Part shown: positions 1-41,498 of the stretch, in pieces
Position numbering within the stretch: position 1 is the stretch's first letter
Layout of the letters: each line of letters starts with the position of its first letter
DNA from: Collinsella sp.
GTDB taxonomy: Bacteria; Actinomycetota; Coriobacteriia; Coriobacteriales; Coriobacteriaceae
Assembly (NCBI GenBank): GCA_029264355.1
Contig: JARIBW010000011.1
Coordinates: forward strand, 1-41,498
Length of the DNA: 41,498 nt
Direction of reading: 5' to 3'
Position numbers and translations under genes: made by a program
Notes under the pieces: model-generated
The model's database searches: none
Seen by the model: only the letters and a program-made list of their open reading frames with translations
What the model was told of the DNA's origin: nothing

Positions 1-188
1 GCGTGATCGAGCCGCTTCTGCCCCTGCGGCCGGGTGGTCTTTTCGCAGCGTTGCCGCCGCTGCGGGCGTATATGAGAAAGGCGGCGCCCGAAAGCGCAGC
101 CCTAGTCAACAGAACCGATGTGATAGAATTCCATCGTCTAGGCTTCTCTACTCGGACCCCTTTGGCCCTTGGAGTGAGAAGCCGTTTT

Positions 189-646
189 TTATGGCTTTCT
201 GACAATCCATTTAATGTCATTGTCGTAACCGATCAGCATGACCGAGCCGATGCGCCTCCTTTGGCAAGATTTGCGAATGCACGATGCCGCGTCCGATTCA
301 TTGATGATTGATTCTTCATCAACAAGATGGACAATGGCTATTCCCGCCTGGGAAGCCGCATTCTTGGGTAATCCGTCGATGCAGCTAAATCCGATGTCTT
401 TCGGTGTTTTGTTTTGGAGCAGTGTCGTTCTGACTGATAATCCAATGCCTGTTTGTACGCCTATGGCTGTCTCTACCTCCTTTATTCGCTTTCCCTGCTC
501 GTCGAGCTTCTTGGTGTTGTCGGCCATGATGGCCTTGATGCCCCGCAATCGGTGCGCTCCACTGTCACACGCTCTCCCGCGCTCATAAGGCGTGGCCTGG
601 TGCTCTCGTCGAATTCCTCCGGCGTTGCGATGGGTTCGAACGACAT
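189..646 (-). pseudogene. frameshifted gene remnant, possibly phage-type structural protein
   Basis: A start with a good ribosome site (GGAAGGG, then ATG at 646) opens a protein beginning MSFEPIATPEEFDES. After about 30 codons that frame turns into arginine/serine/threonine-rich nonsense. An adjacent minus frame then takes over with sensible sequence from about 540 (KAIMADNTKKLDEQGKRIKEVE) and runs to a stop at 189. Joining the two with one frameshift near 540-565 gives a protein of about 150 residues. The N-terminus and the short charged coiled-coil-like stretch remind me of phage scaffold-like proteins, but I cannot name the family and the C-terminal half is unfamiliar. It is either a true pseudogene or a sequencing frameshift. 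It lies at the edge of a gene-poor, less GC-rich stretch, which fits a decayed mobile element. Confidence 0.45.
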
Positions 647-747
647 GCTGACCCTTCCAGTCCACACCCGTATGGGCGTTGCCCAAGGAATCTCGAGTGC
701 CGTGTATCTGCCTGTCTCGCTACGTGCCGACGTGATAAGCTAGACAG

Positions 748-797
748 GTGAGGTAAATCCCCCGCTGACCGTTTACAGGGGGGGCACTTTACCTCAC
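748..797. repeat. stem-loop with GTGAGGTAAA ends
   Basis: GTGAGGTAAA at 748-757 is the exact reverse complement of TTTACCTCAC at 788-797. Just inside, CCCCC at 759-763 faces a run of seven G at 778-784. The result is a strong hairpin without a flanking T-run. Shortly downstream an imperfect 13-base direct repeat occurs twice (822-834 and 838-850, AAGTAYCGYTATT). It could be a transposon end or a remnant of a regulatory structure. No coding frame accounts for it. Confidence 0.5.
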
Positions 798-1367
798 TAT
801 CCTTTACAGACTTTCATCTTCAAGTACCGTTATTTTTAAGTATCGCTATTGCCTCAAGTTTTTGAGTCGTGTTGCTCTAGTTGGTAATCCGGATGTATTT
901 TGGGTGGTCATAAGTCGGGTTTACCGATAGATCGGTGATCCTGCGTCGGAGCTTCGAGAGGTTTGATAATACAGCGATGCCTATACGACCGACATGGTCA
1001 TGGCAGGGCGTAACGGAAAGGCGGCGAGGACCGTCGTTAGTCGGATGGGAAGTCGGGGCACGGATAAAATGAGACCGTCTACGCTTCACGTCTCAAAGCG
1101 GGAGGTTGCGAGTTTGAGCCATATAATTACTCGGACATAGATGACGAAGCCCCTTGACATGCCCGCTTCACCGGGACAACATCGCCAGGGTCATGCTTGA
1201 CGGGGCCTTATCGGAATCGAGGCGAAGACGTTCCTCGTTGGCGACGAGCGCGGGCCCCGAATCGGAATCGACGATGCCGGCATCATGTTTAACGTCGCGG
1301 CCTGGTGTCCCGGATGAACCCGCGTCGGGACGGGGTCCTATGCTCCGAGTGCCCACTACAAGCGACG

Positions 1368-1568
1368 TCATGATCGCGCGGCACAAGGTCGAGATTGACG
1401 ACTACGTGAACGGAAGATTGGAAGGCGAAGGCCCCCGAGGGACCTGCTGCCATATGCTGGAGTATGGCGCTCAACGCATAACATAACCCCCATACCGCTC
1501 AGATGGACTTGGTTCTTGCCGTCCCGGTCATATGCCGGAAACTGGGTCCCGAACGGTGGCTTTCTCAT
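1368..1568 (-). CDS. small hypothetical protein, doubtful
   Basis: The ATG at 1568 has a good ribosome site (AAGGAG, seven bases upstream) and opens a 66-residue frame starting MRKPPFGTQFPAYDRDGK. After about 35 residues the composition becomes arginine/serine-rich and looks like a shadow frame. Either a short gene is truncated by a frameshift or the start is accidental. I do not recognise it. It sits in the gene-poor left stretch between the frameshifted remnant and the MITE-like element. Confidence 0.2.
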   Translation of the reverse strand: MRKPPFGTQFPAYDRDGKNQVHLSGMGVMLCVERHTPAYGSRSLGGLRLPIFRSRSRQSRPCAARS

Positions 1569-1989
1569 ATGCAGTCTCCTTCGAGCGACTTTTATTGTGT
1601 CATCTATAGCATTTGGGATTTGGCGCAGCGGCCGCAACAATAAAGTTCGGTAACGAGATCTAATGCGAGTCGCATAGCGGGAGCAATTCCGCAAGAGGAA
1701 TAAAATGCACATTGATATGCGATTCTCGAGCAATCTTTACGTTCCGTTCGGTGGTGGGGGTGGTAGCCTGCGCTGGCGTGAGTGACGCCCTGATGCGGAT
1801 CATGGGGCAATGAGGACATGGGTGCGTTTTGGTGTTTCGAAACTTGTTATTGATTGGCCTGTGACCGGTGCTCGGCTCGTTCAGCTGGACCCCATGTCTA
1901 AGTAAAATGTATACCTTGAGGCTATTTTCCCTGTAACGTGCATAGAATTTTGGACGTGAGATGACGAGCGTCGTACGTTTCTTAAAGTA

Positions 1990-2195
1990 TGGTCAAAATA
2001 CCCTGATTGTGCGCCGAGAGGTTCTGTCGTGAACGGCAAAAGCCCAGGATTGCCGAAGCCGAATCTTTGGGAGCGTGTGACTCTGTTCTGCTGAGGTCGG
2101 AGGCGTGCGGTAAAACCGCAGGATTACTAGAGGCAGGGGAGTATGCAAGCTAAAACCCGGGGGTGTATCGGCGCACAATCAGGGTATTTTGACCA
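1990..2195. mobile_element. MITE-like element, 206 bp, with 28-bp inverted ends
   Basis: The 28 bases at 1990-2017 (beginning TGGTCAAAATACCCTGATTG) are the perfect reverse complement of 2168-2195. The 150 bases between them have no credible gene but contain a small hairpin (TGCGGT at 2106-2111 with ACCGCA at 2115-2120). Size, perfect terminal repeats and lack of a transposase fit a non-autonomous miniature inverted-repeat element. I see no matching target-site duplication on the two sides, so the insertion may be old or the exact ends may differ by a base or two. The parent insertion sequence is not in the window, and I cannot assign a family. Confidence 0.6.
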
Positions 2196-2215
2196 CTTGC
2201 TCAGATTCACATGAA

Positions 2216-2247
2216 AACGGCCTCCCTTTTTGAAAAGGGAGGCCGTT
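2216..2247 (-). terminator. intrinsic terminator for the serC-serA-DUF1015 unit
   Basis: AACGGCCTCCCTTTT at 2216-2230 pairs perfectly with 2233-2247. Read on the minus strand, the stem is followed by four U residues (AAAA at 2214-2217 on the plus strand). It lies about 190 bases beyond the stop of the DUF1015 gene. The bases between (2248-2437) hold nothing I recognise. Confidence 0.6.
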
Positions 2248-2437
2248 AGGATCGCCGTTCTTTGCTTGGCGGGGTGACGGCGTCTGAACGTTCGGCGAGG
2301 TGATGGCGGCTGAACGACGAAGCGGCTGTCCGGTAAAGCAATCGCTGCCTAGCCGTTCGATGGCGCGTTACCGTGTGGCGAGCGTTCTACGATACGACTG
2401 CGCCTTGCCGTGTGATCTCTGGTTCACAATGCGACTG

Positions 2438-3811
2438 CTACCTCGCGATGCGGTGGATGAAAAGGCCGCTGCGCAGCTTGGGCTCGAACCAGGTTGATTT
2501 GGGTGGCATGACCTCGCCGGCGTCGGCTACGGCGGTCAGCTGGTCGATGCCGGTTGCGCATACCGTGAACGCGACGCCATCTTGGCCGGCTCGCGCCTCG
2601 AGTTCATCGGTGCCGCGGATTCCTCCAACGAACGAAATCCGTTCATCGGTGCGAGGATCCCCGATTCCAAGAATGGGGGATAGGATGCAGTTCTGCAGAA
2701 TCGAGCAATCGAGGGAGTTTGCCGCGTCGGATGCAGTCTCGTCATCCATGGCGGTCGCCCCTGCCAACTCATGTTCATTCGCGTCCCCGTCGAGTTGGCC
2801 ACTTGGGAGGGGGCCCGTTCCGGTGCGGAGGCAGCTGGAGGGATTCTGCGCGGCATAGATCCTTGCGTCGGGATTGTCGGCCCGCAGTTCGTACCAGGTT
2901 CCGTCGGTGTACATGCCGAACACGCCGCGCTCGCGCGGCTGCACCGGCCCCTCGGCCTCGACGATGCCAAATCCCGCCCCACTCAATACCTCGAGAAGCT
3001 CATACGTGTCGAGGCCGTTGCGGTCGGAAACAACGCGGTTGTACGGCAGGATGGTGAGCTGGCTTGCGGGGAACAGCGCGGAAAGCACGTAATTGAACGG
3101 CTCCTTGCCGGTATAGGTGCCCGCCGACCTCGCCTCCTCGCGCATGCGGCGCGCGACCTTCACGGCGCTCGCGGCCCGATGATGCCCGTCGGCTATGTAG
3201 GAACATGGAATCGTGTCGAGCATGGCGCGAAGGGCGTCGACGGCGTCATGGCGCACGACCTCCCATACGGTCTGGCGTACGCCCATCTCGTCGGTGAAGT
3301 CGTACAGCGGGGTGGAGGTCGTGGCCGCACCGACGATCATGTCGAGCACGGGCTGGTCGCGGTAGGTGAGGAAGATCGGCCCCGTCTGGCAACCGAGCGC
3401 GTTGATGTGCTCGATGCGGTCGAGTTCCTTATCCTCGCGTGTGAGTTCATGGCGTTTGATGACACCGCTCTCGAAATCGTCGACGGCACACACGCAGACG
3501 ATGCCGGTCTGCACGTGTCCTTCCCATGCAAGCCGATAGATGTAGTACGCGAGGTTGCGATCCTCGACGAATGTCCCGTCTTCGACGCGCTCGCGCAGCA
3601 GCTCCGCTCCACGCATGTAAACCTCGGGCGCGTACATGTCTTGTTCGGCGGGAAATTGCGTCTCGGGTCGGTCGATGTTCAAGAAGGAGAGCGGCCTGTC
3701 TTTAACATACGCAGCGGCCTGACCGCGGTCGAATACGTCGTAGGGGAGTGCGGCCACCTCGGCGGCGCGCTCGGGTACGGGGCGGATGCAGGGAAAGGGA
3801 AGCGCTCTCAT
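2438..3811 (-). CDS. DUF1015 family protein
   Basis: This 457-residue protein belongs to the DUF1015 family, whose members end with the pattern seen here (MPPKSTWFEPKLRSGLF). Other family marks are the N-terminal ALPYDVFDR, the internal YIADGHHR and SQLTILPYNRVV. The function is not established. Members often sit beside serA and serC, as here, so a role linked to serine or phosphoserine metabolism is plausible but inferred. I chose the ATG at 3811 (MRALPFPCIRP) because a GAGAGGA site precedes it. The open frame extends 37 codons further upstream but with poor composition. It is the last gene of the minus-strand unit, 135 bases after serA. Confidence 0.9.
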   Translation of the reverse strand: MRALPFPCIRPVPERAAEVAALPYDVFDRGQAAAYVKDRPLSFLNIDRPETQFPAEQDMYAPEVYMRGAELLRERVEDGTFVEDRNLAYYIYRLAWEGHVQTGIVCVCAVDDFESGVIKRHELTREDKELDRIEHINALGCQTGPIFLTYRDQPVLDMIVGAATTSTPLYDFTDEMGVRQTVWEVVRHDAVDALRAMLDTIPCSYIADGHHRAASAVKVARRMREEARSAGTYTGKEPFNYVLSALFPASQLTILPYNRVVSDRNGLDTYELLEVLSGAGFGIVEAEGPVQPRERGVFGMYTDGTWYELRADNPDARIYAAQNPSSCLRTGTGPLPSGQLDGDANEHELAGATAMDDETASDAANSLDCSILQNCILSPILGIGDPRTDERISFVGGIRGTDELEARAGQDGVAFTVCATGIDQLTAVADAGEVMPPKSTWFEPKLRSGLFIHRIAR

Positions 3812-3946
3812 GGACGGTCCTCTCGCGGTTTCGATCATGCATGTCGATATCCTACCTCGCCGGCAGTTTTGACGACGCGGAAAAAACGGGGTGTTCGTTC
3901 TCGCGTCGGGACCCGCATGCACAGGGCGGCGTTCGGTCCGGGTGCG

Positions 3947-5110
3947 CTACTTGATGACGCGCACACGGTACATGGACGGAATCGTTCTCAGCGCGGTGAT
4001 GGTGCCCTCGTCGAGGTGCTCGTCGGTATCGAACATCGTGTAGGCGTTCTCGCCTGCGCTTTCGTTCACCATGCGCTGCACATTGGCGTTGTCCTTTGCG
4101 AGGATGGCGGTGATCTGACCGATCATGTTGGGCACGTTGGCGTGCAGGCATGCGATGCGGCTTGCGGCGCGGGCCTTGCCCATGGAGCAGGTCGGATAGT
4201 TGACCGAATGCGCGATATTGCCGTTCTCCAGGTAGTCCTTGAGCTCGGAGATGGCCATGTCGGCGCAGTTTGCCTCGGCCTCCTCGGTGCCCGCGCCGGA
4301 GTGCGTGGTGATGAAGGTCCGCGGCATGCGCACCGTCTTGGGCGTGGCAAAATCGCAGGCGAACCAGGAGAGCTTGCCGGTGCGCAGGGCCGCGTCCACG
4401 GCGTCTTCGTCGATGATGGATTCGCGTGCGAAGTTGACGAGCACGGAGCCCGGTGCGAGCAGTTCGAGCTGGTCGGTCGAGATCATCCCGATGGTATCCG
4501 CCTTTGCGGGAACGTGCAGCGTGAGATAGTCGCAGTCACGGCAGAGGTCCTCGAGCGTGCCCACGCGCTGTACCTCTCGATTGAGGCTCCAGGCGTTTTC
4601 GACCGAGATGAACGGGTCGTAACCGAAGACGTCCATGCCCAGTTCCACGCAGGCGTTTGCCACGCGGGACCCCACGTTGCCGAGGCCCACCACGCCCACG
4701 CGCTTACCGCGGATCTCGCGTCCCACGAACGCCTTCTTGGCTCTCTCGGCATTCATGAGGATGTCGGGGTCCCCGGCGTTGTCGCGCACCCATTGCATGG
4801 CCTGGACGATCCCGCGACTCGACAGGATCATCATCGCGATGACGATCTCCTTCACGGCGTTTGCGTTGGCGCCCGGCGAGTTGAACACGACCACGCCACG
4901 GCGCGCGTATTCCTCGACGGGGATGTTGTTCACGCCCGCGCCGCAGCGTCCAATGGCGCGGATGCCCGCCGGTAGCTCGTAGCCGTGCAGGTCGGTGGAC
5001 CGCATGAGGATGGCGTCCGCATCTTCGGTATGTTCGACCAGCTCATAGCCCGCGCCGAAGTCGATCGCCCCGTCTTTGGTGATGTCGTCGATGGTCTTGA
5101 TATAGCGCAT
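3947..5110 (-). CDS. serA: D-3-phosphoglycerate dehydrogenase
   Basis: It oxidises 3-phosphoglycerate to 3-phosphohydroxypyruvate with NAD, the first step of serine synthesis, in the cytosol. At 387 residues it is the short form: a D-2-hydroxyacid dehydrogenase core with the nucleotide-binding GLGNVG at 142-147, then an ACT-like regulatory domain from about 316 to the end (RIACLHANVPNMIGQITAIL). The catalytic Arg is probably R229 (NFARE) and the His H270 (HSGAGTEEAE). The Glu that normally lies between them, in a DVFxxEP-like segment, is not obvious: the matching stretch reads CDFATPKTV. The start at 5110 (MRYIKTIDD) has AAGGGA upstream. It lies between serC and the DUF1015 gene on the same strand. 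Confidence 0.93.
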   Translation of the reverse strand: MRYIKTIDDITKDGAIDFGAGYELVEHTEDADAILMRSTDLHGYELPAGIRAIGRCGAGVNNIPVEEYARRGVVVFNSPGANANAVKEIVIAMMILSSRGIVQAMQWVRDNAGDPDILMNAERAKKAFVGREIRGKRVGVVGLGNVGSRVANACVELGMDVFGYDPFISVENAWSLNREVQRVGTLEDLCRDCDYLTLHVPAKADTIGMISTDQLELLAPGSVLVNFARESIIDEDAVDAALRTGKLSWFACDFATPKTVRMPRTFITTHSGAGTEEAEANCADMAISELKDYLENGNIAHSVNYPTCSMGKARAASRIACLHANVPNMIGQITAILAKDNANVQRMVNESAGENAYTMFDTDEHLDEGTITALRTIPSMYRVRVIK

Positions 5111-5127
5111 GGTGAATCCCTTCCAGT

Positions 5128-5163
5128 CCCGCCGTCCGGGGCCCATGGGGCTCGGACGGCGGG
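5128..5163 (-). other. hairpin between serC and serA
   Basis: CCCGCCGTCCG at 5128-5138 pairs with CGGACGGCGGG at 5153-5163, with a GC-rich loop. On the minus strand it lies in the 183-base serC-serA gap, just upstream of the serA ribosome site. There is no U-run, so it is more likely an RNA-stability or translation-affecting structure than a strong terminator. The rest of the gap shows no riboswitch that I recognise. Confidence 0.45.
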
Positions 5164-5293
5164 TGGTCTTACTCGCATGAAAGCGCCGTGGGCGCCCTCG
5201 GCTCGTGCGGAAACGCGAGGCGGGCCTTACGGTCGACGGCCCCGTGCTTTCGCAGTTGAAATAAACAAGCGGAATGGATGGGGCCTCGAGCCC

Positions 5294-6403
5294 CTACATA
5301 GATCGGGCGCCTCGGCTGAGCTCGAACTCACGCATGCACGCCGCGAGGGCGCTGACGGAGTCCATGCTCACGGCGTTGTAGATACTCGCGCGCAGCCCGC
5401 CCGCCATGCGATGGCCCTTGATGCCCTCGATGCCGCGCTCGCGGGCGTGGGAGACGAAGGCCTCGTCAGTTTCGGCATCGCAGGTACGGAAGGTGACGTT
5501 GCATAGGGAGCGGCTTTCGACGTCGGCCGTGCCCTGGAAGAGTCCGCTTTCGTCGATGGTGCGGTAGAGCAGGTCGGCTTTCGCCCGGTTGCGTTGGGCC
5601 ATGGCGATGAGCCCGTCGGTCTGCTCGATCCAGCGGAAGACCTTTCCGCACAGGTAGATGCCGAAGGTGTTGGGCGTGTTGTACATGGAGCCCTTTTCGG
5701 CCTGGACGCGCATATCCAGGTAGGTGGGGCATATGTCGGCGCGGGCGGGGCCGTCCGCGATGAGATCCTCGCGCACGATCACCACGGTCACCCCCGCAGG
5801 CCCTGCGTTTTTCTGCGCGCCGGCGAACAGCAGACCGTAGCGTTCGATGTCGAGCGGGCCGGACAAAAAGCAGCTCGACACGTCGGCGACGAGGGGTGTG
5901 TCCGCGCAGTCGGGAAGGGTGCGGAACTGCGTTCCGAAGATGGTGTTGTTCTGGCAGATGTATAGGTAGTCGAGGTCGCCGGCCGCCGCGCGGCGCTCGA
6001 CCGCGTCGAGTCCGGGGATCCGGTCGAAGCCCGTGGCCTCGCTGCTCGCGAGCACCTCGGCATTCCCGTATCTGCGCGCCTCCTGCCACGCGAGCCTGGC
6101 GAAATTGCCGCTCACCACGTAGCCGGCGCGTCCCCGGCGCATGAGGTTCAGCGGGATGCCCGAGAACTGCAGGGTCGCGCCTCCTTGCAGGAACAGCACG
6201 CGGTAGGAGGACGGGATGTCGAGCAGGCGGCGCAAGGTGGCCTCCGCGTCCTCGATGATGGCGCGATACGCCTCGGAGCGGTGGCTCATCTCCAGCACGG
6301 ACATGCCGGTCCCGGCATAGTCGAGGAGTGCGTCTTGCGCCTCGCGCAGGACGCATCGGGGCAGCGCGGCGGGGCCGGCTGAGAAGTTGTGCACGCGTGC
6401 CAT
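5294..6403 (-). CDS. serC: phosphoserine aminotransferase
   Basis: It transfers an amino group from glutamate to 3-phosphohydroxypyruvate, giving phosphoserine, the second step of serine synthesis. It is PLP-dependent and cytosolic. The 369-residue protein begins with the family hallmark VHNFSAGPAALP. It contains FLQGGATLQF near 71-80 and the PLP-binding lysine K198 in GAQKNAGPAG, and ends with the FRT...KGHRMAGGLRASIYNA region that binds the phosphate. The ATG at 6403 has GGGAGG upstream. The open frame reaches 16 codons further but without a ribosome site. It is the first gene of the serC-serA-DUF1015 unit. No serB-like phosphatase gene adjoins it. Confidence 0.95.
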   Translation of the reverse strand: MARVHNFSAGPAALPRCVLREAQDALLDYAGTGMSVLEMSHRSEAYRAIIEDAEATLRRLLDIPSSYRVLFLQGGATLQFSGIPLNLMRRGRAGYVVSGNFARLAWQEARRYGNAEVLASSEATGFDRIPGLDAVERRAAAGDLDYLYICQNNTIFGTQFRTLPDCADTPLVADVSSCFLSGPLDIERYGLLFAGAQKNAGPAGVTVVIVREDLIADGPARADICPTYLDMRVQAEKGSMYNTPNTFGIYLCGKVFRWIEQTDGLIAMAQRNRAKADLLYRTIDESGLFQGTADVESRSLCNVTFRTCDAETDEAFVSHARERGIEGIKGHRMAGGLRASIYNAVSMDSVSALAACMREFELSRGARSM

Positions 6404-6540
6404 GGTGGGCCTCCCTCTGATATCGCTTCCTTGCCAAGACTTTAGCATCATAAAGTGATTTCGGCGTCGATTTTGGACGAAGCGCTCATTTGTTTACATG
6501 GCGAGCTTGTTTGCATGGCGAGCGATTGGCCGGATGTGCA

Positions 6541-6568
6541 TGGACTCGGGCGTGGGGCGCGCTACAAT
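6541..6568 (+). promoter_or_regulatory. probable promoter of the phosphatase gene
   Basis: TGGACT (6541-6546) and TACAAT (6563-6568) are separated by 16 bases, a reasonable housekeeping promoter, about 45 bases before the start codon. Just upstream, a 16-base sequence (TGTTTRCATGGCGAGC) occurs twice in tandem at 6491-6506 and 6508-6523. It could be a binding site for a regulator of this gene or of the divergent serC. Confidence 0.4.
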
Positions 6569-6612
6569 AACCCTAACGTTCAAGTTGACCTTTAAGGGGT
6601 AAAGGGGTACAG

Positions 6613-7482
6613 ATGGCCATTTTCGTCGTCTCGGACATCCATGGGCACGCGCGCGCCTTCGACCGCGCCCTCGAGCTCGCGCAGCCCGGCTCCGATGACG
6701 TCGTTTTCGTCCTCGGCGATATGGTCGATCGCGGTCCCGACCCGCTGGGCGTGATCGACATGGTCCGTGCGCTCCCGAATGCGCGCGTGCTCATGGGCAA
6801 CCACGAGGAGATGCTCTACGAGTCTCTCGAGAGCGGCGACGAGCGCGACAAGATGACCTGGCACATGAACGGCGGATACACAACCTACGAGCAGCTCGAG
6901 CAATTGCCGCGCGATCGTTATGTGGACGTCATGGACTGGCTCGTGAACCTGCCCACGTTCGCAGTGGTGGAGGTTGATGACCACAGGCCCTCCGCGGCGC
7001 GGGGCGATCGCAGGAACTACCTGCTCGTCCACGCGGGCGTGGACGCGCCGCGCCTGCGAGCCTCCCTGGACGCACTCGGCGTGCCTCACAGCGAGGCGGG
7101 AGGGTATGCCGCGGCGACCCCGGACGACCTGCTCGCCGCCATGATCGAGCAAGATGTGGGCGATCTGCTGTGGATCAGGCGCGAGTTTTGGTCGACGCCG
7201 ACGGGCTTGCTGGGCACGAGCGGATCGGGCCCGGTGGTGGTTGCGGGTCACACCCCCTCGATCTCCATGCCGCGCTACGCCTCGCTTATGTGCGGCTCGG
7301 GCATCGACGAGGATCTACGTGGCGTGATGGTCGAGGTCGGTTGCTCGCGCGATACCGGCGGTGTCGCGGATCGCGTCTGCATCGATTGCTCCGCCGCGGC
7401 GGGCCATCCCGGCGGTCGCGTGGGCATCATGCGCCTCGAGGACCGCCGTGTGTGGCTCGCCGACATCGAGGAGGGCGAGTAG
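6613..7482 (+). CDS. PPP-type metallophosphoesterase
   Basis: This 289-residue protein carries every metal-binding motif of the calcineurin-like/PPP phosphatases. These are SDIHGH (D8, H10), GDMVDRG (35-41), GNHEE (62-66), LLVHAG (H140) and AGHT (H213). Such proteins act as serine/threonine protein phosphatases (PrpA/PrpB type) or as dinucleotide polyphosphate hydrolases (ApaH type). The sequence alone does not decide between them. It is cytosolic, with no signal or membrane segment. AAAGGGG precedes the ATG at 6613. It is transcribed alone, divergent from serC and convergent with the flippase gene. Confidence 0.88.
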   Translation: MAIFVVSDIHGHARAFDRALELAQPGSDDVVFVLGDMVDRGPDPLGVIDMVRALPNARVLMGNHEEMLYESLESGDERDKMTWHMNGGYTTYEQLEQLPRDRYVDVMDWLVNLPTFAVVEVDDHRPSAARGDRRNYLLVHAGVDAPRLRASLDALGVPHSEAGGYAAATPDDLLAAMIEQDVGDLLWIRREFWSTPTGLLGTSGSGPVVVAGHTPSISMPRYASLMCGSGIDEDLRGVMVEVGCSRDTGGVADRVCIDCSAAAGHPGGRVGIMRLEDRRVWLADIEEGE

Positions 7483-7517
7483 GGCGATCGCCAAGGTCGC
7501 CGCGCGTCGGAGCGCTT

Positions 7518-9014
7518 CTACGTGTGGAACGGGGAGCGGTTTTTCCCGGACAGGTCCTCCCTGATGCGGCGGTACTCGATCGAGAGCAACGCGAGCAGCA
7601 GGACCATCGAGGCGAGGTATCCCGCCACGGCGCCGGTAAGGCCCATGAGCCAGATGAGCATGGTGGGGACCATCAGGGAGAACGCGAGGGTGATTGCGTA
7701 GGGCTTGGTGGCGGAGCTCTGCCGGCGCATCACCGTCACGATGGCGTAGAGGAAGTCGATCGCCGCGCTCACGCCGCCCGCCACGATCATCAGGTAGGCG
7801 ATTTCGCGATGTGCCTCGAAATCCACGCCGTACATGAAGCTCATGATCGGTATGCCCAGCCAGCCCATGAACGCGAGCGTGCCGGCGGTCATGAGTGCGA
7901 TGACGGCGATCACCGCCAGGACGATCAGGTCGAATTTACGGCGCCTGCGGGGGTTCGACCAGATGCCGGCGAGCCTCAGCAGCTGCGGTTTGTAGAGGAA
8001 CCCGGCGCCGAGCAGGATGCCTTGTGCGGGGAAGAACAGCGCGTTGAAGTACAGCTGGCTGTCGTAGGGGAGCATGCCCTCCATGGCGAACTTGGGAACG
8101 CTCTCGATGAGGTTGAACATGAAGAGCGCCGAAAACAGCGGTAGACAGTGGCGGAACAGCTCGCCGATCTCCAGCGGGCTCATGTTCCTCGAGGCTTCGG
8201 TTTCCAGCAGGGCGAGTGGAATCGTGACCAGGGCGAGGGTGGCGACGGCCGCGATCGCCATGGCCATGCCGGCCAAGGCGATGCTGCGCGTGATGAACAG
8301 CAGCACGCTGAAGGCGATGATGACCGCGATCGACCTGAGCGCCTGGCTGATGCCGGCGAGGTAGAGTTTGTCCGCCTGCTGCAGCCTGCCCTCGTATACA
8401 TCGGCGAGCCCGTCGACGATCTTGTAGGCGTAGACGCCGACGGAGAGCATGAGCATGGCGGGATCGTACCCGCGGACGGTGCAGTACAGCAGGCCCGCCG
8501 CAAGCGCCAGCAGGGAGGTGAGCCAACGGTGGGCCTGATATGAGGCGAATGAGCACTTCTCATCGATATCGGAGACCTGATAGGTGCGCACGCCGAAGTT
8601 CGAGAGGAACATCAGGAGGGTGCCCGCGGCGAACGCCATGGAGAACATGCCCGCCCGCTCGATGCCCGCGAGTTGGGTCGCCACGACGGTCAGCACCGGG
8701 AAGACCATGCCCCATGCGGCGGTCCCCACGGTGTTCCACAGATAATCGCGTGCGGTTTCCCCGCTGTCGTACTCGGCTTCCTGCGCGGCGAGGCCGCCGT
8801 CGTAAACGGAGGCGATCAGCCGCGTCCACCACGCGTCGATCAGGCGCGCGAGCGGACCGGGCTCGTGTTTGGGGGAGCCGCCGGAGGTCGTCCCCGTCGG
8901 GATGTCCGCGCCCGCGCGGGGGTTCCCGAACAAGGTCACGCTGCATGCGCGCTCATGTCGCTCATGGAGAGAGCGGACCTTGTCGCGCAGGTTGTCGAGG
9001 GGATGCAAGGGCAC
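7518..9014 (-). CDS. polysaccharide flippase-like membrane protein
   Basis: This 498-residue protein has a soluble N-terminal part of about 90 residues and then about a dozen hydrophobic segments, for example WGMVFPVLTVVA, IIAFSVLLFI, FDLIVLAVIAVIAL and AGYLASMVLLLALL. The pattern and sequence feel match lipopolysaccharide/O-antigen flippases of the MOP superfamily, which move lipid-linked sugars across the membrane. I picked the GTG at 9014 because GGAGGA lies just upstream. The frame stays open for 65 more codons, but those are proline/arginine-rich and unlike protein. No glycosyltransferase genes adjoin it, so its substrate is unknown. Confidence 0.8.
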   Translation of the reverse strand: MPLHPLDNLRDKVRSLHERHERACSVTLFGNPRAGADIPTGTTSGGSPKHEPGPLARLIDAWWTRLIASVYDGGLAAQEAEYDSGETARDYLWNTVGTAAWGMVFPVLTVVATQLAGIERAGMFSMAFAAGTLLMFLSNFGVRTYQVSDIDEKCSFASYQAHRWLTSLLALAAGLLYCTVRGYDPAMLMLSVGVYAYKIVDGLADVYEGRLQQADKLYLAGISQALRSIAVIIAFSVLLFITRSIALAGMAMAIAAVATLALVTIPLALLETEASRNMSPLEIGELFRHCLPLFSALFMFNLIESVPKFAMEGMLPYDSQLYFNALFFPAQGILLGAGFLYKPQLLRLAGIWSNPRRRRKFDLIVLAVIAVIALMTAGTLAFMGWLGIPIMSFMYGVDFEAHREIAYLMIVAGGVSAAIDFLYAIVTVMRRQSSATKPYAITLAFSLMVPTMLIWLMGLTGAVAGYLASMVLLLALLSIEYRRIREDLSGKNRSPFHT

Positions 9015-9230
9015 GGTTCCTCCGATCGGTCGCCTCGGCGCGGGGCGGGGCCTTCGCGACGGGACTGGGTTTCGGGCAGGATATGAGGGCGGAAATGTCA
9101 ATGCCGAGCCTGCCGAGTGGTACGATGTCTCAGCGCGAACGGTGACGGGGGAAGTCACCGCGAGCGTCGTGCGGCATCGTCGCCGCCCGTGAGATCGGAC
9201 ATAGCACATCGGACGTCGTTAGGAGTCGCC

Positions 9231-10799
9231 GTGTCAATCGCTGCCCTCGCTGTTCCATTCGTATTGGCATTGTTACCCATTATCTGGTTGGTCGTTGCGC
9301 TCATCGCGCTGCACCTGCCCGCGTGGAAGGCCGCCATCGGGTCCTTCGCCATCGCCTGCGTGTTGGCGCTCACCTGGTGGGGCATGCCCGTCATCGAGGT
9401 CGCGACGGCGAGCCTTGAGGGCTTCGTCATGGCGCTGTGGCCCATCGTCCTCGTCATCATCGCCGCGGTGTTCACGTACAACTTGTGCGTGCGCACGGGG
9501 GCCATGGACGTCATCGGATCCATGATCACGTCGCTCTCCCGCGACCGCCGCGTGCTCGCGTTGCTTGTGGCCTGGTGTTTCGGTGGCTTCATGGAGGGTA
9601 TGAGCGGATTTGGAACCGCGGTCGCCATTCCCGCCGGCATGCTCGCCGCCCTTGGCTTCCCGCCGCTGCAGGCCGTCCTCGTCTGCCTGGTCGCCAATGG
9701 CGTCCCGACCTGCTTCGGCTCCGTCGGCGTTCCCACGGTGTCCCTCGCGGGTCTCACGGGCCTCGATCCCATCCAACTCGCGTTCACCGAGATGCTGCAG
9801 ATCGCCCCCTTCTTCGTCATCGTGCCCTTCATCATCGTCATGATCGCGGCGGAGCCCGCAGGTGACTCCCCGGCCAAGCTCGGCCCGGCTTCCCGCCTGC
9901 GCGGCGCCGGCATGATCGCGCTGGGCTCGGGAGTCGCGTATGCGCTGCCGTCGCTGGCGGTCGCCGCCTTTGTCGGCCCCGAGCTCACGGTCGTGGTCGG
10001 ATCGCTGTGCTCCCTGCTCGTCACCGCCATGCTCGCCCGCCGTCAAAAGACGGTCGCGCCGGAGTTCGAGATGCAGGTGGACGCCGCTGAGCGCGTCACG
10101 CCCCGCCGCGCCCTGCGCGCCTGGTCCTGCTTCATCTTGATCTTCGTGCTGCTGCTCGTGACGTCCAAGCTCGTGCCGGCGGTGAATGCCTGGCTTGCGC
10201 AGTTCTCGAGCTCCGTCACGATCTTTAGCGGCGCCGATCCCTCGACCGTCACCTTCATGTGGGTGAACACGCCGGGCGTGTGGATCTTCATCGCCGCGTT
10301 CGCGGGCGGGCTCATCCAGGGGGCGACCCCGCGCGTGATGGGCGAGGTGCTCACGGCCACGGTCAAGCAGATGATGCCCACGGTCATCACGATGCTCGCC
10401 GTCCTGGGATGCGCCAAGGTCATGGGTTATGCCGGGATGATCGGCGCGGTCTCCTCCTTCTGCATCGCCGTCACCGGATCCCTGTTCCCGCTCATGGCCC
10501 CGGTCATCGGCGCGGTCGGTGCGTTCGTCACGGGGTCCGGCACGAGTTCGGGCCTGCTGTTCGGCTCGGTGCAGCTGCAGGCCGCCGAGGCCCTGGGCAT
10601 GGATCCGTATTGGATCGTGGCCTTGAACTCCCTCGGCGTCGGCGCGGGCAAGATGATCTCTCCGCAGACGCTCGCCATTGGAATGGCCGCCGTCCAGGTC
10701 ACTGGAGCCGAGGGAAAGCTGCTTTCCCGCGCATTGCCCATCGCGGTCGTGTTCATGGTGTTGATGGCCGTGCTCGGCTTAGGCGGCGCCGTGCTGTAG
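9231..10799 (+). CDS. L-lactate permease family carrier
   Basis: This 522-residue integral membrane protein is nearly all hydrophobic segments and belongs to the LctP family of lactate/glycolate carriers. Recognisable stretches are GGFMEGMSGFGTAVAIPAG, CLVANGVPTCFGSVGVPT, the late TGSGTSSGLLFGSVQ and SLGVGAGKMISPQ, all typical of the family. The likely role is proton-coupled uptake or export of lactate or another short 2-hydroxyacid. The GTG at 9231 is chosen for the AGGAG five bases upstream. The 38 open codons before it are not membrane-like. It is divergent from the flippase gene and stands alone. Confidence 0.87.
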   Translation: MSIAALAVPFVLALLPIIWLVVALIALHLPAWKAAIGSFAIACVLALTWWGMPVIEVATASLEGFVMALWPIVLVIIAAVFTYNLCVRTGAMDVIGSMITSLSRDRRVLALLVAWCFGGFMEGMSGFGTAVAIPAGMLAALGFPPLQAVLVCLVANGVPTCFGSVGVPTVSLAGLTGLDPIQLAFTEMLQIAPFFVIVPFIIVMIAAEPAGDSPAKLGPASRLRGAGMIALGSGVAYALPSLAVAAFVGPELTVVVGSLCSLLVTAMLARRQKTVAPEFEMQVDAAERVTPRRALRAWSCFILIFVLLLVTSKLVPAVNAWLAQFSSSVTIFSGADPSTVTFMWVNTPGVWIFIAAFAGGLIQGATPRVMGEVLTATVKQMMPTVITMLAVLGCAKVMGYAGMIGAVSSFCIAVTGSLFPLMAPVIGAVGAFVTGSGTSSGLLFGSVQLQAAEALGMDPYWIVALNSLGVGAGKMISPQTLAIGMAAVQVTGAEGKLLSRALPIAVVFMVLMAVLGLGGAVL

Positions 10800-10850
10800 C
10801 GCCAGCCCGCCATCCAGCCGCCCGGGCCCTTGCGCATAATCCACTCGACA

Positions 10851-10969
10851 GTGGTCTCGCTTCGCTCCACAGAAACGGCCTGCGGGAATATGCTCCAGGG
10901 CCTGGGCTGCGATGGCGCAGCCGGAAGGTTTCCCCCGCAGCGCGTTTTTGCGGAGCGCAGCGGGACCAC
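10851..10969. repeat. long imperfect inverted repeat downstream of lctP-type gene
   Basis: The arm at 10851-10887 (starting GTGGTCTCGCTTCGCTCC) is a close imperfect match to the reverse complement of 10929-10969 (which reads GTGGTCCCGCTGCGCTCC). Further partial pairings (CCGGAAGG with CCTTCCGG) extend around it. The arms are about 40 bases with about 40 bases between them. No gene lies here. It may be a REP/BIME-like intergenic element. Only one copy is in this window. Confidence 0.45.
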
Positions 10970-11023
10970 GCGCGAAGGGGAAATCCCGCAGGGGCCTTCC
11001 GGCGGTGGGGGTGGATATATGAA

Positions 11024-11061
11024 GAAGGGGCCCCGTGCAGGTGGATGCACGGGGCCCCTTC
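11024..11061 (-). terminator. terminator of pckA
   Basis: GAAGGGGCCCCGTGCA at 11024-11039 pairs perfectly with 11046-11061 around a six-base loop. On the minus strand it is followed by TTCTTCAT, only 20 bases beyond the pckA stop. It probably also blocks readthrough from the left-hand gene. Confidence 0.75.
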
Positions 11062-11081
11062 GCGTTGGCTTTGCGCGGACG

Positions 11082-12683
11082 CTAGGCGCGCGGGCCGGCG
11101 TTCCTCACGTTCTCGGGTAGGTGGGCGTACTTCTTCTCGAAGTTCTCCTGGAACATGCCGGCGAGCTTTTTGGCCGCGGCGTCGTAGTCCTCCTTGCTGG
11201 CCCAGCACTTCCACGGGACCATGACCTCGTCGGGTACGCCGGGACAGCTGGTCGGGATGTCCAGGTTGAAGAGGTCGTCGTGAATGAAATCGGCCTTCTC
11301 GAGCGTGCCGTCGAGCGCCGCGTTGACGTTGATGCGGTTGTAGTCGAGCGGGATGCGGTGCCCGACGCCGTAAGAGCCCTCGACCCAACCGGTGTTCACC
11401 AGGTAGACGCGGGTCTTGCCGGAGGCGATGCGCTCTCCGAGCATGTCGGCGTAGACCATGGGGTCCAGCGGCATGAACGGCTCGCCGAACAGGGCCGAGA
11501 AGGTGGGGACGGGCTCCTTGATGCCCAGCTCGGTCCCGGAGACCTTGGAGGTGAAGCCGCTCACGAAGTGGTACATGGCCGCGTCTGAGGACAGGCGGGA
11601 GATGGGGGGCAGAACGCCGAAGGCGTCGCAGGTGAGGAAGATGACCGCGGAAGGCTCGCCACCAGCGCCCTCGAGGCAGCTGTTGGGGATGTGCTCGACG
11701 GGGTAGCCGACGCGCGTGTTCTGCGTGAGCGAGACATCGTCGTAATCGGGTTCGCGGCGCTCGTTCAGGATCACGTTTTCGCACAGGGCGCCGAACTTCA
11801 CGGCGCGGAAGATCTCGGGCTCGCGTTTTTCGGTGAGGCCGTCACATTTGGCGTAGCAGCCGCCCTCGAGGTTGAAAATGCCCTCGCCCATGGCCCAGCC
11901 GTGCTCGTCATCGCCGATGAGGAGACGTTTGGGGTCGGCGGAGAGGGTGGTCTTGCCGGTGCCGGACAGGCCGAAGAACACCGCGGTGTCGCGTGACTCG
12001 GGGTCCATGGAGGCCGAGCAGTGCATGGGGAGCACCTTGTCCTCGATGGGGAGCAGGTAGTTCATGACGGAGAAGATGGACTTCTTGATCTCGCCGGAAT
12101 ACTCGGTGCCGGCCACGACCACGACGCGCTCGGCGAAGTTCACGAGAACGGCGGCCTCGGAGTTCAGTCCCTCGATGGAGGGATCGCATTTGTAGCCGGG
12201 GGCGGCGAGGATGGTGAAGTCAGGTTCGCCGTAGGAGGCTCGCTCCTCATCGGTTGGTCGGACGAGCAGCTGCGTGATGAACAGGGCCTGGCTGGCGCGC
12301 TCGCAGGCGACCATGAACTTGCGGGCGTGGGCACGGTCGGCGCCGGCAAGGCCGCGCACGACGTAGAGGTCGCGTTCGCCGAGATACGCCGCAACGCCGT
12401 CGCGGACCTTCTCGTAGCTTTCCCGGGAGATGGGAATGTTCACGCTGCCCCAGGCGATGGTGTCGTGCACGTCGGGGGTATCCACCACGAAGCGGTCCTT
12501 GGGGCTGCGTCCGGTGTATTTGCCGGTTTCGACCACGAGGGAGCCATTTGACGCGAGCCTGCCCTCCTTGTGTGCGAGCGCCTCCTCGACGAGCTGCGCG
12601 GGGATCATATCGAGGTGGATGGAGCCTGCGCCGGCGTGGACGCCATGACCCTCTAGAACCTTGGTGACGGAATCAGTAGCCAT
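11082..12683 (-). CDS. pckA: phosphoenolpyruvate carboxykinase (ATP)
   Basis: It interconverts oxaloacetate plus ATP with PEP plus CO2 plus ADP. In fermenting gut anaerobes it often runs toward oxaloacetate. The 533-residue length is standard. Visible motifs are TGRSPKDRF (57-65), the kinase-1a loop GLSGTGKTTLSAD (238-250), LIGDDEHGW (255-263) and NTGWVEGSYG near the end, all of the ATP-dependent type. The ATG at 12683 follows GAGGAGG. The 55 open codons upstream of it are rejected for poor composition. It is a single-gene unit ending in a strong hairpin. Confidence 0.96.
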   Translation of the reverse strand: MATDSVTKVLEGHGVHAGAGSIHLDMIPAQLVEEALAHKEGRLASNGSLVVETGKYTGRSPKDRFVVDTPDVHDTIAWGSVNIPISRESYEKVRDGVAAYLGERDLYVVRGLAGADRAHARKFMVACERASQALFITQLLVRPTDEERASYGEPDFTILAAPGYKCDPSIEGLNSEAAVLVNFAERVVVVAGTEYSGEIKKSIFSVMNYLLPIEDKVLPMHCSASMDPESRDTAVFFGLSGTGKTTLSADPKRLLIGDDEHGWAMGEGIFNLEGGCYAKCDGLTEKREPEIFRAVKFGALCENVILNERREPDYDDVSLTQNTRVGYPVEHIPNSCLEGAGGEPSAVIFLTCDAFGVLPPISRLSSDAAMYHFVSGFTSKVSGTELGIKEPVPTFSALFGEPFMPLDPMVYADMLGERIASGKTRVYLVNTGWVEGSYGVGHRIPLDYNRINVNAALDGTLEKADFIHDDLFNLDIPTSCPGVPDEVMVPWKCWASKEDYDAAAKKLAGMFQENFEKKYAHLPENVRNAGPRA

Positions 12684-13021
12684 TGTGATCCTCCTCGGGA
12701 TGGGGTCGGTACCGATTTCTCGGCGCGCACGGGCGCCGCGGACGGTCGCCGCGCTGCCCTGGAATCTCGCGTTTATGCAAAAGCGCGCCGCGAAAAACGT
12801 TTTACCATTGCATCGAGGTATTAGTACCGCATTGGCGAGGGGATCCATGCGTGGTATTCGGCAAGGGTCATGCGGCGTTCGGCGGGCGGTAGGTTTTCGA
12901 CCGCCGGTGCGCCTTGGGTGCGGCCTGCGGCCCGTTCGGCGAAAACCGGGAATCGCGGCGCGGCGAAAGGGGTACGGTGGACGGACATGGGAATTTACAG
13001 GCGTGAGAAGGGGAGATTCGC
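12684..13021. other. divergent intergenic region pckA / amidohydrolase
   Basis: There are 338 bases between two divergent starts. It must hold the promoters of both genes, but I see no clear consensus pair. A near-palindrome GGTATTAGTACC lies about 140 bases upstream of pckA. A small hairpin (GGCGGT at 12885-12890 with ACCGCC at 12900-12905) lies on the amidohydrolase side. No small gene is supported. Confidence 0.4.
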
Positions 13022-14353
13022 ATGAGCGCGCAAGACGCTTTTGTGTTCAGGGACGCGACCGTGTTGGATGGCACCGAGAACATGGAGCCCCGCATCGGGC
13101 AGGCGGTGCTGGTCGAGGACGGTCGCATCGCCGCCGTCGGGCCGGTGGCGGAGGTGGACGCCCCCATGGGCGCGCGCGAACTCGACCTGGGTGGGGCGTA
13201 TCTGCTGCCCGGCCTCATCAACATGCATGTCCACCTGTGTGGGTCGGGCCGCCCCACAAGCGCCGGCGATGCGGGTGCCCTCATGAGGCGCCTGGACAAT
13301 CCGGTGGGACGTGCCATCGTGCGGGGCCTTCTGCGCAAGCGCGCCCAGCAGCAGCTGGCCAGCGGTGTCACCACGGTGCGCGGAGCGGGGGACCCGTTGT
13401 ATGGCGATATCGCCGTGCGAGACGAGTTCGACGCGGGCAAGCATGTCGGGCCGCGCCTCATCGCCCCGGGCACGGGCGTGACGGTCCCCGGCGGTCACGG
13501 CGCGGGTCTGTTCGCCCAAATCGCCGAGAGCCCCGAGGATGCCGCGGGGCTGGTGCGCGAGATAGCGGCCCACGGTGCCGACGTGATCAAGTTGTTCGTG
13601 ACGGGAGGCGTGTTCGACGCCGAGAAGGTGGGCGAGCCCGGCGTCTTGCGCATGTCCGAGGAAGTCGCCCGCGCCGCCTGTGAGGCCGCCCATTGCCTCG
13701 GCCTGCCCGTGATGGCCCATGTGGAGAGCACGGAGGGCGTGCGCGTGGCGCTGCGTGCGGGCGTGGACACCATCGAGCACGGCGTTCCGATGACCCCCGA
13801 GATCGTGGACTTGTATCACGGCGCCGCGGGAACGCAGCTCGAGGGACGGACGCCGAGTGTGACGTGTACGATCTCTCCCGCGCTGCCGTTCGTGAAGCTT
13901 CCGCCCGAGAAGACCCATTCCACCGAGGTTCAAAAAACCAACGGCGACATCGTGTGCGCGGGGATCATGCAGAGCGCCCGCGATGCCCTGGCCGCGGGCA
14001 TTCCCGTGGGCCTGGGGACCGATTCGAGCTGCCCGTACGTGACGCAGTACGACATGTGGCGCGAGGTTGCCTATTTTGCCAAGTACGTGGGCGTGAGCAA
14101 CGCCTTCGCCCTGCATACGGCGACGGCTGTGAACGCCCGGCTGCTGGGATTGGGCGACGAGACGGGTACCGTCGAGGTGGGCAAGTCCGCCGACCTGATC
14201 GTGGTCGACGCCAATCCGTTGGATGATCTCTCCGCCCTGCGAGATGTGCGCCATGTCATGTGCCGCGGCGCGTTCGTCGAGCGCCCGCGCGTCAAGCACA
14301 TCGCTGAGCTGGATGAGGAGCTCGACTGGATCATGTCCCAGACCGTCGCATAG
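13022..14353 (+). CDS. metal-dependent amidohydrolase
   Basis: This 443-residue protein of the amidohydrolase superfamily resembles the imidazolonepropionase/Xaa-Pro-dipeptidase-like group. Metal ligands are visible in order: HVH at 69-71, K190 in DVIKLFVTGG (probable carboxylated lysine), H233 in AHVES, H253 in TIEHG and D334 in GTDSS. A small beta-sandwich is split between the N-terminus and the C-terminal SADLIVVDANPL segment, typical of the superfamily. The substrate is unknown; peptides or cyclic amides are the usual ones. AAGGGGAG precedes the ATG. It is monocistronic and closed by a bidirectional hairpin. Confidence 0.85.
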   Translation: MSAQDAFVFRDATVLDGTENMEPRIGQAVLVEDGRIAAVGPVAEVDAPMGARELDLGGAYLLPGLINMHVHLCGSGRPTSAGDAGALMRRLDNPVGRAIVRGLLRKRAQQQLASGVTTVRGAGDPLYGDIAVRDEFDAGKHVGPRLIAPGTGVTVPGGHGAGLFAQIAESPEDAAGLVREIAAHGADVIKLFVTGGVFDAEKVGEPGVLRMSEEVARAACEAAHCLGLPVMAHVESTEGVRVALRAGVDTIEHGVPMTPEIVDLYHGAAGTQLEGRTPSVTCTISPALPFVKLPPEKTHSTEVQKTNGDIVCAGIMQSARDALAAGIPVGLGTDSSCPYVTQYDMWREVAYFAKYVGVSNAFALHTATAVNARLLGLGDETGTVEVGKSADLIVVDANPLDDLSALRDVRHVMCRGAFVERPRVKHIAELDEELDWIMSQTVA

Positions 14354-14375
14354 GGTCCTATGGCGTTTGGCGAAA

Positions 14376-14413
14376 AACGGCCCGCGACCCTCTTGGTGGG
14401 GTCGCGGGCCGTT
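14376..14413. terminator. bidirectional terminator
   Basis: AACGGCCCGCGACCC at 14376-14390 pairs perfectly with 14399-14413. On the minus strand a run of five U follows (AAAAA at 14373-14377), so it best serves the zinc-ribbon gene. It also lies 22 bases after the amidohydrolase stop and can end that transcript. Confidence 0.75.
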
Positions 14414-14459
14414 GTGCGTCCATGGGAATGGCGGCGAAGTGCCGTTGCGGCTTGCGGGG

Positions 14460-14945
14460 CTAGGACTTCGTCTCCATCTTGGCCCGGCAGCGCGGGCAGG
14501 TCACGCGGAGCTTGCCCTTGCCCTTGGGCACGGACAGGATCTGCCCGCAGTTGGGGCACTTGAGGAAGCGAGAGGTCTTGCGCTCCTTCCACATCTTCTG
14601 GGCGGTGCGCTTCGCGCGCTCGTACTCGATGTTGGGAGCGGCGGAGGCGGTGGGGCCGCCGGGGACGTTGCGGCCGGCGGAGGTGATGGAGCCCAGGCGC
14701 GCCACAAGGTCGCCCAGCACGGGGACGCGCTCGGTGGCGGAGCGAAACGCGTCGTTCTCGCTGCGGCGGGCGGCGATGTTCTTGGAGAACGCGCGCGCGA
14801 GCGCGAGCAGCACGATGAAGGGAGCCCACCACACCAGTGGATCGAGGTGCGCGATGGCGCCGATGAGGGCGAGCAGCATACCTGCGCCGCCGAGCACGCA
14901 GGTGAGCTCGTCGACTCCGTAACGGTCTTTCATGAAATCGTTCAT
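14460..14945 (-). CDS. membrane-anchored zinc-ribbon protein
   Basis: This 161-residue protein has two adjacent hydrophobic segments near the N-terminus (about 14-33 and 38-52). A charged linker follows, then a C-terminal zinc ribbon with CPNC (C130, C133) and CPRC (C150, C153). The ribbon should face the cytosol and may bind nucleic acid or another protein. The family function is unknown to me. AAAGG stands five bases before the ATG at 14945. It is a separate unit from the copper genes upstream. Confidence 0.75.
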   Translation of the reverse strand: MNDFMKDRYGVDELTCVLGGAGMLLALIGAIAHLDPLVWWAPFIVLLALARAFSKNIAARRSENDAFRSATERVPVLGDLVARLGSITSAGRNVPGGPTASAAPNIEYERAKRTAQKMWKERKTSRFLKCPNCGQILSVPKGKGKLRVTCPRCRAKMETKS

Positions 14946-15039
14946 GGGTGCCTTTCCCTGTCTGCGCCCGCTGCGCGAACGCCGTCCACGTCATGGTATC
15001 GCCGCGCCCGCATCCGGGCACCGCGCTACCACGATACCC

Positions 15040-15312
15040 CTATTTCGCCAGCTTCTCCACGACGGCTTCGATTTCCGCGAGTTTGGCGTCGCGTTCGGCC
15101 TGCGTTCCCTGTGCGACCGCCTCTTGCACGCAGCCTCCGATGTGGGCCTTGAGGACATCGGCGTTGATGCGTCCGATGAGGGATTGGGTCGCCATGAGCT
15201 GCGTCGAGATGTCGATGCAGTAGCGGTCCTCCTCGACCATCTTCATGATGCCCTCGATCTGCCCACGGGCGGTTTTGAGCAGGCGCATGGTCTTGTCGCG
15301 GTCGGCCATCAT
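15040..15312 (-). CDS. csoR: copper-sensing repressor, CsoR family
   Basis: This 90-residue all-helical metal sensor is of the CsoR/RcnR (DUF156) family. The copper ligands of the CsoR type are present: C32 (RYCIDI), H57 and C61 (AHIGGC). Without copper such proteins bind operator DNA, and copper binding releases them. It starts six bases after the stop of the small copper chaperone gene and is in one unit with copA. The operon would therefore be autoregulated through the operator at 18027-18046. The first of two adjacent ATG codons is preferred because it is nearer to the GGAGG. Confidence 0.92.
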   Translation of the reverse strand: MMADRDKTMRLLKTARGQIEGIMKMVEEDRYCIDISTQLMATQSLIGRINADVLKAHIGGCVQEAVAQGTQAERDAKLAEIEAVVEKLAK

Positions 15313-15318
15313 GGGTGG

Positions 15319-15540
15319 CTACGCCTCCTGCACGGACAGTGCGCGGAACTTCTCGCCCGCGCCGTCCACCGCCTCGGCGAGCTGACCGGGCGTGACGTCA
15401 CCGGAGCATTCGACGGTCACGGTCTGCGTCTCGTGATCGGCATCGGCGTCGGTCACGCCCGTGACGGCCAGCAGCGCCGTCTCGACGGTGGCGTCGCAAT
15501 GGCCGCACATGAGGCCCTCGGTCTTGATGATGTAGTTCAT
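15319..15540 (-). CDS. copZ: CopZ-like copper chaperone (HMA domain)
   Basis: A single heavy-metal-associated domain of 73 residues. The metal-binding motif is GLMCGHC (C12, C15), followed by the usual beta-alpha-beta pattern (VETALLAVTGV, TVTVECSGD). It should carry Cu(I) in the cytosol and hand it to CopA. AAAGGAAA lies before the ATG at 15540. The frame continues upstream but has no second ribosome site. It lies between copA and csoR on the same strand. Confidence 0.88.
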   Translation of the reverse strand: MNYIIKTEGLMCGHCDATVETALLAVTGVTDADADHETQTVTVECSGDVTPGQLAEAVDGAGEKFRALSVQEA

Positions 15541-15576
15541 GGTCGTTTCCTTTCTCGAATTGCCTATTACGTGCGC

Positions 15577-15603
15577 ATCAATTGGGGACAGGTACAAATT
15601 GAT
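15577..15603. repeat. REP-like repeat, copy 1
   Basis: An imperfect palindrome with ends ATCAATT/AATTGAT around the core GGGGACAGGTACAA. It lies between copA and copZ and matches the cluster at 18064-18182. Sequences of this GGGGACAGGT type are familiar to me as dispersed repeats associated with REP-associated tyrosine transposases. That link is from general knowledge; no transposase is in the window. Confidence 0.6.
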
Positions 15604-15662
15604 CAAAAACGATTATTTCCGATGAGATGCGCCGCATCGGAGCTCGACGCCGACAATATAGT

Positions 15663-17990
15663 TCAATGGGCACCCGCCCCCAATCGAGACGTTTTGAGAC
15701 GCAAGGCGTTGCCCACCACGCACAGGCTCGACAGGCTCATGGCCGCGGCGCCGAACATGGGGGAGAGCTGCCAACCGAGCAGCGGGTAGAACACGCCGGC
15801 GGCGAGCGGGATGCCGAGGGCGTTGTAGAACAGGGCCCAGAACAGATCCTGCTTGATGTTGCGGATGACGGCGCGGGAGAGCTCGATGGCGCGCGGGACG
15901 TCCATGAGGTCGCTTTTCATGAGGATCACGTCGGCACCCTCTTTGGCCACGTCGGCGCCTGCGCCGATCGCCAGCCCCACGTCGGCGCGTGCCAGGGCGG
16001 GGGAGTCGTTGATGCCGTCCCCCACCATGGCGACCGTCTGACCGCCTTCTTGCAGCTCGCGCACCACGCGCTCCTTGTCGGCGGGCATGACGCCGGCGAT
16101 GACCTCGTCCACGCCGACTTTGGCGGCGATGGCGCGCGCGGTGGTCTCGTTGTCGCCCGTGAGCATGATGGTCCGGATGCCGAGCGCGCCAAGCTCGGCT
16201 ATGGCCGCGCCGCTCGTGGCCTTGACGTCATCGGCGACTGCTATGACGCCCACGAGCTCGCCGTTCTTGGCGAAGAGCAACGGTGTCTTGCCGGCGCGGG
16301 CGAGCTCGTCCAGGACGGCTCGATCGATATCAACCCCCAGCTCGTCCATGAGCGCGGCGTTGCCGGCGGCGATCGCGTTGGCGCCCTCGCGCGCCGTCAC
16401 GCCGCGTCCGGGGATGGCCGTGAAGTCCTGGACGGTGCGGGCCACGATGCCCAGCTCCTCGGCCCGCGCCATGATGGCCTCGGCGAGCGGGTGCTCGCTT
16501 CCGCGTTCGAGGGCGGCTGCGAGTTTGATGAGGGCCCTCTCGCCCACGATGGGCGAGCCGTCTGCGCGACGGGCGGGCATGACGTCTGTCACGACCGGCT
16601 TGCCCGCGGTGATGGTCCCCGTCTTGTCGAGGACCACGGCGCCGACGCCGTGCAGCGCCTCGAGCGCCTCGGCGCTCTTGAACAAGATGCCCATCTCGGC
16701 GCCGCGCCCGGTTCCCACCATGATCGCGACGGGCGTGGCGAGCCCCAGGGCGCACGGGCAGCTGATGACCACGACGGCGACGGCCGAGGTGAGGGCCTCG
16801 TTCACGTTGCCGCCCGTTGCGAAGAGCCACGCGACGAAGGTGATGGCGGCGATGGCCAGCACGGCGGGCACGAACACGCCGGCGACCTTGTCGGCCAGGC
16901 GGGCGATGGGGGCCTTGGTGGCGTTGGCGTCTTCGACCAGGCGGATGATGCGCGCGAGGTCGGTGTCGGCGCCTACGCGCGTGGCGCGGAAGGCGAAGGA
17001 CCCGGTGCGGTTGACGGTGGCGGCGCTCACGGTGTCTCCCTCGCGCTTCTCCACCGGCATGGACTCGCCGGTCAGCATGCTCTCGTCCACGGCCGAGGAG
17101 CCCTCCAGCACCACGCCGTCGACGGGAATCGCCTCGCCCGGGCGCACCAGGACGGTCTGACCGAGTTGGATATCGTTGGCGTTGACGGTGATCTGCGCAC
17201 CGTCCTCTCCCACGACCGTCGCGGTCTTGGGGGCGAGGTCGATGAGGCGCTCGATGGCGCTTCCCGTCTTGGACTTGCTGCGCGTCTCCATGTACTTGCC
17301 CACGGTGACCAGCGCCAGGATGGTGCCCGCGCTTTCGAGGTAGAGGTTGTCCATGCCGACCATGTGCGCGGTGTGCACGTCGCCCGCGGTGAGCGCGGCT
17401 GCGATGCGGTAGATGCCGACGATCGACCAGCCGATGCTCGCAGCCGACCCGATGGCGATGAGGGCGTCCATGGTGGGGGCGCCGTGGATGAGCGATTTGA
17501 ACCCGTTGATGAAGTACGAGTCGTTGACGTAGACGATGGGGGCGAGCAGGAGCAGCTCGGTGAGCGCCACGTTCATGATGTTCTCGGGGGCACCGAGAAC
17601 CGCGGGAAGCGGCCAGCCGAGCATGTGGCCCATGCCGAGGTAGAACAACGGTATGAGGAAGGCGATGGACACGGTGAGGCGCCCGCGCATGGAGCGCGCC
17701 TGAGCCTCGAGCTTCTTGGTGGGGGATTCCAGGCGCGCCGCTCGCGCGGGGGCGCTGGGGGCTGTGCCCGCGCCCGTGTCGACGGGGGAGGCGGCGTAGC
17801 CCGCACGGTCGACGGCGGCGCAGATCGCGTCGGCGTCGACCGCACCGTCGTCGTAGTCGACGGCCATGGAGCCGGCGAGTAGATTCACGGCAACGTTCGT
17901 GACGCCTTCGAGGTTGCAGACGGCGCGATCGACATGCGCCTGACACGCCGCGCAGGTCATGCCGCGCACATCGAATGTCTGATGAGCCAT
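15663..17990 (-). CDS. copA: copper-exporting P1B-type ATPase
   Basis: This 775-residue ATPase pumps Cu(I) out of the cell. Motifs in order: one N-terminal HMA domain with GMTCAAC (10-16), transmembrane helices from about 105, TGES (307-310), the ion-binding CPC (411-413), the phosphorylated DKTGT (455-459), the SEHPL signature (498-502), TGDN, GDGIND (657-662), and final helices with the YN and MSLSS motifs of the Cu(I) subgroup. AAAGGAGC precedes the ATG at 17990. It is the first gene of copA-copZ-csoR. A gap of about 120 bases with a REP-like repeat separates it from copZ. Confidence 0.96.
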
Positions 17991-18022
17991 GTGAAGCTCC
18001 TTTCATAGCATTATCTGATTCC

Positions 18023-18050
18023 ATTATACCCCACCCCCCAGGGGTGTCCA
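18023..18050 (-). promoter_or_regulatory. copper promoter with CsoR operator in the spacer
   Basis: On the minus strand, TGGACA (18045-18050) and a perfect TATAAT (18023-18028) are spaced by 16 bases. The spacer, with its edges, forms the palindrome TACCCCACCCCCCAGGGGTG on the plus strand (18027-18046). This resembles the GC-rich CsoR operator type, with CCCC and GGGG half-sites. A bound repressor would sit between the -35 and -10 elements and block polymerase. The start codon of copA is about 30 bases beyond the -10. Confidence 0.7.
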
Positions 18051-18063
18051 CCATCCCCGGCGT

Positions 18064-18182
18064 GCAATTGGGGACGGGTACAAATTGCGCGTTCAGTTGG
18101 GGGCGGGTACAAATTGCGCGCGCGATGCGAGGGATGGCGACCTGTCGAGCAGATGTGTAATTTGCACCCGTTCCTCAATCGC
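18064..18182. repeat. cluster of three REP-like repeats
   Basis: Two direct copies lie at 18064-18088 and 18094-18117. Both carry GGGNCGGGTACAAATTGC; the first has paired GCAATT/AATTGC ends. A third, degenerate, inverted copy lies at 18157-18182. They match the repeat between copA and copZ at 15577-15603. The cluster fills the divergent gap between copA and the DEAD-box helicase gene. Confidence 0.6.
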
Positions 18183-18375
18183 GGGCGTGCAGCCCGTATA
18201 CTTGCCCGTGGTGGAATCTGCTCCACGTGTTCGCGCTCATGCCGTTGGCGGACACGCTCCACCGCGCGGACCGGCCCGCGTACCATTTGTGCATATCGAC
18301 CCCACAGCGCGGACGGTTTGGCGAGCGCACCCATGTCGGGTGTCGCTGCTGTTTGCCGCGCGGAAATGGACCATC

Positions 18376-20235
18376 TTGACTTCCACCAGCACCACTGAAT
18401 TCGATACGACTCCTTCCGGGGCCGCCGTCCCGTCTTTCGCCGACCTCGGCCTTTCCGACGAGGTCCTCTCCGCCGTCGCCGACATGGGCTACACCGCCCC
18501 GACGCCGGTTCAGGCGGCTTCGATCCCGCACGCCCTCGATGGGGAGGACGTCCTCGCCGCCGCCCAGACGGGCACGGGCAAGACGGCCGCCTTCCTGCTC
18601 CCCACCATGAACAACCTGCCTCACGTGCCCCGTTCCCGCGCCCGTGGCCGTGTCGCCGCCCAGGGCCCGCTCATGCTCGTCATCACGCCCACGCGCGAGC
18701 TCGCCCAGCAGATCGAGGAGGTCTGCCGCGCGATCGCTCGCCGGACCGGGCACACGAGCGTCACCGTGGTGGGCGGCGTGAGTTATAACCCGCAGCGCGA
18801 CAAGCTCAAGCGCGGCTGCGATATCCTCATCGCCACCCCGGGTCGCTTGCAAGATCTCATCGATCAGGGCGCCTGTTCCCTCGACCAGGTCCAGGTTCTC
18901 GTCCTGGACGAGGCGGATCGCATGCTCGACATGGGCTTTTTGCCCGCCGTGCGCCGCATCGTCGGTTACACGCGCGACGATCGCCAGACCCTGCTGTTCT
19001 CCGCGACCCTGGATGAGCAGGCCGTGGGCTCCATCACCGACTTGGTGACCGATCCCGCGCGAGTCGAGATCGCGCCCGTCACCTCAACGGCCGACACGGT
19101 TGAGCAGTATGTGTTGCCGGTGTCGCCGGAATCTAAGAACGCGCTGCTTGCGAGCGTTCTCAAGCGCGAGGGCTCGAGCCGCGTCATCGTCTTCTGCCGC
19201 ACCAAGCACCGCGCCGACGCCTGCAGTCGCCGCTTGGCCCGCGCCGGCATCACCTGCGCCGCCATCCACGGCGATCGTAGCCAGGCCCAGCGCGAGCGCG
19301 CCCTCAAGGCCTTCCGCTCCGGGGAGTGCGACGTGCTGGTGGCCACGGACGTCCTCGCCCGCGGCATCGACATATCCGATGTCCGCTACGTGGTGAACTT
19401 CGACGTTCCCGAGGACCCGGTCGACTACATCCACCGCATCGGCCGCACGGGCCGTGCCGGCGAGGAGGGCTGGTCGCTGACGTTCGTGACCGTCGACGAC
19501 GTGGACGGGTTCTACGATATCGAGGCCCTCATGGGCAAGACCGCCGAGATCTTCGATGCCGACGGACTTGAGCTCGGGTCCCATGTCCCCGAGGTCGACC
19601 CTGATCGCGTTCCCGCGAAGGCGCCCGCCGGCAAGAAGGAGAAGAAGCGCCGTCGCAAGGCCACGGCCCGCGCGAAGGCCGCGCGCTCCGGTGGTTCCGA
19701 GCGCCCCGATGCGGCCCCGACTGCCTCCAAGGGGGCCAAGGAGGACGCCCCAAAGCCCTCGCGTCGCAAGCGCTCGGGCAAGACTCGCGTCCGTGCGGAG
19801 GAGGCTTCCGAGTCCGTTGAGCTCCTGACCGCGTCCGAGATTCGCGGTGAACGCGCCGCGGCGCAAGACCGTCCCTCTTCCAGGACCTCCAAGAAGGGCG
19901 GCGCCCGTTCCGGCGGCCTTGCCAACGGTCGCAAGCGCGAGGACGATCGCCCCCGCTCCGACCGGCAGGGTCGTGACGATCGTCGTCGCTCCGGTCGAGA
20001 GGGCCGAGCCGACCGTCCCCGCCCGGATCGCGGTGACTCCGCCCGTAGCCATGGCTCCCGCTCCAGTCGCGATGCCTGGCGCAATTACGACGAACCCTCC
20101 GAGCGCCGCGGCCGTGGCGGCCGAGGCGGTAAGTCCGGGAATTACGCACGCGGGGGCCGTGGTGGCTCCTCTGAGCAGGGATCGGGCGCCCCGCGCTCCA
20201 GCCGTCGCCCGGGAGACCGCGGCGGACGCAGGTAG
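18376..20235 (+). CDS. DEAD-box RNA helicase
   Basis: An ATP-dependent RNA helicase of about 619 residues. Motifs: PTPVQ (Q motif, 42-46), AQTGTGKT (63-70), PTRELA, DEAD (178-181), SAT (209-211), ARGIDI and HRIGRTGR (353-360). The last 200 residues are a low-complexity basic tail rich in K, R, G and S, which ends in RGG-like repeats typical of RNA-binding extensions in cold-shock or ribosome-assembly helicases. The start is uncertain. I favour TTG at 18376 (LTSTSTTEFD) because family homology begins soon after. A GTG at 18340 is the alternative, and neither has a strong ribosome site. It is a single gene with its own terminator. Confidence 0.92.
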   Translation: MTSTSTTEFDTTPSGAAVPSFADLGLSDEVLSAVADMGYTAPTPVQAASIPHALDGEDVLAAAQTGTGKTAAFLLPTMNNLPHVPRSRARGRVAAQGPLMLVITPTRELAQQIEEVCRAIARRTGHTSVTVVGGVSYNPQRDKLKRGCDILIATPGRLQDLIDQGACSLDQVQVLVLDEADRMLDMGFLPAVRRIVGYTRDDRQTLLFSATLDEQAVGSITDLVTDPARVEIAPVTSTADTVEQYVLPVSPESKNALLASVLKREGSSRVIVFCRTKHRADACSRRLARAGITCAAIHGDRSQAQRERALKAFRSGECDVLVATDVLARGIDISDVRYVVNFDVPEDPVDYIHRIGRTGRAGEEGWSLTFVTVDDVDGFYDIEALMGKTAEIFDADGLELGSHVPEVDPDRVPAKAPAGKKEKKRRRKATARAKAARSGGSERPDAAPTASKGAKEDAPKPSRRKRSGKTRVRAEEASESVELLTASEIRGERAAAQDRPSSRTSKKGGARSGGLANGRKREDDRPRSDRQGRDDRRRSGREGRADRPRPDRGDSARSHGSRSSRDAWRNYDEPSERRGRGGRGGKSGNYARGGRGGSSEQGSGAPRSSRRPGDRGGRR

Positions 20236-20550
20236 CGAGGGCGGCTGCCGGCGGCGCCTCCTGGTTTCTCGCGGGCTTGTCCGCCTGGATCGCGGCGATC
20301 GATAAAGGCATCCCTTTCACCATGATGGGTTCTTCGTGGTGGAAGGGGTGCCTTTTTGCATATCGGGCCTGGCGGCCGATCTTTCGAGCTGCATGTTTCA
20401 GATGCGTCGGGTTTCGTTTGGGAACTCAGTCGAATTCGCTCGGGGCATCGTTCAGATGCGCTGCCGCCATGTTCGCCGCGGGGTCTTCTCCGCGCTCCCG
20501 CACCCGTAGTCTTGATGGTGATGCGAACGGGCAAGGTGAAGGGAGCACCC
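20236..20550. other. intergenic region after the helicase gene
   Basis: 315 bases. The first part contains the helicase terminator (20304-20357). The remainder, about 190 bases, should hold the promoter of the next gene. I see no convincing -35/-10 pair and no small gene there. Confidence 0.4.
20304..20357 (+). terminator. terminator of the DEAD-box helicase gene
   Basis: AAAGGCATCCCTTTCACCAT (20304-20323) pairs with 20336-20355 with few mismatches around a 12-base loop. A run of five T ends the right arm at 20353-20357. This is a classic intrinsic terminator about 70 bases after the stop codon. Confidence 0.8.
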
Positions 20551-21237
20551 ATGGCAGATCCGGCTGAGATCGAGAGGGAGGTCGCCCAGATGGCGGAGTA
20601 TTGGGGCGAGCGAAGAGAGAGGTGGAGGGACGCGGCCGCCGAAGAATTCGAGCGTATCGTCATGCCCGCCTGCCTATACGGCCCCGAGCAGGATTTTCGA
20701 CGACTTCAGATGGTCAATATGTGCTTCACCGAATGGGTGCTGTTCGAGCGCCCGTCGCACGAGGGCAAGACACCGCTGCAGCTGTATATCGAAACGCCGC
20801 CGGAGGGCACTTCCGCATGTGCGCTCGATCACTTGAGGCAGATCGAGGAGACGCAGTTTTTCGCGCGCTTCGCCATACTCGACAAGGAGCCGGTCTCCGG
20901 TCGGGCGACGTTGCTCGATGTGGGGAATGATCGTCGCTACGAGGTGCACGATGGCGCGTTGTGCAAAAATGCGCGTTGGAGAAATGGGACCATCGCGGAG
21001 CGCATCGCATGCGTGGATGGCTCGTGGCAGGTAGTCGGACAGGTTCACCTGTACGATCGAGCCGCCCCCGATGCGAATCGCGTGGATGGACCCGGCGCCT
21101 TGCGTCCGGATGACCTTCGTGCGGGGGAGATGCACGACGTGGGGCTGTTCCTGCGCTTGGTGCGAGATGTCCTCGGCGTCGACGGCCGATACGCCCCCAC
21201 CCTATCCGTGATATCGGTGGAGGGGGATGCGAAATGA
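20551..21237 (+). CDS. hypothetical protein
   Basis: A 228-residue soluble protein that I do not recognise. It has an acidic, helical N-terminus (AEIEREVAQMAEYWGERRERW) and then a region with FTEWVLFERP and TPLQLYIE. No signal peptide, membrane segment or metal motif is evident. The ATG at 20551 follows AAGGGAG. The frame is open for 65 codons more, but those are of poor composition. It lies about 120 bases before two DegV genes on the same strand, so it could share their transcription, but nothing else links them. Confidence 0.7.
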   Translation: MADPAEIEREVAQMAEYWGERRERWRDAAAEEFERIVMPACLYGPEQDFRRLQMVNMCFTEWVLFERPSHEGKTPLQLYIETPPEGTSACALDHLRQIEETQFFARFAILDKEPVSGRATLLDVGNDRRYEVHDGALCKNARWRNGTIAERIACVDGSWQVVGQVHLYDRAAPDANRVDGPGALRPDDLRAGEMHDVGLFLRLVRDVLGVDGRYAPTLSVISVEGDAK

Positions 21238-21358
21238 GGTTCGAAATATCCGCTATGTGAATCCCTCGAGCGGTTTTCATGGGGTGTGTGTGAGGGTGTT
21301 CGTCGGATGGTACGGTTCTGCGGATTATTTGCGCTACCTGCTCGTTTGGAGTGAGTTC

Positions 21359-22222
21359 ATGTCCGTTCGCATCATCACGGATTCCGGCTCTGAGTACAAG
21401 TCGTCCGATCACCCCGTTCTCGATGTCGTGCCGTTGACGGTCGCGTTCGGCGACGATGTGTACCGCGAGGGCGTGGATATCACCTACGACCAGTTCTACG
21501 AAATGCTCGCCGAGCGTGAGGAGTTTCCCAGCAGCGGGCAGGCGACGCCGTTTCTGTTTCAGGAGGCCCTCGAGCGCGCCCGCGAGGCGGGTGAGGACGT
21601 GGTGGTCATCACCATGTCCAGCCGTCTGTCGGGAACGTACCAAAACGCATGCATGGCGGCCGCCGCCGCCCGCGAGGCGGGGCTCGAGACCGTGCGCGTC
21701 GTCGACAGCCTGAGCATGACGCTCGGCGAGCGAATCGTGGTGCAGTACGCGCTGCACTTGGTCGATGAGGGGCTTGGGGCCAATGAGATCGCCGACGCCT
21801 TGGAAGCGGCGGTACCCCGCGTGCACATCTTCGGCTTGGTGGACACCCTCGAGTATCTCAAGCGGGGAGGGCGCATCTCCGCCGCCGCGGGCGCGGTGGG
21901 CGAGCTGCTTTCCATCAAGCCCGTGATCACCGTGACGGACGGTGAAGTCATCGTGCTGGGCAAGGCACGTGGATCGAAGAAGGGCCGTTCCTTGTTGCAT
22001 CGGGAGATCGATAGGGTCGGCGGCATCGATTTCGGCATGCCCGGGGCATTGGGCTATTCGGGTCTTTCGGACGAGATGCTGCGCAGGTACCTCGAGGAAT
22101 ACCGCAGCGTGTGGGAGGGTGACATCGCCGAAGACGATCTTCCGATTTCCCAGGTCGGAGCCGCAATCGGCGTGCACGTGGGTCCCGGCGGCATCGCGGT
22201 CGCCTTCTTTTCCCCCGCCTAG
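21359..22222 (+). CDS. DegV family fatty-acid-binding protein (1)
   Basis: This 287-residue DegV protein is the type now known in Gram-positives as FakB. FakB presents a fatty acid to the kinase FakA, which makes acyl-phosphate for phospholipid synthesis. Family marks are VRIITDSGSE at the start, FPSSGQATP, MSSRLSGTYQNA (acyl-binding serines), LEYLKRGGRISAAAG, LSIKPVI and the C-terminal HVGPGGIAVAF. The ATG at 21359 has TGGAG upstream. A close paralogue follows after 96 bases. FakA itself is not in the window. Confidence 0.9.
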   Translation: MSVRIITDSGSEYKSSDHPVLDVVPLTVAFGDDVYREGVDITYDQFYEMLAEREEFPSSGQATPFLFQEALERAREAGEDVVVITMSSRLSGTYQNACMAAAAAREAGLETVRVVDSLSMTLGERIVVQYALHLVDEGLGANEIADALEAAVPRVHIFGLVDTLEYLKRGGRISAAAGAVGELLSIKPVITVTDGEVIVLGKARGSKKGRSLLHREIDRVGGIDFGMPGALGYSGLSDEMLRRYLEEYRSVWEGDIAEDDLPISQVGAAIGVHVGPGGIAVAFFSPA

Positions 22223-22270
22223 GACTTGCGCAGCGACAATGTGAATGTCTGATGATGTCGTGAGATAGCG

Positions 22271-22293
22271 GTACACTTTCGCGGAAACTGTAC
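22271..22293. promoter_or_regulatory. near-palindrome upstream of second degV gene
   Basis: GTACACTTTCGCGGAAACTGTAC is almost its own reverse complement, with a half-site GTACACT that recurs at 22290-22296. It lies about 25 bases before the ribosome site of the second DegV gene, in the 96-base gap between the paralogues. It could be an operator, and no regulator can be assigned. Confidence 0.35.
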
Positions 22294-22318
22294 ACTAAAT
22301 ACCCTGAAAGGGGATATG

Positions 22319-23176
22319 ATGGCCGTCCGCATCATCACCGATTCCGGCTCCGATTGCCTGCCGGGCGAACACCCGAACCTCGATGTTTTGCCACTCTCCA
22401 TCGCGTTCGGCGAGACGACTTACAAAGCCGATGTCGATCTCACGCGCGAGCGATTTTACGAGCTGCTCGTCGAGCGCGATGAATTCCCGACGACCGGACA
22501 GGTCAATCCCTATGCCTTCTCGCAGGCGATCTCCCGCGCGCGGGAGGCGGGCGACGACGTGGTGATCCTGGCGCTTTCGAGTAAGCTGTCCGGCACGTAT
22601 CAGAGCGCCGTCACGGCCGCCTCTCAGGTAGATGGGTCCACCGAAGTTCATGTCGTCGACACCAAGAGCGTCACGGTCGGTCAGCACATCCTGGTCGATT
22701 ACGCGCTCCGCCTGGTCGAGGAGGGCCGTTCGGCCGCCGAGGTGGCCGCAGCCGTCGAGGCCGCCGCGGACCGCGTCTGCCTGATCGGCTTGCTCGACAC
22801 CCTCGAGTACTTGAAGCGCGGCGGCCGCATCTCCGCCGCCGCGGGTACTTTGGGGGAGATGCTATCCATCAAGCCGGTCATCACCGTCTCCGATGGGGAA
22901 ATCGCGGTCCTGGGAAAGGCCCGTGGCTCCAAGAACGGTCGCAATTTACTGCGTCAGCAGATCGAGAGCGCGGGCGGCATCGATTTCGACATGCCCGTCA
23001 TGGTCGGCTATAGCGGTCTTTCCGATAAGCTCTTGCGCAAGTACCTCGAGGACAGCCGCTCTGTGTGGGAGGGCGGTATCGCCGAGCAGGACATCCCCTC
23101 CATCCTGGTCGGTGCGACCATCGGGGCGCACGTCGGCCCCGGCGCCATCGCGGTGGCGCACTTCAAGAAGGCATAG
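22319..23176 (+). CDS. DegV family fatty-acid-binding protein (2)
   Basis: This second DegV/FakB-type protein, 285 residues, is clearly a tandem paralogue of the preceding one. Matching segments are VRIITDSGSD, FPTTGQVNP, LSSKLSGTYQSA, LEYLKRGGRISAAAG, LSIKPVITV, KARGSKNGR and HVGPGAIAVAHF. The copies differ in the residues that would line the acyl pocket, so they may prefer different fatty acids, as FakB1 and FakB2 do in staphylococci. Of two adjacent ATG codons I chose 22319, because AAAGGGG is then five bases away rather than two. Confidence 0.9.
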   Translation: MAVRIITDSGSDCLPGEHPNLDVLPLSIAFGETTYKADVDLTRERFYELLVERDEFPTTGQVNPYAFSQAISRAREAGDDVVILALSSKLSGTYQSAVTAASQVDGSTEVHVVDTKSVTVGQHILVDYALRLVEEGRSAAEVAAAVEAAADRVCLIGLLDTLEYLKRGGRISAAAGTLGEMLSIKPVITVSDGEIAVLGKARGSKNGRNLLRQQIESAGGIDFDMPVMVGYSGLSDKLLRKYLEDSRSVWEGGIAEQDIPSILVGATIGAHVGPGAIAVAHFKKA

Positions 23177-23346
23177 CCCTTTTCCAGATGCCCGCCGGCT
23201 GCACGGACCCCTCCTGCGGTCGGGATGGTCGGAGCCGCGGGTGAGGGCTGTTCTCCCATCGTTTTGGGGAGGGCGGCGGAGCTGACCGCGCCTGCTAGCG
23301 GTAGAATGGTGACGTACGCGCATGCAGCCATCTAAGGAGGACGCAC

Positions 23347-25038
23347 ATGGCGATTTTCGCTCCCATCGATGCAACCGAGACCCCCGAGTGGGCGGTTCTT
23401 CAGAAGCACCACGACGAACTCGTGGAGAAAGGCATCAGCCTGAAGGATTGGTTCGCCTCCGATCCCGACCGCGTTGAGAAGCTCAGCTATCGGGCCGGTG
23501 ATCTGTACTTCGATCTGTCCAAGAACCTCGTCACCGATGAGACGCTCAGGTTGCTCGTGGACTTGGGTCGCGCCTGCGGCATCGAAGAGCGCCGTGACGC
23601 CATGTTCTCCGGCGAGCACATCAACACCACGGAGGACCGCGCCGTTTTGCACACCGCCCTCCGTCGCCCCGCTGAGCAGAAGGGCGAGCTCATCGTCGAC
23701 GGTCAGGACGTCGTTGCCGATGTCCACGAGGTCCTCGATCGCATGTACGCCTTTGCCGATCGCGTCCGCTCCGGTGAGTGGACGGGCGTCAGCGGTAAGA
23801 AGATCGAGCATGTGGTCTCCATCGGCATCGGTGGCTCCGACCTCGGCCCTGTTATGGTCTACGAGGCCATGAGGCCCTATCTCGACGCCGGTATCGATTG
23901 CCGCTACATCTCCAATATCGACCCGAATGACATGGCCGAGAAGGTGAAGGGCCTCGATGCCGAGACCACGCTCGTCATCATCGTCTCCAAGACGTTCACC
24001 ACGCTCGAGACCCTGACCAACGCGCGCGAGGTCAAGGCTTGGATGCTCGGGCAGCTCCGTGCTTGCGGGGCCGTCGACGGCAGCGTGGAACAGGACGCCG
24101 AGGCCATCGCCAAGCATTTCGTCGCCGTCTCCACCGCCCTGGACCTCGTCGCAGATTTCGGCATCGACCCTGAGAACGCCTTCGGCTTTTGGAATTGGGT
24201 CGGCGGCCGCTACTCCGTTGATTCCGCCGTCGGCCTGTCGCTCATCATCGCCCTCGGGCCTGAGCGCTTCCAGCAGTTCCTGGCGGGCTTCCGAGCTATC
24301 GACGAGTACTTCGAGAGCACGCCGCTCGAGGAGAACGTGGTTGCGCTCATGGGTCTCATGAACGTCTGGTACGTCAACTTCTTCGGTGCCGACACGCATG
24401 CCGTCCTGCCCTATACGCAGTACCTGCACCGGTTCCCGGCTTACTTGCAGCAGCTCACGATGGAGTCCAACGGCAAGCACGTCCGTTGGGACGGCACGCC
24501 TGTCACCTGTCATACCGGCGAGGTTTTCTGGGGTGAGCCCGGCACCAATGGCCAGCATGCGTTCTATCAGTTGATGCATCAGGGCAGCGTCGTGGTTCCC
24601 GCCGACTTCATCGCCTTCGCCAATACCGCCAACCCCTCCGTCGATGAGGGCCAGGATGTGCACGAGCTGTTCCTGGGCAACTTCCTTGCTCAGACCAAGG
24701 CCCTCGCATTCGGCAAGACGGCCGATGAGGTCCGCGCCGAGGGAACGCCCGAGCAGATCGTCCCCGCTCGCGTGTTCGAGGGTAACCGCCCCACGACCTC
24801 TATTTTCGGCGACACGTTGACCCCGTTCGCCCTCGGCGAGCTCATCGCCGTGTACGAGCACATCACATTCGTTCAGGGTACCGTTTGGGGTATCGACTCC
24901 TATGATCAGTGGGGTGTCGAGCTCGGCAAGCAGCTTGCCAAGCAGATCACCCCGGCGTTCCATGACGATGAGGCGCTTGCCGCGCAGGATGCCTCCACCA
25001 AGGCATTGATCGAGTTCTACCGCGCGACGCGCAGGTAG
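23347..25038 (+). CDS. pgi: glucose-6-phosphate isomerase
   Basis: It interconverts glucose 6-phosphate and fructose 6-phosphate in glycolysis and gluconeogenesis. The 563-residue length fits the large PGI type. Motifs: [11 protein letters not shown] (158-168), SKTFTTLET (214-222), the PROSITE-like signature VGGRYS (285-290), [10 protein letters not shown] and EGNRPTTS. A strong TAAGGAGG stands before the ATG at 23347. A possible -10 TAGAAT lies at 23302-23307. It is monocistronic. Glucose 6-phosphate made by the deglycase locus downstream would enter glycolysis through this enzyme. Confidence 0.96.
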
Positions 25039-25086
25039 GCACGTGATCGCGCTCGATCTGAGAGCGAGTTCGAGCGTCAATCTGAG

Positions 25087-25115
25087 GAAGGCCCCCGGTT
25101 TGTCCGGGGGCCTTC
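25087..25115. terminator. shared terminator hairpin of convergent genes
   Basis: GAAGGCCCCCGG (25087-25098) pairs perfectly with 25104-25115 over a five-base loop. It lies between the ends of pgi and of the large helicase gene, and the right arm stops two bases before the helicase stop codon. There is no long U-run on either side, so its termination strength is uncertain. Confidence 0.6.
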
Positions 25116-25116
25116 G

Positions 25117-28068
25117 CTATCGCGTCTTGAGGCGATCCTCTTTCGTGTCCATCTCATCTAGCAGGATCGCCCGCAGGGCTTCTTCGCATTCGACGGGATA
25201 TAGGCACCGGGTGTTTGTGACGCCGTTGTATTCCGCGGTGCGTTCGAGGATCCCGAGTTTTTCGCCGCGCGGGGTGACGAGCCAGTCTCCGCCTTGCTTT
25301 TCGATCAGGCCCGCCTCCATGAGCAGCTTGTTGGCCCTATGCGAGCGCATTTTGGGAAAGAGGCCCTTATCGGCCCAATCATCCAGGACTTTTTGGAGGT
25401 ATCTCGGCGCAGGCCCGTCGTCGGCCTCGATGGCGGCGCGCATGGATCTCCGCATGCGGCCCTCGATCTCATCCCGTGCGGGCATTGCATACGCGGCGAT
25501 GTCGAACGTGGGGTCGATGACCGGCCCGTCTTTGCGGCCATGGGAGAGCTGCTGGTCAAGAAGCTCGTCGATCGTCGTGAAGATGCCGGCATAGGGGCCG
25601 TGCGGGTCGAGGTGCTCGGCGAGTTCGCCAGTCTCGAATGCGGTCGTGCCGTTGGTTGCGAGGCGCAGCATCGTGAAGGTGAAGGGGCCGGCGCCGCTCG
25701 GAGGCAGATCTTCGCGCCTGTTGCTCGCGAGCACTTGCGCCCCCAAGTCGCGCGCGACGGCATCTTTGCGACGATAGCAGGCTTGCCGACGCGCAAGCGC
25801 CTCCTCATCGTCATCGGGGATGACGGGGCTTGTATAGCGGTGCTGGCCGCCATCGACCTCGATGCACATCACGATCCTCAGGGTGCGGACATCGTAGATG
25901 ACGAGGTCGAAGTGGGCCTCGTGCTTCTTGTCGTCGCTGCGGACGAAGAACTCCTTGTCTTGTGAGGTGAACTCGGCGTCGTCGGTGAGGTAGTGCCTGA
26001 GCATGGCCGGGGAGAAGCAGCGCGAGAGAGGTACGTTGCATGCGGCCGCAAGTTCGCGCCCTGCGAGGTCAAGGCCGCCAAGGGCCTTGCAGAGAACGAG
26101 CTCGGCGGAGGACTCGTCGCTATCGACGTATGAGCGGATGGCAGGCGTCTCGTCGAATATGGAGACAAGCTCGGCACGGTGGAATCCATGTGCATGGTTG
26201 CCCACGGGGAAGCCGACCTCGCCCGTGAACGCGGGAGAGGCGGGGTCCGTGCGCCGACGGACATAGTCGACGAGCTTTTGCAGGAATCGCTCGCGCAGCT
26301 CGCGCGCGGCACGGTCCTTGGCGGAGAGCCGGCTGGGGGCGACGCCCGCCGAGGGAGGGATGTAGCCGCCGGTGAGGTCGATCTGCGTCCTCTTTGACAT
26401 GAGATCTGAGGAGCAGATGACCACGAGTTCGTCCTTGGCGCGCGATACGGCGACGTTGATGAGGGGTTTACCCTGGGACCAGGGCCAATCCCAGTCGCCG
26501 TCTTCGACCGGCAGCAGATAGACCGCGTTGTACTCCTGTCCTTGGGTCTTGTGGATCGTCATCCCGGTCTTTTCCCAGGCATCCCTGGCCTCTTCTTCGT
26601 CTGCCCGGAAAAGGCGCTCGACGACCTCGGGCCCCTCCTCGGAGACGAGGCGGTCGTAGAGAGCTTCGAGTTGTCCGCGGAAAGGCGAGATGATGCGCAC
26701 AGAGTAGGAGCGGTCCGCCTCGAGCCGGGCGCGCAGGGCGGGCCATTCCTCGTGCATGAAGATCTCGATCTGCTTGCGATTCTCCTTGCTCGACTGCGGG
26801 GGCCTGCGTTTTGCGCGCGATTCCGAGGGGGATGTTTCTTTTGCGGCGCCGATGCGACCGGTGCGGTGCGGCTCCCAATAGTTGCCCGCGAACCAACGGA
26901 TGCGGACGGGGGTTTGGACCGACGTGTCGAATCGGGGGGTGCGAACGACAAGGCCCTCACCGCGAGGTCCGTAGACCTCCTCGCTGCAGAAGCCGATGAT
27001 TCCCGGATGGCAGCGGAAGTGCTCGTTTAGGAAGGTGCACGGTACCCCGATCGGCCCGAAGACCTGCTGGACGGAGGCCAGGATGCTCATGCCATCACCC
27101 GTGGTCGCGTCTTGCAGGGCGTAGGGTGAGTCCGGGCTGGGCACCGGGACGCCCTCTGCTTTGGCGGCGCGCGCGGCCGATGCGGCCGAGCTCGCGTTGT
27201 AGACGGGCGGCAGCTGCTCGACATCGCCCACCAGCACGATGCGACGTGCGCTGCTCATGGCGAGCAAAGCGAGTGGCGGCGCGCATTGCGAGGCCTCGTC
27301 CATGATCAGATAGTCGTAGAGGAACTCGGCTCCGTCGCGGAAGCATTTCTTGAGCGAGTGGATGGTGCTCGTGACGAACGGGCGCTCCCGCAAGAAGCGG
27401 CTGGCCGTCACACGGGGCTCCCAGCCGCCGGCGCCGTAACGATCGTTGCGGCGGGCCTCGGCGTCACGGCCCGTGTCAAACTGGGGTCCCTCGGGGTGCG
27501 CCTCGTTCCAGGCCAGGCGGTTTTCGAGTTTGCCCAGGGCGGCGTAGGATGAGAAGACGCGTAGGCGGTTGGGGGATGGGCCCCCGTTCGAGGAGGCGTA
27601 GCCGGCGACTTTCTTGGTGATGTTGGCGATGGCCTCGCCGTTGGTGGAGACGACCGCCACGGTTTTCCCCCGTGCGATCATGCAGGACACCATGTTGAGG
27701 ATGGTCTCGGTCTTGCCGGTGCCGGGGGGTCCCTGGACCAGCGAGACATCGGATTCGAGCGATCGGCGCACCGCGAGTCTTTGGCGCTCGTTCAGGCCGT
27801 AGGGCCCCTCGATGAGCGCGGCGTCCACTTCGGCATCGCTCGCCTCGCCGAAGCGGATCCGGGCTTGAGCGGCCTCATCTCCCAGGTAGGCGCGGCACAC
27901 GACGTTTAACTTCCCCTTCGAGGCGAGGCCATGCGACCCATCGGCGGCGGGGTCGCGGTAGAACCAGTCGATTTCCCACGGCGGAGTTTTGCCTCCTTCC
28001 CCGTTGGGGAAGGAGGAGGCGTGCGCGGCGGCTCGGAAGTAGGAGAGGTTGTTGGAGAAATTGGACAT
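25117..28068 (-). CDS. SF1 helicase with C-terminal nuclease-like domain
   Basis: This 983-residue protein starts at 28068 (GGGAG upstream). Residues 85-560 form an Upf1-like superfamily 1 helicase: GPPGTGKT (113-120), DEAS (257-260), GDVEQLPP (281-288), NEHFRCHP (348-355), TIHKTQGQE (504-512) and VAVSRAKDELVV (539-550). Residues about 655-800 look like the DUF2726 / PD-(D/E)XK-type fold, with E656, D721 in HFDLVIYD, E737-V-D739 in IEVDGGQHR and K768. The last 110 residues resemble a KilA-C/winged-helix module (ANKLLMEAGLIEK, GDWLVTPRGEKLG). It would unwind and probably cut nucleic acid. A defence or repair role is an inference. It stands alone, convergent with pgi. Confidence 0.85.
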   Translation of the reverse strand: MSNFSNNLSYFRAAAHASSFPNGEGGKTPPWEIDWFYRDPAADGSHGLASKGKLNVVCRAYLGDEAAQARIRFGEASDAEVDAALIEGPYGLNERQRLAVRRSLESDVSLVQGPPGTGKTETILNMVSCMIARGKTVAVVSTNGEAIANITKKVAGYASSNGGPSPNRLRVFSSYAALGKLENRLAWNEAHPEGPQFDTGRDAEARRNDRYGAGGWEPRVTASRFLRERPFVTSTIHSLKKCFRDGAEFLYDYLIMDEASQCAPPLALLAMSSARRIVLVGDVEQLPPVYNASSAASAARAAKAEGVPVPSPDSPYALQDATTGDGMSILASVQQVFGPIGVPCTFLNEHFRCHPGIIGFCSEEVYGPRGEGLVVRTPRFDTSVQTPVRIRWFAGNYWEPHRTGRIGAAKETSPSESRAKRRPPQSSKENRKQIEIFMHEEWPALRARLEADRSYSVRIISPFRGQLEALYDRLVSEEGPEVVERLFRADEEEARDAWEKTGMTIHKTQGQEYNAVYLLPVEDGDWDWPWSQGKPLINVAVSRAKDELVVICSSDLMSKRTQIDLTGGYIPPSAGVAPSRLSAKDRAARELRERFLQKLVDYVRRRTDPASPAFTGEVGFPVGNHAHGFHRAELVSIFDETPAIRSYVDSDESSAELVLCKALGGLDLAGRELAAACNVPLSRCFSPAMLRHYLTDDAEFTSQDKEFFVRSDDKKHEAHFDLVIYDVRTLRIVMCIEVDGGQHRYTSPVIPDDDEEALARRQACYRRKDAVARDLGAQVLASNRREDLPPSGAGPFTFTMLRLATNGTTAFETGELAEHLDPHGPYAGIFTTIDELLDQQLSHGRKDGPVIDPTFDIAAYAMPARDEIEGRMRRSMRAAIEADDGPAPRYLQKVLDDWADKGLFPKMRSHRANKLLMEAGLIEKQGGDWLVTPRGEKLGILERTAEYNGVTNTRCLYPVECEEALRAILLDEMDTKEDRLKTR

Positions 28069-28241
28069 GCAGACTCCCTGCGGTTGCGTGCGACGCTCCC
28101 TCATCCGGCTTGATCGGAGTTCAATTGTAGCCTTCCCCGTCACGGCGAAATCATCGGGGCGCCGGAACGTCGTCTCATTTGAAGACGAGATCAAGCGGTA
28201 CTATATTTCAGCATAATGTGTTTCTCAGAAAGGCTTCACGC

Positions 28242-29078
28242 ATGGCAATCAAGGCTATCGCCCTGGATATCGACGGCACGCTCACGAACGACCGGAAGAT
28301 CGTCACGCCCCGTACGAGGGAGGCGCTGCTCGCGGCCCAGGATGCGGGCGTCAAATTGATTCTCTCCTCGGGCCGCCCCATCCAGGGTCTTCGCGCCATC
28401 GCCTCGGACCTCGGGCTGGACGCGCACGACGGCCTGCTTGTGGCCTTCAACGGTGCCCATGTGGTCGACGCTCAGACGGATGAGGTCCTTTACGATCAGC
28501 CCATCGATGTCGACACGATGCGCTCCCTCATCGGGCACATCCGTCAATTTGACGTCATTCCCTGGATTACGAGGGGGAGGAACCTGTTCGTCGAGCGCTC
28601 CTCGCGCCATGTCATCCGCTATCGCGGGGCCGATCTCGACATCGTCGAGTACGAGCGCAGCATGTGCGATCTGGAGCTGTGCGAGATCGACGACCTGCTC
28701 GACGTGTGCGACGTTCCGCATGACAAGCTCCTGTGCGCCGGTGAGCCGGAATACCTGCAGGAACACTGGCGCGCCATGGGCGGCCCGTTCGAGGGTCGGC
28801 TGTCCGCCATGTTTACCGCCGATTTCTATTACGAGTTCATGGCGCCCGGTATCAACAAGGGGCGCGCTCTTGCGAATGCCCTGTCCGTGCTCGACATCCA
28901 TGCCTCCGAGGTCGTGGCGTTCGGCGACGGTCAAAACGACGTGTCGATGATCGAGTGGGCGGGCATGGGCGTGGCCATGGCGAACGCGGTGGACGAGGCC
29001 AAGGCCGCCGCCGATATGGTGACCGCCTCGAATAACGAGGACGGCATCGCGTTGGCCCTGGAGAAGATCATGGGATAG
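28242..29078 (+). CDS. Cof-type HAD phosphatase
   Basis: A haloacid-dehalogenase-superfamily hydrolase of 278 residues, Cof/YidA subgroup. Motif I is ALDIDGTL with nucleophile D9 and acid/base D11, motif II is ILSSGRP, the conserved lysine is in GINKGRAL, and motif IV is VAFGDGQND. A large C2 cap lies between motifs II and III. Such enzymes remove phosphate from sugar phosphates or flavin/PLP-type compounds, but the substrate is not readable. AGAAAGG precedes the ATG at 28242. It is followed 35 bases later by a second HAD gene, probably as one unit. Confidence 0.88.
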   Translation: MAIKAIALDIDGTLTNDRKIVTPRTREALLAAQDAGVKLILSSGRPIQGLRAIASDLGLDAHDGLLVAFNGAHVVDAQTDEVLYDQPIDVDTMRSLIGHIRQFDVIPWITRGRNLFVERSSRHVIRYRGADLDIVEYERSMCDLELCEIDDLLDVCDVPHDKLLCAGEPEYLQEHWRAMGGPFEGRLSAMFTADFYYEFMAPGINKGRALANALSVLDIHASEVVAFGDGQNDVSMIEWAGMGVAMANAVDEAKAAADMVTASNNEDGIALALEKIMG

Positions 29079-29113
29079 GCCCTGTGCGCAGGGATGTGAA
29101 AGGGGATCGAAGG

Positions 29114-29770
29114 ATGCAAGACCGTTTTCCGTACCGGGCCGTCATATTCGACATGGACGGCGTGATCGTGGATACCGAGCGTTTTTATTTCGACCAGCTC
29201 GACGAGATGTTCCGCGCCGCGGGGATGCCGGTTTCCCATGGGGAGCTGTGCGCTGCGGTTGGCGCCTCCTACCAGGACTTTCAGAGAAACCTGGTGCGCT
29301 GGTTCGCCATGGGCGGTGTCGATTTGGACGCCGAGGAGGCCGAGGCCCGATACGATGCGTGGGCGAAGGATCACCCGGCCGACTACGCGGCTCTCCTCAA
29401 CCCCGGTGTCCGCGAGACCGTCGATGCGTTGAAGGGCCTTGGCGTCCGGGTGGCGCTCGCCTCATCGTCGCCGATGGACAATATCAAGCATGTTCTCGAT
29501 GTGTGCGGGCTCTCCGGTGCGTTCGAGCTCGTTGTCAGCGGCGAGCAGTTCCACGAGAGCAAGCCCAATCCCGAGATCTACCAGCATACGCTCGAGGCCC
29601 TCGGCCTTCCCGCGACGTCTTGCTGCTGCATCGAGGATTCCGTTCCGGGCATCACCGCCGGCAAGGCCGCCGGTCTCACGGTGGTTGCCAAGCGTGAGGA
29701 GCGCTTCGGCTTTTCCCAAGCTGCCGCCGATGTCATCATCGACGCAGTTCCCGACGTCTTGGGCCTTTAA
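29114..29770 (+). CDS. HAD hydrolase, beta-phosphoglucomutase-like
   Basis: A 218-residue HAD protein with a helical C1 cap inserted after motif I, the pattern of phosphoglucomutase/phosphatase relatives. Motif I is VIFDMDGVIVDTE (D13, D15), motif II is LASSSP, the lysine is in ESKPNPEIY, and motif IV is CIEDSVPGI. It likely dephosphorylates or isomerises a sugar phosphate. The start at 29114 is favoured by AAAGGGG upstream. It lies directly after the Cof-type gene and before the regulator pair of the sugar-amine locus. A link to that locus is possible but not shown. Confidence 0.86.
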   Translation: MQDRFPYRAVIFDMDGVIVDTERFYFDQLDEMFRAAGMPVSHGELCAAVGASYQDFQRNLVRWFAMGGVDLDAEEAEARYDAWAKDHPADYAALLNPGVRETVDALKGLGVRVALASSSPMDNIKHVLDVCGLSGAFELVVSGEQFHESKPNPEIYQHTLEALGLPATSCCCIEDSVPGITAGKAAGLTVVAKREERFGFSQAAADVIIDAVPDVLGL

Positions 29771-29891
29771 CGTCTCGGTCGAACCCGGACGCCGGCCGAG
29801 ATGCCATTGGCTTGAACCCATTTTTCATTTAATCTTTTATTGGGCGGCGTGCATGATGCGCGGCCCGGTCGATGATTGAGAGGCGGATGGC

Positions 29892-30662
29892 GTGTCTGTC
29901 ATGAGTTCGGGTATACCCCCCAAGGACCGCGCCCAAGAGGGGATCTTGTGGTACATCAAGAGCGAGGGACTTGAAGGCGGCGATCGTCTGATGCCCGAGC
30001 GCGAGCTTGCCGAGAAGCTTGGCGTATCCCGTACCGCGTTGCGAGCCGCCATCACGCAACTGGTTTCCACGCATGTGCTGGAGAGCAGGCAGGGGTCGGG
30101 CACGTACGTGCTTCCGCCCAAGCCCATCAACGTTTTCCAAGAGACCTATAATTTCTCCGAAGCCGTTCGCAGCGCTGGTCGCGTGCCCTCCTCGCAGCTC
30201 CGGTATGCTCGCCTGGTTGAAGCGGACGAGCGTCTTGCGGAGTGCATGCGACTCGCCGTCGGTTCCCCCTTGTTCGAGATGTGCCGCGTTCGATGCGCTG
30301 ACGACGATCCCGTGGCGATCGAGACGGCATATGTCAATCGCGCGATCTGTCCCGGAATCGAGGGACACGATTTTGCCGTCGAGAGCCTGTATGACGTCTT
30401 GTCTTCGGAATACGGTGTCCGCGTCGGCCATGGTCGGGAACGCATCAGCATCGCACGCGCCACGGCGGAGGAGGCGCGGCTGCTGCGGGTTGCGGCGGGA
30501 TCGCCCGTTTTCTTCGAGCGCGCCATCGAGTGCCAGGCCGATGGCGTTCCCGTGGAATATCTGAAGGCGGTCATCCTCCCGAGCCGCTATCGGTTCGCGA
30601 GCAACGGCGGCGAGAACGGCTCCAGGCCCAAGGAAGTGAAGAGCGAATGGCTCACATGGTAG
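29892..30662 (+). CDS. GntR/UTRA regulator, type A copy 1
   Basis: A 256-residue transcription factor. It has an N-terminal winged helix (helix-turn-helix around 36-58, PERELAEKLGVSRTALRAA, wing RQGSGTYV). A UTRA ligand-binding domain follows, ending in DGVPVEYLKAVILPSRYRF. UTRA domains sense phosphorylated sugars or similar metabolites. The GTG at 29892 has AGGCGG five bases upstream and fits better than the ATG three codons later. It overlaps the next regulator gene by 16 bases. It is a paralogue of the gene at 33306. A GGTATACC palindrome lies inside its first codons. Confidence 0.87.
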   Translation: MSVMSSGIPPKDRAQEGILWYIKSEGLEGGDRLMPERELAEKLGVSRTALRAAITQLVSTHVLESRQGSGTYVLPPKPINVFQETYNFSEAVRSAGRVPSSQLRYARLVEADERLAECMRLAVGSPLFEMCRVRCADDDPVAIETAYVNRAICPGIEGHDFAVESLYDVLSSEYGVRVGHGRERISIARATAEEARLLRVAAGSPVFFERAIECQADGVPVEYLKAVILPSRYRFASNGGENGSRPKEVKSEWLTW

Positions 30663-31378
30663 GCGATTTCGACGGCGGCGCTTCCGAGCCTCGTTACCTT
30701 TCGATCAGGCGGATCGTCAAGGACCGCATCGCTGACGGGACGTACCCCGTGGGTGCGGCGATTCCCTCCGAGCACGAGCTCTCGGCCGAATTCGCCACGA
30801 CGCGGTTGACGGTGCGAAACGCCATCGACGGCCTCGTGTCTCAGGGGCTCATCCGGCGCGTCCAGGGCAAGGGTGCCTATGTGTCACGTGCCGACGAGGG
30901 GCGCCGCGCGCACCCCTCGGGATTTCGCGCGTGGGTAAAGGCGGCCCATGGTGCGCCTTCCGTGCGACAACTCTCGAAAACCAAGCGTCCGGCGGGCCCG
31001 TGGTACGCAGACCTGTTCGGTATCGATGAGGATGACGAGCTGTATTCCATCCGCCGTCTGAACAGCATCGACGGTGCGCCCGTATCGCTCGAGCAAGTGC
31101 TCGTCCCGGTGAAGTTCTTCCCGGGGATCGAGGAGGTGGATGTCTCCGTCTTCAGCCTCTATGAGACGTACGAGATGTGCGGTCGTGGGGTCGCGTTCGC
31201 GCAGGAGAAGCTCGATGTCGTCGCACTCTCCACGCGTGATGCCGGGTTGCTGCAAGTTGAGCCGGGCAGTCTCGCCCTTTCGCTTGAATGCCTGAGCTTC
31301 GATGACGGCGGATGCCCCGTCGAGCATGCCTACGCGCTCAACACGGGCCGCAGGAGCGGATACACCTACGAATACTAG
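30647..31378 (+). CDS. GntR/UTRA regulator, type B copy 1
   Basis: A 243-residue GntR/HutC-type repressor or activator. The winged helix has IPSEHELSAEFATTRLTVRNAIDGL (split near residues 39-63) and the wing RVQGKGAYV. The UTRA part has SIRRLNSIDGAPVSLEQVLVP and ends GCPVEHAYALN. The ATG at 30647 sits within the end of the preceding gene, so the two are co-translated. It is clearly more related to the gene at 34069 than to its direct neighbour. Its likely target is the promoter region at 31507-31629 next to it. Confidence 0.87.
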   Translation: MAHMVGDFDGGASEPRYLSIRRIVKDRIADGTYPVGAAIPSEHELSAEFATTRLTVRNAIDGLVSQGLIRRVQGKGAYVSRADEGRRAHPSGFRAWVKAAHGAPSVRQLSKTKRPAGPWYADLFGIDEDDELYSIRRLNSIDGAPVSLEQVLVPVKFFPGIEEVDVSVFSLYETYEMCGRGVAFAQEKLDVVALSTRDAGLLQVEPGSLALSLECLSFDDGGCPVEHAYALNTGRRSGYTYEY

Positions 31379-31506
31379 GAAGCGTTCATCTGTCCCCGCC
31401 GAGGGGCTCTGCGTCGGTGGCGAGGGTGGAGGCCCGGCATCGCCATCGATGCCGTCGCGCGCCCTTCGACTTGGAATGAGTTCGATTTGATTGACTCATA
31501 GCAGTC

Positions 31507-31629
31507 GGTATCATTTTAAAACCAATTACGGCGTATAATCGACCGCTCGGCGGAAGATCGAGTTCATCAACCCAAATTGGTATCAAAAAGTGTATAACTG
31601 AGATAATACAAGTGGTGTCAAAATGACAT
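31507..31629 (+). promoter_or_regulatory. promoter/operator region of the deglycase gene
   Basis: The region contains, in order: a near-palindrome GGTATCATTTTAAAACC (31507-31523), a TATAAT (31534-31539), ACCGCTCGGCG (31542-31552), TTCATCAA (31563-31570), ATTGGTATCAAAAAG (31576-31590), a possible -10 GATAAT (31602-31607), and TGTCAAAATGACA (31616-31628). The middle three elements recur in the same order upstream of the PTS genes at 34946-35013. The GGTAT motif overlaps the probable -35. This is a strong candidate site for the adjacent GntR-type regulators. The 293-base gap contains no gene. Confidence 0.6.
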
Positions 31630-31671
31630 GACTTGATAAGTTGAGGGCTGTTCAGGCGAAAGGGAGCGTCC

Positions 31672-32733
31672 ATGAAGGAGACGGAAAAGATCGAGATCAT
31701 GCATTTTGACCAGGAGGGGTACCTCGAGGACGGAAAAGCTCTGTACGAGACGGGCAAGAAGATGACCGCCATGGCCGACCGCGTGTGCGACGAGGGCTAT
31801 GACGCGATCTTCCTCATGGGAGTGGGCGGCACCTGGGACGAAATGATGCAGCTCGAGTATCTCATGAACAAGTTCGGCGATAAGGATTTCGAGGTGTACC
31901 TCATCCACGCCGCCGAGTGGAACATCATGGGCCACAAGCGCATGACCGAGAAGTCGGTCGTGCTCACCGCCTCCGAGTCCGGCACCACCCCCGAGGTGCT
32001 CGAGGCCTGCAAGAAGATGAAGGAGATGGGCGTCCGCGTTTTCGCCATGACCAAGCCTGAGGGGCTGATCGGCCAGGTCGTTGGCGCCGAGAACTGCGTC
32101 GCCATGGCGAGCGACCATGGCTCTGGCGGTTGCGAGAAGGGCTACTACCTCGCCGACTGCTTCGGACTGCGCATCCTCAACCGTCGTGGCTGCTTCCCGA
32201 AGTTCGACTTGTTCATCGAGCAGACCAAGGACATCTGGAAGGATATGCTCGACATTCGCAAGCGCTTCGAGCCCAAGGCCGAGGAGATTGCCAAGAAGTA
32301 CGCCCTGGCGCCCTATACCATGTTCATCGGCTCCGGAGCCCTGTGGGGCGAGACCATCCTTTATTCCATGTGCATCCTCGAGGAGATGCAATGGAAGCGC
32401 ACGCGTGCCATCACCTCTCACGACTTCTTCCACGGCACGCTCGAGCTGCTCGAGCCGGGCGTTCCCGTGTTCCTGTTCAAGGGCGAGGACGAGTGCCGCG
32501 CGCTCGATAATCGCGTCGAGGCCTTCCTGCGCTCCGGCGTGACCGGTGACGAGGACTACGTCATCATCGATACCGCAGAATACGGCATTCCGGGTCTTGA
32601 CCCCGATTTCCGCGTCATCGTATCTCCCTGGATCCTTACGGTGCTGGCAACCGACCGCATGGCTCGCAATTATGAGATGGTGACCAAGCACAACCTCAAG
32701 TACCGCCGCTACTACCATCAGTTCGACTACTAA
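31672..32733 (+). CDS. SIS-domain sugar-amine 6-phosphate deglycase (FrlB/GfrF-like)
   Basis: A 353-residue double-SIS protein. The second half matches the fructoselysine 6-phosphate deglycase FrlB: HDFFHGTLELLEPGVPVFLF corresponds to FrlB's GEFRHGPLEIVEPGVPFLFL, and the C-terminus RRYYHQFDY to RRYYGGLVEY. The sugar-phosphate-binding loop is LTASESGTTPEV in the first SIS domain. FrlB-type enzymes split fructoselysine 6-phosphate into lysine and glucose 6-phosphate; GfrE/GfrF act on glucoselysine 6-phosphate. The exact amine here is unknown. AAAGGGAG precedes the ATG. The partner PTS downstream would supply the phosphorylated substrate. Other amine-sugar isomerases (AgaS, GlmS-like) are less similar. 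Confidence 0.8.
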   Translation: MKETEKIEIMHFDQEGYLEDGKALYETGKKMTAMADRVCDEGYDAIFLMGVGGTWDEMMQLEYLMNKFGDKDFEVYLIHAAEWNIMGHKRMTEKSVVLTASESGTTPEVLEACKKMKEMGVRVFAMTKPEGLIGQVVGAENCVAMASDHGSGGCEKGYYLADCFGLRILNRRGCFPKFDLFIEQTKDIWKDMLDIRKRFEPKAEEIAKKYALAPYTMFIGSGALWGETILYSMCILEEMQWKRTRAITSHDFFHGTLELLEPGVPVFLFKGEDECRALDNRVEAFLRSGVTGDEDYVIIDTAEYGIPGLDPDFRVIVSPWILTVLATDRMARNYEMVTKHNLKYRRYYHQFDY

Positions 32734-32776
32734 GAGTTTGGTCTGCATCTTTTCCGATCGATGCGATAAGGTGAAT

Positions 32777-32807
32777 GGGGCGGTCGAAGTTCTCGGCCGC
32801 CCCTTTT
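32777..32807 (+). terminator. terminator after the deglycase gene
   Basis: GGGGCGGTCGA (32777-32787) pairs with TCGGCCGCCCC (32793-32803, one G-U pair) over AGTTC, followed by TTTT. It lies 44 bases after the stop and 30 bases before the next gene on the same strand, so the downstream gene and regulators would be expressed by partial readthrough or from their own promoter. Confidence 0.75.
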
Positions 32808-32836
32808 GCGATTGTGCGGATTGAGACGAGGGCGTT

Positions 32837-33313
32837 ATGGGCGAGATCTCGAATAACGGCGGCGAGCGTAGCATCCTGCTTCCGTCGGCTCCCTTCGGTA
32901 TTCCAGAGGTGACGGCGAATGATTCCGCGCACACATGGTCGTTGCGCGCGTTGGGCGATCCCGAGCCGATGGTGCGGCCTATGGCCCATCTTCAGCGGTG
33001 CGTCGTCAAGGAACTCGAATGTGAGGGCACTGCGGGGCCCGCGGCGGATGAGTCGCAAGGTATGAGCATGCTCGGTGAGATCTTGAAGAACCCCGGCAAG
33101 GTCGCCCGTGCGAATCGTTATCGGGGAGGCGCCTATTGTGCGGGGGTGTATCTCGAGGTCGTGCTGCGCGAACCTGGAGCCGAGAAGATCGTCATTCCGA
33201 TCTGGAGCCGGGAACTCAAACGCGGATCAATGGCATATCGGCAGGTGATCGAGAGCGCGCAGACCGTTAAGGCCGCCTTTGACGAGATGATCGAGAGGTC
33301 CTCTCGTGGCTAG
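32837..33313 (+). CDS. hypothetical protein in the deglycase locus
   Basis: A 158-residue protein with no family that I recognise. The first 75 residues are loosely composed. The part from about 76 (MSMLGEILKNPGKVARANRY) through VYLEVVLREP, IVIPIWSRELKRG and IESAQTVKAAFDEMI looks like a compact alpha/beta domain. The real start could be the internal ATG at 33062, but its ribosome site is weak. The ATG at 32837 has GAGGG upstream. It overlaps the following regulator start by eight bases, so the two are probably co-translated. It may be a partner of the regulators or of the pathway. No transmembrane segment or metal motif is visible. Confidence 0.6.
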   Translation: MGEISNNGGERSILLPSAPFGIPEVTANDSAHTWSLRALGDPEPMVRPMAHLQRCVVKELECEGTAGPAADESQGMSMLGEILKNPGKVARANRYRGGAYCAGVYLEVVLREPGAEKIVIPIWSRELKRGSMAYRQVIESAQTVKAAFDEMIERSSRG

Positions 33314-34028
33314 GCGCACCGAGGTCAGCTCGTATGAGAGGGCCGTCGAGGGCATATTGAACCACATCATCGCGCGCGGTATGCAGCCCGGTGATTCGCT
33401 GCCTCCCGAGCGGGAGCTGTGCGATGAACTCGGCGTTTCGCGAACGACTTTGCGAAGTGCGATTTCCCATCTGGTGAGTATCCACGTCATCGAGCGTCGC
33501 CAAGGTTCGGGAAACTATCTGTGTCCGCTTCGCCCGACCGTCCAGCTCGATGATCTCTCGGGCTTTTCGAAAATCGTTCGGTCCATCGGCGGGGAACCTT
33601 CTTCGCGCGTGCTTGCCTGCGAGGTGCTGCCGGCCGATCCCGCCATCGGCAGTCGTCTGTATTTGCCCGAGGAGGGGCCGGTTCTGCATTTGACACGCGT
33701 GCGCCTGCTTGACGGCGCACCGGCGATGCTCGAGTCGTCATGGCTGTCCCTCGAACGCTTTCCAGGACTTGAGGCGGTCGATTTCGAGAGCCAATCCCTG
33801 TCCCAGGTGCTCGCCGATGAATACGGTGTCGAAGTCGCTCATGTCACGTTGCGCGTAACGGTGGCCCGCGCCACCGACCGCGAGGCGGAGCTGATGGGGT
33901 TGGCCCCTGGGGATTTCATTTTTCTCGAGCGCGGAATGCGCATGGGATCAGATGCAGACCCCATCGAGTATTACCGCACTCGATACAGTCCCCGCCATTT
34001 CAAGATCTCATGCAAGACGGTTGTATGA
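33306..34028 (+). CDS. GntR/UTRA regulator, type A copy 2
   Basis: A 240-residue GntR/UTRA protein with a GTG start after GAGAGG. The winged helix has PPERELCDELGVSRTTLRSA and the wing RRQGSGNYL. These match the gene at 29892 far better than the other pair (both have the PEREL, ELGVSRT/KLGVSRT and RQGSG segments). The UTRA domain ends DADPIEYYRTRYSPRHF. It overlaps the small unknown gene upstream by eight bases. The type B gene follows 40 bases later. With that gene it repeats the regulator pair at 29892-31378. Confidence 0.87.
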   Translation: MARRTEVSSYERAVEGILNHIIARGMQPGDSLPPERELCDELGVSRTTLRSAISHLVSIHVIERRQGSGNYLCPLRPTVQLDDLSGFSKIVRSIGGEPSSRVLACEVLPADPAIGSRLYLPEEGPVLHLTRVRLLDGAPAMLESSWLSLERFPGLEAVDFESQSLSQVLADEYGVEVAHVTLRVTVARATDREAELMGLAPGDFIFLERGMRMGSDADPIEYYRTRYSPRHFKISCKTVV

Positions 34029-34068
34029 GATGCCCCGTGCGGAACAGCTGCCTGAGGAGTTGCGCGAT

Positions 34069-34875
34069 ATGAAATGTGATGTGAGCCGGATCGACGTCGG
34101 GGTGCCCGAGATGCCTCGGGAGATGTGCGGCGAGGGGAGGGGCAGGGATGCGATCCTCCCGGCCGATGGCCGCGGCGAAACGCCGCTGTATCTCGATATC
34201 CGTCGAGATCTACATGCGCGCTTGGTGAGCGGGGAATATGCCACCGGAGCGCCGATCCCCTCGGAGACCAAGCTTGCCGAGCGGTATGGAACGACCAAGG
34301 TGACCGTCCGCAACGCCCTTGACGGGCTCGAGGAGGAGGGGCTGGTCGTCCGTATCCAAGGTAAAGGCACGTTTGCGACACATGGTCTTGAGGGAACGGT
34401 CACGCACTGCCCGCGAGGCTTCCGCGATGCCCATCGCCATTATCACCGGATGCCGAGCGTGCGTGTTCTGGAGGCGAGCGTGCGCTCGGCCGGGGAGTTT
34501 TATGGGCGCTTTTTCGATATCGACCCCGATGGCGATCTGTTTTACGTGCGCCGGCTCAACTGCATCGACGATACCCCCATCACCCTCGAGCGGACTCTCA
34601 TCCCCTGTGAGCTATTTCCGGGTATCGAGGACGTCGATGTTTCGATCTTCAGCCTGTATTCGCTGTATGCGCTGAGAGGGCATCCGGTTTCATGGGCCGC
34701 CGAGGAGCTGGTCGTAGAGGAACTCAAGGCCCGGGACGCTCGGCTGTTGCGCGTCAGCCCCGATGATCCCGCGCTCGGGTTGATCTGTGTGAGTTATGAC
34801 GCCGCAGGACGGCCTTTGGAATTCGTTCGCTCGATATCGGTGGGGGAAGGTGCGAGCTACCTAGTTCGTAGCTAG
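34069..34875 (+). CDS. GntR/UTRA regulator, type B copy 2
   Basis: A 268-residue GntR/UTRA regulator. After a variable N-terminal tail of about 45 residues comes the winged helix (IPSETKLAERYGTTKVTVRNALDGL region, wing RIQGKGTFA). The UTRA domain follows with YVRRLNCIDDTPITLERTLIP and FPGIEDVDVSIFSLYSLY, nearly the same as the gene at 30647. I chose the ATG at 34069 for its GAGGAG nine bases upstream. An ATG at 34030, one base after the previous stop, is possible. Its end lies 70 bases before the shared promoter motif of the PTS operon. Confidence 0.86.
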   Translation: MKCDVSRIDVGVPEMPREMCGEGRGRDAILPADGRGETPLYLDIRRDLHARLVSGEYATGAPIPSETKLAERYGTTKVTVRNALDGLEEEGLVVRIQGKGTFATHGLEGTVTHCPRGFRDAHRHYHRMPSVRVLEASVRSAGEFYGRFFDIDPDGDLFYVRRLNCIDDTPITLERTLIPCELFPGIEDVDVSIFSLYSLYALRGHPVSWAAEELVVEELKARDARLLRVSPDDPALGLICVSYDAAGRPLEFVRSISVGEGASYLVRS

Positions 34876-34945
34876 GATTTAGTTACTCTGAGCTGGTAAA
34901 ACGTTGTTGCCGGGATAAACCGTCGAACGCCATTTGTCCATATAC

Positions 34946-35047
34946 ACCGCTCGGCGAGATATTCATACCATTTGGCCGATAAGCTCCTATTCATCAAGAT
35001 TGGTATTAAAAAGATGCTATCTTATTATTGTTTTTGGTATGAAAAAC
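34946..35047 (+). promoter_or_regulatory. promoter/operator region of the PTS operon
   Basis: The region contains ACCGCTCGGCG (34946-34956), ATACC (34975-34979, the inverse of GGTAT), TTCATCAA (34990-34997), ATTGGTATTAAAAAG (34999-35013) and GGTATGAAAAAC (35036-35047). TTGGTA (35000-35005) and TATTAT (35023-35028), 17 bases apart, make a plausible promoter with the conserved motif over its -35. The same ordered motifs occur before the deglycase gene, which suggests co-regulation. The rest of the 220-base gap holds no gene. Confidence 0.6.
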
Positions 35048-35095
35048 AACCAGAAACATATAGGAAAGGGTCAGAAATATTTTAGGAGGAGGAAC

Positions 35096-35566
35096 ATGAT
35101 TCTGCTAACGCGCGTCGACCATCGATTGCTGCACGGGCAGGTCGCCACGTCTTGGGTCAACGGCCTGGGATCCGATTGCATCTTCTGCGTCGGTGACAAA
35201 GTCGCCAATGATCCGGTGTGGAAAACCACTCTCAAGATGGGCAAGCCGACCGGCTGCAAGCTGGTGATCAAGGACATGGCCCACGCCATCGAGGCGATCA
35301 ACAGCGGCGTGACCGACAAGTATCGCATGATCATCTGCCTGCGTTCGATCGAGGATGCCAAAAAGCTCATCGACGGATGTCCTCAGATCACGAGCCTGAA
35401 CCTCGGCAATACGCTGGAGTCGCCTACTACCAAGCAGATCTCACGTCAGATCTTTCTCGAGCCCGATGAGATCGAGGCGCTCAAAGAGCTCGGCGAGCGC
35501 GGGGTCGAGGTCGAGATTCGCGCCCTTGCCGATGACAAGAAGGAAAACGCCCTCGCGCTCCTCTAG
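35096..35566 (+). CDS. PTS mannose-family IIB component
   Basis: A 156-residue IIB protein. It begins with the hallmark LTRVDHRLLHGQV, whose H13 is the expected phosphorylated histidine. SWVN and ADNDxx-like segments follow. It takes the phosphoryl group from IIA and passes it to the sugar during uptake. AGGAGGAGG stands before the ATG at 35096. It is the first gene of the PTS unit IIB-IIC-IID-IIA. Given the deglycase and the paired regulators, the substrate is probably an Amadori compound rather than mannose, as in the Gfr system. That is inference from context. Confidence 0.9.
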   Translation: MILLTRVDHRLLHGQVATSWVNGLGSDCIFCVGDKVANDPVWKTTLKMGKPTGCKLVIKDMAHAIEAINSGVTDKYRMIICLRSIEDAKKLIDGCPQITSLNLGNTLESPTTKQISRQIFLEPDEIEALKELGERGVEVEIRALADDKKENALALL

Positions 35567-35602
35567 GGAGCTCGGATTGTCTGCCCTGACAGGAGGTACG
35601 AC

Positions 35603-36373
35603 ATGCTTGTCCAATCACTGATCTGTGCCGCGTTTTACGTCGTCGTTAAGTTCTTCGACTTCCAGCTCGGTACCCTGTATGCTTTTCGCCCAATCGTCGT
35701 CTGCCCGCTGCTCGGACTCATCCTGGGCGACCTGCAGACTGGTCTGGCCCTGGGCGCCAGCATCGAGGCCCTCTTCATGGGCTCCGTCTCCATCGGGGCC
35801 TACATTCCGCCGGATGCCACGTCGGCCGGTGTCCTGTGCACCGCCTACGTCATCCTGCTCGGTCTGGACACCGAGGTCGCCGTGGGCCTCGCCATGCCCA
35901 TCGGAACGCTGGTGCTCGCGCTGAGCAATCTGTTCCAGCCCATCACCAACTGGTTGCTCTCCTTCGTGCCCAAGTTTGCGGCGGAGGGCAGCGGCTCCAA
36001 GCTCACCGCCTTGCACTTCTTTATCGCGCTGTATAGCGCACCGGTGTATTTCGCCGTTATCTTTGCCGCCGTGTACCTGGGCTCCGATGCCGTCGCTTGG
36101 ATCACCAACACGGTTCCCGAGTTCGTGCTGAACGGCTTCGCGGCCGCTGCGAACATCCTGCCGGTCATGGGCTTCGCGATGCTGCTTCGCCTCATCTACC
36201 GCAAGGAGCTTCTGCCCTTCCTCTTCCTGGGCTTCCTGATGACTTCCTACATGGGCGTGCCGGTGCTCGGCGTCTCCCTGATCGCCATCATCATCGCCGT
36301 TCTTACGCTGGGAATCTTTGACAACAAGCCTGCCGCTGCGCAGATCGAGGGAGCTGACGATGATGACTTCTAA
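35603..36373 (+). CDS. PTS mannose-family IIC component
   Basis: A 256-residue integral membrane protein with six to eight hydrophobic segments. It has the IIC(Man) pattern RPIVVCPLLGLILGDLQTGLALGASIEALFMG near the N-terminus and GFAMLLRLIYRKELLPFLFLGF late. With IID it forms the channel that moves the substrate. AGGAGG precedes the ATG. The gene is 36 bases after IIB and overlaps IID by 14 bases. Confidence 0.92.
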   Translation: MLVQSLICAAFYVVVKFFDFQLGTLYAFRPIVVCPLLGLILGDLQTGLALGASIEALFMGSVSIGAYIPPDATSAGVLCTAYVILLGLDTEVAVGLAMPIGTLVLALSNLFQPITNWLLSFVPKFAAEGSGSKLTALHFFIALYSAPVYFAVIFAAVYLGSDAVAWITNTVPEFVLNGFAAAANILPVMGFAMLLRLIYRKELLPFLFLGFLMTSYMGVPVLGVSLIAIIIAVLTLGIFDNKPAAAQIEGADDDDF

Positions 36374-37211
36374 TGAGACCAAGAGCGTTTACAAGACCGG
36401 TGAGCATGCCATCACCAAAGACGATCTCGTCAAGTCCGCTCTGAATATCGGTGCCTTGGGCATGGAGTTCTCCTGGACCTACGTGAACCAGATGGGTCTC
36501 GCTTTCGGCCTCATGGTCAAGAAGATGCTCAAGAAGATTTGGCACGACGACCCCAAGGGTTACGCCGCAGCTCTCGAGCGCCATACCGCCTTCTTCAACA
36601 TCACGGTTGCCCTCGCTCCGTTCGTCGGCGGCATCTCGATGTCCATGGAGGAGCGAATCAAGGCCGGCGAGCTTCCTCCCGAGTCCGTAAACGACGTCAA
36701 GGCCGCTCTCATGGGTCCGTTGTCCGGCGTGGGAGATGCCATCTTCCTGACCACGATTCGCGTCGTTGCGGCGGGCATCGCCGTTTCCATGGCTGCTGAG
36801 GGCAATCCGCTCGGTCCGATCCTGTTCCTGCTCATCTTCAACGTCCCTCAGTACATGCTTCGAGTGTGGGGCGTCGTGAAGGGCTACGAGCTGGGCGTGG
36901 GCTTGTTGGACGCCGCATCGGAATCTGGCATCATGGACAAGCTCATCAAGGGCGCGGGTATTGTCGGAATGATGGTCGTCGGCTCCATGACCTGCTCGAT
37001 GTTCTGGGCCACCCTCGCCGTCTCCTTTGGTTCCGGTGAGGAAGTCACCATGCTCCAAGATGTGCTCGACGGCATCATGCCCGGCATGTTGGGTCTGGGG
37101 TTCATGGGCATCTACTACTGGTTGCTCGGCAAGAAGATTCATCCGTCTATTCTGATCCTGGGCACCATGGTCATCGGTGTCGTCGGCGTGTACCTCGGCA
37201 TCTTCGCCTAG
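36360..37211 (+). CDS. PTS mannose-family IID component
   Basis: A 283-residue IID protein. Recognisable features are EFSWTYVNQMGLAFGLMVKKMLKKIW and ERHTAFFNITVALAPFVGGISMSMEE. MGPLSGVGDAIF and the C-terminal membrane helices (HPSILILGTMVIGVVGVYLGIF) follow. It is the partner of IIC in the membrane complex. The ATG at 36360 (GAGGGAG six bases upstream) lies inside the end of the IIC gene, giving translational coupling. A hairpin follows before IIA. Confidence 0.93.
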   Translation: MMTSNETKSVYKTGEHAITKDDLVKSALNIGALGMEFSWTYVNQMGLAFGLMVKKMLKKIWHDDPKGYAAALERHTAFFNITVALAPFVGGISMSMEERIKAGELPPESVNDVKAALMGPLSGVGDAIFLTTIRVVAAGIAVSMAAEGNPLGPILFLLIFNVPQYMLRVWGVVKGYELGVGLLDAASESGIMDKLIKGAGIVGMMVVGSMTCSMFWATLAVSFGSGEEVTMLQDVLDGIMPGMLGLGFMGIYYWLLGKKIHPSILILGTMVIGVVGVYLGIFA

Positions 37212-37230
37212 CGCACCCGCCGCGCGTTAC

Positions 37231-37273
37231 GAATGCAGGGCGGCGACCAGCTTGGCCGCCGCTCATTCGTTTT
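37231..37273 (+). terminator. hairpin between IID and IIA genes
   Basis: GAATG (37231-37235) with CATTC (37264-37268), and GGCGGC (37239-37244) with GCCGCC (37255-37260), form a two-part stem followed by TTTT at 37270-37273. It sits inside the PTS unit. It could act as a partial terminator that lowers IIA relative to IIB-IIC-IID, or as an RNA-end stabiliser. Confidence 0.55.
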
Positions 37274-37333
37274 GTCCCCGCAGGCGGGCCTACGGGATGT
37301 TCCGTCGGCCCACTCAGTGAAAGGCCAGCAATC

Positions 37334-37753
37334 ATGAGGCAGTTCATCATAGCTTCCCATGCGCACTTCGCCGCCGGTATTAACGAGAGCATCTCCTTGC
37401 TGTCCGGTGAGCGCGACAACGTCCGCACGCTTTCCATGTACGTAGATGGTAACAACGACCTCGCTGCAGAGATAACGAAGATGCTGGACGACACTCCTGA
37501 GGACGATGACCTCGTGGTGTGTACCGATCTGTTCGGCGGGAGTGTGAATAACGAGTTCACGACGGTCATCCAACGTCGTCCGAACACCTATCTGGTGACC
37601 AACATGAACCTTCCGCTGCTCATCCAGCTTCTCTTTGCAGGGGGCGATCGCGACACCGCCGAGGTCATTCGCGAGGTCTGCGCCGCGGAGGAGACGCGCG
37701 TCAAGTTCGTCAACGACCTGCTCGACGGTGAAGACGAGGACGACGAATTCTAA
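37334..37753 (+). CDS. PTS mannose-family IIA component
   Basis: A 139-residue IIA(Man)-type protein. It starts FIIASHAHFAAGI, where H9 is the expected phosphorylation site (from HPr). The central VVCTDLFGGSVNNEF is the family DLFGGSxxN signature. The C-terminal tail is very acidic (DGEDEDDEF). It is cytosolic and completes the PTS set. It is placed last in the unit, 122 bases after IID with a hairpin between. AAAGG precedes the ATG. Confidence 0.9.
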   Translation: MRQFIIASHAHFAAGINESISLLSGERDNVRTLSMYVDGNNDLAAEITKMLDDTPEDDDLVVCTDLFGGSVNNEFTTVIQRRPNTYLVTNMNLPLLIQLLFAGGDRDTAEVIREVCAAEETRVKFVNDLLDGEDEDDEF

Positions 37754-37821
37754 AGTTGTTCCGGTTGGGAGGGCTCTTCCTCGCTGTTCCGATACATGTT
37801 CGCTCAGGATGTGCCTGCAAT

Positions 37822-37869
37822 GCCTTAGTCGACGTCCATTCCCAAATGATGAAAATGGGGCGCTAAGGC
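37822..37869. terminator. imperfect hairpin between convergent IIA and tatD genes
   Basis: GCCTTAG (37822-37828) pairs with CTAAGGC (37863-37869), and CCATT pairs with AATGG inside. The structure overlaps the tatD stop codon. It is weak and lacks a U-run on the plus strand. It may end transcription from both sides. Confidence 0.3.
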
Positions 37870-38765
37870 GAGAGCAGATCCATTCCCAAGGCGGCGGCCT
37901 GATCAGCGATACGGTCGCGCGATTCCGGACGGATGCCCGCCAGTGTGTCGAGGGTCCTCTCGAGGCTGCTGCCCAGGGCTGCCGCGCTTGAACGTTGTCC
38001 GAAGGTGCGCGGGGCATCGGTTTCAATCAGAAGACGCTCCAGGGGAATCTGCCGCGCATATTCCCTGCCGCGCTTGCTTGCGAGCATGCGCTCATTTACG
38101 GAGAAAAGACAGCTGACGTGCCTCGCACGTGCGAGCTCGTCGCTCGTTCCCGAGAACCAATGGAAAACGCAGGAACAGCGAGCGGGGATGTTGCATTCTT
38201 CGAGTAGGTCCAGCACTCGCCCGGCGGCTTTGCCGGCGTGGAGGGAGAGGACGCGACCGGGCAGGGGATGTTTCGCACAGGATTGCAGGATCGCCGAAAG
38301 CCCGCGTTCCTGAAGTGCGGCCGTCTCTGCCCTCGCCCCGTTGAAGTCGAGGCCGACTTCGCCGATGAGTCGGCTCGTGGCGGCGAGTCGGGCCGCCGAC
38401 TCGATATCACTTTCGTCGCATCGTCCGTCTGCCAGCCACCAGGGATGCAAACCCACTCCCACGAAGACGTTGGGGGCTGCGTTGAAGCGCTCCCGTGCCT
38501 CGAGCGCATCGGCGGGGGAGACGGTGGTGCAAAATAGGGCGATTCCGAGCCGCTCGGCGTCACGTGCCACCTCGTCGCCGTTCGCCAGTTGATCGGGATG
38601 GCAGTGCATGTCCACCAGTCGCCAAGGGGGTCGGACCCCGCCGATCGCATGGTCCGAGAGGGCGGCCCCGTTGATGACGCCCGGCGTTTCGCATGCCGCA
38701 TCCGACGCTGCGGCGCCGACCGAGTGCGGCGGCTCGGCTTGGGGGGTCATCATCTCGCGCGTCAT
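37863..38765 (-). CDS. TatD family metal-dependent hydrolase
   Basis: A 300-residue TatD-type protein, a family with deoxyribonuclease activity and TIM-barrel fold. Metal ligands are visible: HxH in VDMHCHPDQ, GEVGLDF, HAGKAAGR, CVFHWFSG and LLIETDAP. The first 50 residues precede the usual family start and may be a dispensable tail. The ATG at 38765 overlaps the stop of tcdA (ATGA), so it is coupled to it. The substrate is unknown. Unlike many members, the barrel is compact, with no insertion. Confidence 0.88.
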   Translation of the reverse strand: MTREMMTPQAEPPHSVGAAASDAACETPGVINGAALSDHAIGGVRPPWRLVDMHCHPDQLANGDEVARDAERLGIALFCTTVSPADALEARERFNAAPNVFVGVGLHPWWLADGRCDESDIESAARLAATSRLIGEVGLDFNGARAETAALQERGLSAILQSCAKHPLPGRVLSLHAGKAAGRVLDLLEECNIPARCSCVFHWFSGTSDELARARHVSCLFSVNERMLASKRGREYARQIPLERLLIETDAPRTFGQRSSAAALGSSLERTLDTLAGIRPESRDRIADQAAALGMDLLSP

Positions 38766-39583
38766 GATGCGCGCCCGCCCCGCTTGCCCGCCAACCGTCC
38801 TTTCTGCGCCGCGTCGTGCATGGCCAGCGCGGCGGAGACGTCGTCGTCCTTTCCCAGGCCGGAGATATGGCGCAGGACCTCACCCGCGATCATCTGCCCC
38901 ATGATGGGCGGCATGAAGCTCGCGGTACCCAGGTCGGTGCGCTCGGAGCGCGCGGCCCCCGGGGTGGCGGCGATGCGCACGGGCTCTTCACAAGAGTAAA
39001 GGACGCGCATATGGCGGATGCCCCGCTTACGGCATTCCTTGCGCATGATGCGTGCGAGTGAGCAGTTGACCGTCTTGTGGATATCGGCGATGCGCAGGCA
39101 TTCGGGATGGATCTTCTTGGCTCCGCCCATGGAACTGATGAGCTCGAAGCCGCGCTCCTGTGCAAGGGCGGCGAGCGCGAGCTTGGTGGAGACGGTGTCG
39201 ATCGCGTCGACCACATAGTCGATGCGTCCACCGGCTTCCACGAGGCAAGTCTCGTAGAGCTCTTCGAGGTTCTCGGCGAGCACGAAGGCATCGTGCGTGA
39301 AGATACGGCAGCCCGGGTTGATGTCGGCGACCATGGCGGCCATGACGTCGACCTTGCGTCTGCCCACGGTGCTCTCGAATGCGATTGCCTGGCGGTTGAT
39401 GTTGGAGGGGGCGACCACGTCCTTGTCCACGATGACGAGAGTCCCGATTCCGCCACGCGCGAGCGCCTCGATGCAGCTCGACCCCACGCCGCCGCAGCCG
39501 AGCACGAGCACGCGGGCGTCTTCGAGACGGGAGAGCCGTTCGTCGCCGAGTATGACGCGCAGGCGGTCCTTCATCGTTTCCAT
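38762..39583 (-). CDS. tcdA: tRNA threonylcarbamoyladenosine dehydratase (TcdA-like, ThiF family)
   Basis: A 273-residue E1-like enzyme. Features are the adenylate loop LVLGCGGVGSS (27-37), IVDKDVVAPSNINRQ, VVDAIDTVSTK and the YSCEEP segment. It converts t6A37 of tRNA into the cyclic form with ATP. ThiF/MoeB/HesA relatives are alternatives, but the length and the N-terminal LGDERLSRLEDARV fit TcdA. The ATG at 39583 has GAGGAG upstream. A minus-strand -10 TACAAT lies at 39624-39629. Two direct CCAACCTGTCTG repeats (39630-39641, 39651-39662) lie just above it. Confidence 0.87.
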   Translation of the reverse strand: METMKDRLRVILGDERLSRLEDARVLVLGCGGVGSSCIEALARGGIGTLVIVDKDVVAPSNINRQAIAFESTVGRRKVDVMAAMVADINPGCRIFTHDAFVLAENLEELYETCLVEAGGRIDYVVDAIDTVSTKLALAALAQERGFELISSMGGAKKIHPECLRIADIHKTVNCSLARIMRKECRKRGIRHMRVLYSCEEPVRIAATPGAARSERTDLGTASFMPPIMGQMIAGEVLRHISGLGKDDDVSAALAMHDAAQKGRLAGKRGGRAS

Positions 39584-39686
39584 AGGTGCTCCTCGTGTGT
39601 GCCCGGATATGTTCTCGGCAGGTATTGTACCAACCTGTCTGAGAGGGGCGCCAACCTGTCTGCGCCGGAGTCTTTCGCTCGTTATC

Positions 39687-39744
39687 CGAGATGCAACCGA
39701 AGTCACGATTCTGGAATGCGAAACGTGACTTCGGTTGTATCTCG
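39687..39744. repeat. 21-bp inverted repeat
   Basis: The 21 bases at 39687-39707 (containing GCAACCGAAGTCACG) pair with 39724-39744 with a single mismatch, around 16 bases. There is no T-run. It lies in the divergent gap between tcdA and ettA, away from either start. It could be a dispersed palindromic unit or a regulator site. Confidence 0.6.
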
Positions 39745-39876
39745 ATGGGGGGCGATGTGATTTTTGGTGGAATTCGGGACCGGGGCCGTCACGGCCGATT
39801 GTCTCGATGCGAATGGGCGATTCATGCGACAATGAGGGGCGTTAGACCAGTTAGGCCCCCAGAAACGGAGTCGTTC

Positions 39877-41498
39877 ATGGCAGAGTTCATCTACCAGATG
39901 TATCAGGCGCGCAAGGCGCATGGCGACAAGGTCATCCTCGACGACGTGACCCTGTCCTTTTATCCCGGTGCCAAGATCGGCGTCGTGGGTCCCAACGGCA
40001 TGGGCAAATCCACGTTGCTCAAGATCATGGCCGGCATCGAGGAGGTCTCCAACGGCGATGCCCGCCTCACCCCCGGTTATACCGTGGGCATCCTGCAGCA
40101 AGAACCGCCGCTGGACGAGGACAAGACCGTCATAGAGAACGTCCGCCTCGCCTTTGCCGACATGGTCGCCAAGGTCGAGCGCTTCAACCAGATCTCGGTC
40201 GAGATGTGCGATCCCGATTGCGACATGGACGCCCTCATGACCGAGATGGGCCGCCTGCAGGATGAGATCGACGCGGCGGACGGCTGGGACATCGACTCCA
40301 AGCTCGGCCAGGCCATGGACGCCCTGCAGCTGCCCGATTCCGATATGCCGGTCAACGTGCTTTCCGGCGGCGAGCGCCGTCGCGTGGCCCTGTGCAAGCT
40401 GTTGCTCGAGGCCCCCGACCTGCTGTTGCTCGACGAGCCAACCAACCATCTGGACGCCGAATCCATCCTGTGGCTCGAGCACTTCCTCAAGAACTACCCC
40501 GGTGCCGTGCTTGCCGTCACGCACGACCGCTACTTCCTCGATCACGTGGCCGAGTGGATCTGCGAGGTCGACCGCGGTCATCTCTACCCCTACAAGGGCA
40601 ACTACTCCACGTATCTCGAGACCAAGGCCGCCCGTGCCGCCGCCCAGGGCCAGCGCGAGGAGCGCCTCGCCAAGCGCATCGCCGCCGAGCTCGACTGGGT
40701 CCGCTCCTCCCCGAAGGCGCGCCAGGCCAAGAACAAGGCCCGACTTGCTCGTTATGAGGAGATGGAGGCCGAGGCTCGCAGCAGCCAGAAGGTCGACTAC
40801 ACCGATATCCGCATCCCCGTGGGACCGCGTTTGGGTTCCAAGGTCCTCGTCGCGGAGCATCTGCACAAGGAGTTCGATGGGCGCGTCCTCATCGACGATC
40901 TGTCCTTCACCTTGCCGCGCAATGGCATCGTGGGTGTGATCGGCCCCAATGGCGTGGGTAAGACCACCCTGTTCAAGACCATCGTTGGGCTGGAACCGCT
41001 CACCAGCGGCAACCTGGAGATCGGGGAGACCGTCAAGATCTCCTACGTCGACCAGATGCGCGGGGGAATCGATCCCGACAAGACCCTGTGGGAAGTCGTG
41101 TCTGACGGTCTGGATATCATGCAGGTCGCGGATAACGAGGTTCCGAGTCGAGCCTACGTGGCGAGCTTCGGTTTCAAGGGGCAAGATCAGCAGAAGCGCG
41201 CCGGCGTGCTCTCCGGTGGCGAGCGCAACCGCCTGAACCTCGCGCTCACCCTGAAGCAGGGCGGCAACTTGCTGCTGCTCGATGAGCCCACCAACGATCT
41301 CGACGTCGAGACCCTCTCCGCGCTCGAGTCCGCACTTCTCGAGTTCCCGGGTTGCTCCGTCGTCATCTCCCATGACCGCATGTTCCTCGACCGCGTGGCC
41401 ACCCACATTCTGGCTTGGGAGGGAACTGACGAGAACCCCGGCAATTGGTATTGGTTCGAGGGCAACTTCGAGCAGTATCAGGAGAACCGCATCGCCCG
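39877..41498 (+). CDS. ettA: ABC-F translation factor EttA (3' end outside window)
   Basis: An ABC-F ATPase with two nucleotide-binding domains and no membrane part. The window holds 540 codons, about 20 short of the usual length. First domain: GPNGMGKST (38-46), LSGGERRR, LLLLDEPTNHLDAES. Second domain: GPNGVGKTT, LSGGERNR, LLLLDEPTNDLD and SHDRMFLDR. The arm and linker between them fit EttA, which binds the ribosomal E site and gates early elongation according to ATP/ADP level. CGGAG precedes the ATG at 39877. Confidence 0.93.
   Translation, partial: MAEFIYQMYQARKAHGDKVILDDVTLSFYPGAKIGVVGPNGMGKSTLLKIMAGIEEVSNGDARLTPGYTVGILQQEPPLDEDKTVIENVRLAFADMVAKVERFNQISVEMCDPDCDMDALMTEMGRLQDEIDAADGWDIDSKLGQAMDALQLPDSDMPVNVLSGGERRRVALCKLLLEAPDLLLLDEPTNHLDAESILWLEHFLKNYPGAVLAVTHDRYFLDHVAEWICEVDRGHLYPYKGNYSTYLETKAARAAAQGQREERLAKRIAAELDWVRSSPKARQAKNKARLARYEEMEAEARSSQKVDYTDIRIPVGPRLGSKVLVAEHLHKEFDGRVLIDDLSFTLPRNGIVGVIGPNGVGKTTLFKTIVGLEPLTSGNLEIGETVKISYVDQMRGGIDPDKTLWEVVSDGLDIMQVADNEVPSRAYVASFGFKGQDQQKRAGVLSGGERNRLNLALTLKQGGNLLLLDEPTNDLDVETLSALESALLEFPGCSVVISHDRMFLDRVATHILAWEGTDENPGNWYWFEGNFEQYQENRIA

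Follow-up and report, generated by a model that had tools for sequence, protein, structure and literature searches.

The 206-bp element at positions 1990-2195 of the window (the whole stretch of DNA analysed, 41,498 nucleotides of a Collinsella sp. genome) is a member of a family of paired inverted arms, and neither a lone structure nor a recent insertion. Members of this family were found as pairs, with a constant helical phase between their arms, at orthologous chromosomal positions, with fixed internal sites in most copies of the window's own arm class, and with arm sequences that differ between species at the same locus. The reading that we favour, at somewhat better than even probability, is a conserved DNA-level platform whose arms would be bridged by a clade-specific protein, and not an active transposon. 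From these sequence patterns we infer the protein, the bridging and a purpose, which may lie in chromosome architecture, gene control or a recombination synapse. The rival readings discussed further on are in part overlapping.

The paired element of the window

The inverted-repeat search delimited a left arm of 28 nt (TGGTCAAAATACCCTGATTGTGCGCCGA; 1990-2017, plus strand) and a right arm (2168-2195, minus strand) which is its perfect inverted copy; the two are 100% complementary and 150 nt apart, in agreement with the preliminary description of this DNA. At equal base frequencies, chance would produce perfect inverted 28-bp arms no more than 1 kb apart around 1e-9 times per 41 kb. The interior had been described as free of genes, and no ORF of at least 80 amino acids overlaps 1990-2195 (shorter ORFs were outside the ORF list). 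The adjacent terminator that had been reported is a real terminator-like hairpin at 2216-2247 (minus strand), outside the element; since its T-run is on the minus strand, it fits the end of the neighbouring DUF1015 gene (2438-3838, minus strand; Pfam DUF1015, E 1.9e-95), which served as synteny anchor, and a similar hairpin precedes the ortholog in C. intestinalis. Degraded surroundings had also been proposed, and this held for the side next to the element, where the remnant of a histidine-phosphatase gene lies at 1738-1834 (minus strand; 72.5% over 102 bp); the gene is intact beside the element in C. intestinalis. The histidine-phosphatase protein of C. intestinalis gave no tblastn match to the window at 1e-5. 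Positions 1-1990 presented little coding signal, together with this decayed gene.

Family members and arm classes in Collinsella

The genus set comprised 43 genomes. The window's genome, G000, comprises 53 contigs totalling 1.56 Mb. With up to three mismatches allowed, it gave 10 matches to the outermost 23 bp of the arm, against none for the reversed-pattern control. Five pairs were present, including the window copy and one whose right arm matches at 17/23 only, along with one arm that lies 171 bp short of where contig C35 ends. Seven pairs were found in each of two other genomes, G015 (matched to C. intestinalis DSM 13280) and G037 (matched to C. stercoris DSM 13279). The pattern of these arms, here called class a, was detected in four of the 43 genomes, the other three being G015 (13 arms), G037 (14) and G027 (one); the controls gave 0. 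All class-a arms of the three genomes (up to three mismatches) form inverted pairs except the arm at the contig end, two of the pairs having a weaker right arm (17/23). The first pair table, in which pairs of 150-300 bp were accepted, held 20 pairs, 19 with class-a arms and one in G027, and the outer lengths of class a were 204-206 or 216-217 bp.

Clustering at the terminus was considered for G037 (one contig) and rejected: the seven copies lie at 985-1562 kb and the best DnaA match, which scored under the family cut-off and was accompanied by noisy GC-skew samples, at 2033 kb, so that the copies are on one side and not centred opposite the origin. In the same genome (G037:C1:1328500-1339000; L056 and L051) two dihydrouridine synthase gene copies, each with an element, lie 4 kb apart, an arrangement which suggests a segmental duplication or an assembly effect.

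A looser pattern retrieved pairs in 15 of the 43 genomes, many of which differ in the inner part of the arm. Class c is the most frequent, and its core (CAAATATGAGTACTG) was present in 21 of the 43 genomes with 5-12 matches per strand per genome, and pairing was seen among the matches listed; class-c copies were compiled from part of these matches as arms near each other, so the collection covers paired and not lone arms. Five of seven genomes examined carry the class-c arm, G001 having one lone arm. In G002, a single contig, there are exactly six class-c pairs and zero lone arms (up to three mismatches); because the arms occur only as these six short pairs, this genome is without a longer copy holding a gene. 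A third class (b) was found in G027, including at the window's own locus, and classes d, e and f (G014, G016 and G042), with one pair each, are leads. The pair pattern of classes a and b did not occur in 22 genomes from other genera of the family (4/65 overall, all four within the genus).

De novo searches of 400 kb per genome retrieved a different repeat, in 13 clusters, from G025, and 13 matches without a common 12-mer, two of them candidate-like by eye, from G016. The G025 repeat (TGACAGAAACGGGCAATTTGGCAGT; L297-L316, G025:C1:200001-600000) displays a rigid 104-bp inverted spacing, a 31-bp tandem spacing and a conserved interior. Further arrangements were noted elsewhere in the genus: class-d arms twice per side, about 50 bp apart with a sequence like GATTCGAATC between them, in G014 (L068, 1400-1800); and inverted CCTCTCTGGGGACGGGGGTG sites near a DUF1015 gene, two of them in tandem on one side, in G029 (L140, 930-1250). 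The right flanks of L119 and L206 hold fragments like a tRNA 3' end (GGGTTCGAATCCC), and such fragments, together with a repeat some 120 bp long, are found repeatedly next to certain class-c elements and a tRNA-Val gene. A raiA RNA (Rfam RF03072, 147.9 bits; L106, 1878-2138) lies within 160 bp of a class-c element, and a sub-threshold partial raiA match is near another (L116).

Conservation at orthologous positions

The window copy matches a copy of C. intestinalis (L046) on the 3' side of the DUF1015 gene, with an interior identity of 0.74 and one gap; this copy in turn matches one of G027 (L144) at the same place, but the arms of the latter belong to class b. Lengths at the DUF1015 locus were 206, 205 and 205 bp in G000, G015 and G027, and at a ZIP-transporter locus 216, 217, 216 and 216 bp in G000, G015, G037 and G027, again with class-b arms in G027. 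Position, orientation and length (usually within 1 bp) are thus held by orthologs as interiors drift. Among 185 flank-linked comparisons, 129 were in the same orientation, 32 were unclear and 24 appeared inverted; the inverted-like ones all had interior identities of 0.57 or lower and all those at 0.60 or above were in the same orientation.

From the perfect ends, the preliminary description had deduced either recent mobility or continued selection. The former is not supported, given the ortholog in C. intestinalis and that of a third species with other arms (L144); the latter is supported by orthologs that keep arms, length and orientation as the interior drifts, and by the decay of the neighbouring gene. 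The arms of the window copy are still perfect beside a phosphatase gene that has decayed; this intactness and the conservation of orthologs we read as selection on the element itself. A single copy with flanks never found without it, the outcome named beforehand as arguing against the element, is not what the genomes present: copies are many, and in C. stercoris (L131) the DUF1015 and histidine-phosphatase genes adjoin without an arm-like pair. The empty-site comparison that had been proposed gave this gene order without the pair, the intergenic alignment being too poor for a base-exact empty site. The change of arms at several loci we read as adaptation to one trans-acting partner, presumably a protein.

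Internal sites and outer motif

The interiors of class-a copies seem unrelated until the copies are oriented according to their internal motif, when a rigid layout emerges. A degenerate copy of the arm core (CAAAACCCCAGGATT) occurs at position 47-48 in 13 of the 19 class-a copies (10/15 matches or better), a second arm-core copy exactly 70 bp before the right end likewise in 13, and in 14 copies TAT(A/G)CA lies at a distance of 53-54 bp from the right end. In the window copy, internal site 1 (CAAAAGCCCAGGATT; 2037-2051, plus strand), a weaker copy of the arm core, is at element position 48, internal site 2 (TAAAACCGCAGGATT; 2111-2125, plus strand) at position 122, 70 bases from the right end, and the TATGCA box (2142-2147, plus strand) at position 153. 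A similar box was found at the corresponding place in two copies of G027 (L144 and L162); in L057 a TATGCA-like box is located elsewhere and in L072 it is absent. Three copies (L047, L051 and L056) constitute a class-a subtype without internal sites at these places, which counts against a multi-site platform. With the exception of this subtype, what class-a interiors have in common from locus to locus is mostly short sites at fixed places.

Immediately outside the left arm of the window copy lies an outer motif (CGTACGTTTC; 1972-1981, plus strand), whose right-hand counterpart is weak in this copy. The family consensus, CGTRCGTTTT, occupies positions -18 to -9, that is, 9-18 bp outside the arms, and is common to unrelated loci; position -16 was T in 25 of 26 flanks and position -11 in 20 of 26, the flanks being those of 13 pairs after omission of 7 of the 20 (six relatives, and L057 as class b). 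Because this motif recurs at unrelated loci, conservation reaches further than the inverted repeat itself.

Length and helical phase

The full table (pairs of 180-260 bp accepted) comprised 78 pairs, 19 of class a, 3 of class b and 56 of class c, including orthologs, whose lengths are non-independent values. Outer lengths fell at 204-207 bp (18 pairs), 209 bp (one), 215-218 bp (32) and 227-229 bp (27), with none between, so that 77 of the 78 pairs are on an 11-bp ladder (204-207, 215-218 and 227-229 bp). With the 209-bp copy counted, the 28 different lengths at 19 loci gave a best period of 11.30 bp (R 0.858), and a single length for each of the 19 loci gave 11.35 bp (R 0.896), loci having been grouped partly by a hand-made synteny list from flank comparisons; none of 2000 random sets was as regular in either version of the test. 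Two pairs were outside the length table: L057, which measures 226 bp and whose right arm is weak, and the only pair of class f, of 195 bp. Differences from orthologs were 11 bp for L197 (217 bp at a 228-bp locus) and 9 bp for L203 (209 bp at a 218-bp locus). The arms are therefore spaced in whole helical turns, as expected of a loop; for lac-type loops in E. coli a helical repeat of around 11 bp per turn in vivo has been reported (PMC8501960).

Proposed bridging platform

In the reading that we favour, a DNA-binding protein common to all copies in a genome would bind the two inverted arms and, in addition, the weaker internal copies of the arm core. Since whole helical turns separate the arms, such a protein could bridge them and fold the 200 bp into a tight loop, the interior acting mostly as a spacer with a few fixed contact points. 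If its DNA preference shifted in a lineage, all the copies of that genome would be expected to shift their arm sequence. Against this model, no DNA-binding partner was found, two loci have mixed lengths (217 and 228 bp; 218 and 209 bp), and the coupling of arm positions 3-4 in class c, described below, is not explained by plain bridging.

A more elaborate version is put forward only tentatively, as a possibility of rather low probability. It proposes a docking system with a handful to a dozen phase-locked paired-site loops per genome and one fast-evolving protein, whose DNA code would be rewritten in step at all loci and would give each clade a private loop code, used for chromosome architecture or for a lineage-specific recombination or defence process.

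If the bridging platform is real, Collinsella, a common genus of the human gut, keeps loops with conserved spacing, position and internal contacts, and with a recognition sequence that differs by clade; this would be a clean natural test of how a protein and its sites change together, and a test case for DNA looping as a selected trait of intergenic DNA. Perfect inverted ends around gene-free DNA, moreover, need not signal a recent transposon.

A possible old miniature element

The rival that survives best, although we regard it as doubtful, is an old and slow miniature element of the REPIN/MITE type, with ends recognised by a transposase encoded elsewhere and a length constrained by the need of the excised unit to fold or synapse. 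Inverted pairs, a variable spacer of conserved length, clade-specific ends and a few to a dozen intergenic copies all suit such an element, and REPINs have been described with the same layout (PMC3116915). By inspection, the 228-bp copies at different loci have related interiors; since these class-c copies share features from locus to locus, copying to new places occurred in the past. Dead copies should decay, however, and the G027 orthologs at two loci have other arms with unchanged length. In G002 the arms occur solely as the six short pairs. At L178, what is missing from three of the 21 genomes is a stretch of 465-468 bp, its edges joined to within 3-5 bp, and not the 228-bp unit; other element-less genomes show other breaks there.

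A regular-expression motif scan of 591,305 of the 1,555,646 bases of G000 gave no convincing HUH/Y1 transposase, nor was a convincing RAYT found in this 38% of the window's genome, the remaining matches being chance-like. No copy with its own transposase was found among four long pairs or in the arm search of G002, and no target-site duplication was seen by eye. The long pairs (at least 1.7 kb between the arms) were considered as an autonomous transposon and discarded: each of them, L102 and L103 (G001) and L195 and L196 (G007), holds the same separate IS256-family element, interrupted in L195. The same IS256-family (Transposase_mut) element was also observed, at L105 963-2297 and L107 2855-4189, 119-141 bp from two more pairs of G001. 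Further insertions are suggested by a 1.5-kb gap in G024, within the pair at the L104 locus, and by an IS end close to L199. Paired-arm elements may attract this insertion sequence.

Promoter and recombination readings

It is improbable, in our view, that the element is a looped promoter or operator of a regulon, with site 2 and the TATGCA box serving as a promoter directed outwards across the right arm. The box and site 2 have constant positions separated by about 16 bp, which would suit this, and the next gene was co-directional with the motif orientation at five of the six class-a loci with a gene assigned (gene calls by a GC-position heuristic; L045/L052, L047/L051 and L056 were outside the assigned set), the five being a DUF3516 helicase, a rubrerythrin-like gene, YbjQ (Pfam), a probable ABC transporter (by eye) and an ORF in L054. 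The sixth locus is that of the window, where the element is downstream of DUF1015 with no gene to drive, as also in C. intestinalis, in which the element lies between converging genes. Furthermore, the flanking genes have no common theme, the box is only loosely -10-like and the number of loci is small.

An invertible DNA segment (inverton), or another target of site-specific recombination, appears less probable still. The sites are inverted, as such a segment requires, but the comparisons at 0.60 identity or above, which are between species, were all in the same orientation, so both orientations were not observed across species. A regular-expression scan of 317 loci for recombinase motifs matched two stretches of G016 only, and the two convincing tyrosine recombinases in the searched part of G000 are XerC/XerD-like by eye.

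Support for recombination came from a variable doublet at positions 3-4 of the class-c arm (TG-NN-CA), which matches within elements. Within-element matches were 16/27 at position 4 compared with 7.2 expected (P = 0.0005) and 26/27 at position 3 compared with 22.4 expected (P = 0.0095), and, taken as a whole, the two class-c arms of an element resembled each other no more than arms of different elements did (P = 0.84); the test used 27 of 28 representatives (L121 was omitted as a near-duplicate), several being orthologs of one locus. Among differences between orthologs, both arms had changed in 15 of 43 at positions 3-4 vs. 3 of 165 and 2 of 57 elsewhere, in rows which are non-independent and with one mis-registered row (L194) adding to the one-arm counts. 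Strand exchange at this point, or some constraint acting on the paired ends, would be compatible with such a doublet. Class-a arms were slightly more alike within elements (P = 0.0097 for 12 loci; P = 0.035 for 19 elements), with arm position 17 standing out (P = 0.0024, 12 loci). A further hint of recombination comes from the locus of argD, a gene identified by eye, at which interiors were exchanged and flanks and outer arms kept: three interiors without mutual BLAST match (L109/L119/L199, L184/L206/L216 and L191) are set between similar flanks and outer arms.

RNA reading

A structured RNA gene closed by the 28-bp stem is very improbable, as Rfam (no match at E up to 5), RNAalifold and the helix scan gave it no support. 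Single strands folded much more stably than shuffled sequences (z -8.4 and -7.8), the two arms pairing over their whole length, two of 23 predicted consensus pairs had changed on both sides, and the likeness of class-a arms within elements (P = 0.0097, 12 loci) is in its favour; against it, one-sided changes break arm pairs, the covariation term was +0.07 (RNAalifold, 13 of 19 class-a copies) and no interior helix exceeded column-permuted controls in nine of the 10 full-length 206-nt copies (near-duplicate L050 omitted; 10 permutations). The consensus structure of the 13 class-a copies consisted of the arms alone. Over threshold, Rfam gave one raiA and one tRNA, both outside elements. By inspection, the 228-bp class-c copies contain an interior terminator-like hairpin in which both sides of the stem have changed, with a T-rich stretch after it; this suggests a transcript-level role for these copies and counts against the platform.

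Comparison with known systems

The preliminary description knew of no named element with these ends, in accordance with Rfam, with viral contigs, which gave no match to the arms, and with the literature matches listed, which held nothing on such elements in Collinsella. Correia elements, which are bacterial MITEs, resemble the family in being gene-free, roughly 200 bp long and bounded by terminal inverted repeats of comparable length (PMC10969869). Unlike in MITEs of this type, class-a copies mostly share only short fixed internal sites across loci, the shared interiors of L051 and L056 being a likely segmental duplication, and no autonomous element with the same ends was found in the G002 arm search or the four long pairs. 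An interior common to the copies and derived from a parent insertion sequence, as in a MITE, was not seen in class a; among 228-bp class-c copies the interiors are partly related.

With REPINs, which are hairpin-forming doublets of REP sequences associated with RAYT transposases, the family shares two inverted conserved ends around a weakly conserved spacer, here of conserved length, as well as lineage-specific ends and intergenic location. A palindromic core was not seen in class-a arms by inspection, and class c has CTGTTAC..GTARCAG; no interior pairing or compensatory changes in the spacer were found in class a, unlike in REPINs. The elements also differ from REPINs in length (204-229 bp vs. 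the common inter-REP spacings of 71 and 110 bp given in PMC3116915), in copy number (about 3-12 vs. hundreds), in the 11-bp length ladder and in arms that differ in concert at fixed loci. Invertons likewise have inverted repeats around some 150 bp, whereas here orientation is kept across species and no recombinase gene was found alongside. Lac-type looped operators differ in that the arms are here long and non-palindromic and one copy lies between converging genes; they resemble the paired arms of Collinsella in a spacing periodicity near 11 bp and in several sites for one protein, which in our case is a postulated one.

Follow-up and report, generated by a model that had tools for sequence, protein, structure and literature searches.

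A helicase-nuclease gene of Collinsella sp., apparently orphaned from a ClpP-VirD4 cassette of which it was the last gene

Introduction

A long open reading frame lies between two metabolic genes of Collinsella sp. in the window analyzed here, which is the whole stretch of 41,498 nucleotides of contig JARIBW010000011.1. The initial annotation had described it, by eye, as a Upf1-like helicase fused to a probable nuclease and to a tail resembling phage antirepressors, carried on a stand-alone gene and typical of anti-phage or repair effectors. The frame itself exists where it had been placed. It runs on the minus strand, which the initial annotation did not specify, from 28068 to 25117, and it is intact, with 983 codons and zero internal stops. 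The gene and its surroundings are as follows.

25117..28068, minus strand: complete gene for an SF1 helicase - Vsr/DUF2726-type nuclease - winged-helix protein of 983 aa; full-length orthologues exist
23347..25038, plus strand: glucose-6-phosphate isomerase (PGI), downstream neighbour and marker of the conserved locus (NF001211, E 9e-240)
28069..28241, no strand: 173-bp gap, the site of ClpP and VirD4-like genes in relatives (by comparison with these)
28242..29078, plus strand: Cof-type HAD hydrolase, upstream divergent neighbour and the other marker of the locus (TIGR00099, E 2e-54)

Elsewhere in the window, two adjoining genes at 21296-23176, DegV-like by eye, present near-identical stretches near their starts (VRIITDSGS...), apparently as the result of a tandem duplication.

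Results

Domain composition of the window protein

Judged from its sequence, the window protein is an SF1 UPF1-like helicase. AAA_11 (E 2e-24) and AAA_12 (E 9e-11) both score above their Pfam cut-offs, and the helicase motifs are all intact (GPPGTGKTET at 113-122, IMDEASQ at 255-261, VGDVEQLPP at 280-288, TIHKTQGQE at 504-512 and NVAVSRA at 538-544), which bears out the Upf1-like assignment made at the outset. By sequence, the closest chains of known structure are SF1 helicases of the SEN1/UPF1/DNA2 type, and among the PADLOC models MkoC ranks best (E 8e-42), covering the helicase part only.

26344..27798, minus strand: SF1 UPF1-like helicase core, residues 91-575 (AAA_11/AAA_12 above Pfam cut-off; DNA2, UPF1 and SEN1 chains by sequence)
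27706..27732, minus strand: Walker A GPPGTGKTE, residues 113-121 (by sequence; K119 invariant in 14/14 orthologues covering the region)
27289..27300, minus strand: Walker B DEAS, residues 257-260 (by sequence; D257 and E258 invariant in 14/14 orthologues covering the region)
26437..26457, minus strand: helicase motif VI NVAVSRA, residues 538-544 (by sequence; R543 invariant in the orthologue alignment)

The same frame continues into the second half of the proposed fusion, a domain of Vsr/DUF2726 type.

25654..26163, minus strand: PD-(D/E)xK nuclease domain, Vsr/DUF2726 type, residues 636-805 (profile links; fold match 1vsr, Z 6.7)
26101..26103, minus strand: E656, glutamate of the N-terminal helix of the nuclease (invariant, 51 sequences)
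25906..25908, minus strand: D721, predicted catalytic/metal residue (invariant, 51 sequences)
25852..25860, minus strand: E737-x-D739, predicted catalytic residues (invariant, 51 sequences)
25765..25767, minus strand: K768, predicted catalytic lysine (invariant, 51 sequences)

The motifs HFDLVIYD and IEVDGGQHR and the later K768 are found where the initial annotation had placed them, and E656, D721, E737, D739 and K768 are invariant in all 15 orthologues and remain so with 36 distant relatives added to the alignment (51 rows). The window protein as a whole gives a weak hint of DUF2726 at residues 716-744 (E 0.085) and does not reach the gathering score of PF10881 (24.7), with 13.0 bits for the complete protein and 14.6 for the fragment. 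The family is matched by 7/7 orthologue C-terminal fragments (best E 3e-5) and by 25/25 distant relatives (best E 4e-18), and the profile of the orthologues aligns with that of these relatives at 99.1% in hhalign (E 3.9e-19). Given this link to a family that scores uniformly as DUF2726, the nuclease match lies far beyond chance; since the window protein itself falls below the Pfam cut-off, we name it a distant Vsr/DUF2726-type nuclease and not a DUF2726 member. Hence, the DUF2726/PD-(D/E)XK-like nuclease first proposed holds through intermediates and fold, and direct family membership does not.

Structure prediction is congruent with the profile searches. An earlier model built from 7 sequences was poor (pLDDT 66) and its Foldseek matches were not significant; residues 538-983 modelled with 51 sequences reached a pLDDT of 85 and a pTM of 0.81. 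Foldseek against the PDB with the latter model yielded no match at E<0.001, and it is in the re-alignment (VIA) of its PDB candidates that Vsr endonuclease ranks first (Z 6.7, 107 residues, model 116-307), followed by DrdV, SgrAI, BstEII, BpuSI and NucC, with Z 5-6.7 for the top rows. A sequence-profile search of solved structures gave no significant match to the nuclease or winged-helix parts. These Z values are middling, below 8, and the fold call therefore draws jointly on motif, profile link and model, which support a predicted REase-like fold of the Vsr-type PD-(D/E)xK superfamily in the C-terminal part.

The last module of the protein is also real, being conserved (about residues 886-983) in 13 of the 15 orthologues, with the other two stopping before it.

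25120..25413, minus strand: C-terminal winged-helix module, KilA-C-like, residues 886-983 (kept in 13/15 orthologues; pLDDT about 64-96; hhalign against ANT 87.5%)

Its resemblance to the KilA-C domain of phage antirepressors (ANT, PF03374), proposed from the letters alone, fared less uniformly. Pfam ANT was not matched in 7/7 members examined at E<10, and a PHROGs search with the module found nothing. When compared profile to profile with 17 ANT domains taken from related genomes, by contrast, the module scored 87.5% (E 4e-6), or 82% from the orthologues alone, against at most 2% in column shuffles (n=100). As control winged helices, MarR gave 37-66% and PadR 8-19%, versus 82-88% for ANT, so that among the three winged-helix families compared ANT is the best match, favoured over PadR and less clearly over MarR. 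Subsets of the ANT set on their own gave 40% or less, and the KilA-C link is for this reason suggestive and not secure. Among the best matches in the BFVD viral fold library are DUF2726 proteins along with several antirepressors, a KilAC protein included, none at E<0.001 and with the aligned residues not given. A difference from the phage proteins is that the module is here fused to a helicase-nuclease and not to an antirepressor. If the likeness is genuine, the tail would represent a module that phage regulators and host conflict proteins have in common.

Other SF1 helicases of the order also carry this module (L250, L251 and L252). At L249 (5050-6618 and 8640-12176) two further proteins, an FtsH-like M41 protease and one of 522 aa, have it close to their N-termini. 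At L251 (1256-12038) five adjoining genes encode a UvrD-PDDEXK protein, an FtsH-like AAA-peptidase M41, the SF1 helicase with this winged helix, an HD protein and a DUF2726-like nuclease, and thus form another protease-helicase-nuclease set.

Distribution, selection and defence neighbourhood

Full-length or near-full orthologues are present in 4/65 genomes of the family, and orthologues with a full or near-full domain set in about 15/395 Coriobacteriales genomes; a phylum-wide sample (396 genomes) returned weak matches only, with nothing clear outside this order. Such patchy occurrence, as opposed to strict core-genome conservation, marks the gene as accessory and fits the defence context initially suggested. 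The helicase-nuclease part is shared with proteins of ~910 aa from Bacillota and Bacteroidota, which are far more widespread, and plasmid collections, phage collections and viral contigs contain distant cousins only. One distant relative, on a Parabacteroides plasmid, adjoins SNF2, N-6 methylase and TIR genes.

A full-length copy with 69% identity to the window protein is present in C. intestinalis DSM 13280. Between the two, dN/dS is 0.19 overall, with 0.13 for the helicase, 0.29 for the nuclease and 0.21 for the winged helix, and the linker (811-885) evolves fast (0.42); these are rough values, obtained pairwise by the simple Nei-Gojobori method with dS above 1. The purifying selection that they reveal argues against simple decay.

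A survey of neighbours, proposed in the initial annotation, located restriction, Abi or CRISPR genes near 4/8 Eggerthellaceae orthologues (L116, L241, L244 and L246). The neighbours are a type I MTase with a HEC-06-like gene, Cas3/Cas8c (Cas type I-C), a type II REase with its MTase, and AbiEii with a type IIG enzyme. A frameshift divides the orthologue at L241 (G319), next to which lie genes for an AbiE-type toxin and a type IIG restriction enzyme and integrase-like genes. The other four Eggerthellaceae copies occupy one common locus without clear defence genes, and the window copy has no defence gene adjacent to it.

A partner cassette and its apparent loss in the window

In each of five genomes, at loci distinct from one another, the gene comes last in a co-directional cluster whose other products include a ClpP-like protease and a soluble, VirD4-like ATPase.

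L001 8007-12919; L112 6243-11141; L247 8674-14510; L248 4403-10441; L245 5771-11673, co-directional: ClpP-like and soluble VirD4-like genes with the helicase-nuclease gene, at different chromosomal loci

C. intestinalis has this arrangement at the same PGI-side locus as the window, with a ClpP-like gene (199 aa), a VirD4-like gene (448 aa) and then the orthologue on one strand, separated by 2 and 33 bp. The same trio adjoins EF-Tu in G039, and in G223, G196 and G235 the three genes share one co-directional cluster with extra genes. Most members retain the Ser and His motifs of ClpP and the Walker A of the ATPase, which scores against the CD1115 VirD4 conjugation family and in which a hydropathy scan made no transmembrane segment evident. 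An operon of this kind is unusual in that its VirD4-like ATPase is an orphan and its ClpP-like protease a second, catalytically intact one. In the window, the gene sits between the PGI and HAD hydrolase genes, its neighbours being metabolic; the 173-bp gap holds, by eye, no remnant of either partner, the VirD4-like gene has no match anywhere in the genome and the only ClpP there is a distant one (35% identical).

The tree pairs the window copy with that of C. intestinalis (100/100) inside a mostly partnered clade (95/92); G196, also partnered, groups with the Eggerthellaceae copies, though its branch is long. Because it nests among partnered copies and sits where relatives keep the protease-ATPase pair, the window gene was apparently once the last member of a ClpP-VirD4-helicase/nuclease cassette and is now an orphan. 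The stand-alone gene initially described is thus an accurate account of the window copy and not of its relatives, in five of which the gene belongs to an operon, making isolation the derived state here.

The pair also occurs without the helicase-nuclease in about 18 Collinsella genomes (at the PGI locus in those examined), and at the EF-Tu locus G058 has the pair only and G001 the helicase only. Most simply, this distribution would reflect an ancestral cassette whose parts were lost repeatedly; alternatively, these loci may be hotspots collecting defence genes. Within the family, the helicase is present in 4/65 genomes and the pair in 23/65, with an overlap of 2 where about 1.4 is expected. 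This absence of enrichment at the level of presence counts against the partnership, and the case for the latter is built on adjacency and phylogeny.

Several further genomes encode, after the pair, a small protein bearing a GID...FQVKT motif, which looks PD-(D/E)xK-like by eye and has no Pfam match. In L190 (8485-9748), L192, L193 and L195, which belong to other families, the pair precedes a gene of ~190-227 aa and a GID...FQVKT gene of ~213 aa, possibly a stand-alone PD-(D/E)xK nuclease. At L247 (11270-12574), a 434-aa gene between VirD4 and helicase carries the S1/CSD domain of TOTE conflict systems (E 5e-15). Most other cassette genes have no Pfam name.

Discussion

Proposed function and alternative explanations

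The window gene encodes an accessory helicase-nuclease that we regard, with somewhat better than even confidence, as an enzyme directed against foreign DNA or phages, inferring activity, substrate, coupling and defence role from the helicase domains, the nuclease evidence, the patchiness, the defence neighbours, the partner operon, the tree, the dN/dS of 0.19 and the precedents discussed below. The UPF1-like SF1 motor would load on a nucleic-acid structure, such as single-stranded or abnormal DNA (or RNA), and translocate with ATP, and the fused Vsr/DUF2726-type nuclease would cut nucleic acid by means of D721/E737-x-D739/K768 and a divalent metal. The KilA-C-like winged helix may bind nucleic acid or a partner and help to target or restrain the enzyme. 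In this order the family probably started out in an operon alongside genes for a soluble VirD4/HerA-like ATPase and a ClpP-like serine protease; with these partners lost, the copy in the window may work alone, as in the Eggerthellaceae, or be the surviving effector of a broken cassette. Against a defence role we count the metabolic neighbours of the window copy, with no defence gene adjacent, and the four Eggerthellaceae copies at a locus without clear defence genes. The vertical conservation of the locus between the window and C. intestinalis counts likewise, for it would also fit a housekeeping or repair function.

A more specific form of the defence reading can be postulated tentatively, as a possibility that we would not yet bet on: an undescribed multi-gene defence system of the Coriobacteriales, composed of the ClpP-like protease, the soluble VirD4/HerA-like ATPase and an exchangeable nuclease effector, in which infection might prompt the protease to switch on or eliminate a component. 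The effector would be the SF1 helicase-Vsr-winged-helix protein here, orphaned in the window, and apparently the small stand-alone PD-(D/E)xK-like protein in other genomes.

It is unlikely, in our estimate, that the protein is instead a DNA-repair or replication-fork enzyme, a DNA2-like helicase-nuclease with no specific anti-phage role. The DNA2/UPF1-type SF1 core with its fused PD-(D/E)xK nuclease, the presence of DNA2 among the best sequence matches of solved structure, the single locus kept across two species (that of the window and C. intestinalis) and the strong purifying selection would all agree with repair, but the gene is absent from 61/65 genomes of the family, its nuclease is of Vsr/DUF2726 and not of DNA2 type, and several orthologues reside in defence islands. 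Quite improbable is an origin as a degraded mobile or conjugation-derived element, whose coupling ATPase, ClpP and helicase-nuclease would be remnants serving to process the DNA of the element. The CD1115 VirD4 score of the partner ATPase and the mixing of cassette contents between loci point in that direction, whereas in the cassettes examined we noticed no relaxase, T4SS or integrase, the ATPases lack a transmembrane segment in the hydropathy scan and the cassettes occupy fixed chromosomal loci adjoining PGI or EF-Tu in many species. That the window gene is a decaying orphan, without present function after partner loss, is very improbable: the genome-wide lack of the VirD4-like partner, with only a distant ClpP left, and the fast linker (dN/dS 0.42) are outweighed by the intact frame and catalytic motifs, by domain dN/dS values of 0.13-0.29 (which, being pairwise, also cover the time before the loss) and by the persistence of partnerless orthologues in the Eggerthellaceae.

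Comparison with known systems

The accessory, probably anti-phage helicase-nuclease favoured here has several relatives in architecture. The ~910-aa AAA_11/AAA_12 and DUF2726 proteins of Bacillota and Bacteroidota, annotated as 'AAA domain-containing protein', have a homologous helicase and nuclease in the same order and with the same invariant E/D/ExD/K residues, but they carry an N-terminal extension of about 90 residues and stop after the nuclease, lacking a winged helix. MkoC of Mokosh type II is likewise an SF1 helicase fused to a C-terminal nuclease, which there is of the phospholipase-D type; Mokosh type II was rejected for the window protein, which has no PLD match in Pfam and a nuclease of Vsr/DUF2726 type instead. 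The anti-phage proteins Hhe and ProA of NCBIfam share the SF1 helicase part, and identity with either was rejected because the window protein scores far below their cut-offs (51 of 2000 and 62 of 1500 bits).

The order SF1 helicase, Vsr-type nuclease, wHTH is that of giant HEPN/transglutaminase-SF1 helicase-Vsr-wHTH proteins, which have been proposed to recognize invading DNA without modification genes (PMC3710099); the window protein lacks the HEPN or transglutaminase part. In a similar vein, CnuH-Vsr of Type III-B CoCoNuT is a UPF1-like SF1 helicase fused to a Vsr-like nuclease (PMC11090510), its fusion being devoid of the wHTH that the window protein has. Membership in CoCoNuT III-B was rejected, since PGI and HAD hydrolase genes adjoin the window gene and no McrB-type GTPase does.

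The helicase-Vsr-winged-helix architecture hence has precedents (PMC3710099, PMC11090510), and the protease-ATPase partnership was not found described in the literature searched. That search extended to few subscription papers, which makes the 'undescribed' status of the partnership weak; it returned nothing relevant on ClpP-VirD4 defence operons and did not find the TOTE conflict term. Helicase-nuclease fusions are a recurrent design of bacterial defence, and one more is not surprising by itself; if protease, ATPase and helicase-nuclease do form one system, it would link regulated proteolysis to a DNA-cutting effector in common bacteria of the human gut, and would do so by a testable mechanism.
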